From Candidatus Melainabacteria bacterium (GTDB lineage: Bacteria > Cyanobacteriota > Vampirovibrionia > Obscuribacterales > Obscuribacteraceae), in the NCBI GenBank assembly GCA_017307165.1, contig JAFKGK010000003.1:496001-560000 (forward strand): a stretch of DNA of 64,000 nucleotides, in the 5' to 3' direction. Both the position numbers and the translations under genes were made by a program. Under the pieces are notes generated by a model that saw nothing but the letters and a program-made list of their open reading frames with translations, made no database searches and was not told the DNA's origin. This document shows, piece after piece, positions 1-64,000 of this stretch. The number at the start of each line of letters is the position of its first letter. The first letter of the stretch is position 1.

Positions 1-8
1 TTATAGAT

Positions 9-791
9 ATGGCTCGCAAGAAGGGCATAAATCCCTCGAGTCGCATCGTTCTAGGCATGATCGTTGCATTTTTTGTCGTGGCAGGTCTGCCAGCATTGCC
101 TCCATCGGTATTGGGCTGGCAGATCCCTGATTCCTTTTCTATCAATCACTTTCCCTTATTGATGACAGTGGGGATTTTCATTTCGTTTTTCCGTCTACTC
201 TTTCGCGATCAGGAAAGACCGGCCACCATTGCCGATATTGCCTCTACCATCATGGGTTTTATCTATGTGGGCTGGTTGCCAAGTCATCTTGTGCTCTTAC
301 GTAATCTGGCGCCATCGGGCATGCCTTTCACCGACAACCCATTGCAGCAACCAGGACTTGCTTATGTGTGGGCGACCATCTTCATCATTTTCTCCACTGA
401 TGTATTTGCCTATTATGTTGGCAAAAAGATCGGCAAGACCTTGCTGTATCCACAGATCAGTCCCAAAAAGACCCTCGAAGGATCGATTGGAGGCTTTGTC
501 GCAGCCATGATATTTTCGCTGGTCATTCCTTATTTGGCGGACCATTATCTATTTGCTTGCCATCCTTTTCGCTTTAATTTATGGCAGGCTCCACTCATGG
601 GCGCGGTTGTCTCGGTCGCGGCACAGCTCGGCGATCTTTGCGAGTCATTGATGAAAAGAGATGCAGGCATAAAGGATTCGGGCGATACGATCCCAGGTCA
701 TGGCGGCTTTCTCGATCGAGGTGATAGCTTGATCATAGGTTCGGCTGTGGCCTATTACTGGGTCTATATAGTTGTGCTGGGCAATATTTAG
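9..791 (+). CDS. cdsA: Phosphatidate cytidylyltransferase
   Basis: Makes CDP-diacylglycerol from phosphatidic acid and CTP, the entry point of phospholipid synthesis, in the inner membrane. The 260-residue protein has several hydrophobic segments (first about residues 12-35). Its C-terminal part carries the complete CdsA family signature: SLMKRDAGIKDSGDTIPG followed by HGGFLDRGD, with the conserved K-R, K-D, H-G-G and D-R-x-D residues. The frame is open to the left edge, so a start upstream of the window cannot be excluded. The chosen ATG, however, gives a length and N-terminus normal for the family. The gene is followed by tRNA-Ser on the same strand. Confidence 0.93.
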   Translation: MARKKGINPSSRIVLGMIVAFFVVAGLPALPPSVLGWQIPDSFSINHFPLLMTVGIFISFFRLLFRDQERPATIADIASTIMGFIYVGWLPSHLVLLRNLAPSGMPFTDNPLQQPGLAYVWATIFIIFSTDVFAYYVGKKIGKTLLYPQISPKKTLEGSIGGFVAAMIFSLVIPYLADHYLFACHPFRFNLWQAPLMGAVVSVAAQLGDLCESLMKRDAGIKDSGDTIPGHGGFLDRGDSLIIGSAVAYYWVYIVVLGNI

Positions 792-799
792 AAATGCTT

Positions 800-829
800 T
801 TGGACAAGGCGCCAGAGGTGAGCTATTAT
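800..829 (+). promoter_or_regulatory. Probable sigma70-type promoter of tRNA-Ser
   Basis: TTGGAC (800-805) and TATTAT (824-829) are separated by 18 bases, close to the housekeeping consensus. They lie about 20 bases before the mature tRNA 5' end at 850. No transcript data; call rests on sequence and spacing only. Confidence 0.5.
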
Positions 830-849
830 AGGTAACTGATCTCCTCGTT

Positions 850-939
850 GGAGAGGTGGCTGAGTGGTCGAAAGCGGCTTCCTGCTAAGAAGTTGTACGG
901 TCAAAAGCTGTACCGAGGGTTCGAATCCCTCCCTCTCCG
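850..939 (+). tRNA. tRNA-Ser (GCU anticodon)
   Basis: A full class II tRNA can be folded. The acceptor stem is GGAGAGG with CCTCTCC. The anticodon stem GCTTC/GAAGT closes loop CTGCTAA, giving anticodon GCT, which reads AGC/AGU serine codons. A long variable arm (about TGTACGGTCAAAAGCTGTACC) is typical of serine tRNAs. The T arm contains GGTTCGAATCC. The discriminator base is G. The 3' CCA is not encoded (ATT follows), so it must be added by the CCA-adding enzyme. A terminator follows at once. Confidence 0.96.
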
Positions 940-945
940 ATTATT

Positions 946-980
946 AAAAAGGCTCGCCTAAGCGAGCCTTTTGTTTTTTG
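946..980 (+). terminator. Rho-independent terminator after tRNA-Ser
   Basis: The inverted repeat GGCTCGC (951-957) / GCGAGCC (962-968) has a 4-base loop. It is preceded by a run of A and followed by TTTTGTTTTTT. It ends tRNA-Ser transcription and, because of the A-run, could also act on the minus-strand gene ending at 993. Confidence 0.88.
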
Positions 981-992
981 TGCCTTGCCAAA

Positions 993-2330
993 TCAGGATT
1001 CGAGGCTTTTTTGCCACTCTTTGGACATGCTGACGATGCCGTCTCGCAGGCTCTTGAGTGATTTTGTACGTTTCATGATATCGGCCACTGATGCTAGATC
1101 ATCTGTATGCATGGCTTCTACTCCCAGAGCCGTCAGACCTGAGATCGAGGCGTCGACAGTATCAAAAAGATTTTTGAGGCTATGCGCGATCTTGCGATTT
1201 AGTTCGGCTGCTTCTTTGTTGATATCTGGAGGCTGATTGCTCGCTTTATCATCTGTATTTACCTGAAAATGGCTTGCCGAGAGTGATTGCTCCTTTTGTG
1301 CGCGCGGCTTGAGCAATTCGCTGGCTTTAAACTTGAGGCTATCTGCCTGGCTCTGAGCCTGAGCTTGCATCTCGCTGGCGCTAGGCATGCCTGGTCTTTG
1401 ACTCGAATCTGAGTTGGGGTCACGATATGGTTGGCCAAACTGTTGCTGGCCCCCGATGGTCGGTGGTTGTGCCTGAGGCTGCGGTCTGGCTACCAAGTGA
1501 CTGATATCAAGATTATCAGCTGTACTCGTACCCTGATCCTGAGACCTGGCTTGCTGCGATGGTTTGCCCTGGGTCTTATCGAACAGACCGTTGCCCAGGT
1601 CGTCTTCGAAGGATCGATCTACCATCTCTTGCTTGGGAGGAGCCTTTAGGTCTTGGGGGTCAAAGACAAATTTTTCGGTCATGTCGGCTTCGCCGCGGAT
1701 CACCTTGACCAGGTGGGTAAAAAATCGTCTTGCCAGGACGGCGAGCGTTTCTTCGGCGAGAGCTTGCCCCGAGATGCTCCACACCATCCGACCGCTGCGA
1801 TTGGTGGTGAGCTTGGCCAGGCGCATCTCTACATAAACTGGAAAATCGGTCTGGTCGGGTCGAAAACCCATTAAATATTCGACTGGTGAAATATAACAAC
1901 GGACCCGATCGTCTTCGCCGCAAAAGACCAGTGCCCATTTGCGGCTGGCAATGTGACCGAGACAGTATTTGATCGGCTTGCCCATGACATGATAGTCGGC
2001 AACGGTCATCATTGCCGATGGCCGCTCGCAATTGATGTAGGATTCGCGAGTGTCCTGGATACGATTGTACTCAAAGGTGTAACGCTTGAGATGATCAAAG
2101 ATCTTGTCCAGAAGCACTGTCATCGGCTCTGATATGGGCGTGTCCAGAGGTCCCATCGACACCGTCTCTTCGGCGTCAGCCATGTCATCGTCCTTGATCG
2201 CCGCAATCCAGCGGCTAGTCTCCTCGCCTCTAAAATTGCCGCCTACCGAATCGATGATCTTGCGTTTCAGATCCTCTTCGGCATTGGCTTGCTGTGCCGG
2301 GGCATTGAGAGGACCCTTGTCGTCTGGCAT
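993..2330 (-). CDS. Hypothetical protein, 445 residues, Gln-rich central linker
   Basis: No family recognised. The first about 230 residues look like a folded domain: mixed alpha/beta, with a segment giving a cytidylate-like pattern 'CLGHIASRKWALVFCGEDDRV' when read in two parts (residues about 124-144). Residues about 260-345 form a Gln/Ser/Pro-rich low-complexity linker, and the C-terminus (about 375-445) is helical with heptad character. No signal peptide or membrane segment is visible, so it is probably cytoplasmic. The ATG is preceded on the minus strand by AAGGAACTCCTCC, giving a plausible ribosome binding site. It stands alone between the tRNA terminator and the DMT transporter. The base composition resembles its neighbours. 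Confidence 0.75.
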   Translation of the reverse strand: MPDDKGPLNAPAQQANAEEDLKRKIIDSVGGNFRGEETSRWIAAIKDDDMADAEETVSMGPLDTPISEPMTVLLDKIFDHLKRYTFEYNRIQDTRESYINCERPSAMMTVADYHVMGKPIKYCLGHIASRKWALVFCGEDDRVRCYISPVEYLMGFRPDQTDFPVYVEMRLAKLTTNRSGRMVWSISGQALAEETLAVLARRFFTHLVKVIRGEADMTEKFVFDPQDLKAPPKQEMVDRSFEDDLGNGLFDKTQGKPSQQARSQDQGTSTADNLDISHLVARPQPQAQPPTIGGQQQFGQPYRDPNSDSSQRPGMPSASEMQAQAQSQADSLKFKASELLKPRAQKEQSLSASHFQVNTDDKASNQPPDINKEAAELNRKIAHSLKNLFDTVDASISGLTALGVEAMHTDDLASVADIMKRTKSLKSLRDGIVSMSKEWQKSLES

Positions 2331-2451
2331 GGAGGAGTTCCTTTTTGGTTTGGAAGCTAGGGCGAGATATCTAAAGTTTATACCCTGGACTAAGGCATGC
2401 TTATCCTAATTATTATGAGACGCCAGGCACCGTCAACGGTGTCATAGCATT

Positions 2452-3336
2452 TTATTGACTCTGGGTGGATTGGACCAGTAGTCCACCGATTACGATGCCG
2501 ATTATGCCAGCTAACCTCCATTTTTGCATTTTCTCTTTGAGAAAAAGCAGGGTGAAAATATAGGTGAATAGGGGGTAGCAACCGGTAATGACGATCACAT
2601 AAGAGGCTGTGGACATTTTGAGGGCAAAGAGATAAGTCGATGTGCCCAATATTAGGCACATTGCTGAAAATCCGCAAAACTTCCAGGTGGAGCGATTGCG
2701 CCAGACCACACGATGCTTGATCATGCCAAGCCCGATGGCAAAAAGTCCTAAAAAGACGACATCTGATAGACAACGAGCAAAATAAAATCTCAGGGTGTCA
2801 GCATGCATCAGGGCTGTTTTGTCGATGAGCCCCGTAAAGCCCCAGCAAACAGTTGCAAGCAGGCAAAATATTAGATCGATAAGTCCCGGATGATGGGCAT
2901 CCTCTGCCTTCGAACGCGAGGCTCCAATCAAGGCGACGCCCGTGCAAACGAGTACCGAGCCCAGCAATCTTGTGGCCACCACTGTTTCGCGCAAAAAGAT
3001 GCTGGCTAAAAGCTGGGCGACCACCGGGTAGCCGGCCGTTATACCAAGAACATAGCTGGCTTCTGACCTCGACAGGGCGACAAGGTAAAAGAGCATGGCC
3101 ATGGAGGAAACAATCGAGCTGGCCAAGGCTAAAAGCCAGGTCTCCGATGCAATCGGCCAGCCCATAGGATTTAGAGCATTGAGCAAAATGACTAAAAAGG
3201 GTATCTCGGCTAGATAAAAGATATGCTGGAAAAGCAGGACATCCAAATGGCTGCCGGTTTCCAGAGCCTTTTTGTCAAAAATGCCCCATGCGCTCCAGCA
3301 AGCGAGGCAGACGACGATCAGTAGATTGAGAGTCAT
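2452..3336 (-). CDS. EamA/DMT-superfamily transporter
   Basis: A 294-residue, very hydrophobic protein with about ten predicted membrane segments arranged as two EamA repeats of about 140 residues each (drug/metabolite transporter superfamily). The first repeat starts with MTLNLLIVVCLACWSAWGIF; the second starts near 'LIDLIFCLLATVCWGFTGL', where the conserved W-G and C-W-G pattern recurs. The C-terminus FLKEKMQKWRLAGIIGIVIG is typical of the family. The substrate cannot be told from sequence. The start is weakly supported (no clear Shine-Dalgarno). It is divergent from the M50B-like gene at 3401, with a 64-base shared promoter region. Confidence 0.88.
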   Translation of the reverse strand: MTLNLLIVVCLACWSAWGIFDKKALETGSHLDVLLFQHIFYLAEIPFLVILLNALNPMGWPIASETWLLALASSIVSSMAMLFYLVALSRSEASYVLGITAGYPVVAQLLASIFLRETVVATRLLGSVLVCTGVALIGASRSKAEDAHHPGLIDLIFCLLATVCWGFTGLIDKTALMHADTLRFYFARCLSDVVFLGLFAIGLGMIKHRVVWRNRSTWKFCGFSAMCLILGTSTYLFALKMSTASYVIVITGCYPLFTYIFTLLFLKEKMQKWRLAGIIGIVIGGLLVQSTQSQ

Positions 3337-3400
3337 ATATACTTAGACAAAAACACCCAAGCAAAGCAAAATTAGAGCAGATTGTACTCCAAGAACGATC

Positions 3401-4360
3401 ATGGACGACAGCAAAAAGATTGATCAAAGGCGCAGCAGAGGCGCAAAAGGATTTAAAGAGAGTGGAGGCAAGCAGTCTCCTGAGTTCAAAATCGCAGATC
3501 AAGCAACCGATTTAGTCAAAGATGAGGTCCAGGTGCAGTATAGGCTTGCGGCTCTCGAAAGAGAATTGCTGCTAAGGCCTGAATCGACTCTGGCTAAAGA
3601 CATCAGCAGTTCAGATGAAGAGCCGGATCGCCATACCTTTCCATGGTTTTGGGTGATCGTCGCTTTTTCAATTCTCATTTCCAATGTCCCTGGCGTCTCC
3701 CTCCTTTTGACTCCTATCAATCAATTTGTCACTATGGTGCACGAGATGTCTCACGCTCTTGCCACCATCATTACTGGCGGTCAGGTGCATAGCATGACGA
3801 TAGTATCTGATGGTGCCGGCCATGGTGGCATTACCAATAGCTCTGGAGGTCTGGGTTTTATCATAAGCCAGGCTGGATATTTGGGCACAGCTATGTTTGG
3901 TTGCCTGCTTGTCTATTTGAGCCAGTTTCCTAGATTGTCGCGCAATGTGCTGATGGCTCTGGGGAGTGCCATCATATGTGGCACTATCTTTTTTATTCTG
4001 CCTTCTCTTCTCGATTTTGATATTTTCTTTCAGGCCGTCTTTAGTCTGGTCTGGGGCTTGGCCCTCGGTGGCGGTTTGATTTGGGCCTCTTTAAGGCTTA
4101 AGCCTAAGATCGCCAATCTGGTATTACTCTTTATTGCAGTGCAAACCGCGCTCAACTCTCTCACTCTGATTTGGGTATTGGTGCCTCATTCGCTAGGATT
4201 GGCCGGGGCAGGCTTTAGTGATGCAACCAATATGCAGGCCCATTTCTTTTTACCAGCTATTTTCTGGGCATTCTTGTGGATCGCTCTATCCGTTAGTATG
4301 TTGCTATTTACGCTCAAGCACACTTATGGCACTTTCAAATTAGTTTCCCGCCAAAAATAG
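3401..4360 (+). CDS. M50B-like membrane zinc metalloprotease
   Basis: Residues 1-78 are a charged cytoplasmic N-terminus. The rest is a multi-pass membrane protein. A zinc-binding HEMSH motif (HExxH) lies at residues 114-118, inside a hydrophobic stretch (FVTMVHEMSHALATIITGG). It is followed by GHGGITNSSGG, the second conserved block of the peptidase M50B-like family. These proteases cut within or next to membranes; a substrate is not evident. The 3' end is 23 bases before the FTCD start on the same strand, so the two may be co-transcribed. The ribosome binding site is weak. Confidence 0.82.
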   Translation: MDDSKKIDQRRSRGAKGFKESGGKQSPEFKIADQATDLVKDEVQVQYRLAALERELLLRPESTLAKDISSSDEEPDRHTFPWFWVIVAFSILISNVPGVSLLLTPINQFVTMVHEMSHALATIITGGQVHSMTIVSDGAGHGGITNSSGGLGFIISQAGYLGTAMFGCLLVYLSQFPRLSRNVLMALGSAIICGTIFFILPSLLDFDIFFQAVFSLVWGLALGGGLIWASLRLKPKIANLVLLFIAVQTALNSLTLIWVLVPHSLGLAGAGFSDATNMQAHFFLPAIFWAFLWIALSVSMLLFTLKHTYGTFKLVSRQK

Positions 4361-4383
4361 GTCCAGACCTCAAGGAGATAGGC

Positions 4384-6096
4384 ATGTCATTGCAACTAGT
4401 CGAATGCGTACCCAATTTTTCGGAGGGACGCGATAAAAAAGTCATCGATGCTATTTGCGATGCTATCCGATCGGTGTCAGGTGCCAATCTATTGGATGTT
4501 GATCCTGGTATCAGCACCAATCGTACAGTCATTACCATGGTGGGCTCTCCTGATGCCTGCGTTGAGGCTGCGTTTCAAGCGATAGCCGTATCCGCACGCA
4601 TGATCGATATGACCAGGCATCATGGCGAGCATCCCCGTATGGGCGCTTGCGATGTGTGTCCCTTTGTCCCTGTAGCCAATATCACAATGCAAGAATGCGC
4701 CGAGCTCGCAAAAAGGCTTGGAGAGCGTGTTGGCCGTGAACTGGGTGTGCCAGTCTATCTGTATGCAAACGCTGCGACTCGCCCCGATAGATATAGCCTC
4801 GCCGATATCAGGCAGGGCGAATACGAGGGCCTGGCTGAAAAAATGAAGCGACCTGATTTTACGCCTGACTTTGGGCCGAGCACCTTTAATGCCAAAAGTG
4901 GTGCCACTGTAATTGGTGCCAGACCATTTCTCATCGCTTATAACGTCAACCTCAATACCCGTTCTAAAAAGCTGGCCAATGAGATTGCTCTAAATATCCG
5001 TGAGGCCGGAAGGGGCAAGCGAGATGACCAGGGTCAATTGATCAAGGACGATCAGGGTCAGACGGTTAAAATGCCCGGTACTCTCAAAGAAGTCCGTGCT
5101 GTAGGCTGGTTTGTTGAGGAATACAAGCGAGCTCAGGTCTCGATCAATCTGACTGACTATCAAGTCACGTCTATGCATCGTGCCTTTGATGAGGTCCAGG
5201 AACAGGCGGCTAGACTGGGTATGCGTGTGACTGGTTCTGAGATTGTCGGACTTGTGCCGCTTGAGCCGATGCTGGCTGCTGGACGTCACTATCTCGCCAG
5301 GCAGGGCCGTAGTCAGGGGGTGAGTGAAAGAGATTTGATCGAATGTGCAATCCAATCTCTTGGCTTGAGCGATCTTGCACCTTTTGATCCTGATGAAAAA
5401 ATCATTGAATACAAGGTTGCTGCAAAAGGTAAAAATCTGCGGGATATGTCTTTGAGCGACTTTGCCGACGAGCTGGCCAGCGAGTCTCCCGCACCTGGTG
5501 GTGGTAGCACGGCGGCTCTGGCAGGCGCTTTATCGGCAGCTCTTTCGGCCATGGTGGCCAATCTCACTTTTGATAAAAAAGGTTTTGAGGCAAGGCGCCT
5601 GGAGCTCAATCGAGTGGCCAATGGCGCTCAAGACCTAAAAAAATCGCTCCTCCTGCTTGTCGATGAGGATATGCAGGCCTTTAATTCGATCATCGAGGCT
5701 CGCAGGATGCCTAAAGGGTCTCAAGCTGAAAAAGATGCTCGCGCTGAGGCTATTATGGCCGCCAATAAAAGAGCTATCGACTCGCCCATGGCGGTGCTGA
5801 GAATGGTGCGGGTTCTAATGGATCTGGCAGCGGAAATGATAGATAAAGGCAATCCCAACTCCCTCTCGGATGCTGGCGTCGCTGCTCTCATGGCCGCAGC
5901 ATGCGGCGAGGGCGCTTATTACAACGTGCTCATCAATATTGATGGCCTGAAGGACGAGTCCAAAGACTCTGTCAAAGTATATTTATCTGCTTGCAGCGCA
6001 GAAGCTAATGAGCTGATCGAGGCAGTCAGGCTCAAGCAGCATGCCTTGCATAAGGCGGTTTTGGCAAAGATTGGTCCGAGCCTAATAAATGCTTGA
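4384..6096 (+). CDS. ftcD: Fused glutamate formimidoyltransferase / formimidoyl-THF cyclodeaminase
   Basis: Residues 1 to about 300 are the formimidoyltransferase, which moves the formimino group of formimino-glutamate to tetrahydrofolate. The N-terminus LVECVPNFSEGRD and the active-site block RHHGEHPRMGACDVCPF (about residues 78-94) match the family. Residues about 350-570 are the cyclodeaminase (SPAPGGGSTAALAGALSAAL, then a helical bundle), which releases ammonia to give methenyl-THF. The 570-residue fusion matches the animal-type bifunctional enzyme in order and length. AAGGAG (4372-4377) seven bases before the ATG fixes the start. No other histidine-degradation (hut) genes are nearby, so it may serve folate one-carbon supply from elsewhere-encoded histidine catabolism. 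Confidence 0.95.
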   Translation: MSLQLVECVPNFSEGRDKKVIDAICDAIRSVSGANLLDVDPGISTNRTVITMVGSPDACVEAAFQAIAVSARMIDMTRHHGEHPRMGACDVCPFVPVANITMQECAELAKRLGERVGRELGVPVYLYANAATRPDRYSLADIRQGEYEGLAEKMKRPDFTPDFGPSTFNAKSGATVIGARPFLIAYNVNLNTRSKKLANEIALNIREAGRGKRDDQGQLIKDDQGQTVKMPGTLKEVRAVGWFVEEYKRAQVSINLTDYQVTSMHRAFDEVQEQAARLGMRVTGSEIVGLVPLEPMLAAGRHYLARQGRSQGVSERDLIECAIQSLGLSDLAPFDPDEKIIEYKVAAKGKNLRDMSLSDFADELASESPAPGGGSTAALAGALSAALSAMVANLTFDKKGFEARRLELNRVANGAQDLKKSLLLLVDEDMQAFNSIIEARRMPKGSQAEKDARAEAIMAANKRAIDSPMAVLRMVRVLMDLAAEMIDKGNPNSLSDAGVAALMAAACGEGAYYNVLINIDGLKDESKDSVKVYLSACSAEANELIEAVRLKQHALHKAVLAKIGPSLINA

Positions 6097-6163
6097 TTTG
6101 TCGTAATTTGTCTCGGGAAAGGCTACAATCTATAAACTTTTGCAACACACAGCTGGAGGACAA

Positions 6164-7459
6164 ATGGGCACAGCTACCGAAGGTAAGGGTTTTGGATCGG
6201 CCGTCGGCAACGAATGGGAGACTCCGGATTTCCTCAACGCGCAAAAACGCCTTGATAAAGCCGCTCAGGTCTTAAAACTCGACCCGAGTACTGTAGAGCC
6301 CATGCGACATCCCAAGCGTTCGCTATCGGTCGTTATCCCTGCGCGGATGGATGATGGTACGGTGCGTACTTTTATGGGATACCGCGTCCAGCACGATATG
6401 GCCCTGGGACCCGGTAAGGGCGGTGTGCGCTTTCATAATGAGGTCACCCTCGGCGAAGTAGCTTCGATGGCTATGTTGATGACCTGGAAATGCTCCTTGA
6501 TGAATCTCCCCTTCGGTGGCGCGCACGGTGGCATCAGGTTGGATCCAAATAGACTGTCCAAAGGTGAGCTCGAGCGAGTGACCCGTAGATATACATCCGA
6601 GATTCTCGAATTGATCGGACCTAGCCAGGACATAGCAGGACCTGACCTCAATACCGATGAGCAGACGATGGCCTGGATGATGGATACTTATTCGGTCAAT
6701 TCCGGTTATACCGTGCCTTCGGTGGTGACCGGCAAGCCGCAGTCGATTGGTGGCTCTCTGGGTGTTGTGCAATCCACGGGCTATGGAGTTGCATTGGCCG
6801 CTCGTCGAGCTGCTCAATTTGCCAGATTTAAGGGCAATAGTCCCTCGGTCGTCATTCAGGGGCTCGGTCAGGTCGGGTCTTCGGTGGCTCGCAATCTGAG
6901 CAATGCAGGCTTCAAGGTCGTTGGTGTGTCTGACGCGCAGGGTGGATTGTTTAACAAAAATGGTCTCGATATAGATAAGCTCATGGAGCATATCGACAGC
7001 AAAGGCAATATGTACGAATACACCGAGGCAGACAAGGTGACCAACGAAGAATTGTTGGAACTGGATTGCGATATTCTCGCACCATGCGCGGTGGCCAATC
7101 AGTTGCACGCTGGCAACGCTGATCGGATCAAATGCAAAGTGGTTGTCGAAGGTGCCAATAGCCCTACGACGCCTAATGCTGATGATGTGCTCGATGGCCG
7201 GGGCATCATTGTCGTGCCGGATATCCTCGCCAACGCTGCTGGTGTGACTGTCGGATATTTCGAGTGGGTTCAGGGACTTATGCGTCTTTTGTGGACCGAG
7301 GCCGAGGTGCTGGAGCGTCTCGAAGGCCTGATGAACAATGTCTGCACCAGAGTCTTTGACAAGGCCGAGGAAAAGAAGGTCACCCTGCGAATGTCCGCAA
7401 TGTCTCTGGCCGTGGAGCGCATAGTCGAAGCCCGCAAATTGCGGGGCTTATATCCTTAA
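6164..7459 (+). CDS. Glu/Leu/Phe/Val dehydrogenase-family protein with altered catalytic lysine
   Basis: Full-length (431 residues) homologue of glutamate dehydrogenase, the NAD(P)-linked deamination of glutamate. It has the substrate-domain blocks GPGKGGVRFHNEVT and MTWKCSLMNLPFGG, the aspartate block DIAGPDLNTDE and a Rossmann GLGQVGSSVARN motif. The catalytic lysine of the GGAKGG motif is replaced by histidine: the protein reads PFGGAHGGIRLDP, with His at residue 121 (codon CAC, 6524-6526). The other two active-site lysines are kept. TGGAGGA (6154-6160) places the start at ATG 6164 rather than the earlier in-frame TTG at 6140. Either it is a regulatory or specialised paralogue, or its chemistry differs. 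It is alone, 67 bases after ftcD. Confidence 0.88.
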   Translation: MGTATEGKGFGSAVGNEWETPDFLNAQKRLDKAAQVLKLDPSTVEPMRHPKRSLSVVIPARMDDGTVRTFMGYRVQHDMALGPGKGGVRFHNEVTLGEVASMAMLMTWKCSLMNLPFGGAHGGIRLDPNRLSKGELERVTRRYTSEILELIGPSQDIAGPDLNTDEQTMAWMMDTYSVNSGYTVPSVVTGKPQSIGGSLGVVQSTGYGVALAARRAAQFARFKGNSPSVVIQGLGQVGSSVARNLSNAGFKVVGVSDAQGGLFNKNGLDIDKLMEHIDSKGNMYEYTEADKVTNEELLELDCDILAPCAVANQLHAGNADRIKCKVVVEGANSPTTPNADDVLDGRGIIVVPDILANAAGVTVGYFEWVQGLMRLLWTEAEVLERLEGLMNNVCTRVFDKAEEKKVTLRMSAMSLAVERIVEARKLRGLYP

Positions 7460-7468
7460 GTCCAAATC

Positions 7469-8422
7469 TTAGATGCGGAGCGCCTCGTGCACGTCAATGC
7501 GCGAGGCGTATTTTTGAACGTCCGATTCGCCAAGAATGCCATCTTCGCTTACTAATCCCGAAACTAGGTTGAAGGGTACCAGATCAAATTGGTGGTTTAG
7601 AACGGCTACTCCTTTTGGTGCTGCGTCCCAGACCTCGTTGCCAGGCCTTTCATGTTTTTCAAATTCGAACATCCGCTCATCACTCACAAATTTTTCTGTG
7701 CCTGAGAATGCATAAAGAGGTACATTCAATTCGCGGCAGGCTATGGCGAGAGCCCAGGAGCCTACCTTATTGACGACTCCAGGAGATGCTATGCAGTCGC
7801 AGCCCATAAAGGCCGCGCAGCAATTGCCCAGCACCAGGCCCATGGCGTTGTCAAAAGTATAAATGACCTCTATATTGCCAGCCGCTAGTCGAGAGGCCAA
7901 TTTGCGCCCCTCCATCGAGGGTCTGGCCTCTGTCGTAACTACCCTAAAATATCTCCCTCTGGCTCTTGCATTGAGTAAACAGCTGACCACCGTCGAGCTA
8001 AAAGAATAAGCAAAGACGAGACCGCCTGGTTCGATCAGGTCGTATGCCAGATCGGCTATCTTTGATGCCGAATCACATAGGCGTTTTTCGAATGCTGTGA
8101 GTGCCTGATCGACCTTGTCGATCAAAGAAGGGACATCATTTGCCTGATCCGAAGCCAAAAGGACCTGATTGGCCAATTGAAATAATGGCGCCATGGCAGG
8201 TTGGCAATCAACGAGAGCTTTAGAAGCTACGATCAGCGTCTCTTTTGCCTCGTCAAGAGAGTCGTCCTTTACCATGGCTGTGAGCGCTTGGTAGAGAGTA
8301 ATGGCTCTCAATGCCTGTTCTGCTGCTCCTGACATCAAGTCGTCTCTGATCGGCTGGATCAGTGACTCGATTTTGTATTGATAGTTGGCGCCTTCTTGAT
8401 CCTGATTGGTAGACATCGGCAT
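7469..8422 (-). CDS. Initiation factor 2B alpha/beta/delta-like protein (sugar-phosphate isomerase fold)
   Basis: The C-terminal two thirds match the eIF-2B/methylthioribose-1-phosphate isomerase/ribose-1,5-bisphosphate isomerase superfamily: YSFSSTVVSCLL, VVTTEARPSMEGRKLA, YTFDNAMGLVL, FMGCDCIASPGVVNKVGSW and PLYAFSGTEKF follow in the usual order. The CDS is short (317 residues) and no adjacent MTR or ribose-phosphate gene helps to choose a substrate. The exact reaction is therefore unknown. Two starts are possible, 8422 and 8416 (ATGCCGATG); neither has a strong ribosome binding site. The 3' end is 9 bases from the convergent GDH-like gene. It is 22 bases downstream of the radical SAM gene, so probably the same transcript. 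Confidence 0.8.
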   Translation of the reverse strand: MPMSTNQDQEGANYQYKIESLIQPIRDDLMSGAAEQALRAITLYQALTAMVKDDSLDEAKETLIVASKALVDCQPAMAPLFQLANQVLLASDQANDVPSLIDKVDQALTAFEKRLCDSASKIADLAYDLIEPGGLVFAYSFSSTVVSCLLNARARGRYFRVVTTEARPSMEGRKLASRLAAGNIEVIYTFDNAMGLVLGNCCAAFMGCDCIASPGVVNKVGSWALAIACRELNVPLYAFSGTEKFVSDERMFEFEKHERPGNEVWDAAPKGVAVLNHQFDLVPFNLVSGLVSEDGILGESDVQKYASRIDVHEALRI

Positions 8423-8444
8423 TCTCGTAAAAAGCTAAGGCTAG

Positions 8445-10106
8445 CTATTTTAGCTCCTTGACCGAGGTTTGGGCTAACAATTTAGCTTGATCGGAGTGCC
8501 TGAGCAGTGTTCCTTCTTTTTGTGGGGGAGATATGTGCTGCCAGGGCAGGATCTCGTCGACTTCGATATCTCGGAAGGCAAAAAATTGAAGAGCGGGCGC
8601 TCCCTCAGGAAGATTGCGGAGGGCTCGCTTCCAGTCGCCGACACTGCCTTGTGTTTTGGCGATTTCTCTCATTAGCGGGGCCAGTCTGCGATCCCCTCTG
8701 GAAATCAATCCCTGTATGTCGCTCCAGTTATGGCTTTCAGGTCGTACCTCGATACCTAATTTTGATAAATGCTTGCGCATATATTCCAGTTTTGCTTGTG
8801 CTCTTTTGTCCCTGCCAGACCATTGAAATGGTGTTTGTGCTTTTGGCACAAATGAAGAGACGCCAAAAACGAAGCGCAGGCGCTTGTGCTTTTTTTTAAG
8901 AGCTGCCATCAAGGCCACAGTTTGTTCTAAGTCCGCATCAGTCTCATATGGCAAACCAACAATGCCATAAAATTTGACACCTTGCAGGCCGCCCTCATCG
9001 ATTAGCCGCACTGCTTCAAAAATTTCATCCTGGCTAAGGTTTTTTTTCATTATCTGCCGCAGTCTTTCAGAGCCAGACTCGATTGCGATGGTGACAGATT
9101 TTTGTCCCAGCGTCTTGAGCATTTTGACGATGGATGGCGTCAAAGTATCTGCTCTCACCGAGGCGATAGTCAGGTCGATGTCTGGACGCTCTTCAAATTT
9201 TGCTACCAGATTTTCAAATAGAGGATGCTCCGTGACTGAGGGGCCCAGCAACCCGATCCGCTTTGTATGCTGCAGGGCAAAATCTACTTTTTCCACAATA
9301 GTATCGATGGCGGTGGCGCGAAATGGCCTTGTCAGATAGCTTGCAAGGCAAAATCTACATTCTTGTGGGCAGGAGCGCACTACTTCTATCAAGAAGGTAT
9401 TGCTCCAGGTCGTCTGATCGCTCAGGATCTGGGTGTGTACTGCATATCCGTCAGGTGCCCTGAAAATCTCTTTCTCCACTGATGGTGGCACGTCTTTTTG
9501 TATAGGATCGATGGATGATATCGCTTGTGATACCGGATCGTAGGCAACTGTATAAAGAGAAGGTACATAAAGGCCTTTCACTTTTGACAGGGCGAGCAGT
9601 TGCTCTTGCTTGTCCGGCAACTGTCTTGCAGACTGCCAGGCGTCGAGAAATGCAGGAACCGACGACTCGGCATCTCCCAACAATATGACGTCAAAAAAGT
9701 CCGCAAACGGCTCTGGGTTGGCTGAAAGTACCGGCCCACCGCCAAAGATCAGTGGACATTCGTCCCCGGCTTGCAGTCTTTCTTGTGGAGTGAGGGGCAC
9801 GCGGTGCTTTTGCAGGATAGTGGAGATGTTGATGAAGTCCAACTCCCAGGCAACTGTGAAGCCTAGCAAGTCGATGGTCTCCATTCCTTGTTCGGCAATG
9901 TCGAGAAAGCCACGTTTGACCATGGTGTCTGGACGAGACTCCATCAGCCACCAGACCAACTGGTAGCCAAGACCAGACATGCCTACCTGGTAAGTGGATG
10001 GAAAATACCAGCCTATATCTATAGTTTGATGATGATCTGGCCCACTCAGCCCCCTTGCTTGGTCTTTTGGGGGGAATGGAGCCAGCCGTGTTTCCTTGCC
10101 TAACAA
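8445..10106 (-). CDS. Radical SAM protein of the fused B12-binding-like type (TIGR03960-like)
   Basis: A 553-residue protein. Residues about 30-160 are a cobalamin-binding-like domain (FPSTYQVGMSGLGYQLVWW; IFGGGPVLSANPEPFADFFD). A radical SAM core follows, with the [4Fe-4S] cysteines C246, C250 and C253 (CPQECRFC). The order matches the uncharacterised fused rSAM family that usually has a separate or fused C-terminal DUF2344 domain involved in tRNA or cofactor modification; that second domain is not seen here. The ORF starts with TTG and has no clear Shine-Dalgarno, so the N-terminus is uncertain. A terminator lies between it and the next upstream gene. Confidence 0.85.
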   Translation of the reverse strand: MLGKETRLAPFPPKDQARGLSGPDHHQTIDIGWYFPSTYQVGMSGLGYQLVWWLMESRPDTMVKRGFLDIAEQGMETIDLLGFTVAWELDFINISTILQKHRVPLTPQERLQAGDECPLIFGGGPVLSANPEPFADFFDVILLGDAESSVPAFLDAWQSARQLPDKQEQLLALSKVKGLYVPSLYTVAYDPVSQAISSIDPIQKDVPPSVEKEIFRAPDGYAVHTQILSDQTTWSNTFLIEVVRSCPQECRFCLASYLTRPFRATAIDTIVEKVDFALQHTKRIGLLGPSVTEHPLFENLVAKFEERPDIDLTIASVRADTLTPSIVKMLKTLGQKSVTIAIESGSERLRQIMKKNLSQDEIFEAVRLIDEGGLQGVKFYGIVGLPYETDADLEQTVALMAALKKKHKRLRFVFGVSSFVPKAQTPFQWSGRDKRAQAKLEYMRKHLSKLGIEVRPESHNWSDIQGLISRGDRRLAPLMREIAKTQGSVGDWKRALRNLPEGAPALQFFAFRDIEVDEILPWQHISPPQKEGTLLRHSDQAKLLAQTSVKELK

Positions 10107-10170
10107 GAGTCCGACCAGTTTTGGAGTTTCAAAGATATTTTAGCTTATTTGTGACTGCTTCACGATATAC

Positions 10171-10208
10171 AAAGCCCGTGATGCTGGTCCAAGAGCTTCA
10201 CGGGCTTT
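10171..10208 (-). terminator. Terminator-like inverted repeat
   Basis: AAAGCCCGTGA (10171-10181) pairs with TCACGGGCTTT (10198-10208) around a 16-base loop. It lies 26 bases beyond the stop of the zinc-ribbon gene at 10234 (minus strand) and before the radical SAM gene. The following T-run is short, so efficiency is uncertain. Confidence 0.65.
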
Positions 10209-10233
10209 TATATCTCACCTTTTGCTTGTCAAC

Positions 10234-10602
10234 TCAGCTTGCTTTGCCAATTTTGGGCAAATGCTTATGCCAGTCGGTTTCTAAAGAATCAAAGAACTCG
10301 TGCGCTGCCAGGACGTCATCATAAGAAATGGGCGGGAGGCCCACGAGACGTTCTTTATCACGCTTGGTCCAATCGCGGGGGTGTTGCGACTGGGGCTTCT
10401 GCGGTTTGGGAGTAGTGCCAACGATGGCTACGCCGAGGGGATGACCGCATGCACAGCAAGTAACTCTGACCACCAGTACGCCGGGTTCTTCCCGGAGTAG
10501 CTGTATACCTTCTGACTTGAAAAGCTGAGAACAGAACCGGCACTCTTTCTGCTGGAAGTATTCCTGGATAGCCTGGAAACTGCCACCGTACAGGTTGCCC
10601 AT
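10234..10602 (-). CDS. Small zinc-ribbon-like protein, 122 residues
   Basis: No named family recognised. Two CxxC pairs, CRFC (about residues 21-24) and CCAC (about 49-52), are spaced as in a zinc ribbon. They are followed by a Pro/Gln/Lys linker and a C-terminal helical part (YDDVLAAHEFFDSLETDW) like that seen in small cyanobacterial zinc-ribbon proteins with an acidic tail. Probably cytoplasmic. The ATG has GGCGGA shortly upstream. The gene ends before the inverted repeat at 10171-10208. Confidence 0.72.
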   Translation of the reverse strand: MGNLYGGSFQAIQEYFQQKECRFCSQLFKSEGIQLLREEPGVLVVRVTCCACGHPLGVAIVGTTPKPQKPQSQHPRDWTKRDKERLVGLPPISYDDVLAAHEFFDSLETDWHKHLPKIGKAS

Positions 10603-10655
10603 ATATGTCCGCCACTTCTAGGTTCTTATTGAAAAGAACAAACGATACCGAAAAC

Positions 10656-10676
10656 CAACAACAACAACAACAACAG
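10656..10676. repeat. (CAA)6-CAG trinucleotide repeat
   Basis: Six perfect CAA units followed by CAG, in the divergent region between the zinc-ribbon gene and eno, about 54 bases before the zinc-ribbon start. On the minus strand it reads as TTG repeats in the leader of that gene. Length variation here could alter spacing, but nothing shows it does. Confidence 0.8.
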
Positions 10677-10850
10677 AATTTCAATTATGCAATCTAGTTA
10701 GACAAGCCGAATATCAGTTGAGAATCAGTAAACGTTTCGTGCTGTTTCGAAGATTTGTCTAGCCAAATTTAAATCCAGTGAAAAGGATTATACTTGAACC
10801 TTCATAAAACGCAGCAAAGAAATTCGCAAATCGGAAAAATAATCTGATAA

Positions 10851-12215
<1,365 letters not shown>

Positions 12216-12247
12216 GCACCGCGGGTAAAGGCATCTGGTAAGACAAA

Positions 12248-12277
12248 AAAAGAGGCCCCTAGTGGGCCTCTTTTTAT
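12248..12277 (+). terminator. Rho-independent terminator of eno
   Basis: AGAGGCCC (12251-12258) pairs with GGGCCTCT (12264-12271), loop CTAGT, followed by TTTTATTA. The preceding A-run makes it potentially bidirectional for the convergent gene ending at 12315. Confidence 0.92.
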
Positions 12278-12314
12278 TACGCACCACTTATGGTGCCATA
12301 CAAAACGATGGTCG

Positions 12315-14395
<2,081 letters not shown>

Positions 14396-14420
14396 TAAGT
14401 GTCTGGCGATGATCTAGTTA

Positions 14421-14459
14421 AAAGGCCGGCGATTAACAATCAGCCGGCCTTTTTATTTG
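14421..14459 (+). terminator. Rho-independent terminator of ahcY
   Basis: AGGCCGGC (14423-14430) pairs with GCCGGCCT (14443-14450), 12-base loop, then TTTTATTT. It lies between two convergent genes and may also serve rpaB, because the upstream side is A-rich. Confidence 0.9.
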
Positions 14460-14489
14460 TCTTGATTTGGTGCTGATTTATGGATCAGC

Positions 14490-15215
14490 TTAGTTGATCT
14501 TTTGGAACATGTATCCGATACCACGAGCGGTGAGGATCAAGTCCGGATTGGACGAGTCTTCTTCTAGTTTGCTGCGCAGACGGCTGATATGCACATCTAC
14601 CACGCGAGTGTCGATCCTATGGTCGGGGGGATAAGCCCAGACTTGTTGTAAGATCTCGCCGCGCGAATAGGGCTTGCCAGAATTGGTTACGAGGAGCTCC
14701 AGAAGGCTGAACTCCATCCCGGTTAGACGAATCCGCTCGTTTTTACGAGTAACCTGGCGCTTGTTGAGATCGATCTTGAGATTGCCAATAGTGATGACGT
14801 TGGAGCTCTTGCTCTGGCCGACTTCTTGATGACGTTCGACTGTACGTCTCAGTACTGCCTTGATACGAGCCTCTAGCTCGGAGGGGCTGAAGGGTTTGAC
14901 TACATAGTCGTCAGCGCCGATCTCGAGACCTTGAATCCTGTTGGAAACATCAGCAACTGCGGTCAGCATGATGATGGGAGTGTCCGAGGTCTTGCGGATC
15001 TCGCGACAGACCTCATAGCCGTCCATCTTTGGCAGCATGACGTCCAAAATGACTAGATCCGGTTGAAAACCGTTGAATTGCTCTATTGCTTCTTGGCCAT
15101 CTTGGGCAGTGGCTACGTTGTATCCGGCGAGTTTGAGCCTTGTCTCGAGAATGCGTCTGATAGACGCCTCGTCGTCAACTACCAATACCTTTTCTTGTTC
15201 AGAAGAGCTTTCCAC
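14490..15215 (-). CDS. rpaB: OmpR-family response regulator, RpaB/Ycf27-like
   Basis: 241 residues: receiver domain (acidic D14/D15, phospho-acceptor D58 in LVILDVMLPKMDG, K in VVKPFSP) and a C-terminal winged helix. Long blocks match cyanobacterial RpaB from memory: VVDDEASIRRILETRL, GADDYVVKPFSPSELEARI, ERIRLTGMEFSLLELLV and DTRVVDVHISRLRSKLE. A Cys follows the phospho-site region (GYEVC), also as in RpaB. In Cyanobacteria RpaB works with NblS to control high-light and growth genes. Here no partner kinase is adjacent, and the target set is unknown. Convergent with ahcY. Confidence 0.87.
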   Translation of the reverse strand: MESSSEQEKVLVVDDEASIRRILETRLKLAGYNVATAQDGQEAIEQFNGFQPDLVILDVMLPKMDGYEVCREIRKTSDTPIIMLTAVADVSNRIQGLEIGADDYVVKPFSPSELEARIKAVLRRTVERHQEVGQSKSSNVITIGNLKIDLNKRQVTRKNERIRLTGMEFSLLELLVTNSGKPYSRGEILQQVWAYPPDHRIDTRVVDVHISRLRSKLEEDSSNPDLILTARGIGYMFQKIN

Positions 15216-15633
15216 TATAAATGTCCTTCTTTAAATTATAAGACCGTCCGGACCGCATCGGGGCCTGCACGGCTTTGTTGCTCGGCTTTATTGAATATAC
15301 CACTATAAAGGAATATAAAAGCTCAGATCCGAAACATCTCTACCAGCATGGATTTAGTGGCGGATAAACAAATGAGATTTAAATCATAAAATAATTACAG
15401 ATTTTAGCGACGACATTTGGATATATAAAAGAACGTTTTTTTGGTAAGTAAGGATACTTACTATTGATGATGGTGCACCACGGGTGGTTGTCATGTGTGC
15501 TTTTGTGTAAATACCTTGGCAAGGTCTTAGATGCCGTCTGCAGCGCTTTATTGGAGATGTCGAGTGATAAGTGTTAAGGCTATGTTGTATGTAGCATCAG
15601 TCTTAAAAAAGAAGCGTGCACATATGAGGCACT
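15216..15633. other. Intergenic region between rpaB and the first secretin
   Basis: About 420 bases without a credible ORF. It is AT-rich near rpaB (promoter-like). It holds a perfect 7-base inverted repeat (15444-15461) and a segment around 15500-15520, TTTTGTGTAAATACCTTG, that resembles CTTTGTAAAGACCTTG upstream of the second secretin (about 18292-18308). No RNA gene was recognised. Confidence 0.6.
15444..15461. promoter_or_regulatory. Palindromic candidate operator
   Basis: GTAAGTA and TACTTAC flank the spacer AGGA, a perfect 7-base dyad. It sits in the divergent region between rpaB and the first secretin. It could be a regulator binding site; no regulator is assigned. Confidence 0.4.
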
Positions 15634-15736
15634 CGTGTTAAGCTTCTGTACTGGTCGGTCTCGTACCGATATTTACCATTAGTGCTCCCAAGTCATTTAG
15701 GGTATCGGGTTAGGGAGTTCGTAGAGGGAGAGTGGA
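15634..15736 (+). promoter_or_regulatory. Conserved leader of secretin 1
   Basis: Shares ordered blocks with the leader of secretin 2: CGTGTTAAGCTT (15634-15645), CGGTCT, TTACCATTAG (15673-15682), GCTCC (15684-15688) and the GAGGGAGA ribosome binding site. A local hairpin TCGGT/ACCGA (15655-15669) is present. CTCCC (15685-15689) can pair with GGGAG at 15713-15717 or with the ribosome binding site GGGAG at 15726-15730. This suggests translational control, an inference. Confidence 0.55.
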
Positions 15737-18088
15737 ATGAATAAGCCCCAGTTGAGCTTAGCCTTGAGTCTTTCGTTAGTGCTGCTCCAGGCTAATTGGC
15801 TCTCGGCACAATCCGAGTCGGGTGCGATCTGGCAACAAATGGCCGGCCAGGCTCAAGTGTCGAAACAAAGTATCAAAACTGCCGCCACCAAAGGTGGTGC
15901 GGTAAAACCTGCAGCAAGCAAAGCTTCTGCTGTAGACGCAAGTCATGCAATGTTGTTCCTCGCTGGTAAGGGCAAGGAGATTGGAGCTGGCGGCGCCGCT
16001 CCAGCAGCTGCTCTCACCATACACCCAGGTCTGCCTCTCGATGAGGGTATGACTGGCGCTCCTGGGGTAGCAGCAGATCTTGCTGTCGCTCCCAAGTCAT
16101 CTCCTGATGTCATAGATCATGTGCCTGCGATCGCAGCCCTACCTTCGCAGACTGCAGTTACTGCTGCTAGCAAAGCCTTATTGGCACAGCTGTCACCCGA
16201 TCACGTAGTCGCTCAAGCCGATCACAGCACTCTCACCGCACAGCCTATCCCGCCTGTAGTCACTGGCACTCTCGATTTTGAAGAGTACAAAGTGACAAAC
16301 GTTCTCGACCTCAAAGTGTCCCAATCCAGGACCTTCAAGCTCAAGAACAAGATCGTCAGGACTTCTATCTCTGATCCCGGCATCGCCGAACCAGTCGTAG
16401 TCACCGAAAACCAATTGGTCTTGCTGGGTAAAGCCCCTGGCACCACGACCCTGGTTCTCTGGGATGATGCTGGCAACTCGGTTTCTATCGATCTTCGCGT
16501 CAGCCGCGATTTTTCTCAGTTGCAAGCAACCGTGAGAGAGATCGATCCCCGTATCATCATCAAGACCTTCTCGGTTGGTGGTTCGGAGCGTGTATTGCTT
16601 ACCGGTGACGTAGACAACGTCGAGTCGATAATCAAAGCCTTTGCAGCTGCAAACGTATTTATGGATGATCGCGGTATGAACATCCAGGTTGCCAACAACA
16701 GGCTTGCCAACGGTCGTATCGGCGAAATCGGTGGTACTGCTACTGGTGGCGGTAATGCTGGCCAGTTATCGGCTCTAGGTACCGTCGATCGTTATACCTT
16801 CTTCGGTAATATTCCTAATAACATTTCCAAGGCTCAGGTGCTCTTAAGCGACGGTAGCCGTGTGACCAGTCTGGTCAAAGTGCGGAAGGTTCCGCTGATC
16901 GTATTGCATTGCACTTTCATGGAAATGAACACTGCTGCTGCAAGAGAATTGGCTACGCAGTTAGGTTTCGGTGTCGCTAACAAATCATTCTCGTTTGGTG
17001 TCGGTGGTAGTGCTCAGATCCCTTCTGGAAATTCGGTTATTTCCGTTTCACCCGGCTCAAGAGGTTTTACCTCTCTCAATCCTACGCCGGTTCCAGCTGC
17101 TGCTGGTGTGAATAATAATGGCACCATTTCTTCTCAGTTTGTTTTCCCGTTGGCGAATAACCCAGTGGGTAATGCAATGAGCTCGGTCAACTTTGCAACT
17201 CCAAGCGGCAATACCGCGATTGGTCTCGGTTCACCGGGTGGGGCCTCAACCTTGCTGTCTCAAGCTGTGTTGCTTGGAGCTCCTGGCGGTGCAGGTCTGT
17301 CTGGTACTGGTATCGGTAACATGTTTACTGGTACCTCTAGTATCGGAGGTCGCACCCAACTTTCAATCAATCCAGCATTCCAAGGCATGATTGGTATGAG
17401 AAGAGCCAGAATCCTCGCGGAACCAACTCTAGTCACCATATCTGGTGAACGTGCTTCGTTCCTGGCTGGTGGTGAAATTCCGATCGTGCAATCGGTCGCT
17501 GCTGGTGGTACTGCACAACAGTCGGTCGTATTTGAGCCTTTCGGCATTAGACTCAATATGATTCCTGTATTGAAAGATAATGGTGGCATCAATTTAGAGG
17601 TTTCTCCAGAAGAGAGACTGCTTGCACCCAACCTGGCTTTTACTCTGCCAGTAGGTGCTGGACTTGGTGCCGGAGCTACTGTCCCTGGGTTCACGACTCG
17701 AAAGAGTCAGACCATTGTCGAGCTCAAGCCAGGTCAAGAGCTCTACATTGCTGGCTTGGTGTCGACAAATACCGGTAGGCAGATATCTAAGACGCCTATT
17801 ATTGGTGAAGTGCCTGTTCTTGGTGCACTATACCGCTCAAAGGCATTCAACAAAAATGAAAGTGAGCTGGTTGTGTCGATTCGCCCGGAGATTATCTTGC
17901 CTGGTACTCCTGGGCAGCTTAAATTGCCTGAGGAAATCGGCAGAGTTGAAGGTCCGCGAGACATCAATATGTTTAACGTAGAACCTTCTGTTCTTGACGA
18001 GCGCCATTACACCTCCGGCAGATCAGAACGTCACCAAAAGACTTCTCCGACCTTGCCTGAGGGAGCCCCGATACCAGATAACGAATAG
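15737..18088 (+). CDS. CpaC/RcpA-like secretin, paralogue 1 (783 residues)
   Basis: Outer-membrane secretin subunit of a pilus or type II/III secretion-type machine. Order: signal peptide (residues 1-24); an Ala/Pro-rich unique stretch of about 150 residues absent from paralogue 2; a pilus-type N-terminal domain (LDLKVSQSRTFKLKNKIVRT, then VLLGKAPGTTTLVLWD); a BON-like segment; a Gly/Asn/Ser-rich insert (about 410-545); and the secretin domain (ILAEPTLVTISGERASFLAGGEIP, read in two parts, then GFTTRKSQTIVELKPGQ and GALYRSKAFNKNESELVVSIRPEI). The tail DERHYTSGRSERHQKTSP is shared with paralogue 2. GGGAG lies six bases before the ATG. No other pilus gene is in the window. Confidence 0.9.
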   Translation: MNKPQLSLALSLSLVLLQANWLSAQSESGAIWQQMAGQAQVSKQSIKTAATKGGAVKPAASKASAVDASHAMLFLAGKGKEIGAGGAAPAAALTIHPGLPLDEGMTGAPGVAADLAVAPKSSPDVIDHVPAIAALPSQTAVTAASKALLAQLSPDHVVAQADHSTLTAQPIPPVVTGTLDFEEYKVTNVLDLKVSQSRTFKLKNKIVRTSISDPGIAEPVVVTENQLVLLGKAPGTTTLVLWDDAGNSVSIDLRVSRDFSQLQATVREIDPRIIIKTFSVGGSERVLLTGDVDNVESIIKAFAAANVFMDDRGMNIQVANNRLANGRIGEIGGTATGGGNAGQLSALGTVDRYTFFGNIPNNISKAQVLLSDGSRVTSLVKVRKVPLIVLHCTFMEMNTAAARELATQLGFGVANKSFSFGVGGSAQIPSGNSVISVSPGSRGFTSLNPTPVPAAAGVNNNGTISSQFVFPLANNPVGNAMSSVNFATPSGNTAIGLGSPGGASTLLSQAVLLGAPGGAGLSGTGIGNMFTGTSSIGGRTQLSINPAFQGMIGMRRARILAEPTLVTISGERASFLAGGEIPIVQSVAAGGTAQQSVVFEPFGIRLNMIPVLKDNGGINLEVSPEERLLAPNLAFTLPVGAGLGAGATVPGFTTRKSQTIVELKPGQELYIAGLVSTNTGRQISKTPIIGEVPVLGALYRSKAFNKNESELVVSIRPEIILPGTPGQLKLPEEIGRVEGPRDINMFNVEPSVLDERHYTSGRSERHQKTSPTLPEGAPIPDNE

Positions 18089-18108
18089 TTTTTCTCTATT
18101 CGAACTAC

Positions 18109-18145
18109 TCAAGGGAAGAGACATGCGTCTCTTCCCTTTTTGTTT
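18109..18145 (+). terminator. Rho-independent terminator of secretin 1
   Basis: AAGGGAAGAGAC (18111-18122) pairs perfectly with GTCTCTTCCCTT (18127-18138) around loop ATGC, followed by TTTGTTT. It separates the two secretins into independent transcripts. Confidence 0.93.
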
Positions 18146-18355
18146 AAAGCAGATCTAATTTTGCTCTATTACCTAATTGTCTATATTTGGAATATTGGAG
18201 CGGTATCGAATACGATACCTCTTGTTTTCCGTCCACAAAAGCTGACTTCGAATAGCACCAGCTGGTGGGCTTTTTCACACTGTGGCACATCTTTGTAAAG
18301 ACCTTGTTCATTGTCTATCCTATTGGAAAAAAGTTTGGTGCACCTATAGCCCATC
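18146..18355. other. Intergenic region between the two secretins
   Basis: About 210 bases (375 with flanks) without an ORF. It contains a perfect 12-base palindrome CACCAGCTGGTG (18256-18267) and the segment CTTTGTAAAGACCTTG that resembles one upstream of secretin 1. It probably carries the promoter of secretin 2. No RNA gene seen. Confidence 0.5.
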
Positions 18356-18462
18356 CGTGTTAAGCTTTCTTTGATTCAGGCGGTCTATGCCTGGACTTAC
18401 CATTAGAAGCTCCTGCGTCGATTGATGTTCGTAATATGTGGAGTTATTAGAGGGAGATTTGA
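18356..18462 (+). promoter_or_regulatory. Conserved leader of secretin 2
   Basis: Same blocks and order as the leader of secretin 1: CGTGTTAAGCTT (18356-18367), CGGTCT, TTACCATTAG (18397-18406), GCTCC (18409-18413) and AGAGGGAGA before the ATG. Its local hairpin is CAGGC/GCCTG (18377-18393). GCTCC can pair with GGAG at 18440-18443 or with GGAG of the ribosome binding site (18453-18456). Confidence 0.55.
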
Positions 18463-20490
18463 ATGAATAAGCCTCAGCTGAGCTTAGCTCTGAGCCTGTC
18501 GATCCTGGTGCTACAGGCTAATTTGCATCAGGCAAGCGCTGCAGACTTGAAAAATGGCCGCACCGTAGTTGCGCAAGCCGCGGATCAGTCGACATATGTC
18601 AATGCACAACCAATTCCTCCAGTTGTCACTGGCACCGTCGAACTAGAAGAGTTCAAGACAACCAATGCTATAGATTTGAAGGTTGCTCAATCACGTACAT
18701 TCAAGTTTAAAAACAAAATTGTTCGTACCTCTATCTCGGATCCTGGCATCGCTGAACCTGTCGTCGTTTCCGAAAATCAAATGGTTTTGCTTGGTAAGGC
18801 ACCGGGTGTCGCAACGATGCTGCTTTGGGATGATGCCGGTAATTCCGTCAGCGTCGATTTGCGCGTTTCAAAAGATTATTCGCAATTACAAGCTACTCTT
18901 CGTGAGATCGATCCTCGCATCATCGTCAAAGCCTTCTCTGTTGGCGGTTCGGATCGCGTACTTCTGACAGGTGATGTCGACCATCCTGAGTCGATCATCA
19001 AAGCTTTCGCAGCTGCAAACGTTTTTATGGATGATCGCGGCATGAACATCCAGGTCGCTAACAATCGCATAGTCAACGGCAGAATTGGTGAGCTCGGTGG
19101 CACTGCTACAGCAGGCGGCCAGGCTGGTCAATTGGCTCAGCTCAATTCGGTTGATCGTTATACTTTCTTCGGTAACATCCCCAATAATATTGGCAAATCT
19201 CAGGTTTTGACCTCGGATGGTAATAGGGTCACCAGCTTAGTTAAGGTGCGGAAGGTTCCACTTATCGCCTTGCATTGCACCTTTATGGAAATGAACACGA
19301 CTGCGTCACGCGAATTGGCGGTCAACCTTGGTTTTAACGCTAACTTTCGTGGATTTGCTTTCGGTATTGGCGGTAGTCCCACAGTTGCGACTCAAAATAT
19401 CAATTTCCCATGGACCGCCCAGCCAGGTTTGAGATTCCTGCAGTTCATGAATCCTGGAAGTACTAATAACGGTGTTATTGCAGCCAATCCTGTTGGCGGC
19501 TCTACTTTAGGTGTACCCGTTAACTTCGGTAACGCGCTAGCTCCAGGTAATCCGGGTGCTGGCAACAATGCGGCCGCTGTTCAGTCCATTACATTTCTCG
19601 GATCTGGTGGAGTAAGTAACATCGGTCAACCCATTGTCTACACCGGCCCAACAGCTCTTTTGCAGCAAGCAAACCTGTTAGGAACGCCTGGTGGTGCTGC
19701 AATTACTGCCGCTAATTTGCTCAACCTATTTTCGGGTACCTCCAACTTCGGTGGTGGCCGCAATGCTGCCAACTTCTCGATCAACCCCACTATCCAGGGC
19801 AATATCTCCAACAGCCGTTCGAGAGTACTTGCCGAGCCTACTCTAGTCACCATATCCGGTGAGAGAGCTTCGTTCCTTGCTGGTGGCGAAATCCCGATCG
19901 TACAAGCTGTAGCTACTGCTGGTACTGCATTGCCCTCGATCACCTTCGAGCCTTTCGGTATCCGTCTCAACATGATCCCTGTACTGCAAGAAAATGGCAC
20001 CATCAACCTGGAAATCTCTCCTGAAGAGCGTATCCTCGCTCCAGAAATTGGTTTCTCCTTCGGTGGCGCGCTTGCTTCTCGCGTACCTGGTTTCACTACC
20101 AGAAAGACCCAGACGATTGTCGAGCTCAAGCCTGGTCAAGAGCTTTATATCTCTGGTCTAGTATCCAGCAACAGCGGACGCGACCTGGCTAAACTGCCTA
20201 TCTACGGTGAAGTACCGGTCCTCGGTGCTCTCTATCGTTCCAAAGCGTTCAACAAGAACGAATCCGAACTGGTAGTCTGCGTCAGACCTGAGATCATCTT
20301 GCCCGGTACTCCCGGTCAGCTCAAGCTGCCCGAAGAAATCGGTCGTGTAGAAGGCCCTCGCGATACCAACCTCTTCCAGGTCGAGCCGACCGTGCTTGAC
20401 GAACGCCACTACACCTCAGGTCGTGCAGAGCGTCACCAAAAGACCTCTCCTACATTGCCTGAAGGCGCTCCGATCCCCGATAACGAGTAA
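18463..20490 (+). CDS. CpaC/RcpA-like secretin, paralogue 2 (675 residues)
   Basis: Tandem paralogue of the preceding gene with the same signal-peptide start (MNKPQLSLALSLS), pilus-type N-terminal domain, BON-like region, secretin core and C-terminal tail. It lacks the Ala/Pro-rich stretch after the signal peptide. The central Gly/Asn-rich insert (about residues 300-440) is different in sequence and length, while flanking parts are nearly identical, even at nucleotide level near 16640-16700 and 19005-19065. The core ends GALYRSKAFNKNESELVVCVRPEI: SIRPEI in paralogue 1 is CVRPEI here. GGGAG is six bases before the ATG. It has its own leader and terminator. Confidence 0.9.
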   Translation: MNKPQLSLALSLSILVLQANLHQASAADLKNGRTVVAQAADQSTYVNAQPIPPVVTGTVELEEFKTTNAIDLKVAQSRTFKFKNKIVRTSISDPGIAEPVVVSENQMVLLGKAPGVATMLLWDDAGNSVSVDLRVSKDYSQLQATLREIDPRIIVKAFSVGGSDRVLLTGDVDHPESIIKAFAAANVFMDDRGMNIQVANNRIVNGRIGELGGTATAGGQAGQLAQLNSVDRYTFFGNIPNNIGKSQVLTSDGNRVTSLVKVRKVPLIALHCTFMEMNTTASRELAVNLGFNANFRGFAFGIGGSPTVATQNINFPWTAQPGLRFLQFMNPGSTNNGVIAANPVGGSTLGVPVNFGNALAPGNPGAGNNAAAVQSITFLGSGGVSNIGQPIVYTGPTALLQQANLLGTPGGAAITAANLLNLFSGTSNFGGGRNAANFSINPTIQGNISNSRSRVLAEPTLVTISGERASFLAGGEIPIVQAVATAGTALPSITFEPFGIRLNMIPVLQENGTINLEISPEERILAPEIGFSFGGALASRVPGFTTRKTQTIVELKPGQELYISGLVSSNSGRDLAKLPIYGEVPVLGALYRSKAFNKNESELVVCVRPEIILPGTPGQLKLPEEIGRVEGPRDTNLFQVEPTVLDERHYTSGRAERHQKTSPTLPEGAPIPDNE

Positions 20491-20513
20491 TCGAGATCTG
20501 AGAATGATACATA

Positions 20514-20552
20514 ATAGAGAGGCGAGTCATTCGACTCGCCTCTTTTTTTATT
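20514..20552 (+). terminator. Rho-independent terminator of secretin 2
   Basis: AGAGGCGAGT (20518-20527) pairs with ACTCGCCTCT (20534-20543), loop CATTCG, followed by TTTTTTATT. Confidence 0.93.
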
Positions 20553-20590
20553 TAAATTGCTAATAGATAGCAAAAAACCTGCTTCAGTCA

Positions 20591-22060
20591 TTATTGAGGC
20601 ATAAAGAAATGCCTGAAGGGAGATGCCGGCAAGCCGCTATCGTTATACAAAAGACCACTGGGATTGTTGTCCCATGCATACCTTACTTCCACAGGCCTTT
20701 TTATCTCATCATTCCACAAGGTAATTGCATTTTGATTTATCACTGCTTGAGCTGGTTTAAATTGTCTATTTGTTCCCCCAAGCACAAAGGCATTTTTGCC
20801 TGAAAAATGCATGCCTTTACCAACATTTTCAAACTTTATCGTGATCTTATTGCCTTCAATTTCAAAAGAGTCTGGCTTTGGACCCTGGCATTCGTTTTTT
20901 TTGCCATACGCTTTTGCCAGTGCAATAAGCGCGGCTCTCTGGCCGACTTCTTTTTTACGCAAAGGGTGGACTGATTTGGCCTCGCCTAGATCAAGGCTAG
21001 TGACAGCATAGACATCTCGCAGGCCTTGCGACCAGTTTTGAGCCTCCCGTAGGTCTACCCAGGCAGATGCTCCGAGCTTGTCTGTAAATAATTCGCAGTT
21101 TGGCATCTGGACGTATATAAAGGGAAAATCATCGACATCCTGGCCCCAGCGATCTCGATAGCCTTCGATTAGCTTTGCAAATCTCTGCCGATAAATACCT
21201 GCGCTGCCGAGATCAGCCTCGCCTTGATACCAGAGTATGCCCTTAATTGCGAAAGGTATGAGAGGGTTTACCATTCCATTAAAAAGGAGTGCCGATCCCT
21301 TGCCATCGACAAAGGCAGTATTGAGGTTTTCATTGGTGTCCAGCACTGATTTTGTTTTGCCTGGCTCGCTTTGCTTGTCTTTATCGGCTGCTGGCGCCTT
21401 GGCTGCCAGGGCCGCGAGCTGAGCAGGCGTGAGCTTTTTGCTTGTGGGCAACCAGGCATCAATAGGCGAGCCGCCAACGGCTGCGACGATGATGCCGACT
21501 GGCACTTTCAGCTCCTTCTCGAGATCCTTGCCAAAACTATAGGCAACAGCAGAAAACTTGCCTACAGTCTCTGGATTTGCAGGCACCCACTGCCCATTTA
21601 AGGTCTTAATAGGCTCAGGCGCAAGCTTTTGCTCGATATTGAAGACCCTCAATCTGGATGATGGTACACTGGCCAATGTCGAAGCATCTTTTGCTTCACT
21701 GACCAGCATGACCATATTGGATTGGCCAGCGCAAAACCAGACCTCGCCGACCAAGACGTCATTGATAATTTGCTGGCTCGAGCCTTTGGCTACTAATTTG
21801 TATGGACCTCCAGCAGGTTCGTTGTCCAGGTCGACGGCAAATCTTCCAGACTTATCTGCCTGGACTATGACGTTTTGCTGATTGAGGTTGATAGTGACTT
21901 TTTCACCAGGGTTTGCAGTGCCCCACACAGGCAGTTTTTGATCTCTCTGCAGGACCATGTGATCTTTAAAGATCGGAGCTAGTTTCACTGCGGCATACGC
22001 AGGCACCTGTCCAAGCGTCAATGCTGCGATGGCACCTGCAAAGGTAATAGCGATTTTCAT
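20591..22060 (-). CDS. Exported sialate O-acetylesterase-like (SASA/SGNH) hydrolase
   Basis: SGNH-type esterase that would remove acetyl groups from sugars or glycans outside the cytoplasm. Signal peptide: MKIAITFAGAIAALTLG up to about AYAA. A beta-rich N-terminal domain follows (MVLQRDQKLPVWGTANPGE), then the nucleophile block GEVWFCAGQSNM, the block GILWYQGEAD and the acid/base block SVHPLRKKEVGQR. All three catalytic blocks are intact. An in-frame ATG at 22081 exists, but GGAG nine bases before 22060 and the clean signal peptide favour the shorter form. A paralogue at 44312 has lost these residues. Confidence 0.88.
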   Translation of the reverse strand: MKIAITFAGAIAALTLGQVPAYAAVKLAPIFKDHMVLQRDQKLPVWGTANPGEKVTINLNQQNVIVQADKSGRFAVDLDNEPAGGPYKLVAKGSSQQIINDVLVGEVWFCAGQSNMVMLVSEAKDASTLASVPSSRLRVFNIEQKLAPEPIKTLNGQWVPANPETVGKFSAVAYSFGKDLEKELKVPVGIIVAAVGGSPIDAWLPTSKKLTPAQLAALAAKAPAADKDKQSEPGKTKSVLDTNENLNTAFVDGKGSALLFNGMVNPLIPFAIKGILWYQGEADLGSAGIYRQRFAKLIEGYRDRWGQDVDDFPFIYVQMPNCELFTDKLGASAWVDLREAQNWSQGLRDVYAVTSLDLGEAKSVHPLRKKEVGQRAALIALAKAYGKKNECQGPKPDSFEIEGNKITIKFENVGKGMHFSGKNAFVLGGTNRQFKPAQAVINQNAITLWNDEIKRPVEVRYAWDNNPSGLLYNDSGLPASPFRHFFMPQ

Positions 22061-22285
22061 CGTCGAGATCTCCGGCTTCATGGCACTTTTGCGTCCGATT
22101 TTGTATTCGATTTTATATGCAATCTTATAACCAATCGTATATCCAATTCTAGTTCATTACTGGGACTGAGCTGTGAAGCGCTTCTCATTGCGTGCTTACA
22201 AAGTCTTAAAAGACACTGTGGTCGTCCAAATAATTGCTTTACCGAGGATTGATTTAATAAATGCACCCCATAGGTAGGCCAAATC

Positions 22286-22447
22286 ATGCACAACGATAGT
22301 GACATGGATCTCTATAAAGATCTGCTCTGGATAGACTACTGGTCTCGTGCCTTATGGGCAGAACTGCCCATTTTGGACTTGGATGTTGCCACCACAGGTG
22401 ATACTGCAGCAATTTCTCAGATATTTGTTGTGGGAGAAAACGTCTAG
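22286..22447 (+). CDS. Possible small acidic protein, 53 residues
   Basis: ATG 22286 to TAG 22447 encodes MHNDSDMDLYKDLLWIDYW... to FVVGENV, acidic and Trp-rich at the start. AGGTAGG upstream could serve as ribosome binding site. It ends four bases inside the convergent TetR gene. No family recognised. It fills the otherwise empty gap of about 380 bases between the SASA esterase and TetR. It may be spurious; conservation would decide. Confidence 0.35.
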   Translation: MHNDSDMDLYKDLLWIDYWSRALWAELPILDLDVATTGDTAAISQIFVVGENV

Positions 22448-23055
22448 GTGCCAATTCCTCTGATGAGGATGTCTAGACAGAGTGCCAGACGTGTAGCTAT
22501 TTTATCTTTCTGGCCTTGTGCAACCCAGGTCATTTGAGTGTGAAAAAGCATAAATATAAAGTGTTCTGCTAGTGTCAACGCATCTATGTCTTGACGCAAC
22601 TCGCCAGATTTTTGACCACTTTTTATGATTTCGGCAATCTTTATGGCCAGTGGAGGGGACGCTGGCAGAGACTTGGTCGATTGAGCCTGAACCTGCATTT
22701 GCTGCGGCATCAAAACGGCACTGCGGCCGTAAAATACTCGCGCCAGATCTGGGTTATCTTGCGACCAGCCACCGAGCTTTTCTGTAAGTACGGCCAGTGC
22801 ATCGCGGGCGGTGGCGCCACTGTCCAGGGATGCGATGCTCGCCTCTACCGCTTCGATTACTGCGAGGTACCTCAAATTGAGCAAGACCTGCTCTTTTGAG
22901 TCAAAGTGATAATAAAAGGTGCCTTTTACCAGATCGGCTGCCTGTACTATCTCGTCAACAGAGGTTGCTTCATAGCCTTTTTGTTTAAAGAGACTTTGAG
23001 CAGAAGCCAGGATGGACCTGCGCGTCTCATCTTTTTTTCGAGTTTTTGCAATCAT
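22444..23055 (-). CDS. TetR-family transcriptional regulator
   Basis: 203 residues with the N-terminal TetR DNA-binding domain: TRRSILASAQSLFKQKGY, EATSVDEIVQAADLVKGT, FYYHFDSKEQVLLNL. The C-terminal ligand domain is helical and gives no ligand. It is 18 bases downstream of the BlaI-type repressor gene, on the same strand, so the two are probably co-transcribed. The Shine-Dalgarno is weak. Confidence 0.9.
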   Translation of the reverse strand: MIAKTRKKDETRRSILASAQSLFKQKGYEATSVDEIVQAADLVKGTFYYHFDSKEQVLLNLRYLAVIEAVEASIASLDSGATARDALAVLTEKLGGWSQDNPDLARVFYGRSAVLMPQQMQVQAQSTKSLPASPPLAIKIAEIIKSGQKSGELRQDIDALTLAEHFIFMLFHTQMTWVAQGQKDKIATRLALCLDILIRGIGT

Positions 23056-23073
23056 CTTGCTTTCGTCTCGAGG

Positions 23074-23475
23074 CTATTTTTTGCGTGCTTGCTTGCGGGC
23101 CAATTTTGCCTGCATTTGATCCAAAAATTCTTGTGATTCTTTGGGAAACTGGCTCGTAAAAATCTCCAGGATCATATTCACTGCAGTATTGATAAACTCT
23201 TCGCGGTCGTATTCGGGCATGTAGCAGTTGGCCAGACCAATCTTGTCCACGATCTTGAGCAAGCCCTTTTCGGATAGGCGCACCATCGTGGTCATGACTG
23301 TTGTATAGGCGATCTCGCGCTCCTTGCGCAAGGCATTAAAGACATCACGCACTGTCACAGTCGGCTGAGCCAATTTCCAGACAAGCTCCATGATCTCGCA
23401 TTCGAGGTCGCCGAGGAACTTGCGGAGGCCGATCTGGTTGTAACGGAATGAAGCGTTTTGGTCTTCTAGTCTCAT
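23074..23475 (-). CDS. BlaI/MecI-family repressor
   Basis: Winged-helix repressor of the BlaI/MecI/CopY family: LGDLECEIMELVW, TVRDVFNALRKEREIAYTTVMTTMVRL (read in parts) and SEKGLLKIVDKIGLANCYMPEY match the family's DNA-binding part. The family's typical target operons (beta-lactamase, copper) are not nearby, and no BlaR1-type protease is adjacent. The frame extends to a GTG at 23529, but the family alignment starts with MRLEDQNASFRYN, so ATG 23475 is preferred; the ribosome binding site is poor for either. Confidence 0.82.
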   Translation of the reverse strand: MRLEDQNASFRYNQIGLRKFLGDLECEIMELVWKLAQPTVTVRDVFNALRKEREIAYTTVMTTMVRLSEKGLLKIVDKIGLANCYMPEYDREEFINTAVNMILEIFTSQFPKESQEFLDQMQAKLARKQARKK

Positions 23476-23580
23476 GATTTTGTATCGTATAGCCTGCAAC
23501 AAACAATTAACTACGACCCATCGTAACACACTTGACCGGTCTGAGGTAAAATCAAACTGTTCTAAGCTAGGAAACAGTCT

Positions 23581-24204
23581 ATGTCCACGTCTTCACAGTC
23601 TGATCGATCGCTGAGACCGGTAGTATTTCTCGACCGAGACGGCACGCTCAATATCGAGGCCGGATATATAAGAGATGTCCAAAACCTCAATCTCATCCAG
23701 GGCGCTGGCGAGGCCGTCAAAAAGATGAATGATGCAGGCATAGTTTGCGTACTTACAACCAATCAAACTGGCCCTGCCCGGGGCTATTACCCCGAATCTC
23801 ACATCCATGCCTTGCATGAAAGGCTCATAAAGCTTTTAGCGGAGCATGGAGCAAAATTGGATGCCATCTATTATTGTCCGCATTTGAGCCCAGAGGAAGG
23901 CGGCAAAGAGGCGCCCTACAATATTGCTTGCGATTGTCGTAAACCAGGTCCAGGGATGATTGAGAGGGCCTTTAGAGAAATATCAGGGATTGATCGCGGC
24001 AATTGTTACGTGGTCGGAGACAAGGCCACTGATATAGATTTTGCCAGGGCCTGCTCTTGCAAGGGTATCCTCGTGGAAACAGGGTTTGGCCTCGACGTTC
24101 AGGACGGTAAATACCAGTGGCGTGTCGAGCCTGACTTTCAAGCTGGATCGATAGTCGAGGCCGCCGATTGGATTATAGCTAGCGCGAGCGCAAGAGCAGA
24201 CTGA
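23581..24204 (+). CDS. gmhB: D-glycero-beta-D-manno-heptose-1,7-bisphosphate 7-phosphatase
   Basis: HAD-superfamily phosphatase of heptose/sugar nucleotide synthesis. Motif I is FLDRDGTLN (nucleophile D18, acid D20), then TTNQTGPARGYY, the zinc-loop block YYCPH...CDCRKPGPG (Cys and His ligands typical of GmhB) and VVGDKATDIDFARACSCKG. AGGAAA nine bases before the ATG. No other heptose genes (gmhA, hldE) are in the window, and related phosphatases act on histidinol phosphate. The 3' end overlaps the convergent REC-GGDEF-REC gene by 26 bases. Confidence 0.88.
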   Translation: MSTSSQSDRSLRPVVFLDRDGTLNIEAGYIRDVQNLNLIQGAGEAVKKMNDAGIVCVLTTNQTGPARGYYPESHIHALHERLIKLLAEHGAKLDAIYYCPHLSPEEGGKEAPYNIACDCRKPGPGMIERAFREISGIDRGNCYVVGDKATDIDFARACSCKGILVETGFGLDVQDGKYQWRVEPDFQAGSIVEAADWIIASASARAD

Positions 24205-25570
24205 CTTCGTTTAATAAGGCCGGCATGTCAAAAGGCTTGGGCAGATACAGGTCGGCTCCAGCCTCTAGAGCCAGGGCCTGGTCCGGATGGGAAGTTGCCA
24301 TCACCACCCAGATCTTTGCCAGCTCTTTATCTGACTTGAGCTCTCTGCATAGCTCCCAGCCATCCATTTTTGGACCATTCATATTGGATTCGAGCAGGAT
24401 CAAATGAGGTCTCGGTTCGCTCTTGGCTGACTCGAAGGCGTCTATTGCTGAATTGGTTACTTCTACGGAGTAACCTTCCAGGGCTAGAGTCTCTTGCAAG
24501 AGACAGGCCATTGCACCATCAGGCTCGACAACGAGGATGCGAGTGCTCGACATCTCGGTTACTCTCATATCGCTTGGCGCTCGATTTAGATTGGTTTGGA
24601 CCTGGCTGATAGATCTGGTGTGAGCCCTTGCATCGAGTTCTTGATCGATATTTTTATCAGAGACCCAATAAGAGCACTGCCTGTGCTTGGCCGCATAACG
24701 ATAGTCGCGGGCATGCGTCAGGACGTCCACATACGATTGAAACTTTCTCTCTTGCGAATTGACTATACCAATCGCTATAGATATTAGCGGTACCCGTCTA
24801 CGAATCCCGCCTCGACCTGTGGAGATGAGATAACCTCTCTCGATGTCTCCTTTGGGATAAAAGCGTGAGCTAACCAGATCGAACTGTCTGCAGATTTCTT
24901 CGGCCTTCTTTTCGGCCAATTCTGGACGTGTGACCATCAAAAAGTCATCGGCCTCGATGTGACCGACAAATTCCGTCTCGTCGGCAAGATCATTGAGGAT
25001 GGCAGCCAGAGCCTTGATGAGTTGATCGCCTGCGAGGTCCCCATAGGTCTCGTTATAGACGCGGATCTTATTGAGGTCGATGGAAAGTGCGGCCCAGGGC
25101 TTGTCGGAGACCAGGCACTGGTCGAGCATCCGCCTGATCGAATTGGGTCCGGGAAATTGGGTCAGTGGATTGGAAAATTCTTCCTGTCTACGTCTGAGGT
25201 GGGCGAGGACCCTTATGGCAAGTTCGTTCTTGTCGATCGGATCTCCCAAAACATCGTCAGCGCCATATCTAAAAGCGTTGATGCGCTCAGTCACATCCGT
25301 GCTCGGATGCAGGAGGACGAGCACCGGCTTTGGTGGCGTCAAAGTTGCCCTGATTTGCTGGCAATAGAGCCTGCCGTCGCCATTTGCCTTGCCATCCAAC
25401 TGGGCCGGGAGGATGATGATGTCGGGATGCAAAAACGATAATAGCTCGTTGGCTTCTTCAAAGCTCGTGACTGCATGCACCTTGCTGCCGGTTTTTTCCA
25501 GTACGGAAGCAAAGTCGGCTGCTTGCCTGGCTTCTTTGATGATGAGTATAACTGGTGTCGGCATCAGCAT
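24179..25570 (-). CDS. REC-GGDEF-REC protein with degenerate signalling residues
   Basis: 463 residues. N-terminal receiver fold, with the phospho-acceptor Asp replaced by Pro55 (DIIILPAQLDG). GGDEF-type domain in the middle (about 140-300), with EADDF in place of GGDEF. C-terminal receiver (about 340-463), with acceptor Asp replaced by Glu394 (HLILLESNMNG), while the conserved Thr and Lys (LPKPF) are kept. Cyclic-di-GMP synthesis is therefore unlikely. The ATG follows the histidine-kinase stop by two bases, so the two form one transcript. It may act as a protein-binding or constitutively active output, an inference. Confidence 0.85.
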   Translation of the reverse strand: MLMPTPVILIIKEARQAADFASVLEKTGSKVHAVTSFEEANELLSFLHPDIIILPAQLDGKANGDGRLYCQQIRATLTPPKPVLVLLHPSTDVTERINAFRYGADDVLGDPIDKNELAIRVLAHLRRRQEEFSNPLTQFPGPNSIRRMLDQCLVSDKPWAALSIDLNKIRVYNETYGDLAGDQLIKALAAILNDLADETEFVGHIEADDFLMVTRPELAEKKAEEICRQFDLVSSRFYPKGDIERGYLISTGRGGIRRRVPLISIAIGIVNSQERKFQSYVDVLTHARDYRYAAKHRQCSYWVSDKNIDQELDARAHTRSISQVQTNLNRAPSDMRVTEMSSTRILVVEPDGAMACLLQETLALEGYSVEVTNSAIDAFESAKSEPRPHLILLESNMNGPKMDGWELCRELKSDKELAKIWVVMATSHPDQALALEAGADLYLPKPFDMPALLNEVSLLLRSR

Positions 25571-25572
25571 GG

Positions 25573-26679
25573 TTAGTCGCCTCTGCCTCTAGCAACTTGT
25601 TGCTCAAAAGTGGCTGCTGGCAATCTAACTGTAAATGTAGTGCAGCCTGGTACGCTCGTGACATGTATCTGGCCACCCAGGGCCAAAACAAGCGAACGGG
25701 TGATATACAAACCAAGGCCTGTGCCTTCGGTTTGTCTGACAAGTGGGTTGTCCAGTCGGCCAAACTTTGAAAACACCTGAGGCAAATGTTCTTCGGGAAT
25801 ACCCACGCCCTGGTCTTTGACGGCAAACTCGATCATTTCTGGACCAGAATGCTTTTCATCGGCAGGTGCCACTGTAGCCGATACCGTTACAGTCGTGCCC
25901 TGCGGCGAATATTTGATGGCATTGTCCACGAGATTGGTGAGTATTTGCTCCAGTCTATCGGCATCGGCCCAGACTGGCGTGAGTCCGGCAGGTACTTGGA
26001 CTACAAGAGTATGATTCTTTGCCTTATCCGATAGATTTTGCTCTACTCTTTCGATTGCTTCTCTTAGATCCAGGGCTCTGACAGTCAATTGCAGTTTTTT
26101 TGATTCCAGGCGCGAGACGGCCAGGAGGTCTTCTACAAGTCGGGTCAGTCGATCGGCTTGATCGCGGATGATGCCGACATATCGTCTCTGCTGCGCTACC
26201 TCAAGACGATCGCCTGCTCGCAAGATCGTGTCGGCAAAGCCCTTAATACTCGTCAGAGGGGTCCTGAGCTCGTGGGATACGGTGCTGACAAACTCAGTCT
26301 GTGCCTGTTGCAGAGAGTTGGCTTGTACGACATAGACTATAGTCATGTTGTCGCTGCCCGAAGCTGCTATAAAATGCGCTGCCGGCATGACAAACTCTGT
26401 TCCTGATTTTGTCAGTATTGTTGCCGGTCTCGGGGTGCCATTGCTTTCAGCGCCAGATTTCGACTCTTCTTCGACAGTTGAGCTATCGAGCCAGTCGGCT
26501 AGGATGAAAGAGTTGAGTCTATGGCCAATGATCTCGTCTTCTTGGGCGCCTATCAGCTTGACGAAGGCCGGATTGACATAGGTGATGTTGCCCGCCGAAT
26601 CGCTCACGATCACGGCATCTGCCGTATTGAGCAAAAGCGAATTGCAGAGATCATTCGACTTGACTGGCTTGAGGGGCAT
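25573..26679 (-). CDS. PAS-domain sensor histidine kinase (cytoplasmic)
   Basis: 368 residues without membrane segments. PAS domain about residues 12-115 (DAVIVSDSAGNITYVNPAF). HisKA with phospho-His in STVSHELRTPLTSIKGF (about 140). HATPase with the N box NLVDNAIKYSP, the G1 box KDQGVGIPEEH and the G2 box GTGLGLYITRS. All catalytic motifs are intact, so it should be an active kinase. The immediate downstream partner has no normal phospho-Asp, so its true response regulator may be elsewhere. Confidence 0.92.
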   Translation of the reverse strand: MPLKPVKSNDLCNSLLLNTADAVIVSDSAGNITYVNPAFVKLIGAQEDEIIGHRLNSFILADWLDSSTVEEESKSGAESNGTPRPATILTKSGTEFVMPAAHFIAASGSDNMTIVYVVQANSLQQAQTEFVSTVSHELRTPLTSIKGFADTILRAGDRLEVAQQRRYVGIIRDQADRLTRLVEDLLAVSRLESKKLQLTVRALDLREAIERVEQNLSDKAKNHTLVVQVPAGLTPVWADADRLEQILTNLVDNAIKYSPQGTTVTVSATVAPADEKHSGPEMIEFAVKDQGVGIPEEHLPQVFSKFGRLDNPLVRQTEGTGLGLYITRSLVLALGGQIHVTSVPGCTTFTVRLPAATFEQQVARGRGD

Positions 26680-26772
26680 GATCCGGGTCTTTTTGACGGA
26701 GCTCGATAAAATCTAACTTAGCATCCCCCTCATTGATGCCCCTGCATAAAAAGCTATCCTTAAGGTTTAGCT

Positions 26773-27222
26773 TTAAATCTCTTCTTCCAAATCTTCAGAA
26801 ATTCTTGCTATTTCTGCTTTTTGCAAGACATCCATCAGCCTCGCTTCATCGGTAAGGTATAAAAAGCCCACCAGGGCTTCAAAAGCAGTAGCCTGTCTGA
26901 GTGTGCTCTGCTCTACATTTTTTCTAAAACCGGCTGTTTTGAGATTGCGAGCTCTGCGTACCAGATCGGCTTCTTGCTCGGTGAGCAAGTCTTGGTCTTT
27001 GATATTTTGCAGCAGTCTTGCTTGTTGCCTGGAGTTGACCAGCGCAACCACCGAATTGTGCAGGCCCTTCATGGTCTGGTGTTCCAGGGCCAACCTCTCT
27101 CTCTGGTAGAGCTCGTGGACTGCATCTCCCAGGTGAGCGAGGCTGCGTAATGGCAGCTCGACGGCCTTTCGCCGACGTTCCTCCACGCTCGATCCTGGCT
27201 CATATGAGCGGCCAAAAAGCAC
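26773..27222 (-). CDS. mrnC: Mini-ribonuclease III
   Basis: Dimeric RNase III catalytic domain without dsRNA-binding domain, which trims 23S rRNA ends in Bacillus and is also found in Cyanobacteria. The signature AHLGDAVHELYQR holds the catalytic Asp/Glu, and ATAFEALVGFLYL holds the last Glu. 149 residues, as usual. The start is GTG, overlapping the wecG stop by one base (TAGTG), which indicates translational coupling. Last gene of csaB-wecG-mrnC. Confidence 0.93.
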   Translation of the reverse strand: MLFGRSYEPGSSVEERRRKAVELPLRSLAHLGDAVHELYQRERLALEHQTMKGLHNSVVALVNSRQQARLLQNIKDQDLLTEQEADLVRRARNLKTAGFRKNVEQSTLRQATAFEALVGFLYLTDEARLMDVLQKAEIARISEDLEEEI

Positions 27223-27992
27223 TATCTCAGGCCCTTTCTGAGCAAAACCATTTTAAATAACACTTGCAAGGCAAAATTTGGCAAGGTGGAGGCCATCCGG
27301 CTAAAGCGCCAGGGCTCTTTTTTGAGCCGATATAGCCATTCGAGATGCATTTTTTGATAGGACTCAGGAGCTCTCTCTACCGTGCCGGTCCAAACATCAA
27401 AGCTACCGCCAACGCCAATCATGACGCTATGTGTAAATAGATGCCTGTACTTATCGATAAAAAACTCTTGTTTGGGAACGCCGAGAGCCACCAGTACCAG
27501 ATCTGGTTGCATATCTGCAATATTTTGGATTATTGCTGCCTCTTGTGCCTTATCAAAATACCCATCTTGAGCAGCGACTAGTTTAATGCCATCAAACTGC
27601 GGCTCGGTCTGCAGTTTTGCAGCTAGTTTTTGCATGACCTCTGGTTTGCCGCCTATCAACGCTACTTTTAGGCCTTTTTTTGCAGCTGCCTGGAGTGCAG
27701 AAAGCGAAAGTTCTACTCCTGGCACTCGGACGCATCCATCAGGACCGGCCTGTCCAGATAGCTTGATGGCAAACACAACTCCAGCTCCGTCGGGTACGAC
27801 GAGGGTAGCACCATTGATGATATCACTAAGATGTCTGTCTTTTTGCGCTTGCACCACCATTTCAGCATTCATAGTTACTACATGAGCTGATTGGCGGGAG
27901 GCCCAGTATCCCTCTATTTTTTGCAGGGCTGCGGAGAGATCGACGATGTCTACCGGATAATCGAGCACTCGAGCTCTATTGTCGGTTTGCAT
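27222..27992 (-). CDS. WecG/TagA/CpsF-family glycosyltransferase
   Basis: 256 residues. It transfers a ManNAc-type sugar to a lipid-linked acceptor in wall-polymer or exopolysaccharide synthesis. Motifs: VVTMNAEMVVQAQKD, LVVPDGAGVVFA, VPGVEL, KVALIGGKPEV, LVLVALGVPKQEFFI and VGGSFDVWTGTVERAPES. The frame opens further upstream, but AAAGGAG just before ATG 27992 fixes the start, overlapping the csaB end by 17 bases. Together with csaB this suggests a pyruvylated secondary cell-wall polymer. Confidence 0.93.
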   Translation of the reverse strand: MQTDNRARVLDYPVDIVDLSAALQKIEGYWASRQSAHVVTMNAEMVVQAQKDRHLSDIINGATLVVPDGAGVVFAIKLSGQAGPDGCVRVPGVELSLSALQAAAKKGLKVALIGGKPEVMQKLAAKLQTEPQFDGIKLVAAQDGYFDKAQEAAIIQNIADMQPDLVLVALGVPKQEFFIDKYRHLFTHSVMIGVGGSFDVWTGTVERAPESYQKMHLEWLYRLKKEPWRFSRMASTLPNFALQVLFKMVLLRKGLR

Positions 27993-29163
27993 CGCTGGTC
28001 TCCTTTTTTTCACCTTCCTCGAGCAGAGCAAATTTAGCGCCAGATAGGGTTTCTAGCACGATTGCATTGCCAAACTCGGCTATTCGTACATCTTTGACAG
28101 CTTTGGCAAGGGCTTGCTTGCGCGATTTTCTCTCTTTTATCTGCCTTTGCAGGGCTTGTTGCCAGCTGCCAAAATCCCTTGCCAGTCTGAGATCTGCATA
28201 GGGCTCGCCAAATAAGGCTAGTGTGTGGATGACCTTTGGATCGTAAGCCAGGCCAAAGGTCGGCACATTGTTTTTTAATGCCATGATGAGCGAGTGCAAG
28301 CGCATACCGACTACGAGATCGAGGGTGCCGATAAATGACAACCATTCGCTAGGTTTGGCGTTTTGATCCAGAGGGGCCCAGACGCAATTGCCGCCTGCGG
28401 CTTGCCAGGCTGTTTCAAACCTTTGTAGTATCGGTCTGTCCTGTTCTGCTTGCAATGGCAAAAGGACGATTGTGCTGTCTTTTTCTTTGCCATGCGCTTG
28501 TTTGAGACTTTTAACTAGATTGTCCAGATCTTGATCGTCCAAGCCGTTGGAGGTGTCGCTACTGGATAAGGTGCGAAGTGAAAGGCCGATCAAGAGATCG
28601 GATCGTTTACCTTCCAGAGATTTTTTCCAAGCTTCCAGCACTGAGCTAGGCAATCTGGTTGGTGGGAGATTCCACACAGGGTCGGCAGTTTTGGTAGCAG
28701 GGATGTGCCAGTCGGCAAGCATCTTTTTGCTGTCGTCGTCACGCACGGTCAAGAGATCGGCCATATTCATCGAGCTGCGCGTAATCATCTGCGATGCAGG
28801 GGACCTGAGTGGACCAAGGCCCTGTCCGTACACACAGATTTTTGCGCCTGCCAGCTTGGCTAGAGCAATCATGGCACCATAGTAAACGACAGAGTTAATA
28901 GAGGTGGCGTCCTGGAAAAGCCCTCCACCGCCGCTTATAAATAGCTTTGTCTTAAACATGGCCCTGGCTATGGCTGAAAGATTCCATCTATCGATGGCCT
29001 TGACTCCATATCGGCGCGCAGTCTCTTGAGGATTGTTGGAAAGAACCACAATGTGGTCTTTGAAACCCAGCTCATGCAGTCTAGCGACTATAGCCTCGAG
29101 GATGGCTTCGTCACCGAGGTTGTCGAAGCCATAGTAGCCGCAGATTGTTATTTCGCTTTTCAT
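27976..29163 (-). CDS. csaB: Polysaccharide pyruvyl transferase CsaB
   Basis: 395 residues from ATG 29163, chosen because MKSEITICGYYGFDNLGDEA is the usual family start. CsaB adds pyruvate ketals to wall polysaccharide, which anchors SLH-domain proteins in Bacillus and Cyanobacteria-type envelopes. Motifs: GYYGFDNLGDEAIL, FISGGGGLFQD, VYGQGLGPL and VVGMRLHSLIMAL. Operon with wecG-like and mrnC. No SLH protein is in the window. Confidence 0.92.
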   Translation of the reverse strand: MKSEITICGYYGFDNLGDEAILEAIVARLHELGFKDHIVVLSNNPQETARRYGVKAIDRWNLSAIARAMFKTKLFISGGGGLFQDATSINSVVYYGAMIALAKLAGAKICVYGQGLGPLRSPASQMITRSSMNMADLLTVRDDDSKKMLADWHIPATKTADPVWNLPPTRLPSSVLEAWKKSLEGKRSDLLIGLSLRTLSSSDTSNGLDDQDLDNLVKSLKQAHGKEKDSTIVLLPLQAEQDRPILQRFETAWQAAGGNCVWAPLDQNAKPSEWLSFIGTLDLVVGMRLHSLIMALKNNVPTFGLAYDPKVIHTLALFGEPYADLRLARDFGSWQQALQRQIKERKSRKQALAKAVKDVRIAEFGNAIVLETLSGAKFALLEEGEKKETSDANRQ

Positions 29164-29299
29164 CTTGATGCCCTTGGTGCTTGATTTTACCATCGAAAAT
29201 TAGAAGCGAGATATCTTCCGTTTTGGAGAGCTTCGGCCGTCTATAATTTGATTCCTCCACATGAGCTTCAGCCTCAGTCTTAAATGAAAGGACCTAGAC

Positions 29300-29962
29300 T
29301 TGCCGTCAGAACTTTTGGTCAAGCATAATAAACCGGAACTCTTTGAAAACGATTTGCCGGACGAACGACTCGCCTACTATTTGACCAAATCGGTCGTAGC
29401 GATCGATACCGAGACCCGTGGACTCTTTATCCCGCGCGATCGCCTCTGTCTGGTGCAGATCTGCGATGATGAAGGGGTCGTCAGCTTCGTCCGATACAAG
29501 AGCCGCGAAGATCTGGAAAAATTGAAGAACGGCGGGTCAAACGTCAAAAAACTCTGCGAAGCTCAAGAAGTGACCAAGCTTTTTCACTATGCTCGCTTTG
29601 ATGTAGCGGTGCTCAAATACTATCTCGGTATTGAGGTCAAACCGCTGTTTTGCACCAAGATAGGTAGCAAACTCGTCCGTACCTATACCGAAAGACATGG
29701 ACTAAAAGATCTGGTTCGCGAGCTGCTCAAGATCGAGTTGGATAAGACCGATCAGACTAGTGATTGGGCTCAGTTGGATTTGACGGAGTCTCAACTCGAG
29801 TACGCCGCAAATGATGTCCGCGTGCTGTTACCGCTGCATCAAAAGGTCAAAGAAAGACTCGAGAGAGAAGGCCGCTCGGAGTTGGCGCTCAAATTGTATA
29901 GCGCACTGCCGGCGGTGTGTGACGCAGACTTGCTCGGCTACAACAACATTTTTGATCACTAA
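29300..29962 (+). CDS. RNase D-like 3'-5' exonuclease
   Basis: 220 residues with only the DEDDy exonuclease domain: VVAIDTETRGL, FHYARFDVAVLKYYLG and YAANDVRVLLPL supply the acidic residues and the final Tyr. The HRDC domains of classical RNase D are absent; many Cyanobacteria have this short form. The start is TTG 29300 with AAAGGA (29287-29292) seven bases upstream. An ATG at 29284 is in another frame. gcvPB follows 27 bases later on the same strand. Confidence 0.88.
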   Translation: MPSELLVKHNKPELFENDLPDERLAYYLTKSVVAIDTETRGLFIPRDRLCLVQICDDEGVVSFVRYKSREDLEKLKNGGSNVKKLCEAQEVTKLFHYARFDVAVLKYYLGIEVKPLFCTKIGSKLVRTYTERHGLKDLVRELLKIELDKTDQTSDWAQLDLTESQLEYAANDVRVLLPLHQKVKERLEREGRSELALKLYSALPAVCDADLLGYNNIFDH

Positions 29963-29989
29963 ACAACAGCGACATTTTGAGAGGATAAG

Positions 29990-31459
29990 ATGGAAAAGAC
30001 GCCTTTGGAGACCTTGATCTTCGAACAATCGCAGGCTGGTAGACGAGCAGAGACTCTCCCGCGGCCCAACGTACCTCTCAAGCCTCTCGAATCGCTGGTC
30101 CCTCAAGGATATTTGCGGCAAAAGCCTCCGGCTCTGCCAGAGGTTTCCGAGCTAGAAGTAATGCGTCATTTTGTCCGCTTGTCGCATCTCAATCACTCCA
30201 TCGACACGGGCTTCTATCCCTTGGGTTCCTGTACGATGAAATACAATCCTAAGGTCAACGATGCAATGGCTGCTCTCGAAGGCTTTCGCGAATTGCATCC
30301 TCTACAGCCTGTCGATCAGGTGCAAGGTGCTCTCGAGTTGATCTATAAGCTCGAACGCGCCATCTCCCAGGTAGTCGGTTTACCGGCAGTGACTCTGCAA
30401 CCGGCCGCTGGTGCTCATGGCGAAATGACAGGTTTGCTCTTGATTAAGGCATATTTTGAAGCCAAAGGTGAGACCAAGCGCAAGAAAGTGATCGTGCCTG
30501 ATACCGCACATGGTACCAACCCTGCGACCGCCGCGCTTTGTGGTTTCGAGGTCGTTGAGATCAAAAGCAATGCTCGAGGACTGGTAGACCTAGAGTCGCT
30601 AAAGGCTGTACTCGGCCCTGATACAGCTGCGATAATGCTGACCAACCCCAACACCCTGGGTTTATTCGAAGAAGAAATCATGGATGTGCAAAGACTCGTG
30701 CACGAAGCTGGTGGTCTTTTGTATTACGATGGAGCCAACCTCAACGCCATCATGGGCCTGGTCAGACCTGGCGATATGGGATTTGATGTGTGTCACCTCA
30801 ATCTCCACAAAACCTTTTCTACCCCACACGGTGGTGGCGGTCCTGGTGGTTGCGCAGTGGCTTGCCGCGATATTCTCGAGCCTTTTCTCCCCAAACCTGT
30901 CGTGCAAAAGACCGGCGAAGCATACGATCTGTGTTGGGATCGCCCTCAGTCGATCGGCAAGGTCAAAGGATTTTATGGCAACTTTGGCATCCTGGTGCGA
31001 GCCTATGCCTATATACTTGCGCATGGCAAGGAGGGACTGTGCCAGGTTTCTCGCGATGCCATCCTCAATGCCAACTATCTCAAGCACAAATTGAGCAGAC
31101 ATTTTACTGTTGCCTTTGGTCAGCCCTGCATGCACGAATTCGTGCTTTCTGGAGTCAGGCAGAAAGAGCGCGGCGTAAGCACGGCTCATATGGCCAAACG
31201 CCTCCTTGATTTTGGAGTGCATGCACCGACCGTGTATTTTCCACTGGTCGTGCCAGAAGCTATGATGATCGAGCCGACCGAAACCGAGTCCAAAGAGGTA
31301 CTCGACCGTTTTGCCGAGATTATGATCAAGATAGACCAAGAATCCATCGATGATCCTGAAAAGGTCAAAAATGCACCTTACAACACGCCTGTAGGCAAGC
31401 TCGACGAGGCGATGGCAGCTCGTAAGCCAAATCTTCGTTGGGAACCCAGTTTAGACTGA
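29990..31459 (+). CDS. gcvPB: Glycine dehydrogenase (decarboxylating) subunit 2
   Basis: C-terminal half of the split glycine cleavage P-protein: decarboxylates glycine with PLP and passes the aminomethyl group to the H-protein. Motifs: GFYPLGSCTMKYNPK, PAAGAHGEMTGLL, PDTAHGTNPATAAL, the PLP-lysine block NLHKTFSTPHGGGGPG and HEFVLSGV. 489 residues, as usual for the split form. GAGAGG lies before the ATG. Subunit 1 (gcvPA), gcvT and gcvH are not in the window, so the system is dispersed. Confidence 0.96.
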   Translation: MEKTPLETLIFEQSQAGRRAETLPRPNVPLKPLESLVPQGYLRQKPPALPEVSELEVMRHFVRLSHLNHSIDTGFYPLGSCTMKYNPKVNDAMAALEGFRELHPLQPVDQVQGALELIYKLERAISQVVGLPAVTLQPAAGAHGEMTGLLLIKAYFEAKGETKRKKVIVPDTAHGTNPATAALCGFEVVEIKSNARGLVDLESLKAVLGPDTAAIMLTNPNTLGLFEEEIMDVQRLVHEAGGLLYYDGANLNAIMGLVRPGDMGFDVCHLNLHKTFSTPHGGGGPGGCAVACRDILEPFLPKPVVQKTGEAYDLCWDRPQSIGKVKGFYGNFGILVRAYAYILAHGKEGLCQVSRDAILNANYLKHKLSRHFTVAFGQPCMHEFVLSGVRQKERGVSTAHMAKRLLDFGVHAPTVYFPLVVPEAMMIEPTETESKEVLDRFAEIMIKIDQESIDDPEKVKNAPYNTPVGKLDEAMAARKPNLRWEPSLD

Positions 31460-31476
31460 GTCTCAAGCTCTGGTGT

Positions 31477-32187
31477 TTACATCAGATTTTCGTATTCGAT
31501 TTTAAGTCGAGCGTAGATCAGTTTTTCGCGGGTAAGGGCAATCTGATGCTTGGTGCCTTTGATCGGGACAAGGCAGCATAGAGCGCAGAGATTAATGATC
31601 ATGAGGGGGGTCGAAGCCATCATGAGCTTGGACATCTCGTCGCCGATAAATTCGTTGTAGCACTTGAGAGCTATGGCAAAGCCGATGAGATTGGTTACGA
31701 CAAAACAGATCCAGTGCAAAATGAGAAAGATCTGTTCGCGGATCATATTAGCTTGCAGGTCCGAGATCTCTTGTTGCAAGGCCTTGGATATCTGTTGATT
31801 GCGCATGGCAAAAGCTGGCACTGCCTGCCTGGCGGATTTGCGTTCTGCGTAATTGGCCTGGTTAGAAACATTGATGGCCTTGATACGATCGCTGGAGACT
31901 AACCCATTAGGACCGAGCATGCCTTGCAGGTTTTTGAGGTCCTGGGCAGAGACAGCATCAGGTATCAAAAGAGTCTGTGTTTGGTTTGGCAATTTGGCGA
32001 TGTCGGCAGTGATGGCAAGATTAGGCTGTGACGGCGATTTTTGCGTAAAGCATGCTGCTCCACAGCTGCCGCAAAACTTTGCTCTTGTCTCGACTTGATG
32101 TCGGCAACGCGGGCACTGAGTGGTATTTCCTTGTGAGGTGGAAAATGCTGAAGAAGATTCAGGTCTCATTGCTGCGCTCGCTGTCAT
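31477..32187 (-). CDS. Zinc-ribbon membrane protein, 236 residues
   Basis: Not recognised as a named family. N-terminal zinc ribbon CPRCRH...CGSCG (about residues 25-43), a polar linker with heptad character (about 60-145), then two hydrophobic segments (about 150-172 and 188-207) and a charged C-terminus. This suggests a cytoplasmic ribbon tethered to the membrane. A similar ribbon-plus-membrane layout occurs in the gene at 53595. Convergent with gcvPB, 17 bases apart. Confidence 0.72.
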   Translation of the reverse strand: MTASAAMRPESSSAFSTSQGNTTQCPRCRHQVETRAKFCGSCGAACFTQKSPSQPNLAITADIAKLPNQTQTLLIPDAVSAQDLKNLQGMLGPNGLVSSDRIKAINVSNQANYAERKSARQAVPAFAMRNQQISKALQQEISDLQANMIREQIFLILHWICFVVTNLIGFAIALKCYNEFIGDEMSKLMMASTPLMIINLCALCCLVPIKGTKHQIALTREKLIYARLKIEYENLM

Positions 32188-32393
32188 CTGATCTATGCAC
32201 GTCCTGTTTGTAATTGAGTCTTGACCAAGGTTCCAAAAGTTGCCGCTACTTTTCTATTTTGCAAATATTTGGCCACTTGTCGACTATTCCTAAGCAATTT
32301 TTATGCTGCAAAGCGGGTAGCCATGAGGTATCAGCCAAAGAATGCGCTTCTCCAGACCCTGGAAGGCAAGAAATGTAAAGAGGTTTTGAGTGA

Positions 32394-34235
32394 CTAGAGG
32401 AGGCTGCTAGTCAAAGATGCGGCAGACTTGAGCAATTTGATAGCTGCATGCCTGTTAAATTTGCCATCGGGAAAGACTTCTCTAAAGAGCGCCTGACTGA
32501 GCACTTGATTGTTTTTGAGCACCAGACGATGCGCAAATGGCATGGCTGCGTCGACAAAGTTAAATTGGGGGTTGATTGAAAGAGCAATGCCTTCGAGAGT
32601 GAGTAAGGCTCTCATCACATAGGTAAACTCGCCAGGCAATCTAAATGGATAGCGGTAGCAGACCTCGGAAAAGTCAAAGAGCATCTTGCGAAAGCGTACT
32701 TTTGACATGCCTTCTGAAAAGCGGGCGTCGATGATGGGCGTGATATCGCGAGCAAGCGTCTCGCGATCGGCTTCTGGCTTGAGGAAGCCCATGCCGACAA
32801 AATCGTCTACTAGATCTCTATATTGTCTCTGCACTGTATGCAAAAAGGCATTGACCATGTGTTGTTTGAGTTCTGGAGTGATACGACCGACCATCCCAAA
32901 GTCAAATATGCCTACTCGACCGTCCGGCATGATACGCATGTTGCCAGGATGGGGATCTGCATGAAAGAAGCCATCCTCGAGCAATTGCCTGAGATAAAAA
33001 TTGGCACCGAGTTTGGTGACTTCTGCAGGATCGAGTCCTAGAGCCTTGATGCCTTCTGCATCATTGATGCGCACTCCAGACACGTATTCGATGGTCAGGA
33101 CGCGGCGACCTGTGAGCTTCCAGATAATCCGCGGGATAAAGATCCGGTCCATGTTGCGATAATTGGCCCTAAAAGTGTCAGCGTTGCGACCTTCGCGGAT
33201 GTAGTCGATTTCTTCGAGCGTCGTGCGAGCAAACTCCTCGACTACTCCTGGCCAATCAGTGTGTCGGCAGAGCGAGGGATATTTCATCACTTCGTCAGCA
33301 ACGGCAGCAAGTATTTGTACGTCAGAGGCGATGATTGTGGTGAGATTGGGCCGCTGGACTTTGACTACGACCTGGCGCCCGTCATGCAGGCGAGCCATAT
33401 AGGCCTGGGACAGACTGGCGGCAGCAAGAGGCACAGGATCAAACTCTTTGTAGAGGTCTTCGGGTAGACCTCCCAGTTCGCGGATAATTACCTGGCGTGC
33501 GGTTTCTTGGGCAAAGGTCTCGACGTTTTCTTGTAGTTTGGTCAACTCGAGCATGGCGGGCAAGGGCAAGAGATCGGCTCTCGTGGACATGGTCTGACCT
33601 ATTTTTACAAAGGTCGGACCGAGATCGTTCAATCGTTTGCACAGCCAGCGGCCGAGTTCGCGGTATTCTTCGTAATCTTGATTGGACAGCGCGGCTTCTT
33701 CGGCATCATCAAAAGATTCGCCTCTCAAGGCGCGCTCAAATTCTTCGGCATGAAATTTTGAAAAGCCTTTGACCGACCAGATGATAGTCCAGACAATAGG
33801 GATGACTCTCAATGCTGATTGAAAGCCCTGAAGTTTGCAGATGCGGTGAAAGACCTTGATGGTCGAGACGAAAAGGCGGAAGGCGGTGACGTCTTTAAAA
33901 GACTCGTTAATCGGGTTGAAGTCGCCCATCTTATCGAGGGCTTGCTCCCGGCTCAAAAAATCTTGTAGGTCTTGCTGTCTACTGGCGCTAGAGTTGGGTA
34001 GGGACGAGTTAGAGCCTCTGAGATCCTGGTCGATATCTGGAGCAAAGTCGAGATAGTCAGTCCCATTGCGGTTATCTGCACCAAAGTAGTCATCCTCGGC
34101 TCCATAGCCCTGAGAATGCACGTCGTAGGCACTGCTTTTACTGTTTTTGCTTTTTACCTGTGCCACATTAGACCCGCTGTTGTTGCAAAGCTCTCGATTA
34201 CAACTACAGTGTAATGCCCAATTGCCTGTTGTCAC
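32394..34235 (-). CDS. ABC1/UbiB/AarF-family atypical kinase
   Basis: Large (up to 613 residues) membrane-associated ATPase/kinase-like family linked to quinone and lipid metabolism. Motifs: FVKIGQTMSTRADLLP (KxGQ), the Ala-rich nucleotide loop PLAAASLSQAY, VVVKVQRP, EIDYIREGRNA, HADPHPGNMRI and FDFGMVG. The first 110 residues are polar, low in complexity and unusual for the family. The annotated start is GTG 34235 without a clear ribosome binding site, so the true start may lie downstream. The kinase domain itself is complete. Confidence 0.88.
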   Translation of the reverse strand: MTTGNWALHCSCNRELCNNSGSNVAQVKSKNSKSSAYDVHSQGYGAEDDYFGADNRNGTDYLDFAPDIDQDLRGSNSSLPNSSASRQQDLQDFLSREQALDKMGDFNPINESFKDVTAFRLFVSTIKVFHRICKLQGFQSALRVIPIVWTIIWSVKGFSKFHAEEFERALRGESFDDAEEAALSNQDYEEYRELGRWLCKRLNDLGPTFVKIGQTMSTRADLLPLPAMLELTKLQENVETFAQETARQVIIRELGGLPEDLYKEFDPVPLAAASLSQAYMARLHDGRQVVVKVQRPNLTTIIASDVQILAAVADEVMKYPSLCRHTDWPGVVEEFARTTLEEIDYIREGRNADTFRANYRNMDRIFIPRIIWKLTGRRVLTIEYVSGVRINDAEGIKALGLDPAEVTKLGANFYLRQLLEDGFFHADPHPGNMRIMPDGRVGIFDFGMVGRITPELKQHMVNAFLHTVQRQYRDLVDDFVGMGFLKPEADRETLARDITPIIDARFSEGMSKVRFRKMLFDFSEVCYRYPFRLPGEFTYVMRALLTLEGIALSINPQFNFVDAAMPFAHRLVLKNNQVLSQALFREVFPDGKFNRHAAIKLLKSAASLTSSLL

Positions 34236-34304
34236 GAGGAAGAAGTAAAAATTTAAATTTGCTGTTGCAAAATTTAAATGTCAGGGGCCTTTATTATCAA
34301 AATC

Positions 34305-35030
34305 TCAGCGTTTGTTAAGCGCTGCGTATTGCAGGCTGATGATTTCTTTGATGCCCTTGTTTGCCAACTGCATCAAGTCACCCAGCTTGTTTTGATCGTA
34401 GGGCTTTGCTTCAGAAGTTATTTGCAACTCCAAAATCTTGCCTGATTCTGTGACGACGATATTGCTATCCATGTCTGCTTGCGAGTCTTCAGAATAATTA
34501 GGGTCGAGCAAGAGCTGGTCTTTGATCTGCACTATAGAGACCGCCGCCATATGCTCGATTATGGGTAGATCGTCAAATACCCCTGATTTGCGCAATTTGC
34601 TCAAGGCATCATGCAAGGCAACGAAGCCTCCGCAAATCGACGCGACGCGGGTCCCTGCGTCAGCCTGGAGGACATCGCAGTCTATGGTAATGGTCCGTTC
34701 GCCTAAAGCACGACGATCGATCACCGCACGCAAGGTACGTCCGATCAATCGCTGGATTTCCATGGTGCGACCAGAGGCCTGACCGCGGGTTACCTCGCGC
34801 TGCGACCTGACATTTGTAGAGCCGGGCAAAAGACTGTACTCGGCAGTGATCCAGCCTTCACCTTTGCCGATGAGAAAGGCGGGCACCCGTTCTTCGATTT
34901 TTGCAGTGGTAAAGACCTTGGTGTCGCCAAACTCTGTAAGTACAGAGCCATCGGCGTTCTTGGTGTAGTTTCTGGTAAACTTCACCGGTCTCATTTGATC
35001 CCATTGTCGGCTGTCGCGCCGCTTGAGCAT
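34305..35030 (-). CDS. rph: Ribonuclease PH
   Basis: Phosphorolytic 3'-5' exonuclease that trims tRNA 3' ends. 241 residues, usual length. Motifs: RPVKFTRNYTKNADGSVL, GWITAEYSLLPGST, REVTRGQASGRTMEIQRLIG (read in parts; carries the phosphate-binding Arg) and the block DCDVLQADAGTRVASICGG. Only three ribonuclease genes occur here (rph, rnd-like, mrnC), and they are not clustered. The start has GGGAAA upstream, a weak site. Confidence 0.96.
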   Translation of the reverse strand: MLKRRDSRQWDQMRPVKFTRNYTKNADGSVLTEFGDTKVFTTAKIEERVPAFLIGKGEGWITAEYSLLPGSTNVRSQREVTRGQASGRTMEIQRLIGRTLRAVIDRRALGERTITIDCDVLQADAGTRVASICGGFVALHDALSKLRKSGVFDDLPIIEHMAAVSIVQIKDQLLLDPNYSEDSQADMDSNIVVTESGKILELQITSEAKPYDQNKLGDLMQLANKGIKEIISLQYAALNKR

Positions 35031-35088
35031 TTGTTTCCCGCTTTCTAGTCAATATCTTGCGAACGGCTAAGTATATACCGTTTGAGCT

Positions 35089-36033
35089 CTACTGTCTGCC
35101 AAATCGTAAACGGTTAATCTGTGCCGTACCGCTGACGACAAGCTGCTTGCCGGCTATTACCTTGAGATCGGTAAAGCTGAAATGGATATCATCGGATCTG
35201 GTGCCCAGATTAGAAAGTCCATTCACCTTTTTCACCAGCATTTCTGAGAGCTGAGGTGAAAGCTCCTGTCCTGCCGTCATCACCTTGGTGTTACGCAAAA
35301 ATACCCAACCATTTTCCAAAAATAACTCGCTGTCCAATTGGGCGCTCAAGGGTATGGACATGGTGCCCAGACCGATCTTGCCCTCGGCATCAAGATTGAC
35401 TTTATTGTTTTTGCCCAGCACCAGAGCGGCATTTTGCACGCTTAAACCAGCATTTGCACCAGCGGCGCCAAGGAGGTTGGCTAGCATGCCCCCCTTTTGA
35501 GTGACCGAGTAGGAAAGGCGATCAAGGGTGTTGGGAGCCTTGAGAAATTTATTTAGGCTCTCCTGGGAGATTACTGCAGTGACCTGAGCTGTGGCAGGTT
35601 GGGTAAATTGCAGGGTCTTTTGGTTGAGCATCAAGCCGGAGTCAAAATGAAGTCCCCCTTGAGTGCTCATGGTGAGCTTATCGATGATGAAATCTCTAAT
35701 ATAAGCTCCTCGTGCATCGATATCGAGAGATTGCAACTCGCCCTGGCCAAAGTCCATTTGTCTCGCTGTGAGATGGATGCTGTCTGCTGCTCCATCCATA
35801 AATTGCCCGTCTTGCATATCGATCTCGAGCTTGCCAAAGCGTCCTGTGTTGATATCGACAAAAGACAGCGGTGGTGCAGCGATAGGCGCTTGTGTCGCCG
35901 ACGTGTAATTGGACTCTAACAGACTAGGCTGTGCTTGCCCTGGCACCTGAGCCGTGGCCAGCTTACTTATCGCAAGCAACATGCCTAAGACGATTATCGA
36001 TCGGGAAGTCAGTTTTGATGAGCTGGGTTTCAT
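35089..36033 (-). CDS. Exported DUF2993/LmeA-like lipid-binding protein
   Basis: 314 residues with a signal peptide (about 1-28: SRSIIVLGMLLAISKLATA). The mature part has the DUF2993 pattern: FGKLEIDMQDGQF, IHLTARQMDFGQGEL, AQVTAVISQESLNKFLKA and a long beta-rich domain. Members such as mycobacterial LmeA bind phospholipids in the periplasm and help envelope assembly, and the family is common in Cyanobacteria. No Shine-Dalgarno is visible. It is 59 bases upstream of rph on the same strand. Confidence 0.82.
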   Translation of the reverse strand: MKPSSSKLTSRSIIVLGMLLAISKLATAQVPGQAQPSLLESNYTSATQAPIAAPPLSFVDINTGRFGKLEIDMQDGQFMDGAADSIHLTARQMDFGQGELQSLDIDARGAYIRDFIIDKLTMSTQGGLHFDSGLMLNQKTLQFTQPATAQVTAVISQESLNKFLKAPNTLDRLSYSVTQKGGMLANLLGAAGANAGLSVQNAALVLGKNNKVNLDAEGKIGLGTMSIPLSAQLDSELFLENGWVFLRNTKVMTAGQELSPQLSEMLVKKVNGLSNLGTRSDDIHFSFTDLKVIAGKQLVVSGTAQINRLRFGRQ

Positions 36034-36077
36034 GTCGTATTTGTTTATAAGATCGGGGCGTGAGAAAGGATTCTAAC

Positions 36078-36103
36078 AAAAAAGCCCCCTTTGAAAGGGG
36101 GCT
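36078..36103 (-). terminator. Rho-independent terminator of the repeat lipoprotein
   Basis: AGCCCCCT (36083-36090) pairs with AGGGGGCT (36096-36103), loop TTGAA. On the minus strand it is followed by TTTTTTGTT, just after the lipoprotein stop at 36126. Confidence 0.92.
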
Positions 36104-36125
36104 CTATTGCCATAGATTCGAACTC

Positions 36126-36428
36126 TTAGTGAGATTCGGTAGTGGTCGAGGTTGCGCCATCAGCACCGGTAGTGGTGGTGGTGGAAGCACCGTCAGCGCC
36201 AGTGGTGGTGCTGGTTGCAGCGCCATCAGCACCGGTAGTGGTGGTGGTGCTGGTTGCAGCGCCATCGGTACCGGTAGTAGTGGTGGTGCTGGTTGCAGCG
36301 CCATCAGTGCTGGTGGTGGTAGTGGTAGAGGATTCGGTGGAAGTGCTAGAACCGCCGCCGCAAGCAGCGAGGGAGGCCACGAGAGCCAAGCTAGCGCCAG
36401 CCAAAGCCAAATTTCTAAGTGTAATCAT
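36126..36428 (-). CDS. Small Thr-rich repeat lipoprotein
   Basis: 100 residues. Signal peptide with lipobox LAAC (Cys about residue 23), so it should be lipid-anchored outside the cytoplasm. The rest is low-complexity: units of TDGAATSTTTTTG, with shorter variants (ADGAATSTTTG), repeated about five times, ending TSTTTESH. The Thr/Ser-rich, Ala/Asp-punctuated sequence suggests an extended stalk that could be O-glycosylated, an inference. AAGGAG lies upstream of the ATG with a longish spacer. The coding repeat is imperfect at DNA level. Confidence 0.8.
   Translation of the reverse strand: MITLRNLALAGASLALVASLAACGGGSSTSTESSTTTTTSTDGAATSTTTTTGTDGAATSTTTTTGADGAATSTTTGADGASTTTTTGADGATSTTTESH
36157..36335. 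repeat. Tandem repeat inside the lipoprotein gene
   Basis: Imperfect 33-39 base units built around GGTTGCAGCGCCATC and GGTAGTGGTGGT blocks, about five copies. This is the DNA source of the Thr-rich protein repeat. Such arrays are prone to length change by slippage. Confidence 0.85.
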
Positions 36429-36629
36429 GAGTCTGATTCGTCTCCTTCAGTGCCTGATGATGTGTCCCGTGACAATCTCAGAAAGTTCGGAGGCAAAATG
36501 ATTAGTTTGCCCGCCTGAAAACGCTCGAATTATACAGTCAATTTATGACGAGTAAAACCACTTGAAATGCCGCAAATCTAAATCTGATCGACAATCATCG
36601 CTTGGGAAGCGCGTTTGTATGCAATAAGC

Positions 36630-38195
36630 TTATGCTTTACATATCAAATTGCGCCCGGTCATTTCTTCAGGTTTGTTAATTCCCATGGCTGCCAGGATGG
36701 TCGGTGCTACATCGGCGAGCCCTCCATTCGACAGCTTGACAGCACCCGTGCGAGCCAGGCCCAGCGGGTCATCAGCAGGTTTTTGAAAGCTTGCCACTAA
36801 GAACGGTACCGGATTAGTTGTATGAGCGGTGTGGGGTTCGCCAGTGCGCAAATCTATTAATTGTTCGATATTGCCGTGATCGGCCGTTACAAAAAGTGTT
36901 CCATTTACATTTTTAACTGCCTCTAATAAATAGCCAAAGGCATCATCGACGGATTCGACTGCGGGTACGGCAGCCTCCATTATGCCCGTGTGTCCAACCA
37001 TGTCCGGATTGGCAAAATTGAGCACGACAAAGGGATGCTTGCCGGATTCGATAGCCTTGCACGTCAGTTCGCAGACCTGAGGTGTCCTCATCGTCGGCGC
37101 CAGGTCATATGTAGCGACCTTGAGCGAAGGTATCAATTCACGTGTTTCTCCTGGTACTTGCTGCTCTTTGCCCCCATTGAGAAAGTAGGTGACGTGCGCA
37201 TACTTTTCGGTTTCGGCAGTATGAAACTGGTCTAGATGGTGGCAGGACAAGACCTCAGGCAGGGTGTTGTGCAACTCCTGGTTGGGTAATACCTGTGGAT
37301 TGAAAGCAACCGGAAGATTGAGAGCCCGGTCATATTCGGTTAGACAGCCATAATAGATAGAAGGCACCACTTCTCGTTCGAAACCCTCAAAGTGCGCAGC
37401 TGTCAGTACTTTGGAAATCTGCCTGACTCGATCCGGTCTAAAGTTGAAACAGATGACGCTGTCTCCTGTCTCGATCTTGGCATTGTTGATGATAAAGGGC
37501 GGTACAAATTCGTCTCCCACCTCTTCTTTGTAAGAGATCTCGACTGCTTCTCTTGCGGTGCTCGCCTCCCTGCCTTCGCCCATGGTGAGAGCGCGATAAT
37601 ATTTTTCGGTACGCTCCCAGCGCTGATCTCTGTCCATGGCAAAGTACCTGCCGCATACAACACCGATCTCGGCACCCGGGATCTCTGCTAGTTTTTCTTC
37701 GAGCTCTCTCATAAATCTGATCGCAGAGCGCGGTGGGGTATCACGACCGTCCAGAATGGGATGTATTACCAGATGTTTGACGTTTTCTCTCTTGGCCAGC
37801 TCGATAAGGCCATCAAGATGATCAGGGCTGGAATGGACGCAACCGTCAGAGACCAATCCTATATAGTGCAACTTGCCGTTTGTCTTTCTGACATTATGTA
37901 TGGCATCCATGAGGACAGGATTTTTAAAGAAAGTGCCATCAGCAATCGTATTGGAGATGAGAGTCAATTTTTGCGTGACTATCCTACCTGCACCAATGGT
38001 GAGGTGCCCAACTTCTGAATTGCCCATGAGACCGGCGGGCAGACCGACGTGCACGCCACTGGCTTGTAAATGAGAAAAATGAAATTTATTCATCAGATTG
38101 TGATAATTGGGCGTCTTGGCAGCGAGGATGGCATTGCCTCTTTTTTCGCTGCTTATGCCCCAACCGTCGAGGATAGCCAGTACTATTGGTCCCAT
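36630..38195 (-). CDS. gpmI: 2,3-bisphosphoglycerate-independent phosphoglycerate mutase
   Basis: Converts 3- and 2-phosphoglycerate; Mn-dependent, cytoplasmic. 521 residues, normal for the family. Motifs: LAILDGWGI at the N-terminus, the phospho-Ser block GLMGNSEVGHLTIGAGR, HPILDGRDTPP, VCGRYFAMDRDQRWER, NFRPDRVRQ, NFANPDMVGHTG and FVTADHGNIEQ. AAGGA lies eight bases before the ATG. With eno it covers two consecutive steps of lower glycolysis, though not adjacent. Confidence 0.97.
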   Translation of the reverse strand: MGPIVLAILDGWGISSEKRGNAILAAKTPNYHNLMNKFHFSHLQASGVHVGLPAGLMGNSEVGHLTIGAGRIVTQKLTLISNTIADGTFFKNPVLMDAIHNVRKTNGKLHYIGLVSDGCVHSSPDHLDGLIELAKRENVKHLVIHPILDGRDTPPRSAIRFMRELEEKLAEIPGAEIGVVCGRYFAMDRDQRWERTEKYYRALTMGEGREASTAREAVEISYKEEVGDEFVPPFIINNAKIETGDSVICFNFRPDRVRQISKVLTAAHFEGFEREVVPSIYYGCLTEYDRALNLPVAFNPQVLPNQELHNTLPEVLSCHHLDQFHTAETEKYAHVTYFLNGGKEQQVPGETRELIPSLKVATYDLAPTMRTPQVCELTCKAIESGKHPFVVLNFANPDMVGHTGIMEAAVPAVESVDDAFGYLLEAVKNVNGTLFVTADHGNIEQLIDLRTGEPHTAHTTNPVPFLVASFQKPADDPLGLARTGAVKLSNGGLADVAPTILAAMGINKPEEMTGRNLICKA

Positions 38196-38346
38196 TGTTT
38201 GAATCCTTCAAAAATGCATGGCATTATTACATGTGCGCTCTCACTGATTTTAAAGCAAAAAGCACTGACATTGAAATGCTGAAAGCGGTGGTAGATAGCA
38301 CCGGTATTACCGACAGTGGCATCTCTTGAACGGAAAATAGATCTCC

Positions 38347-39030
38347 ATGGTTCGAGAAGACAAATCAAATTTTATAGCCGAGGTCTCTCACGAATTGAGG
38401 CTGCCACTGGCTAACGTCAAGCTCTTGGTTGAAACTCTGCTCGATGGAGCGCTCGAGGATCCTGCTCTTGCCCGCAGTATGTTGATGCGCACAAAAGACG
38501 AGGTCAGTCGACTGCAAAATCTCGTCACAGATCTTTTGTCTCACGAAAAAGCAAGCTCTGCCGGGCGTTTTGTCAAGGTCAACGTGGCGGACAGGGTGGC
38601 TTATGTCAAAGAAACCACGGCCATGATGGCGCAGGCGAAACAGATACAAGTGCATACTGATATCGAGCCAGATCTGTTTTTTAGAGCAAATGCCGAACAG
38701 CTAGATCAGATCCTGCTCAATCTCGTCGAAAATGCCATAAAATTTACTCCTGATAAGGGCAAAGTCTGTATCAAAGCAAGTGGCAAGCCCGACACTCTAA
38801 TAGTTAGTGATACCGGGATTGGTATCGCCCCAGCTGAGATCGGCAAGATTTTTCAACGCTTTTATCGCGTCGATCGGAGCAAGACTAGAGGTAGCACTGG
38901 GCTTGGACTCTCTATCGTCAAGCATATTGTCGACTTGCATGGTGCAAGCATAGATGTCAATTCAGCATTAGGCAAGGGTTCAAGCTTTACGATCGTCTTT
39001 AGAAGTCCGGAGGGCGAAGCGAATGGCTGA
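38347..39030 (+). CDS. Sensor-less PhoR-like histidine kinase core
   Basis: Only 227 residues: HisKA (FIAEVSHELRLPLANVKLL, phospho-His about residue 15) directly followed by HATPase (NLVENAIKFTPDKG, VSDTGIGIAPAEI, GSTGLGLSIVKHI). No membrane segments, PAS or other sensor; a stop codon lies three codons upstream in frame. PhoR kinases normally have a membrane anchor and a PAS domain. The gene overlaps the response-regulator gene by 8 bases and leads to phoU, so a phosphate-control role is likely. The weak ribosome binding site and lack of sensor leave open truncation of an ancestral longer gene. Confidence 0.88.
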   Translation: MVREDKSNFIAEVSHELRLPLANVKLLVETLLDGALEDPALARSMLMRTKDEVSRLQNLVTDLLSHEKASSAGRFVKVNVADRVAYVKETTAMMAQAKQIQVHTDIEPDLFFRANAEQLDQILLNLVENAIKFTPDKGKVCIKASGKPDTLIVSDTGIGIAPAEIGKIFQRFYRVDRSKTRGSTGLGLSIVKHIVDLHGASIDVNSALGKGSSFTIVFRSPEGEANG

Positions 39031-39760
39031 AGAAAAGATCAAGATCTTGATAGTGGATGATGATGAGACTATGGTCGAAACGCTTACCTACAATTTAGCG
39101 AGACAAGGTTATTTGGTGGCAGCTTTTAATACGGGAGCTGCTGGTTTGGCCAACCTGGGTTCTGTAATGCCGGATCTGGTCATCCTCGATTGGACCCTGC
39201 CTGATATGAAGGGCCCCGATATAGCAGCACTATTGCGCGAAGAATCTCAGGATCTGCCGATCTTGATGCTGACTGGCCGTAGTCAGCCAACAGACATAGC
39301 TCATGGTCTGTCTCGAGGGGCAGATGATTACCTGGTCAAGCCATTCTCTATGGTCGAGCTCTTAGCTAGACTGGAGGCGCTGATCCGCAGATCGCTTAAG
39401 GATAAAGCAAAGTCGCGCAAAGCCAAGATCGTCATCGGCGATCTGGTGATGGATCAAGAAGCAAAAAGGGTTTTGCTCAAGGACAAACCGATCGATCTTT
39501 CGCCTAGAGAGTTTAAATTGCTAAAAGTCCTTATGCAAAACGCTGGCAAGGCACTCACCACAGAAGCTTTACTAGATAGAGTGTGGGGTGCTGATTTTGA
39601 CGGTGACGTCAAAACAGTTGCGGTCCACGTTAGATGGCTCCGGCAAAAGATAGAGGTCGATCCCAAGACCCCGCGACTATTGGAGACGGTGCACCGATCT
39701 GGATATAGGCTCAATTTACCGGAATACCAAACTCGCAATACTGGAGAAGGTCATGGCTAA
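39023..39760 (+). CDS. PhoB-like OmpR-family response regulator
   Basis: 245 residues: receiver (DDD at residues 12-14, phospho-Asp in LVILDWTLPDMKG, K in YLVKPFS) and winged-helix DNA-binding domain (PREFKLLKVLMQNAGKALT, VKTVAVHVRWLRQKIE, TVHRSGYRL). Start and stop overlap the kinase upstream and phoU downstream by 8 bases each, a tightly coupled operon. The phoU partner suggests control of phosphate uptake; pst genes are not in the window. Confidence 0.9.
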   Translation: MAEEKIKILIVDDDETMVETLTYNLARQGYLVAAFNTGAAGLANLGSVMPDLVILDWTLPDMKGPDIAALLREESQDLPILMLTGRSQPTDIAHGLSRGADDYLVKPFSMVELLARLEALIRRSLKDKAKSRKAKIVIGDLVMDQEAKRVLLKDKPIDLSPREFKLLKVLMQNAGKALTTEALLDRVWGADFDGDVKTVAVHVRWLRQKIEVDPKTPRLLETVHRSGYRLNLPEYQTRNTGEGHG

Positions 39761-40406
39761 ATCAGAATCGATAACTCTGGTAAAAGAAGAAGTCCTGACG
39801 CTCGGACGTTTGGTGGAGACTACCGTATACGAGGTCACCAGGCTCCTCAAAGGAGATCGCAAGGCCGATCTCGATCTGGTGGAGAAACAAGAAGAAGAAA
39901 TCAATAAGCTTTGCCTGGAAATCGAGGAGTCTTGCGTTGATCTATTGGTAGAGAGAGAGAGCTCGTTTGGGGCCAGGGAGATCCGGGCGCTGGTCTCAAT
40001 ACCTCTTATTGCCGCAAAATTGGAGAGACTCGCAGATCATGCCAATCGAGTGGCACGCTTTGCTTCATGGGCGATGGAAGATGAAATCGAAACGCCCGAA
40101 GAGCTTGCTGCCATGGCTGCCTCTGTCTATCATATGGTGCAAGAGCTCTTGCTGTGTTTTCTTACTGACTCTCCGTCCAAGGCTAAGGAGATTTTGGCGA
40201 GTGACAACCAGGTGGATTACTTGCATGATGTGCTGTCCAAAAAGCTGCTCTCGGATCTTGGCCAACAAGAGAGTGCCAGAGCCCAGATGAGGGCTCAGTT
40301 TTTGTTCTGCGCGCGCTTTCTGGAGCGCATGGGAGATTGTTGTACATCTATTGCAAAGCGTGTTTATTTTCTTTCGACAGGCGAGCGTATCTCTAAATGC
40401 CGGTAA
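39753..40406 (+). CDS. phoU: PhoU-family phosphate regulator
   Basis: 217 residues with two PhoU three-helix repeats: an N-terminal one with ESCVDLLVERESSFGAREIRAL (read in parts) and LERLADHANRVARFA, then a C-terminal one with FLFCARFLERMGDCCTSIAKRV. The E/D-x-x-x-D helix patterns match metal-binding PhoU. It would inhibit the PhoR-like kinase when phosphate is high. Overlaps neighbours on both sides. Confidence 0.92.
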   Translation: MAKSESITLVKEEVLTLGRLVETTVYEVTRLLKGDRKADLDLVEKQEEEINKLCLEIEESCVDLLVERESSFGAREIRALVSIPLIAAKLERLADHANRVARFASWAMEDEIETPEELAAMAASVYHMVQELLLCFLTDSPSKAKEILASDNQVDYLHDVLSKKLLSDLGQQESARAQMRAQFLFCARFLERMGDCCTSIAKRVYFLSTGERISKCR

Positions 40407-41497
40407 TAGTATTGGCAGGCGAAGAAGATTTTGAGCTGTACAGGTATCTGGGCGAGCTTAAAGACAAACTCGTCGATGAGCAGTGGGCAAGTTTCAACTA
40501 CGCGCGATTGATCAATCCGGATCAGCAAGAAGTCTTTGATCTGGCTCTTACTGTGCCTTTTGGTCCGGGCAATAAAGTATTGATCTTTGATCGTTGCGAT
40601 TGGTTTGCCAAAAAGCGTGCCAGCAAAGATAAGGATGAGTCAAAAAGTAAGAAAGGCAAAGCGAAAGAAGAAAAGAAAGGGCCATCCGAAGAGGCTCTCG
40701 AGGATGCCCTTAAATCAGTGCATCCCAGCACTTATCTTATCTTTGTGGCCCTGGCCAATTTTGACTCAAGCCTGCGTATCTCCAAGCTCGTCGCTAAGGT
40801 TGCTGATCTCAAGGAGTTCCCAAAGGCCAAATTTTGGGCGGGACAAGCTCATCCTCAACTCGAAAAATGGTGCCAGGACGAAGCTCGCAGATTTGGCGCC
40901 AAGATCGATATAGAGGCCTGCAAATATCTGCTTGATGGTCTTGAGGCTAATCTGAGACAGATTTCTTCTGAAATAGAAAAGGCAGCTACTTATATCATGC
41001 CCGAGACTTTTATCACCCTGGAGACGATCAAGAGGCTCAGTCCACATCACAGCCAGGTCTTTGCCGTTTTGGACCTCTGGTTGCATCAAAAAAGCGATCG
41101 AGATCGCACCGATCTTTTGATCTCATTAAAAGAGTTGATGGCTAGACAGAACGCTATGATGGTCATAGCTGCTATGCAGACCATAGTGGGCAAGTGGGTC
41201 AATATCAAAACCTTATGTGATTTTGAGTGTGGACATTCCAATTTTGGGCCTGGCATGCAGAGAAGAGATCTTTCTCCTCCAGATCTAGCAAAGCGACTGG
41301 CAAGCGAGATCAAGGCCCATCCATTTGCCCTGGAGAAAGACATCAAAAAATTGCAAGGCATATCGACTGAGAGTCTTATTGCTTGCCGTGATCGTTTGAC
41401 AAAAATGGAATTCATGGTCAAATCGGGTCAGATGCCGGACCAACATGCTCTTGAAATGTTTTTTCTCGAGCGACCAAAGCCGGTCAAAAAACGTTAG
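40397..41497 (+). CDS. holA: DNA polymerase III delta subunit
   Basis: Clamp-loader subunit that opens the beta sliding clamp. 366 residues. The N-terminus PVIVLAGEEDFELYRYLGELKD and the block STYLIFVALANFDSSLRISKLV match the family, as do the C-terminal helices (LRQISSEIEKAATYI, LWLHQK...MARQNAMMVIAAMQTI). An unusual Lys/Glu-rich insert (KKRASKDKDESKSKKGKAKEEKKG, in parts, about residues 70-95) interrupts domain I. It overlaps phoU by 10 bases, so its expression may follow the phosphate operon. Confidence 0.88.
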   Translation: MPVIVLAGEEDFELYRYLGELKDKLVDEQWASFNYARLINPDQQEVFDLALTVPFGPGNKVLIFDRCDWFAKKRASKDKDESKSKKGKAKEEKKGPSEEALEDALKSVHPSTYLIFVALANFDSSLRISKLVAKVADLKEFPKAKFWAGQAHPQLEKWCQDEARRFGAKIDIEACKYLLDGLEANLRQISSEIEKAATYIMPETFITLETIKRLSPHHSQVFAVLDLWLHQKSDRDRTDLLISLKELMARQNAMMVIAAMQTIVGKWVNIKTLCDFECGHSNFGPGMQRRDLSPPDLAKRLASEIKAHPFALEKDIKKLQGISTESLIACRDRLTKMEFMVKSGQMPDQHALEMFFLERPKPVKKR

Positions 41498-41554
41498 AGT
41501 AAAGGGATTAGGATACATTTGGTAGCCCTGCATCTTCTAGGAAACATTCCAATC

Positions 41555-42352
41555 ATGAGCTCAATAAATCAGGATCATCCAGAAAACTCCGAATCACGCT
41601 ATGTATTGGATGATATGAGTGTTCGCGACACCTGGCGCATTTTTCGAATGATGGCAGAGCTCGTAGAGGGCTTTGACGAATTGTCCAGGATCGCCCCTGC
41701 TGTGAGCATCTTTGGTACGGCTAGATGCAAACCTGATGATCCGGTTTATCTGACCGCTGAAAACATTGCCAAAAAATTGGCGCAGAGGGGATTTACAGTC
41801 ATCACAGGTGGTGGCCCAGGCGCCATGGAGGGTGCCAATAAAGGAGCGCTCGCAGCCGGTGGAGTATCTGTCGGACTCAATATCAAGCTGCCTCGCGAGC
41901 AAGGGCCAAATCCTTATCAGACCAAGTCTCTTGACTTCAAGTATTTTTTTGTTCGTAAGCTCATGTTTGTCAAGTATGCAGTTGCCTTCGTCATTCTGCC
42001 GGGAGGATTTGGGTCACTCGATGAGCTCTTTGAGACCGTCACTCTGATCCAGACCAAAAAGATCAAAAGGTTTCCGGTTTTTCTCGTCGATAGCAAATTT
42101 TGGAATCCTCTGCTCGACTGGTTGAGAAGCGAAGTTGTGGCCAGAGGATTTTTGACTGTCGAAGAGCTCGATCTCTTGAGAGTCATTGATGATCCTGACG
42201 AACTTGTCGAACAAATAGTCTGGTGCGAAGAAGAAAAGTGCTATCTCACACCAGAAGGACTGGGCAAGTTTGGTGCTTTGCAAGGCGATCCAAATGGCCG
42301 TGATGCAGAAGAGCTCAAGGACCCGATTTTGAAAGATCCGACCGACGCTTAG
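41555..42352 (+). CDS. LOG-family protein (cytokinin riboside 5'-monophosphate phosphoribohydrolase fold)
   Basis: 265 residues. Motifs SIFGTARCKPDDP, VITGGGPGAMEGANKGA, the signature PGGFGSLDELFE and LVDSKFWNPLLDW are those of the TIGR00730/LOG family, which cleaves nucleotide monophosphates to base and ribose phosphate. ATG 41555 is preferred over the more upstream TTG 41519 because TAGGAAA lies at a good distance. The physiological substrate is unknown here. 57 bases after holA. Confidence 0.9.
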   Translation: MSSINQDHPENSESRYVLDDMSVRDTWRIFRMMAELVEGFDELSRIAPAVSIFGTARCKPDDPVYLTAENIAKKLAQRGFTVITGGGPGAMEGANKGALAAGGVSVGLNIKLPREQGPNPYQTKSLDFKYFFVRKLMFVKYAVAFVILPGGFGSLDELFETVTLIQTKKIKRFPVFLVDSKFWNPLLDWLRSEVVARGFLTVEELDLLRVIDDPDELVEQIVWCEEEKCYLTPEGLGKFGALQGDPNGRDAEELKDPILKDPTDA

Positions 42353-42439
42353 TTAAATCAAAAAGAAGAAAGATCGTCAGCTTCATATTTGAAAATATAA
42401 TCAAAGGCCCGAATACCTCAAATTATTTCCTTAGGAGAT

Positions 42440-43228
42440 ATGGCCTTGAAGATTGCTGTTTGCACAAAAGCCGTGCCTGACACGGAGACCAGGATTGCCA
42501 TAGCAGCTGACAAAAAAAATATTGATTTTGCCGGCGTCCGCTTCGTAACCAGTCCTTTTGATGAGTTTGCCGTAGAAGAAGCACTCAAGTTGAAAGAGAA
42601 GCATGGTGGAGAAACCGTAGTATTTTCCCTTGGTGGCGCTGAATGCACAGCTGTTTTGCAAGACTCTCTGGCTCGGGGCATCGACTCTGCCGTGCATATC
42701 AATGATCCCGATTTTGCCAATCTCGACACTCTTTCCACGGCCAAGGTTTTAGCAGCCGCCATCAAGGATGGTGGATACGACATAGTGCTGCTCGGTCAGC
42801 AGGGTGTCGGCGGAGATAATAGCCAGGTACCAAGCATGCTTGCCGAACTGCTCGATTGGCCGCAAACGACCATGGTCGTCAAGCTCGAAGTAGAGGGCAA
42901 TCAATTTAAAGCCGAACGTGAAATCGAGGGCGCACATGAAGTAGTGACTGGAAGCTTGCCGGCGGTTTTTAGTGCACAAAAAGGGCTTAACGAGCCTCGC
43001 TATCCCGGTATTAAAGGTGTGATGGCGGCAAAGCGCAAGACTATCGAAGTGAAATCAGCTGAGAGTCTTGGTTTAAAGGGCAAGGTCTCAACCGAACTAT
43101 GCAAGGCAAAGCTCAAAGAAGTCTTGATGCCGCCAGAAAGACCTCAGGGTCGCAAGCTTGAAGGCGATATCGATACCCAGGTCAAAGAATTGGTCAATCT
43201 TCTCCGTACCGAATCCCACGTGCTTTAA
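42440..43228 (+). CDS. etfB: Electron transfer flavoprotein, beta subunit
   Basis: 262 residues, family length about 250-260. It accepts electrons from acyl-CoA dehydrogenases together with EtfA. Motifs: IAVCTKAVPDTE, NPFD-type FVTSPFDEFAVEEAL, FSLGG, ILLGQQGVGGD, QVPSMLAELL and the recognition-like region EREIEGAHEVV...PAVFSAQKGLNEPRYPG. AGGAG before the ATG. etfA follows after 19 bases. Confidence 0.95.
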   Translation: MALKIAVCTKAVPDTETRIAIAADKKNIDFAGVRFVTSPFDEFAVEEALKLKEKHGGETVVFSLGGAECTAVLQDSLARGIDSAVHINDPDFANLDTLSTAKVLAAAIKDGGYDIVLLGQQGVGGDNSQVPSMLAELLDWPQTTMVVKLEVEGNQFKAEREIEGAHEVVTGSLPAVFSAQKGLNEPRYPGIKGVMAAKRKTIEVKSAESLGLKGKVSTELCKAKLKEVLMPPERPQGRKLEGDIDTQVKELVNLLRTESHVL

Positions 43229-43247
43229 GCCATATTGGAGTTTTACA

Positions 43248-44213
43248 ATGTCAAAAGGATTTTTAGTTTTTGTAGAGTCCCGTGGCGGACAGTTGCGCAA
43301 GGCATCCCTCGAAGCTTTGTCGGAAGCCAAGAGATTGGCTCAAAGCGCTGACGTGCATGCCATCATAGTAGGCAAGGACATCAAAGGTCTGGCCGCCGAA
43401 TTAGCCAAGTTTGGACCGACATCCATCCTGATCGCAGATAATGATCTGTTTGCTAACTATTCTAGCGAAGCCTACGCCAAGGCCGTTACGGAGGCCGTCA
43501 ACAAGCTAGGCGCAAGATTTGTTCTGGCTGCTAATACTTCGATGGCCAAAGATTTTATACCTCGTGCTGCGGCTAAGATGGATGCTGCTTGCGTGACCGA
43601 CGTCATGTCGATCAAGGGCGGAGGAGATAATCTCGAAGTAACCAAGCCGATGTATTCCGGTAAGTGCTACGGTGTTTACGAACTCAACTCGGATGTGTCT
43701 TTCATCACCTTGCGTCCAAATGTTTTTGCTCTTGCTGAAAATGGTGGCGAAGCCAAATCAGAAGACCTTTCGGTCAATGTAGAAAAGGTAAGAGCACAAG
43801 TATCCGAAGTGCATGCATCTGAAGGCAATAAAGTCGAATTGTCAGAAGCTACAGTCGTGGTAGCCGGTGGCCGAGGCATCAAGGGTCCAGAAAACTGGCC
43901 TGTATTGCAAAATCTCTGCGATACCCTAGGGGCGGCACTTGGTGCTAGCCGAGCCGTGGTTGATGCCGGTTGGATCGATCACCAACATCAAGTCGGCCAA
44001 ACCGGTAAGACAGTTTCGCCACAGCTCTACATTGCTTGCGGCATATCCGGCGCGATCCAGCATTTAGCCGGCATGTCCTCGAGCAAAGTGATTGTTGCAA
44101 TCAATAAGGATCCCGAGGCACCAATCTTTAAACATGCCACCTATGGTATCGTCGGTGATGTCCTGGAGATAGTGCCCAAATTGGCTGCAGAAGTCAAAAA
44201 GGCTCAGGGCTAA
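43248..44213 (+). CDS. etfA: Electron transfer flavoprotein, alpha subunit
   Basis: 321 residues from ATG 43248 (TTGGAG at 43236-43241 as ribosome binding site; longer frames upstream are inside etfB). FAD-binding C-terminal half: [59 protein letters not shown] (in parts) and [20 protein letters not shown]. With EtfB and the acyl-CoA dehydrogenase at 52179 it would feed electrons to a quinone oxidoreductase. A terminator follows. Confidence 0.96.
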
Positions 44214-44235
44214 CCCTCCTTAAAACAATAAAGAC

Positions 44236-44275
44236 AGAGAGAGGAAGAGCACCCGATGCTATTCCTCTCTTTGTT
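44236..44275 (+). terminator. Terminator of etfBA
   Basis: AGAGAGGAA (44238-44246) pairs with TTCCTCTCT (44262-44270), with a second stem AGCA/TGCT inside and loop CCCGA, followed by TTGTTT. Confidence 0.88.
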
Positions 44276-44311
44276 TAACTAGATGATCTCTATCTCTAAC
44301 TCGTGTAGCTC

Positions 44312-45808
44312 TTATCTGTCGCTATCAAAGGGGGATAGGGGCAAATCGACTTTGTTAAAAACACCCAGCCTTGGATTAGTGGTCCAGGCATAACGGGCAT
44401 AGAGCGGCTTTTTGACAAGCTCGTTGGATAAGGTAATGGTATTGCCTGTGATGACAGCCTTGGCTGGTTGAAAATTGTGGTCCAGTCCGGCAAGTTCGAA
44501 ACCCATTACAAAATCGCCATCACGACTGCGCAGCAAGCCTTGCGTGTCGCCAAAATATAATTTCAGTTTTTCGGCGTTTGGTTCGGCATATTGAAAGACT
44601 GGTCCGCGATATGGTTTTTGTTTTTTGTATTCTGTTGCCAAAATAGCATCTATCGTCCGATCCGCTACTTGTTGAGCTATCTCATAATCACCCTTGCGCT
44701 GCTTTGCATAAGGATCGTCTAGATCAGCAGTGACTACTAGTGTGTTTTTGGGAATTAATCTAGATTTGTATTGAGCCTGGCGCAAGAGAGCAGCCGGGCT
44801 ATTTTTATCCTTCATCAAGGAGCCGTTGTCTTCGATTTGTCCGAGCTGGATGGTGATGAATGGCAGTTGTTCTTGCTTAAATTTGCTGCGCACATCCTTG
44901 ATGATCAAGGGAAAAAGAGTCGTGTAATCGCCTGCTGATTTTATATCTATGCCGCCTTCTGTCCAGATTGCTCCTCTCAAGGAAAATGGAGTAACAGGGC
45001 CTACAGTGCCGTTATATGTAAGAGACGCGGCCTCGCGAAGAGCCTCGGGTATTTGTAGGAGGTCCTGATTCTTTTCTTGCCATTCGGTGGTGGCTTCTTT
45101 GTATTTGTCCTCTGTAATAGCGTATTTTTGATAGATATTGCGGTGATCTATTTTTTCTTCGAAGGCTTGTGGCGAAAGCCAGGACTTAACGGGCATACGA
45201 GGGAAACGAGCATCTATGACACCTATGGCACCGCTCAAATTGTCTCCTAGTTTGCTAGCAATTAGATTGGCAAAACCGGGTCTGCTCGAGCCGACATTTT
45301 GCCACGTGCCAGTTGTTTGTCTCTGTAGAGTTTGTGAAAGATTTTCTTTGACATGGAAAACTCTCACAAGATTGTTTTGCGATGTCTTAGGAGCTTGTTT
45401 TTTGACATCCGGGGTGCCGTCGGCAGCATTGTCTCCCAATAGTAGCCAGACCTCACCAAGATAGATGTCTTTGATGATTATTTCGTTTTGTCCTTTTACT
45501 CTGAGATTGTAGGGCCCGCCTGGTTTGAGCAATGGCGGCATAGCGATGAGAAACCTGCCTTTGGAGCTGGTCACTACTTTCTCTTTAAGACCATTGATCT
45601 CGGCCTCCACTACTTCGCCAGGCAGAGCATTGCCAAATATGTAGATGGTCTTGTCTTTTTGCAGAATGCATCCGTCGGAAAACAAAGGACTGAGCTTAAC
45701 TGTCGCCATCGCTGATGGTGCCATCAGCAATTGTGTTGCGATGGCCGTCAATGCCATTGATAAAATCCTGATTGAAAAAGAAATATCCAATTTAGACGAG
45801 CACTCCAT
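44312..45808 (-). CDS. SASA-type esterase paralogue lacking catalytic motifs
   Basis: About 498 residues, clear paralogue of the esterase at 20591 ([50 protein letters not shown]). The nucleophile motif GQSNM is replaced by LLGDNAAD, the WYQGE block by WTEGGID, and the catalytic His block by [13 protein letters not shown]. It should therefore not hydrolyse esters and may be a carbohydrate-binding or decayed copy. Signal peptide present. The start is uncertain: ATG 45808 overlaps ispG by 17 bases with no ribosome binding site, and ATG 45757 has AGGA eight bases upstream but a shorter signal peptide. Confidence 0.8.
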
Positions 45809-47015
45809 ATTTGCGAGCAACATAATCATCGACCATGTCGATAAAATCGTTTGCCAGTCTGGCACCTTCGAGAGTCTTTATATAGCTGCCATCGACATAG
45901 ACCGGTGCTCTGGGGTCTTCGCCGGTGCCTGGAAGGGAGATACCGATATCAGCGTATTTTGATTCGCCAGGTCCATTGACGATGCATCCCATCACTGCCA
46001 CTTTGAGGTTTTCGGAACCGGGATATTGTTTTTGCCATTGATTGCGCTTTTGTTTGAGATGGTTTTGAATCTCTTGGGCCAGCTCTTGAAATACCGTGCT
46101 CGTAGTCCTGCCGCAGCCAGGACAAGCGGTGACCTGAGCGCTGAAACTACGCAGTTGCAATGATTGTAGGATCTGGAGGCAGATCTCGACTTCTTTTTGG
46201 CGAGGGGCACCTGGTTGTGGTGTCAAACTCACGCGAATAGTGTCGCCGATGCCATCGGCCAGGATGGTACCCAGTGCAATGGAAGAGGCAATAATGCCTT
46301 TATCTCCCATACCGGCCTCGGTGAGACCCAGATGGAGAGGATAGTCGCACACCGCTGCTAGTTTGCGATAGACAGTGATCAATTCGGGTACTTCGGAAAC
46401 CTTTGCCGATAAGATGATCGCGTCATGTGGCAAGCCATAGGCCTCTGCCATTTTTGCTGATGAGATTGCACTCTCGACGATGGCATCGATCAGGATGGTG
46501 GAGGCGGGCTTGGGGTCTTGCGACTTGGCATTTTCATCCATCATTTTTGCAAGTAGATCCTGGTCCAACGAGCCCCAGTTGACCCCAATACGAACAGGCT
46601 TTTGATGTCTGACTGCAACATCGATCATTTGTTTGAAATTGTCGTCGTGCTTTTCGCCGCGTCCCACATTGCCTGGGTTGATGCGATATTTTGCGAGATT
46701 GGCTGCGCAATCGGGGTATTCTCTCAAGAGATGATGACCGTTAAAATGAAAGTCGCCGACGAGTGGCACTGGGCGTCCTGCTCTCTCTAAAAATGAAACG
46801 ATCTTTGGAACTGCAATGGCAGCTTCGCGTGTATTGACTGTGATGCGGACCACCTCAGAACCAGCATCTGCCAGCTCGATCACTTGTCTGGCGGTGGCTT
46901 CAAAGTCTTCTGTAGGCGTATTGGTCATTGATTGGACCATGATCGGATGTTCTGATCCGACATATTTGTCGCCGATCCTGACCTGGGTGGTCTGCCTTCT
47001 CGCTTTAATGGTCAT
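45792..47015 (-). CDS. ispG: 4-hydroxy-3-methylbut-2-enyl-diphosphate synthase (MEP pathway)
   Basis: [4Fe-4S] enzyme that reduces MEcPP to HMBPP, the penultimate MEP step. Motifs: [41 protein letters not shown], and the cluster blocks CPGCGRT and [11 protein letters not shown]. 407 residues from ATG 47015, chosen because AAGGA lies ten bases upstream and the start forms an ATGA overlap with the RadC-like stop. Use of the MEP route agrees with a cyanobacterial-phylum host. Confidence 0.96.
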
Positions 47016-47554
47016 ACTTGCAAATCCTTGGAATCTATTTCCGACCACATCTTTGGATAGTTTTCGCGAAAACTAAATACTTCAGGTTGGTCTTGCTGGT
47101 TGTTGAGCCCAACGATTAGATGATCGAGCACACCAACACCTAGTATTTTACCGGCTTGAATGAGTTGGCGCGTTGTTTCTATGTCTTCTCGTGAAGCTGT
47201 CAGGCGAGCACCGGATGGATGATTGTGGCAGAGCATGATAGCGTGGCTATTGGCCAGTAGGGCGGCCTTGAACACCTCACGAGGGTGCACCAAACTAGAC
47301 GATAATGTACCGTGAGAGACCTCATGGATGCCAGTAATCTCAAGCTTGGCGTTGAGATGCAGACTGACAAAGTGCTCCTCGCATGCATATGAAAGGGGTC
47401 TAAGATATCGAGCGGCGTCGCCTGGACTATGGATGATCAAGGGTGCAGCTCCCACCCCACCCTCCCTGACAGCATAGAGCTTGATCTGAGGTATGGGCCA
47501 GGCCAGGAGCTTGTTTTTGCGTGCTGGGTCACTGGTTTTGACGCAAGTGGACAT
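47012..47554 (-). CDS. RadC-like JAB/MPN metallo-domain protein
   Basis: 180 residues with the JAMM motif: glutamate in [11 protein letters not shown], then [20 protein letters not shown] with the HxH and downstream Asp. The helix-hairpin-helix N-terminal part of full-length RadC is missing, replaced by a short region ([14 protein letters not shown]). The real start is ATG 47554 with GGGAGA (47562-47567) as ribosome binding site. That site lies inside a 25-base-pair hairpin. Stop overlaps ispG start (ATGA). Its role is unknown, as for RadC proteins in general. Confidence 0.85.
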
Positions 47555-47557
47555 ACA

Positions 47558-47622
47558 AAAATCTCCCATCGATACCGTCAACAGAAAAGACGTTTTCTGG
47601 TAGACGGTGGACGGGAGATTTT
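47558..47622 (-). promoter_or_regulatory. Long hairpin masking the RadC-like ribosome binding site
   Basis: AAAATCTCCC (47558-47567) pairs with GGGAGATTTT (47613-47622). ACCGTC pairs with GACGGT (47574-47579/47603-47608), and CAGAAAA with TTTTCTG (47582-47588/47593-47599) around loop GACG. About 25 base pairs in all. On the minus strand the 3' arm contains the GGGAGA ribosome binding site, four bases before TGT-ATG. Could be a terminator of the upstream MATE gene, a translational switch, or a small palindromic element. Confidence 0.7.
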
Positions 47623-47629
47623 AGTTCAG

Positions 47630-49054
47630 CTAGACCTTCTGTTTTTTCCAGGTGCCTTGCGCAAAGCGCAATATGGCTGCTATGCCGATAAAGGCAGCGG
47701 ATACAGAGATAGCGATCCAGATACCCTTAGGACCAAGTGCTGTCTGAGTCGCGAGGAAATAAGCCAAAGGCAGCCTGATCAGGGTCAATCCGATCAAACC
47801 TATCCACATGGGCCATCTAGTGTAGCCAGCTCCTGACATAGCACCAAACAAGATAAACCAACAAGCAACTAATGGCATGCAAAAGCTCATCACCGAAAAG
47901 TAATCTGCCGTGCAAGCAATCACTTTTGCATCATGACTCATCGCTCCGGCTATCTGAGCAGCAAAAAAGTACATGATGGCTGCAGTTGGAATGGACATAG
48001 CCAAACCAATCTTTGTGGCCTGCCAGCCGCTCTTTGCGGCCCTGTCTGGTTTGCCGGCGCCGAGATTTTGGCCGACGATGGTACCGATGGATGCTGAAAG
48101 AGCGTGGAGAGGTAGAGTCGAGATAATCTCCTCTAGCCTAAAACCAATGGTCCATGAAGCCTGGCACGTTGTTGGATCTTTGGTGCAAGCAAAGATCCAG
48201 AACATGGCAAAATTGCCGGCCACCCATGCGACATCCTGGATGCAGGTAGGAATACCTACTTTGAGGATACGCCATAGCCAATCTCGTGCCAGGTCCCATT
48301 GAGCCTGTCTCTCGGCTTTTGACTTGCCTCTGTAGCCGGCAAAGATGTCCAGAGACTCTTTAAGCTCGGATCTGCTCAACAAATAAATGTTGAGGCACAT
48401 CCCAAGAACGCCTGCCATGCACCACGACCAGCCTATGCCGGCTACTCCCAAGCCGGGTGGACCCAGGCAAAGGAAATAATCCAGCCCTACGATTAGGACG
48501 GCCATGACTAACCAGATCATCATCGGCACACGTGAATTGCCTATAGCCCTGAACATCGAGTGGGCGGTCCAGACAATAGTGAAGGGCAGTTGGGACATGA
48601 GGTCTATGGAGAGATATTGCCATCCCTGGGCCTGCACGATTGCATCGGCACCAGAGGCCATCAAAAGTGGCTTGGCTGCAATGAGGCCGAGAATAGTCGA
48701 AACTACACCAAATATGGTGCCAAAGATCAGCGATTGTCTACCTGCTTCGATGGCCGACACATAATCGCGCGCTCCCCAAAACCTGCTGACCAATGCCATG
48801 GTGCCTGAAGACAAGGCAACCGTCATGATCAGCATCAAAAACCATATCTGGTTGCAGATGCCTATCGCAGCTTGGGTCGGTGATCCTAGTTCGCTAGCGA
48901 CTCTGACGTCGACAAAGCTGGCGCCCGAGATGATAAACATCTGTACCATCATCGGCCAGCTCATGTGCCAGATGGCGCGCCAGGTAGAACCACTGACGAT
49001 TAAATCGTCGATGGGCTTCCCCGTCGATTCCTTCTCGTTTGTTACGGAAGACAT
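47630..49054 (-). CDS. MATE-family multidrug/toxin exporter
   Basis: 474 residues, about twelve hydrophobic segments in two related halves. Family features: IWHMSWPMMVQMFIISGASFVDV, ALVSRFWGARDY (first half) and TIVGQNLGAGKPDRA (second half), the conserved GQ/N-G-A-G motif. Substrate unknown; sodium or proton coupled by family. AGGTG lies seven bases before the ATG. A 76-base gap with the hairpin separates it from the RadC-like gene. Confidence 0.9.
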   Translation of the reverse strand: MSSVTNEKESTGKPIDDLIVSGSTWRAIWHMSWPMMVQMFIISGASFVDVRVASELGSPTQAAIGICNQIWFLMLIMTVALSSGTMALVSRFWGARDYVSAIEAGRQSLIFGTIFGVVSTILGLIAAKPLLMASGADAIVQAQGWQYLSIDLMSQLPFTIVWTAHSMFRAIGNSRVPMMIWLVMAVLIVGLDYFLCLGPPGLGVAGIGWSWCMAGVLGMCLNIYLLSRSELKESLDIFAGYRGKSKAERQAQWDLARDWLWRILKVGIPTCIQDVAWVAGNFAMFWIFACTKDPTTCQASWTIGFRLEEIISTLPLHALSASIGTIVGQNLGAGKPDRAAKSGWQATKIGLAMSIPTAAIMYFFAAQIAGAMSHDAKVIACTADYFSVMSFCMPLVACWFILFGAMSGAGYTRWPMWIGLIGLTLIRLPLAYFLATQTALGPKGIWIAISVSAAFIGIAAILRFAQGTWKKQKV

Positions 49055-49187
49055 CTTGCTGCACCTAGTCTCTCACCTGAAAATCTCTGGAAAATAAAGA
49101 TTATGAAACGGCGTGCACTTGTCGGCGCACGCCCCGAATTACTAGACTATATGTTTTTAGAAGGTTTGCAAGGGGTAGTAACAAAAC

Positions 49188-50312
49188 TTGTCGCTAGAAA
49201 GTGAAAAAGATCCCCAGCTCTTTGCACTGATTGCTCAAAGGCTGCTTGCCTTTGACGAGCCGGTCAGCCGCATTGCCAAAGTAAAAAAGCACCTCAGTCG
49301 ACTGCCGCTGGCACAGCCCGCACGAATCGATTTTGCCTCTATGCTTCATTTGCACTGCGCTAGCATGCAATTAGACGAATCTATTAAGCAAACAAATTTT
49401 ATTTTCAGCCTGGCATTTGCTTATTCGGAGGTCATGGCCTTCAAAGATCTGGCTTTTGTTCAAGCCAGAGCTCTCATCAACGATTTTGCGCTTGGAGCTC
49501 AAGCCAGGCTAGAACAGCAGACCTCACATCTATTTTCTGAGCCGATCTCTGCTTCTGCACTTTTGTGGTTTTATTTTTTGGTAGGTATTGATTTTGACTG
49601 GGGCGCTTATCTCGCAAATGAAGGCTGTCGCCCAGAAGACCAGGCATATCGGCAACAATGGCTGTATGTGCGTGATAACGTACAAAGGATAATCCAATAC
49701 TGCGATGTCGAGCTAGCCAACTGCGTGACGGTGGATTTTTTTGCTGAGATCAAATCGATCGCTCAGAAACTAAAACCAGATACGGTACTACTAGTCGAAG
49801 GCCAGAGCGAGGCCATCGTTCTGCCGCACATTGCTCGGATCATCGATCGGTCATTTGCAGATCACAAGATCTTTTGTCTTTCTTGTGGTGGCGCTAAGCA
49901 GGTCGTGCGCAAATATCTGGTCTTTAAAGATACTGTGCATCTTACTTTATTTTGTCTGCTCGATGGCGATGCCGACGAAGTGGCTCTCGATCTCAACGAA
50001 GTGCTGCGCGAAGGCGATGTGCTCGTTTCTCTGTCAGTATCAGAACTGGAAGACGTTTTTAGTCTCGAGCAGATGCTAAAAGTCGTCGAATCTCAACTAT
50101 CCTCGCTTGGCCTGGGGGAGGACGCCAGTCTCAGCCCTGAGGAAAAACAATCCCTTGCTATCAGGCCGCGCAAGGAAAAACTAGAAAAGCTCTTTAAAGA
50201 CCGTCTGCTTGGTGATTTTGACAAAATCCAGTTTGCGCATAGTGTTTGCCGTACTCTGCAAAAACCTCAAGATCTGCCACAAGAATTGAAGGATATAGTG
50301 TCGCTCTTATGA
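49188..50312 (+). CDS. Stand-alone OLD-type TOPRIM protein
   Basis: 374 residues. N-terminal half (1-185) is helical and unrecognised. The C-terminal half is a TOPRIM domain of the OLD nuclease type: VLLVEGQSEAIVLPHIARI (Glu204), IFCLSCGGAKQVVRKYL, LLDGDADE (Asp259, Asp261) and SELEDVF (about 285-291). OLD nucleases usually have an N-terminal ABC ATPase; there is none here. DNA or RNA cleavage is therefore likely but unproved. Start is TTG 49188 (AGGGG about 12 bases upstream). It is followed by a small membrane protein gene 13 bases later. Confidence 0.72.
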   Translation: MSLESEKDPQLFALIAQRLLAFDEPVSRIAKVKKHLSRLPLAQPARIDFASMLHLHCASMQLDESIKQTNFIFSLAFAYSEVMAFKDLAFVQARALINDFALGAQARLEQQTSHLFSEPISASALLWFYFLVGIDFDWGAYLANEGCRPEDQAYRQQWLYVRDNVQRIIQYCDVELANCVTVDFFAEIKSIAQKLKPDTVLLVEGQSEAIVLPHIARIIDRSFADHKIFCLSCGGAKQVVRKYLVFKDTVHLTLFCLLDGDADEVALDLNEVLREGDVLVSLSVSELEDVFSLEQMLKVVESQLSSLGLGEDASLSPEEKQSLAIRPRKEKLEKLFKDRLLGDFDKIQFAHSVCRTLQKPQDLPQELKDIVSLL

Positions 50313-50325
50313 TGATGTGTCTTAA

Positions 50326-50748
50326 ATGAAGAGAATCGCTGGCTACATCGCTACTGCTTTATGGATCGCAGGGTTGGCCCTTGCATTTCTCTTACCGGCG
50401 GACAATCCGTGCCTCTGGCTTTCGGATGCATTTTTGATTTTGGGATTCACACCTTTAATGCTGGCCTTTCGCATACACTGGCTGATTTTTTTGTTTGGTT
50501 TGTTCAATACTTTCATTGGTTTCTTCCTTCTGATCCTCTCATTCCTTGAGTCAGAAAAATTTGTCGGCCAGGTGCTGGCTATGAAGCAGCACCTTTTGAC
50601 TTATCACAGTCCGTGGGTTTGGATGCTCGGAGGGGTGCCCTTTATCCTCTGGGGAGGATTGGGCACCCTTTGCGATTTGTACGGATTTATCAGATCTCGC
50701 AGTGGCTCACATAGCGACAGGACGCTTACCGATCACGACCTTGACTGA
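50326..50748 (+). CDS. Small membrane protein, 140 residues
   Basis: Not recognised. Four hydrophobic segments (about residues 5-22, 32-48, 51-72 and 93-120), with a charged cytoplasmic-type tail GSHSDRTLTDHDLD. No signal for secretion. It starts 13 bases after the TOPRIM gene, so co-transcription is likely. The 3' end overlaps the convergent TPR gene by 42 bases. The ribosome binding site is weak. Confidence 0.65.
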   Translation: MKRIAGYIATALWIAGLALAFLLPADNPCLWLSDAFLILGFTPLMLAFRIHWLIFLFGLFNTFIGFFLLILSFLESEKFVGQVLAMKQHLLTYHSPWVWMLGGVPFILWGGLGTLCDLYGFIRSRSGSHSDRTLTDHDLD

Positions 50749-51294
50749 TCCATCTTCGGGGATCAAGACTTTTTCTAGGTACTTCTTTTCCTTTTCCCAG
50801 CGTTTGGGCACCACGCCACATAGCTTATAGAGGTGATTGAAGCCCTGCATGCCTTGGTCGGCAAATTCGGCGTTTTTGGCAACAAAGAGCCATTGCTTGA
50901 GCGTGTAATTGTAAAGTTTGGGATCTCTTTCTTTCTGACGGATCAATTTTTTCTCAAGGGCTTCGCCGTAGAGGATACGACCGTCCATGTCCATGGGAGC
51001 TAATTCGATTGATCTTTGCAAAACCATGATGGCTCTGTCCAATTTGCCCATCCGCATTGCTTGCTCGCCCTCGATCCTCAGGGCGTTGGGTGTAGGTACG
51101 CCCAGTTCGAGAAACTGGTCACTAGTGACTACGCCATGGGTGTCTTTGCCTATGTCTGAGGTATCGACGATGTAGCTGTCTTCTTCTGAATCTTTTGCAG
51201 ACGAAGACAATGGTGCGATCAGCACGCTCATCGCTGCAAATGAGATGGCTAGCGAAAACGCTTTGATTTTGTCCGACACTATAGATTTCCTCAT
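50707..51294 (-). CDS. Exported tetratricopeptide-like protein
   Basis: 195 residues from ATG 51294 (AGGAG ten bases upstream). Signal peptide to about residue 32 (FAAMSVLIAPLSSSAKD). One to two TPR-like helix pairs: PNALRIEGEQAMRMGKLDRAIMVLQRSIELAP (read in parts) and DMDGRILYGEALEKKL. The rest (KQWLFVAKNAEFADQGMQG) continues the repeat-like fold. Probably a protein-protein adaptor outside the cytoplasm. Follows rpe by 13 bases, so probably one transcript. Confidence 0.78.
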   Translation of the reverse strand: MRKSIVSDKIKAFSLAISFAAMSVLIAPLSSSAKDSEEDSYIVDTSDIGKDTHGVVTSDQFLELGVPTPNALRIEGEQAMRMGKLDRAIMVLQRSIELAPMDMDGRILYGEALEKKLIRQKERDPKLYNYTLKQWLFVAKNAEFADQGMQGFNHLYKLCGVVPKRWEKEKKYLEKVLIPEDGSVKVVIGKRPVAM

Positions 51295-51307
51295 TTTGGT
51301 TGAGCTC

Positions 51308-52027
51308 CTAATGCGTAACTGCTTGTGCTTGAGCCTTGAGCTCTCTGATAGCTTGAGCCGGGTCGGCGGCTCCATAGATCGTCTTGCCAGCGACCAGGAC
51401 ATCGGCACCTTGTGCGAGTACTTTTGCAGCTGTTTGGTTGTTTATGCCACCATCGACGGAGATAAGGATGTCGTCTCTACCGTTGGCGGCAAACATAGCC
51501 TTGAGCTTGCTGATCTTGGGGATCACTGCTTCGATAAAATTTTGACCGCCAAACCCCGGATTGACAGACATCACGAGGACCAAATCGAGGACGTGAGAAA
51601 CATAATGCAGCGTATCTTGGCTTGTGTGCGGATTGAGCGCTACACCGGCCTTTTTGCCGAGCTTGCGTATATGGCTCAGAGTCCTCTCTAAATGTGGGCA
51701 GGCTTCTTCGTGAACTGTTATGTAATCCGCGCCTGCTTCAGCAAAATTTTCGAGATAGAGATCGGGATTTTGTATCATCAAATGACAATCCAAGGGCAGA
51801 TTGGTCGTCTTGCGGATTGCTTGCACCACTGGCCAGCCAATAGTCAGATTGGGGACAAAATGGCCGTCCATAACATCCACATGTATCCAATCAGCGCCTG
51901 CATCCTGGACCATATTGATCTGCTCACCTAGACGACAAAAGTCGGCAGAAAGGATTGATGGAGCTATGATTGGTGGTTTGCCTTTTAAAGACACTGTTAG
52001 TCTCGTACTACTTGACAGTGCAATCAT
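51308..52027 (-). CDS. rpe: Ribulose-phosphate 3-epimerase
   Basis: TIM-barrel enzyme that converts ribulose-5-phosphate to xylulose-5-phosphate. Motifs: APSILSADFCRLGEQ, WIHVDVMDGHFVPN, CHLMI, MSVNPGFGGQ and ISVDGGIN. 239 residues, slightly long: the first about 18 residues are extra and no Shine-Dalgarno supports ATG 52027; GTG near residue 12 could be the true start. Divergent from the acyl-CoA dehydrogenase, 152-base gap without other features. Confidence 0.95.
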   Translation of the reverse strand: MIALSSSTRLTVSLKGKPPIIAPSILSADFCRLGEQINMVQDAGADWIHVDVMDGHFVPNLTIGWPVVQAIRKTTNLPLDCHLMIQNPDLYLENFAEAGADYITVHEEACPHLERTLSHIRKLGKKAGVALNPHTSQDTLHYVSHVLDLVLVMSVNPGFGGQNFIEAVIPKISKLKAMFAANGRDDILISVDGGINNQTAAKVLAQGADVLVAGKTIYGAADPAQAIRELKAQAQAVTH

Positions 52028-52178
52028 GACTAATCATCGATCACTGGTCAAGCAGTCAGAGCTCATTAGCAGTCTTTAATCGGTACTTGCTCCCCGCTCC
52101 TGGCTACTTTTCGGCATAATAATCGGAAATCAATAATATAAAGCTCATTAAAATATCGCTTAGCAAACAGGAAAAGAC

Positions 52179-53327
52179 ATGATCAATCACAAGCTGACAG
52201 AAGAACAAGCCGAATTTCAAAAATTGGCTCGTGACCTGGCGAGCAAAGAAATACGTCCTAGATTAGAGCATCTAGATAACCTTGCTCCAGGGGTTTTTCC
52301 TCAAGACTTATTCCAATTGCTTTTTGAGTCAGGATTGATCAATACGGCATTGCCAGAGTCGGCCGGTGGGTTCGGTCTGGGATTGGCGGATCAAGTGGTA
52401 ATCGCTCAACAATTGAGCTGGGGAGATAATGGACTCTGGGGGAGCATAGAGGCTTCTCAGGCTGCACAGCAGTTGGTCTTGCAAGGTGGGAGCACAGAAC
52501 AGATCGCTCGATACCTGGCTCCACTAAATCAAAGCCCCACCCTTGCCGGCCATGCGATTGCGTCTGCTATAAAGCCTGCGCGAGTCTTTTACAAGCAGGT
52601 CGATGATAGCTTTTATCTCACCGGTCGCAATGTTTTGATGGCCAATGCTGGATTTGCGGAGTTTTATCTAATCGAGGCTGTCGAGGATCGACGCGGCGAA
52701 GACAGCTCTGATGGTAGAGCCAATACTCTTTTTCTGGTGCCCCGAGGTATCGAGGGGCTGACCTTTGCAGATCCTATTAAGAGTCTAGGCAGGCGTGCCA
52801 TGCCTCTTGCTCTGGCCGAGCTAGACGATGTCGAGTTGAACGATGCTCATATCATTGGTGGTATAGGCGGTGCATCCAGTGTCGTTTTGCGTGCTCGTCT
52901 TGCCAATCTGACGATGCAATCTGCTGGCTACAATGGATTGGCTAGAGCCGCTCTCGACCATGCTGTGCAATACGCAAAAGACCGCACTACATTTGGTGTA
53001 CCGATAGGTAATCACCAGGGCATTGCCTTTATGCTAGCTGACATGGCCAAGGACATACAAGCTTCCGAACTATTGACTGCCCAAGCCGCGCAACTGGTGG
53101 ACCAAGGTTGCAATTGTCAGACCCAAGCCCTAGCCGCTCTTGCCTTTGCACAAGAAATGGCTGGTAAATGTGCTGAAGATGCAGTGCAAGTTTTTGGTGG
53201 CTATGGTTTTTCTCGAGAATATCCTGTCGAAAAACTTATGAGAGACTGCAAAGCCGCCCGTGCCCTTGGACCTTCTGCTGATATCATCAAGGCAGAGATC
53301 GGCAAGCAGCTGGTTACTGCCTTGTGA
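52179..53327 (+). CDS. Acyl-CoA dehydrogenase-family protein without the usual catalytic Glu
   Basis: 382 residues with the family fold: LTEEQAEFQKLARDLASKEI, GFGLGLADQVVIAQQLSWG, LIxKPxRxxF-type middle, QSAGYNGLARAALDHAVQYAKDRTTFGVPIG (in parts), and QVFGGYGFSREYPVEKLMRDCK. In classical members the last block continues with YEGT carrying the catalytic Glu; here it is ALGPSADI, with Gly at that place. The alternative position used by isovaleryl-CoA dehydrogenase also lacks Glu (Asn by my alignment). FAD binding looks intact. It may act on another substrate or be inactive. AGGAAA before the ATG. Overlaps the next gene by four bases. Confidence 0.85.
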   Translation: MINHKLTEEQAEFQKLARDLASKEIRPRLEHLDNLAPGVFPQDLFQLLFESGLINTALPESAGGFGLGLADQVVIAQQLSWGDNGLWGSIEASQAAQQLVLQGGSTEQIARYLAPLNQSPTLAGHAIASAIKPARVFYKQVDDSFYLTGRNVLMANAGFAEFYLIEAVEDRRGEDSSDGRANTLFLVPRGIEGLTFADPIKSLGRRAMPLALAELDDVELNDAHIIGGIGGASSVVLRARLANLTMQSAGYNGLARAALDHAVQYAKDRTTFGVPIGNHQGIAFMLADMAKDIQASELLTAQAAQLVDQGCNCQTQALAALAFAQEMAGKCAEDAVQVFGGYGFSREYPVEKLMRDCKAARALGPSADIIKAEIGKQLVTAL

Positions 53328-53575
53328 TCCCGGTAAAAGGCCAGCTTTTAGTCTTCAAAGCGCCGCCCTTTTTTGATAAAGAATACCTTTATCAGGTCAC
53401 CGCAAGCGGTGACAAGGTCATACGGGCGGATTTGTATCATTCGCCACGCGTCAAAAAGAACTGGACCCCAGCCGAATTTGCTATTTTGCTGGAGCATGAA
53501 ATGATCAAGTTAGCCACCGCGGATGATGTCTCCAGGCTTTCACCAAATTTACCTCAATCCACTGAGGATGATTAG
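53324..53575 (+). CDS. Small hypothetical protein, 83 residues
   Basis: Not recognised. GTG start in a GTGA overlap with the acyl-CoA dehydrogenase stop, so translation is coupled. Basic and aromatic-rich N-terminal half (FKAPPFFDKEYLYQV), then a polar helix (WTPAEFAILLEHEMIKLATADDV). No signal peptide. The tight coupling suggests it works with the acyl-CoA dehydrogenase-like protein. Confidence 0.68.
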   Translation: MIPVKGQLLVFKAPPFFDKEYLYQVTASGDKVIRADLYHSPRVKKNWTPAEFAILLEHEMIKLATADDVSRLSPNLPQSTEDD

Positions 53576-53594
53576 CACTGCCCACGATTCGTTG

Positions 53595-54095
53595 TCACTG
53601 GGGCTGCTTCTTTACTCTTTTGCGACCTGTTTTCTTTTTTTTGGCTTTGTCAGGGTTTGGAGACTTGTCGGAGATTTGAGCCTTATCCTCAGCCTTTTTG
53701 CTTTGACCTTTAAACCAACCATCAAAGGGCAGATGTACCTTGTCTGTAATGCTGGTAAATGGAGAGACGATGCTGTCCGTCTTTTTAAACATTCCACCAT
53801 CGATAGAGATTTTGACGGCGACAAAAAACAGCAGGATACCCATGGTAATTGAGACAAAATTGAGCGAAAGCCAGCGCAGGTTTTGATCTACATGAGTTGC
53901 ACGCTTTGATTTTTTAAACTTGGCGACTGTCATCAAATCTTCGAGTCGCCGTGTTATGTCGGCTGGTCGCATGCCACCGCGCATGCCGCCAGTCACCTTG
54001 CTTGCATCCTGACCTGAGATAGGTCGTCCGCATACTACGCAGAACCTAATCCCGTAGTTTAGTTTTGCTCCCCAGTATGGACATCCGCCCGACAT
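53595..54095 (-). CDS. Zinc-ribbon protein with one membrane segment
   Basis: 166 residues. N-terminal degenerate zinc ribbon (CPYWG...CVVCG, so the first pair is C-x-x-W, only three Cys), linker, one hydrophobic helix (LNFVSITMGILLFFVAV, about residues 84-100), then a basic Lys/Arg-rich tail (KKKKTGRKRVKKQ). The ribbon-plus-helix layout resembles the protein at 31477. Its ATG directly follows the stop codon of the 74-residue gene (TAA-ATG), so it is translationally coupled. Confidence 0.7.
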   Translation of the reverse strand: MSGGCPYWGAKLNYGIRFCVVCGRPISGQDASKVTGGMRGGMRPADITRRLEDLMTVAKFKKSKRATHVDQNLRWLSLNFVSITMGILLFFVAVKISIDGGMFKKTDSIVSPFTSITDKVHLPFDGWFKGQSKKAEDKAQISDKSPNPDKAKKKKTGRKRVKKQPQ

Positions 54096-54320
54096 TTAAT
54101 TAAGAGGGCCGTTTTCTTCGCAGTAGCGATTGACCATTTCGGAGATCGAAGATCTATCGTGAGCCAGCGTTTCTTGCTTCCCGTTTAATTCGACTATGCG
54201 ATCCTTGAGCTCGAGGATCTGCTGTTCGATGAGCTTTATCTCTTCGGAAATTTCGGATTCTGTCAGGTTAAGAGCGTCGGTTAATGTACCGAATGCTTTT
54301 TCGAGCTCGCTTACAGCCAT
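54096..54320 (-). CDS. Small coiled-coil protein, 74 residues
   Basis: Not recognised. Almost entirely helical: LTESEISEEIKLIEQQILELKDRIVEL shows heptad spacing of Ile/Leu (about residues 20-45). No Cys-rich or membrane segment. Possibly forms a coiled-coil with the zinc-ribbon protein whose gene follows with no gap. Weak ribosome binding site. Confidence 0.68.
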   Translation of the reverse strand: MAVSELEKAFGTLTDALNLTESEISEEIKLIEQQILELKDRIVELNGKQETLAHDRSSISEMVNRYCEENGPLN

Positions 54321-54390
54321 GAGATTCCTACTCCTTTGATACAGTCTATTATTCTACTCAGATTTTCCCATTTCTTACGCTTTTAAGCGC

Positions 54391-55203
54391 TCAAATACCA
54401 GCACCTTGAAGGAAAACATCAATCGGATCTTGATTATCAGCCCCTTGGCCCTGATTCTGGAGGCGATTTAACTCAGTGCTAGAAGCAGTAGAGGCGGTAT
54501 CACCCAGGTTTGCTTCTACTTCGTTTTTGCTTAGGGCTTTTAGCATTTGCTCTTGCTTGCGCAAAACATTCTTGAGGTCTTTGACCAACTTTTCCAGGTC
54601 GCAAATTTTCTGGTTAAGAGCTTTGATAGCTTCGGCTTCGATATCGGGATTGTCGTCTTTGACTATTTTTTTGCCGTCTTGATATACGACTCTGCCTGGA
54701 ACGCCGACTACAATCGAATTTGCGGGCACATCTTTGAGAACGATACTGCCAGAGGCTACCCTGACGTTATCGCCTACGATTATGGCTCCTTGTATTTCAG
54801 CTCCACTGCCTACTACGACGTTGGAACCGAGAGTCGGATGACGTTTGGTATCCCTGCTCAAAGCTCCCTGGCGCGCCGCCGATCCTGCTCCTAGGGTGAC
54901 GCCCTGGTAGATGATCGAGTCTTCGCCGACGACGGCAGTTTCGCCTATGACGACTCCCATCCCATGGTCTATCAGCACCCTTCTGCCGATGGTTGCTCCT
55001 GGGTGTATTTCGATACCTGTAAACACTCTGCCTAAATGGGACAAAAATCTGGCTGGAGTGCGATGACCTGCCTTCCAGAGTCGACTGGCAAATTTGTGAA
55101 ATATCAGCACATGGAAGCCCGGATAGCAGAGGATTACCTCTAGTCGACTGCGAGCTGCCGGATCCTTGGCCAGTATGTTGTCGATGGACTCTCTCAGATA
55201 CAC
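54391..55203 (-). CDS. cysE: Serine O-acetyltransferase with C-terminal extension
   Basis: Makes O-acetylserine for cysteine synthesis. Left-handed beta-helix hexapeptide repeats: GRVFTGIEIHPGATIG, HGMGVVIGETAVVG, YQGVTLGAG, HPTLGSNVVVGSGAEI, ANSIVVGVPGRVV. The catalytic His is in IDHGMG. A C-terminal tail of about 80 residues beyond the usual length has a coiled-coil (ALNQKICDLEKLVKDLKNVLRKQ) and a Gln/Asn-rich end. GTG 55203 is preferred (AAGGA upstream; family start YLRESIDNILAKDPAA); a TTG at 55236 has no ribosome binding site. Confidence 0.92.
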   Translation of the reverse strand: MYLRESIDNILAKDPAARSRLEVILCYPGFHVLIFHKFASRLWKAGHRTPARFLSHLGRVFTGIEIHPGATIGRRVLIDHGMGVVIGETAVVGEDSIIYQGVTLGAGSAARQGALSRDTKRHPTLGSNVVVGSGAEIQGAIIVGDNVRVASGSIVLKDVPANSIVVGVPGRVVYQDGKKIVKDDNPDIEAEAIKALNQKICDLEKLVKDLKNVLRKQEQMLKALSKNEVEANLGDTASTASSTELNRLQNQGQGADNQDPIDVFLQGAGI

Positions 55204-55441
55204 GGTGGAGAGGTTTCCTTGATTAAGAAGGCCCAATTTAGGGGATATAAGAAATTGTTGCAGATTTTTCCCATCCTCTTTCCTTATTAAAAGATTTTGT
55301 GAGCTTTGTGTAGTTTTCCCATAGATTTAAGCAAGTAAAAATGAGAAATTTGCCAAGGTTCTTGAAAACCCGTATAGACATAAGGGTCCGATAGGGCAAA
55401 AAACCGGTAAAGCAGCTAACAATGGGCTTTGATTTGTAAAT

Positions 55442-58400
55442 ATGGCAACCAATGGTCTCAATCCAAGCGATGCAGGTGAAGGCAAAAAGCCCTCGCCTAA
55501 GTCCGATGATGTGACCACGCGTCTGCTTGATTCGATTCATTCGCTTTTACCCTCTGGTATCGGCGGCGCCAAGGCTGAGCCAAAGTCGGAGCCCAAGGCC
55601 GAAGCCAAGTCAGAAGCCAAAGCAGAAGCCAAGCCGGCCCATTCTTCAGTTGCCAATTCGGTAGCTAGCATCCTGGCAGCTGATGCCAACCCTCATCCGC
55701 CTCTTAAAGCCAAAAGCGAGCCTGGATCTACAAAACCATCTGATGCCAATCAGTCGGTATTGTCGAGCTTTGCTGGGGGTTTTTCAAAGAGCGTTGGAGA
55801 CATGATCTCTGGTATCAGAGCATCGACCGTCGACGACGAATACATCAAGCAAAAACTGGCAGGCAAAAAAGAAAGCGAGATAACTGCCACTAGTTCTAAC
55901 ATTACTACGGCTCTGATCAACAATGCCAAAATCCTTGCTCATCCGGTTGAGACGGCCAAAGCCTTGGGCAATGCAGTGGTTGAGACCAAGGATGTCTTGC
56001 TCCATGGCACAGCCAACGAAAGAGCCAGTAAAGCCGGTCAATTAGCCTTCTTTAGCACGATGCTCTTTGCCGGAGGGGCTGCCGCGGGCAAAAACACTGC
56101 TTCGACCAAGGCAATCGCAACAGCCGAGCAGAGCGCAGTCAGGACCACTAGGGCCTCTTCCCTGGTGGGAGATTTCAAATCGATTTTTCAGTCTGGCCTG
56201 CACACCACTCAAGAAGCTGCCGAGTTGGCCTCGACCAAGACGGCGACTACCATTCTCAAACCTTCTGTCGCCGCCAGCACAACTGCCAATCTCAGCGAAC
56301 GCCTACTCGCAGGTGGCACAAGGATCAGCGATCAAATAGACAATATTTTGGGCACAGGACCAGGACTGCACGCAAACAATGGGCGTATGGGTAGCCTATC
56401 CACACGATTAGAAGGGCTAGTCAGTAAGCCAGGCCTTGGCCAGGCTGTAACCGCCGAATCAAGACCGGCATTTTCGTTGGCTGCCCGTGCCGAAATGCCA
56501 AGTCCTGCGCTTTCACGCCTCGAAAAAACCGATCTGACTTCCGACGTACTTTCTTTTGCCAAAAAACTAGAAGATCCACCTCATGCGTCAAGCAAATTGG
56601 CTGGATCGACAATCGCAGGCAAACATTTTGACGATGTCGCTGCTCTTCCGGCTATTGCTGATAAGACTATAGAAGCCACTCGGCAATCCGCACTCGAGAC
56701 CGCAAGACAAAGCTTGCGGGATATTGCACATATAGAGTCCACCGGTACCAGGGTGATCGAGCCCAGGACTCTAGTGAAACTTGAAGATGCTGCACAAGAT
56801 TTGGCAAAAATTCATCCTGATCAGGCGATCAAACCGTCTGACCTGCGTCGTTTTACCGAACAATTCGACTTGCCGCATCCACCGGCTCAAATTATTCAAA
56901 AAGAAACGCAAAATCTCGTTCATTCTGCACCGAGAGTGGCTGATGCTGCAAAACAAATCGAAGCGCTCTCTGTAAAAAGTCCCCTAACCGAAAAAGTGGT
57001 TACCGATCTCAAGTCGCTTAGCCGCGAGTTGGACGATTTGTCTGTCAAGCCTGTTCAAACCCAGGTCAGCCCGCGTATACAGCAATTGGTCAAGGACCTC
57101 GATACCCCTGAGGTCAGAGGTATGCTTGCCGAGCACCCCCAAATACAAAAAACCTTAGGAGAAGTAAAAGAAAGCGTGCAAGTAGCCCAACTGGCTGGTG
57201 AGCGCGCGATTAAGGCCGATTTGCCCTCAACTGCAGGCAGTTTTGCTAAATCAGAGCTTGGCCTGCCAGGACATCTACAGGCTCAGGCCAAAAGCGTCAC
57301 TCAAGATCTGGATCGTCTTGAAAAATCTGTTCCTCCAGCTCTCAGTTCCGAAGCACAACTTGCCAGAGCGCAGGCATTTAAAGAGGTACGCACAAATCTC
57401 GAGCGGACTGCTATCAATCCTGCTGAAGTACGTGTTGCTGCGGATCTCGAAGCATCCATCAAGAGACTCGAGCAGCATCTGGATGGTGTTGCTCTGGCGC
57501 CTGCAAATACCAGTCTGGTTAGAGACATCAAGGATGGTGTCAATCGGATCCAAGAAAGCGTGGCCACAAATATTGCTTCATCGACAATCTCTCGAGAAAC
57601 ATCAAATATGGGTAGGCAGGTGCGCGCCTTTAACGAGGCGCTCGACCAAGCTCTGCCTACTAGTACCATATCCAATACCGTCAATAGAGCCCTCGGTACC
57701 GAGAAAAATGCAGTTTCTGGCGAGTTGAGACAGATTGCTCGCACTCTAGACGAAGCCCTGGTGGATACAGGTAAGGCAAGCAGGGCAGAAAGCAATATCA
57801 AGATACAACGTGCCTTGGAGGATCTGGAAAAGCCAGAGCTGCAAAAATTTATCCAAGAAAATCCCCGCTTTAAGCAAGTCGTGGCCGAGATGAAAGATTC
57901 GGGCGGCAGGCTTGAGGGTGCTGCTCAAAAGATCGAACAGCAAGCTTTGCGCTTGGAGGTGGTCGAGCGCAACCAACAAGTCGTCCATACTGCTGCCAAT
58001 CTTAAAGAACAGGTTGCAGAAGTACCGGGGCTGAGAGATTTTAGCGAAAAGCTCACCCAGATTCAAAAAGATGGTGTCAGAGTGCAAGCTCAGGTCCTGG
58101 ATGACCTCAAGCAGACCTTAGTTCGTCTTGAAAAGAATGGAGGCGCAGATCTCGATCTGGCAAATCGTCTCAAGCCTGCTGTCCAAAAATTAGACGATGA
58201 GTTTGTATCTGCAAGGCGTGTAGCGCAGCTACAAGATACCAGGATAACAATTGCCGCCGAAAAGACTCAACTGACAAGACAGACTGGCGAGCTAAAGAAT
58301 GGTATCACTGCGGCCAATCCAAACATAGTGCTAGATCACGTCGAAGCCATCGAACGTCAGGCCATCCGGCTCAACGAAGGCAATCTTTCTGCTCAATCCA

Positions 58401-60484
58401 TTGCTCGGATGAAAGAGTCAGTACAAAAATTAGATGAGTTGGGTGGAGCAAAGCTTTTTGAAAAACCAGGCAATTTTGAAAATCTGAAGCGCTCGGTCGC
58501 TGCAATCGATGATGCTGCAGTTAGAGCGAGAGGCATCGAGACCTTCGAGATGCAAAATGCCAGTTTGCTCAGGACCACACAAGATCTGGCCAGAAACCCT
58601 GCCACCGCAAATCTTTCAAGACAGATCGAGACTGCTGCCACTACCGCTGAAAAAGCACAAATCATCAAGTCTACTCGCGAAGCCTTGGACGATCTTGGTG
58701 TCGTCAATCCTCAAATAAAAGAATTGAGACAAGTAAGCGATATCAGACAGACACTTGATAGATTGGAACAGTCTTGGCGCTATCGGGCTCTCGAGCAGAG
58801 TTCTGCAAAATTTGAGGCGCAGAGTGCTCGTAGCGTCAATTTGGGACGTAGTCTGCAGGAGACCATCCAAAGAGAAGCTCTTGTTGCTCCCGGCACTGTA
58901 TCCAAGCCTTTGTCCGAGTCGATCAATCAATATGTCAGGCAAGCCGAAAACCTGGTAGCAAGACCTCAAGATAGAGCTACTATCCTCCGGGATCTAGACC
59001 GTGCCGGGGTACAAATCGAAAAAGAGTTGACCCGCAGTCCATTGGCCGGCCAGGCTGCAGGTCCTGTTACGACACAGTTTGCTCAACTAAAGGTGCAACA
59101 CCAGGAGCTCATTAATACTGCACGTCAATCCCATGAGCTGGCAGCCAGTCTGATCCAGCGCAAAATAGAACGGATTGAGCAAGGTTTAAGCCTTGCGACC
59201 CAATCACCTTCTTCGATTATTCGTCGCGAAAGTGTTGCTCAAACCACAGAAAATCTGCAGGATGTCAGATATCTCGAGACCAATACTCTCGTCCGCGGCA
59301 CCTACAAGCTCGAGAAGGCTCAACATGAGTTGGCGCTGGCTGCAAACGATCTGGAGGTGGCCGCTTATCGCAAAAATCTAGTGCGGATGGCCGGTGAAGG
59401 CAGCAAAGAAGCTGCCGACAAATTGTTGATGTCTGGCCTCACTAGCGAGGGCTATCGCATCAACACGCTCTCAAATACATTCGAAGCAATTAAGAGTCGC
59501 CTGAGCGAATCAATCACAGCTCGTACAAATATGTTGCCAGTCATAGGTACTGAGAGTGGTCGTTCGATAGCAAAGTTGTCCGCCAATGATGCAGTCTTTG
59601 CAAACAATAGGCTGGCGATCTTTAATCCCAAAATCTACAATATTGCAGCCGCAACCACAGGCGTTACCAGCCTTGGAACGCTGGCATACGCTGCCTACCA
59701 AAAATCTCAAACCTCTGACGAACAAAGAGACTTTACACCTCCACTACAGTCTCAACCTAGCTTTGAGCAAGTCATAATGCGTCAGGCTGCCACTGAAGCC
59801 TACAAAAATGTTACCGTCGGTGGTGTCAATCTACGCGTTGATGATCCAGATTTTGATCGCAAACAATTTAATCTCAAGACCTATGGCCAGCTGTATTTTC
59901 CAGTCAAGGGCGCTGATACGCCTGCTCCAAGCACCAATCAAGTCATGTTTACAGCTCAGAGCGTTGGCATCAAGACGATAAAACCAATCAGGGCCAATGG
60001 TGATAATCACGAAAAGCCTGCAACAACTCAGTTCAGTTTGCCTCAAGCCCAAAGCCTGGCTAATCCCGCCGCTTTATTGCACAATGTGCTCAATGGACGG
60101 GGAGAGCCTTTGACAGCTCAAAGAGGCCTACCTGGCATGGGCGGTCGTCACTCTGCTCAAAATGATGCGAGGCAGATCTATAACGCTTCAGCGCTTTCAG
60201 CATATGAGCACCTTGAGTCTACCGAGGACAAAGGCCTTGATAGCTCTGGCTCCGGTGGTACCAATAATCCGAGCATCTCCGGCCCTATTCTTGCCAGCAG
60301 TAACGACCCCGATCCAAACGCAAGTGCAGGACCTGCTGCTACGACTACAGACCCAAATTCTGGCCCGGCCCCTGTGACGACAATAAAGCGGGTGCCAGTG
60401 CTAGAGCAGCTGCAAGGAGAGCCAGCCGTAGTCTCCAAAACTACAGTAGGTGCTCTGGCTGGTCCGCCTCGCAAGAGACAATAG
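55442..60484 (+). CDS. Giant coiled-coil protein, 1680 residues
   Basis: No family recognised. Residues about 1-110 are Ala/Lys/Glu/Pro-rich, with an EPKSEPKAEAKSEAKAEAK array. A hydrophobic stretch follows near 200-216 (AFFSTMLFAGGAAAG). The main body (about 250-1370) is a very long series of alpha-helices rich in Leu/Ile heptads with Arg/Glu/Gln/Asp and recurring short patterns such as LARxLxDLExP and I-x-x-A. A second hydrophobic stretch lies near 1400 (YNIAAATTGVTSLGTLAYAAY), then a Gly/Pro/Ser/Thr-rich C-terminus. No Shine-Dalgarno is obvious before the ATG. Could be an envelope-spanning or adhesive filament; function not known. Confidence 0.72.
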   Translation: MATNGLNPSDAGEGKKPSPKSDDVTTRLLDSIHSLLPSGIGGAKAEPKSEPKAEAKSEAKAEAKPAHSSVANSVASILAADANPHPPLKAKSEPGSTKPSDANQSVLSSFAGGFSKSVGDMISGIRASTVDDEYIKQKLAGKKESEITATSSNITTALINNAKILAHPVETAKALGNAVVETKDVLLHGTANERASKAGQLAFFSTMLFAGGAAAGKNTASTKAIATAEQSAVRTTRASSLVGDFKSIFQSGLHTTQEAAELASTKTATTILKPSVAASTTANLSERLLAGGTRISDQIDNILGTGPGLHANNGRMGSLSTRLEGLVSKPGLGQAVTAESRPAFSLAARAEMPSPALSRLEKTDLTSDVLSFAKKLEDPPHASSKLAGSTIAGKHFDDVAALPAIADKTIEATRQSALETARQSLRDIAHIESTGTRVIEPRTLVKLEDAAQDLAKIHPDQAIKPSDLRRFTEQFDLPHPPAQIIQKETQNLVHSAPRVADAAKQIEALSVKSPLTEKVVTDLKSLSRELDDLSVKPVQTQVSPRIQQLVKDLDTPEVRGMLAEHPQIQKTLGEVKESVQVAQLAGERAIKADLPSTAGSFAKSELGLPGHLQAQAKSVTQDLDRLEKSVPPALSSEAQLARAQAFKEVRTNLERTAINPAEVRVAADLEASIKRLEQHLDGVALAPANTSLVRDIKDGVNRIQESVATNIASSTISRETSNMGRQVRAFNEALDQALPTSTISNTVNRALGTEKNAVSGELRQIARTLDEALVDTGKASRAESNIKIQRALEDLEKPELQKFIQENPRFKQVVAEMKDSGGRLEGAAQKIEQQALRLEVVERNQQVVHTAANLKEQVAEVPGLRDFSEKLTQIQKDGVRVQAQVLDDLKQTLVRLEKNGGADLDLANRLKPAVQKLDDEFVSARRVAQLQDTRITIAAEKTQLTRQTGELKNGITAANPNIVLDHVEAIERQAIRLNEGNLSAQSIARMKESVQKLDELGGAKLFEKPGNFENLKRSVAAIDDAAVRARGIETFEMQNASLLRTTQDLARNPATANLSRQIETAATTAEKAQIIKSTREALDDLGVVNPQIKELRQVSDIRQTLDRLEQSWRYRALEQSSAKFEAQSARSVNLGRSLQETIQREALVAPGTVSKPLSESINQYVRQAENLVARPQDRATILRDLDRAGVQIEKELTRSPLAGQAAGPVTTQFAQLKVQHQELINTARQSHELAASLIQRKIERIEQGLSLATQSPSSIIRRESVAQTTENLQDVRYLETNTLVRGTYKLEKAQHELALAANDLEVAAYRKNLVRMAGEGSKEAADKLLMSGLTSEGYRINTLSNTFEAIKSRLSESITARTNMLPVIGTESGRSIAKLSANDAVFANNRLAIFNPKIYNIAAATTGVTSLGTLAYAAYQKSQTSDEQRDFTPPLQSQPSFEQVIMRQAATEAYKNVTVGGVNLRVDDPDFDRKQFNLKTYGQLYFPVKGADTPAPSTNQVMFTAQSVGIKTIKPIRANGDNHEKPATTQFSLPQAQSLANPAALLHNVLNGRGEPLTAQRGLPGMGGRHSAQNDARQIYNASALSAYEHLESTEDKGLDSSGSGGTNNPSISGPILASSNDPDPNASAGPAATTTDPNSGPAPVTTIKRVPVLEQLQGEPAVVSKTTVGALAGPPRKRQ
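55570..55641. repeat. Short Ala/Lys/Glu-coding tandem array
   Basis: Imperfect repeats of a GAAGCCAA-like unit (GCCAAGTCAGAAGCCAAAGC and variants) encode the EPKAEAKSEAK stretch at the start of the giant coiled-coil protein. Confidence 0.7.
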
Positions 60485-60504
60485 ACTCATTATTTTGGCC
60501 AGAT

Positions 60505-61773
60505 TTATTGGCTGTAGCGAGCCATCGCAATGACAGTATTGTGCCCTCCGAAGCCCAGGGCTTCGGCTAGTCCTGCCCGGATCTGCATCGGCCTTGCCAC
60601 ATTGGGCACATAATCCAGATCACAGGCGGGATCCGGTGTATCCAGATTGATTGTCGGATGTACCTTTTGATCGTGAATCGATAATGCCAGAACGGCAGCT
60701 CCCATTGCGCCAGCAGCGCCAAGAGAATGCCCGATCATGGATTTTGTACTGGAAAGTGCCAATTTTTTAGCATGTTCGCCAAATACAGATTTGATCGCCA
60801 GTGTCTCGCGTTCATCATTGAGCGGAGTGCTGGTTCCGTGAGCATTTATATAGTCGATGTCTCCTGGTTTGAGATTGGCATCTTCCAGGGCATCTTTGAT
60901 TGCTCGAGCAGCACCTTCGCCTGTTTCGTGCGGAGCGACAATGTGATTTGCGTCACAAGAAGCACCTGAGCCTACGACTTCGGCATATATTTTTGCTCCA
61001 CGCTTGAGAGCATGCTCAAGCTCTTCGAGTACCATGATAGCGGCGCCTTCACCAATAACAAAGCCATCTCTGTCTTTACTGAATGGTCTGGAGACTTTGG
61101 TTGGATCTCCCTCTCTCTTGGAGAGCGCGGTCATATTGGAAAAGGATGCGACTGAGAAAGTATCGATGCAGGCTTCGGTACCGCCGGCGATGACTGCATC
61201 TGCTCGGCCGTATTTGATATACATGTAAGCGTCCATCAGACTGTCCAAACCTGATGCACAAGCTGTTGCGTCAGATTTAGCGCGGCCGCGCGCACCAAAC
61301 TCGATGGCAACCTGTCCAGCAGGAGCATTTGGCATGAGCCTGATAATAGAACGCAAGCCCATCTTACGTTGACCTTGCTCTGTCAGTCTTTGCGAGTCCG
61401 CGCAAGTGGTTTTGAGGCCACCGACACCGGTGCCAATAAAAGTAGCTACACGATCAGGATTGGAGTTTGTGCTATTTAGACCAGAGTCTTCGACGGCAAA
61501 CTTGCTTGCAACCATTGCCAATAGCGTGACGCGATCCATTTCTTTAAGCATCGATCCGGATTTGCGACGATCCGGATAATAATTGGCTATATCAAAATCT
61601 TTGATCTCACAAGCTATCTTGACGTCAATATTGTTAGCGTCAGGATCAAATGAAGTAATCCTTGCAGCGCCAGACTTGCCAGCCAAAAGATTTGACCAGG
61701 TTTCCTGGGTGCCGATTCCGACGGGGCTGACCAAACCTATGCCGGTCACTACAACTCTTTTATTGCTGCTCAT
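60505..61773 (-). CDS. fabF: 3-oxoacyl-[ACP] synthase II
   Basis: Condensing enzyme of fatty-acid elongation. Catalytic triad: Cys in ATACASGLDSL, His in NAHGTSTPLND, His in KSMIGHSLGAAG. Start VVVTGIGLVSPVG and GAGAxxxL-type block MVLEELEHALKRGA are typical. 422 residues, normal. acpP, usually next to fabF, is not adjacent; the region upstream (61774-61878) holds no gene. No Shine-Dalgarno is visible before ATG 61773. Confidence 0.96.
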   Translation of the reverse strand: MSSNKRVVVTGIGLVSPVGIGTQETWSNLLAGKSGAARITSFDPDANNIDVKIACEIKDFDIANYYPDRRKSGSMLKEMDRVTLLAMVASKFAVEDSGLNSTNSNPDRVATFIGTGVGGLKTTCADSQRLTEQGQRKMGLRSIIRLMPNAPAGQVAIEFGARGRAKSDATACASGLDSLMDAYMYIKYGRADAVIAGGTEACIDTFSVASFSNMTALSKREGDPTKVSRPFSKDRDGFVIGEGAAIMVLEELEHALKRGAKIYAEVVGSGASCDANHIVAPHETGEGAARAIKDALEDANLKPGDIDYINAHGTSTPLNDERETLAIKSVFGEHAKKLALSSTKSMIGHSLGAAGAMGAAVLALSIHDQKVHPTINLDTPDPACDLDYVPNVARPMQIRAGLAEALGFGGHNTVIAMARYSQ

Positions 61774-61878
61774 GAATTATTTTGATGTACTTGTGTATTG
61801 GTTATACGTTGCTGATGTCGATAAACAACAGATTTTATGGCAGCTCGACCGCCATTTCATGAGCGCCTTATAATTAAA

Positions 61879-62727
61879 TCAGCTGCCGCCGACCATAACG
61901 CCAAAGCCTTCGCAGTCTTCGTCTAGATAGTCTTCAATGCCTTCTATCGAGTCTTCTTTAAAGCTTCTGTCTTGCTCAGTATCGTCCTGGGTGCATTGGC
62001 TCGTCATGAGATCTTGATCATTTAGATTGTCGTTCTGCAGACCATTATTTTGTAGTGCAAGGTATTCTCCAAATACTTCGTCTAGATCTATCGATCCGGA
62101 TTCGCGCGCAAATATTTCTTTGGGATCGCCGAGTCGTCTGATGATGTCGCTCTCTAGATAACCGTGATCGGGGGTCCAGATTGCATCATGCAGGGCAGGT
62201 GGATTTAAATCTTTATTTCTGGCCTTTAAGTCTCTGATCGAACGTTCATGTCTGAGGACATTTTGTTTAAAAGCCAGATCCAGTTGGTGGCCAACGTCCT
62301 TGTGCCGAGGTTCAAATACTGAGACTAGATTCCAAAAGTGCTTGTTATGGCTAGCTTCCAAGACATGTGCCAATTCATGAAGAACAAGGTATCTACGACC
62401 TCTCTCTGGCACGTTTTCTACGGCGAACCGACTGAAGGTGATGATACGGCTCTTGAGGTTTATCTGCGCCAATCGTGTTTGCTTGGCCGAACCTATGCGC
62501 ACACCTCCGATGGCTACATTGAAGGTCTCTTTATTAATGCGATCGACATATGATTGCATGAATGATCTGTAAAGGTGCAGCGTTTTAGCGGAAAGCCTAC
62601 CTTCGGAGTCTTCTCCAAGGATCGGCGTTCTCTCATGCAGGATCTTTTGTGAGTCCTGCACGAGAGAACGTTGCAGGTTTTTGCCTGCCTCAAATTGTCT
62701 AAATCGTTCGTCGTGCGATACCATCAT
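61879..62727 (-). CDS. YgjP/DUF45-like zinc metallopeptidase
   Basis: About 282 residues from ATG 62727 (MMVSHDERF); the longer frame upstream is less likely because it would overlap cobU. The zinc site YLVLHELAHVLEASHNKHFWNL has HExxH and the downstream His-x-x-x-Phe-Trp typical of the YgjP family. The N-terminal part (about 1-95) and the acidic C-terminus (ending EDYLDEDCEGFGVMVGG) are not recognised. The start has no clear ribosome binding site. Divergent from cobU, about 70 bases apart. Confidence 0.8.
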   Translation of the reverse strand: MMVSHDERFRQFEAGKNLQRSLVQDSQKILHERTPILGEDSEGRLSAKTLHLYRSFMQSYVDRINKETFNVAIGGVRIGSAKQTRLAQINLKSRIITFSRFAVENVPERGRRYLVLHELAHVLEASHNKHFWNLVSVFEPRHKDVGHQLDLAFKQNVLRHERSIRDLKARNKDLNPPALHDAIWTPDHGYLESDIIRRLGDPKEIFARESGSIDLDEVFGEYLALQNNGLQNDNLNDQDLMTSQCTQDDTEQDRSFKEDSIEGIEDYLDEDCEGFGVMVGGS

Positions 62728-62798
62728 TGAGATGCTAGCGGATCGCGTAAAAAAAGCAAAATAAAAAATCTCCGCATATATCTTCTGGTGGTGGCAAA

Positions 62799-63392
62799 GT
62801 GAGCAATGCAAATATCATCTTGATCACAGGCGGGGCGCGGTCCGGCAAGTCGCAATTTGCAGAGCGTCTTGCACTGTCCTCTGCAATCCCTGTGACCTAT
62901 CTTGCGACGATGCAAAAAGTATCTGCCACTGCAGATAGTGAACTCTACGAGCGAATATCCAAGCATCAAAAAAGACGCCCTAAACATTGGGAATTATTAG
63001 AAGAACCTTTGTTGGTCGCGCAAAAGGTCTCCCATTTGAACGAACGCGGAAGCCAAGATGGCCAATCCAGGCTCGTTTTATTAGATTGCCTATCGCTCTT
63101 TGTTTCTAATCTGCTTTTGTCGATACCTGCTTCGATCAACGATCAAGCTATAAAAAATGAGCTGCTGGAGAATGTCCTCGTAGAGGCCCGCCAGTTGCTC
63201 GAAGTCATGTCACGCGCTGACAGCCTAAATTTTATAGTGGTCACTAATGAGGTCGGCTCAGGGATAGTGCCTGATAATTTTCTGGCCAGGGCTTTTCGCG
63301 ATACTCTCGGCTCTACCAATCAAATGTTCGCAGAACGGGCGGGGGAGGTCTACGCTTGTTTCTCAGGCCTGCCTCTCAAGCTCAAGGGATAG
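62799..63392 (+). CDS. cobU: Adenosylcobinamide kinase / phosphate guanylyltransferase
   Basis: Bifunctional enzyme of the nucleotide-loop step in B12 assembly or salvage. P-loop GGARSGKS (about residues 11-18), the guanylate-type region YLATMQ, then RRPKHWELLEEP and VVTNEVGSGIVPDN. 197 residues, normal. Start GTG 62799 with GGTGG upstream. No other cob genes are in the window, consistent with dispersed salvage. The next gene starts 31 bases later on the same strand. Confidence 0.95.
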   Translation: MSNANIILITGGARSGKSQFAERLALSSAIPVTYLATMQKVSATADSELYERISKHQKRRPKHWELLEEPLLVAQKVSHLNERGSQDGQSRLVLLDCLSLFVSNLLLSIPASINDQAIKNELLENVLVEARQLLEVMSRADSLNFIVVTNEVGSGIVPDNFLARAFRDTLGSTNQMFAERAGEVYACFSGLPLKLKG

Positions 63393-63423
63393 GCTTGTCC
63401 TCTATTTGTGGGCATAATAAGGC

Positions 63424-64000
63424 ATGAACTCCGTTGTCAGCGCCGATAATCACGGCAAGCTCAAATCTGTCATACGCCTCTTACGTCCACGGCAGTGGAC
63501 CAAAAACCTCATTGCTGTTCTGCCCCTTCTATTTTCAGGCAATCTTTTCAAGCCTGATCTACTGATCCATGTTGCTCTTTGCGTTGCAGGTTTGTGCCTG
63601 CTTTCCGGGAGTATCTATGTCTTTAACGACATTTTGGACGTGGAGGCTGATCGCAAGCATCCTACAAAGTGCAAGCGACCGATTGCTGCTGGAGCGATCC
63701 AGGTCAGCGAGGCATGGATACTAGGTCTGATCTGTCTAGGCCTTTCCTTTATCTTCGCCTACTCTGTACGTCCTGCCCTTTGTCTGGTCTTTTTGGCTTA
63801 TTTGCTTTTGCAGATGGCCTACACTCACAGACTCAAACATCGGGTCGTTTTGGATATTTTTTGCATAGCCGCTGGCTTTGTTTTGCGTGCCCTCGCTGGT
63901 GGTGCCAGTGCGCACGTGCCATTGTCGTCATGGTTTTTACTATGCACCTCTCTAGGAGCGCTTTATCTTGGACTCGAAAAAAGGCGGCAAGAGTTAGCTG
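63424..64000 (+). CDS. UbiA-family prenyltransferase, likely decaprenyl-phosphate phosphoribosyltransferase (partial)
   Basis: Starts at ATG 63424 (AAGG upstream) and runs past the right edge with no stop; 192 residues are visible. Multi-pass membrane protein. The conserved aspartate motif is FNDILDVEADRKHPTK followed by KRPIAAGAI, and the second aspartate region is VLDIFCIAAGFVLRALAGG. The RLLRPRQWTKNL start is typical of the phosphoribosyl-transferring branch that makes decaprenyl-phosphate ribose donors, rather than quinone prenyltransferases. The assignment to that branch is probable, not certain. Confidence 0.85.
   Translation, partial: MNSVVSADNHGKLKSVIRLLRPRQWTKNLIAVLPLLFSGNLFKPDLLIHVALCVAGLCLLSGSIYVFNDILDVEADRKHPTKCKRPIAAGAIQVSEAWILGLICLGLSFIFAYSVRPALCLVFLAYLLLQMAYTHRLKHRVVLDIFCIAAGFVLRALAGGASAHVPLSSWFLLCTSLGALYLGLEKRRQELA

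Follow-up and report, generated by a model that had tools for sequence, protein, structure and literature searches.

Can a glutamate dehydrogenase (GDH) chain that has lost its catalytic lysine still be of use to the cell, and in what capacity? The question is raised by a gene in the window (the whole stretch of 64,000 nucleotides of Obscuribacterales DNA that was analysed), which encodes a GDH homologue with histidine at the position of the catalytic lysine. A precedent exists in Thermus thermophilus, where GdhA is described, in the excerpted text of PMC9570180, as a catalytically inactive regulatory subunit of a heteromeric GDH. The original prediction offered two roles for the protein: a regulatory subunit of this kind, or an enzyme for a different substrate.

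The H-Type Gene and Its Product

The GDH paralogue, referred to here as the H-type (a pseudo-GDH), is encoded on the + strand by an open reading frame that runs from an ATG at 6164 to a stop at 7459 and specifies 431 amino acids. A ribosome-binding site, GGAGG, is found at 6155..6159 (+); a second open reading frame call starts at an in-frame TTG at 6140, upstream of this ATG. Translation bears out the reading of the family motif on which the original prediction was built: canonical GDHs have GGAKGG where the window protein has GGAHGG (6515-6532), the codon CAC at 6524..6526 (+) placing His121 at the catalytic lysine position in the sequence and in the alignments. Lys85 of GPGKGG, Lys109 of TWK, and Asp161 of GPD are intact in the sequence, as had been claimed.

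Both GDH domains, PF02812 and PF00208, are recognized above their curated cut-offs (176 and 242 bits, respectively, versus 25.3 and 23.4), and the AlphaFold2 model is a complete GDH chain (pLDDT 83, pTM 0.82). All 50 PDB rows listed for this model are GDH-family chains or contain such a chain within a complex. The structure comparison does not discriminate among GDH types: chain 3aoe_D, taken from its length as a Thermus GdhA chain, ranks 16 and lies near many other chains, and the model is a normal GDH. By sequence, the top PDB relatives are Thermotoga-type GDH chains. A limited set of open-access literature yielded no paper on this H-type protein.

Loss of the Catalytic Lysine across the Order

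The H-type is found in 47 of 53 Obscuribacterales genomes (G000 counted), as a full gene in 45 and as a fragment in two (G015 and G032); none of the six genomes that lack it exceeds 84% completeness. Assignment of a match to the H-type or to its closest paralogue, the lysine-bearing K-type discussed below, follows whichever of the two queries scores higher. Residue 121 can be read in all 47 genomes and is His in 45, Gln in two (G012 and G030), and Lys in none, so that none of these H-type proteins has the GGxKGG lysine of a catalytic GDH; the first 30 H-type rows (the window protein and L005-L033) have 28 His and two Gln. The comparison with relatives that the original prediction called for thus finds the lysine loss conserved, and the sequencing error at CAC that it named as a way to be wrong is ruled out by the absence of Lys from all 47 genomes.

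At this position, the 120 highest-ranking of 7872 database hits (counting the window protein itself) have His (106), Gln (12), Asn (one), or Lys (one). The sole Lys occurs in P0073, which differs locally from all the others and may be a chimaera. Of 194 genomes sampled from the phylum, all but one gave no H-type match at E 1e-136, and the four class-level sequences read from the branch that holds the H- and K-types are K-type, not H-type. Within the sequences searched, the H-type clade is therefore restricted to its own order; rare H-type proteins elsewhere are possible, the database proteins read being the best 120 of 7872.

Active-Site and Cofactor Positions

Eighty positions are invariant (at least 97%) in 48 canonical GDH rows, and seven of these (121, 159, 201, 234, 236, 359, and 364) keep the canonical residue in fewer than 20% of the 33 H-type rows. 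Across the H-type rows, Lys121 becomes His or Gln, Ala159 becomes Gly, Arg201 becomes mostly hydrophobic, Phe234 becomes Leu, Asn236 becomes Gln and others, Gly359 becomes Ala or Ser, and Ser364 becomes Gly. Positions 121 and 364 belong to the substrate site, and 234 and 236 to the dinucleotide loop; positions 159, 201, and 359 are placed by us in or near the cleft. Ala159 of canonical GDHs has a role in the pocket for the substrate side chain; GDH numbering of Clostridium symbiosum also served for assigning positions. On the + strand of the window these positions read Gly159 (6638..6640; Gly also in T. thermophilus GdhA), Val201 (6764..6766), Leu234-Gly-Gln236 within the loop GLGQVG (6863..6871; canonical GFGNVG), and Ala359 (7238..7240). 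The H-type is more than an isolated Lys-to-His change, since Ser364, Ala159, Gly359, and Arg201 are altered too; these further changes had been missed by the original prediction.

For E. coli GDH, the excerpt of PMC8784811 gives K126 as the catalytic lysine, K92 and S380 as γ-carboxylate residues, and K116 and N348 as α-carboxylate residues; by motif and spacing, K126, K92, S380, K116, and N348 correspond to H-type positions 121, 85, 364, 109, and 332. The γ-carboxylate residues are split in the window protein, which has Lys85 (6416..6418, +) and Gly at 364 (7253..7255, +), the latter replacement being found in 31 of 33 H-type rows with the window protein included. Lys85 is kept in 41 of the 47 H-type genomes and lost in six, with Ala in G002 and G005, Met in G007 and G033, and Leu in G023 and G064. 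The H-type proteins L034, L055, L092, and L191, from genera g8 and g24, are among those with Leu or Met in place of Lys85 in addition to the loss of Lys121. The α-carboxylate residues and the catalytic aspartate are retained almost throughout: Lys109 (6488..6490, +) in 33/33 rows, Asn332 in 32/33, and Asp161 (6644..6646, +) in 33/33. The GxGxxG glycines are also present in 33/33 rows, as is Cys308 (7085..7087, +), which is Ala in the sister K-type.

A rival reading takes the H-type for an active dehydrogenase with another substrate or base, in which His121, together with Asp161, would replace the lysine and a pocket enlarged by Gly159 and Gly364 would take another amino or oxo acid. Such an enzyme would fit the persistence of Asp161, Lys109, Asn332, the loop glycines, and (in most genomes) Lys85, as well as the alteration of pocket positions 159 and 364 and the occurrence of Cys308 in L004, a distant leucine/phenylalanine-dehydrogenase-like protein of the window genome. 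We nevertheless regard it as unlikely. Glutamine cannot replace lysine in an acid-base role, and the presence of Gln121 in two genomes (and in 12 of the best 120 database proteins, with Asn in one), together with the loss of Lys85 in six genomes, speaks against dehydrogenation through the established mechanism; the cofactor loop is changed as well. L004 itself keeps the lysine (in the motif GGGKAV), so a change of substrate alone does not explain the loss. For the different-substrate role put forward originally, the altered pocket speaks in favor, and Gln121 and the lost Lys85 speak against.

Residues of the Leucine-Activation Site

In the excerpt of PMC9570180, the leucine site of T. thermophilus GDH comprises Arg135, an aspartate printed as D166 (residue 167 when counted on the PDB chain), and the C-terminal tail. 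By alignment, all three elements are present on the + strand of the H-type gene, as Arg142 (6587..6589), Asp174 (6683..6685), and a C-terminal RGLYP with Arg427, Tyr430, and Pro431 (7442..7456). Arg142, Asp174, Arg427, and Pro431 are found in 33/33 H-type rows and Tyr430 in 31/33, with Phe in the other two; the site is also intact in the H-type of G005. The same residues are retained in 24/24 K-type rows, and proteins of the type of L003, another paralogue of the window genome, have lost Arg142 and the C-terminal tail. Since the leucine-site residues are ancestral to this GDH branch, their retention is weaker evidence for a regulatory function than their gain would be.

Descent and Selection

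All 33 H-type rows fall into a single clade (support 100/100) in a 90-row tree, where the sister group consists of 16 K-type rows from the order (93/88, a branch that is not starred). H-type, K-type, and four class-level K rows together form a branch (100/98) that leaves the Thermaceae GdhA proteins outside. The tree omits L001 (which equals the window protein), L004, L070, and L071 (too distant), the fragments L054, L056, and L057, and the partial GdhA of L106. Forcing the H-type and GdhA into one clade is rejected modestly (AU p 0.035), the GdhA group here and in the site comparison below excluding L108_A, a Deinococcales GdhA-like protein that has kept the lysine. Separation from GdhA in the tree indicates that the catalytic lysine was lost in parallel, and a position next to ordinary GDHs points to a duplication near the base of the order; the H-type was most likely born there as a copy of an ordinary GDH.

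Orthology of the H-type with Thermus GdhA is not supported by the tree, which puts the two in separate clades, and the same AU test counts modestly against it.

Nei-Gojobori dN/dS values of 0.010-0.056, obtained for nine of ten pairs (synonymous sites in the remaining pair are saturated), place the H-type gene under strong purifying selection; for the K-type, the same ten pairs give 0 to 0.054. H-type proteins diverge more than K-type proteins in 189/190 genome pairs, by 1.79-fold on average, as might be anticipated of a duplicate that is decaying without function. That explanation is very improbable, however: 47 of 53 genomes carry the gene, no internal stop occurs in any match listed, and the dN/dS values are those just given.

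GDH Paralogues in the Same Genomes

The window genome has four GDH-family members: the H-type itself, L002 (57% identity to the H-type), L003 (42%), and L004 (29%); a PF02812 search also yields four matches. L002 is the K-type and supplies the second, normal GDH for which the original prediction had advised a search. Active-site residues of the K-type are canonical in 16/16 rows, and in 24/24 once eight more rows are read. The window genome thus holds an intact potential partner for the H-type, although the two are not adjacent in the manner of the Thermus genes: the H-type is on contig C11 and the K-type on C29.

A K-type gene accompanies the H-type in 43 of 47 genomes, in two of the 43 as a fragment. 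Both genes are near-universal in the order, which makes their co-occurrence weak evidence for a partnership. No recognised K-type match was obtained at E 1e-120 in G014, G015, and G017, and the H-type is the only GDH-family match in G005 (90% complete, 20 contigs), a genome that therefore argues against an obligate partnership. Domain I of GDH forms the hexamer contacts; no extra conservation of this domain is detected between the H- and K-types, the ratio of domain II to domain I divergence being 1.19 against a baseline of 1.21 for the K-type versus class-level K sequences.

The H-type protein of G005 (L037) has Ala85, His121, Ser159, Asp332, and Ser364. G005 offers a natural test case for stand-alone H-type function.

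Gene Neighbourhood and Histidine Degradation

Directly upstream of the H-type gene, with 67 bases between and no terminator-like site in the gap, lies a formiminotransferase-cyclodeaminase gene of the ftcD type (4384..6096, +; NCBIfam FtcD above cut-off, with Pfam FTCD_N, FTCD, and FTCD_C). From this arrangement, the two genes probably form a two-gene operon. A terminator-like stem with a T run is found 3' of the H-type gene at 7480..7509 (+), which is weak evidence by itself as one such site was found against a mean of 3.4 in shuffled sequences.

In 36 of 47 H-type genomes ftcD is the upstream neighbour on the same strand within about 400 bases. Elsewhere it lies farther off on the same contig (G067, G032, and G010), far apart (G064 and G023), on the opposite strand (G036), or on a different contig (G007, G070, and G037); the H-type gene of G007 starts 320 bases from the contig start, so linkage is not readable there. 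No ftcD gene was found in G033 or in G034, where the upstream flank ends at a contig end. The FtcD proteins of G001, G002, and G005 match the formiminotransferase part only. In the four genomes of g8 and g24 whose H-type lacks Lys85, ftcD is away from the H-type gene (G007, G023, and G064) or was not found (G033).

Formiminotransferase yields glutamate and cyclodeaminase yields ammonia. HutU matches occur in 45/53 genomes of the order, 43 of them above cut-off, and the window genome has one aromatic-amino-acid-lyase gene (PF00221, the HutH family); the presence of these genes makes histidine degradation plausible in these bacteria.

The linkage to ftcD could also mean that the H-type is a stand-alone pseudoenzyme that binds glutamate or formiminoglutamate and acts on FtcD or a regulator with no GDH partner. 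The same-strand linkage in 36 genomes and the frequency of hutU are in keeping with such a protein, as is G005, in which ftcD and the H-type gene are adjacent and other GDH-family matches are lacking; binding of a GDH to a non-metabolic protein has a precedent in the Staphylococcus YwlG-HPF pair (excerpt of PMC9522360). Set against this, the H-type is kept in G023 and G064, where ftcD is far apart, and in G033, where it was not found, and the leucine-site residues are intact, those of G005 included. We judge this role improbable, and a little more so than that of an active dehydrogenase.

On the other side of the H-type gene, and convergent with it, is an eIF-2B/IF-2B family gene (7469-8422, - strand; PF01008, 138.5 bits) that reaches no NCBIfam cut-off; a match to this gene was seen close to the H-type gene in 16 of 19 neighbourhoods read from relatives. 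At 8445-10106 (-) lies the gene of a B12-binding-type radical SAM protein that resembles TIGR03960 with 285 of 462 bits, below cut-off. A 445-amino acid protein without a Pfam match is encoded at 993-2330 (-) and is matched in the same neighbourhood in several relatives.

A Proposed Regulatory Role

The reading that we favor, with rather more confidence for it than against, is that the H-type is a non-catalytic regulatory subunit that assembles with the intact K-type GDH (L002) of the same genome. The fold, the leucine-site tail, and some ligand contacts are kept while the chemistry is probably removed, and it is this combination that suggests regulation. As far as comparative sequence evidence goes, a regulatory pseudo-GDH subunit that arose independently of Thermus is likely the best reading. 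Of the two roles originally proposed, the regulatory one is the better supported: the conserved lysine loss, the purifying selection, the presence of the K-type alongside it in 43 of 47 genomes, and the parallel in Thermus all stand behind it. By the tree, the H-type is not an orthologue of Thermus GdhA.

Under this regulatory reading, the H-type could perform neither reductive amination nor deamination in the usual GDH manner, and it would be built into hexamers together with K-type subunits. The activity of the latter would change with a ligand, which may be a glutamate-like molecule bound in the inactive cleft or leucine bound at the interface site. Co-expression with ftcD could couple control of GDH to histidine breakdown, the last step of which would give glutamate and, via the fused cyclodeaminase, ammonia. 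The fuller version of the proposal, which we consider less likely than not, is that this is a second, independently evolved two-subunit GDH in which a lysine-less sensor subunit, co-expressed with ftcD, makes activity track the glutamate or formiminoglutamate that comes from histidine breakdown.

If the regulatory reading is true, loss of the catalytic lysine has made a regulatory GDH subunit at least two times, in the Thermaceae and in a distant order, and the companion changes common to both losses would constitute a natural replicate of the conversion of an enzyme subunit into a sensor. The altered positions would also provide a sequence signature for further pseudo-GDHs, several of which are now annotated as glutamate dehydrogenase, and the linkage to ftcD would suggest a route that links histidine degradation with glutamate oxidation.

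Comparison with Known Systems

Thermotoga maritima GDH (PDB 1b26) is among the solved structures closest to the H-type by sequence; in the alignment it has the canonical lysine and serine, and the H-type differs at both. The K-type GDH, the sister clade of the H-type, has the same C-terminal RGLYP but differs in its canonical active site, its slower evolution, and, in the window genome, its separate locus. L004 belongs to the same superfamily at 25-29% identity and has Cys308 in common with the H-type, and its Leu at position 85 recurs in the H-type proteins of G023 and G064; unlike the H-type, L004 retains the catalytic lysine.

The closest functional parallel is with Thermus GdhA. Thermaceae gdhB loci were fetched with the GdhB chain as query, and gdhA was taken as the GDH-family gene directly upstream, an identity supported by the match of the gene at L099 to chain 3aoe_E. 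The catalytic lysine is Ala in all eight Thermaceae GdhA rows with letters at that position. T. thermophilus GdhA (3aoe_E) reads GGAAGG, ILGPD, and GLGQVG, which correspond to Ala121, Gly159, Leu234, and Gln236. Gly159 is present in four Thermus GdhA rows, Lys85 is lost (to Leu or Ile) in three Meiothermus GdhA rows and L107, and Gly364 appears in the GdhA of L107 and in the partial sequence from L106. Four of the seven positions changed in the H-type are also changed in T. thermophilus GdhA (16/80 changed in GdhA; P 0.027), a comparison with this one protein that was picked after the GLGQVG loop had been noticed; against the Thermaceae GdhA proteins as a group, the overlap is two sites and not significant (P 0.14).

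At L108, a Deinococcales gdhA-like gene (1492-2868) beside gdhB encodes GGAKGG, with the lysine, and falls on the GdhA branch. From the sequences compared, the lysine of GdhA seems to have been lost within the Thermaceae.

The H-type and T. thermophilus GdhA resemble one another in that each is an otherwise full chain with the GDH fold that has lost the lysine, has Gly159, Leu234, and Gln236, and coexists with an intact GDH in the genome; T. thermophilus GdhA (PDB 3AOE chain E) keeps the leucine-site Arg and Asp and a C-terminal RG.YP, and the H-type does likewise. The two differ at position 121, which is His or Gln in the H-type rather than Ala, and at Ser364, which the H-type has lost in addition. 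They differ also in setting: Thermus gdhA stands beside its catalytic partner gdhB, whereas the H-type gene stands behind ftcD.
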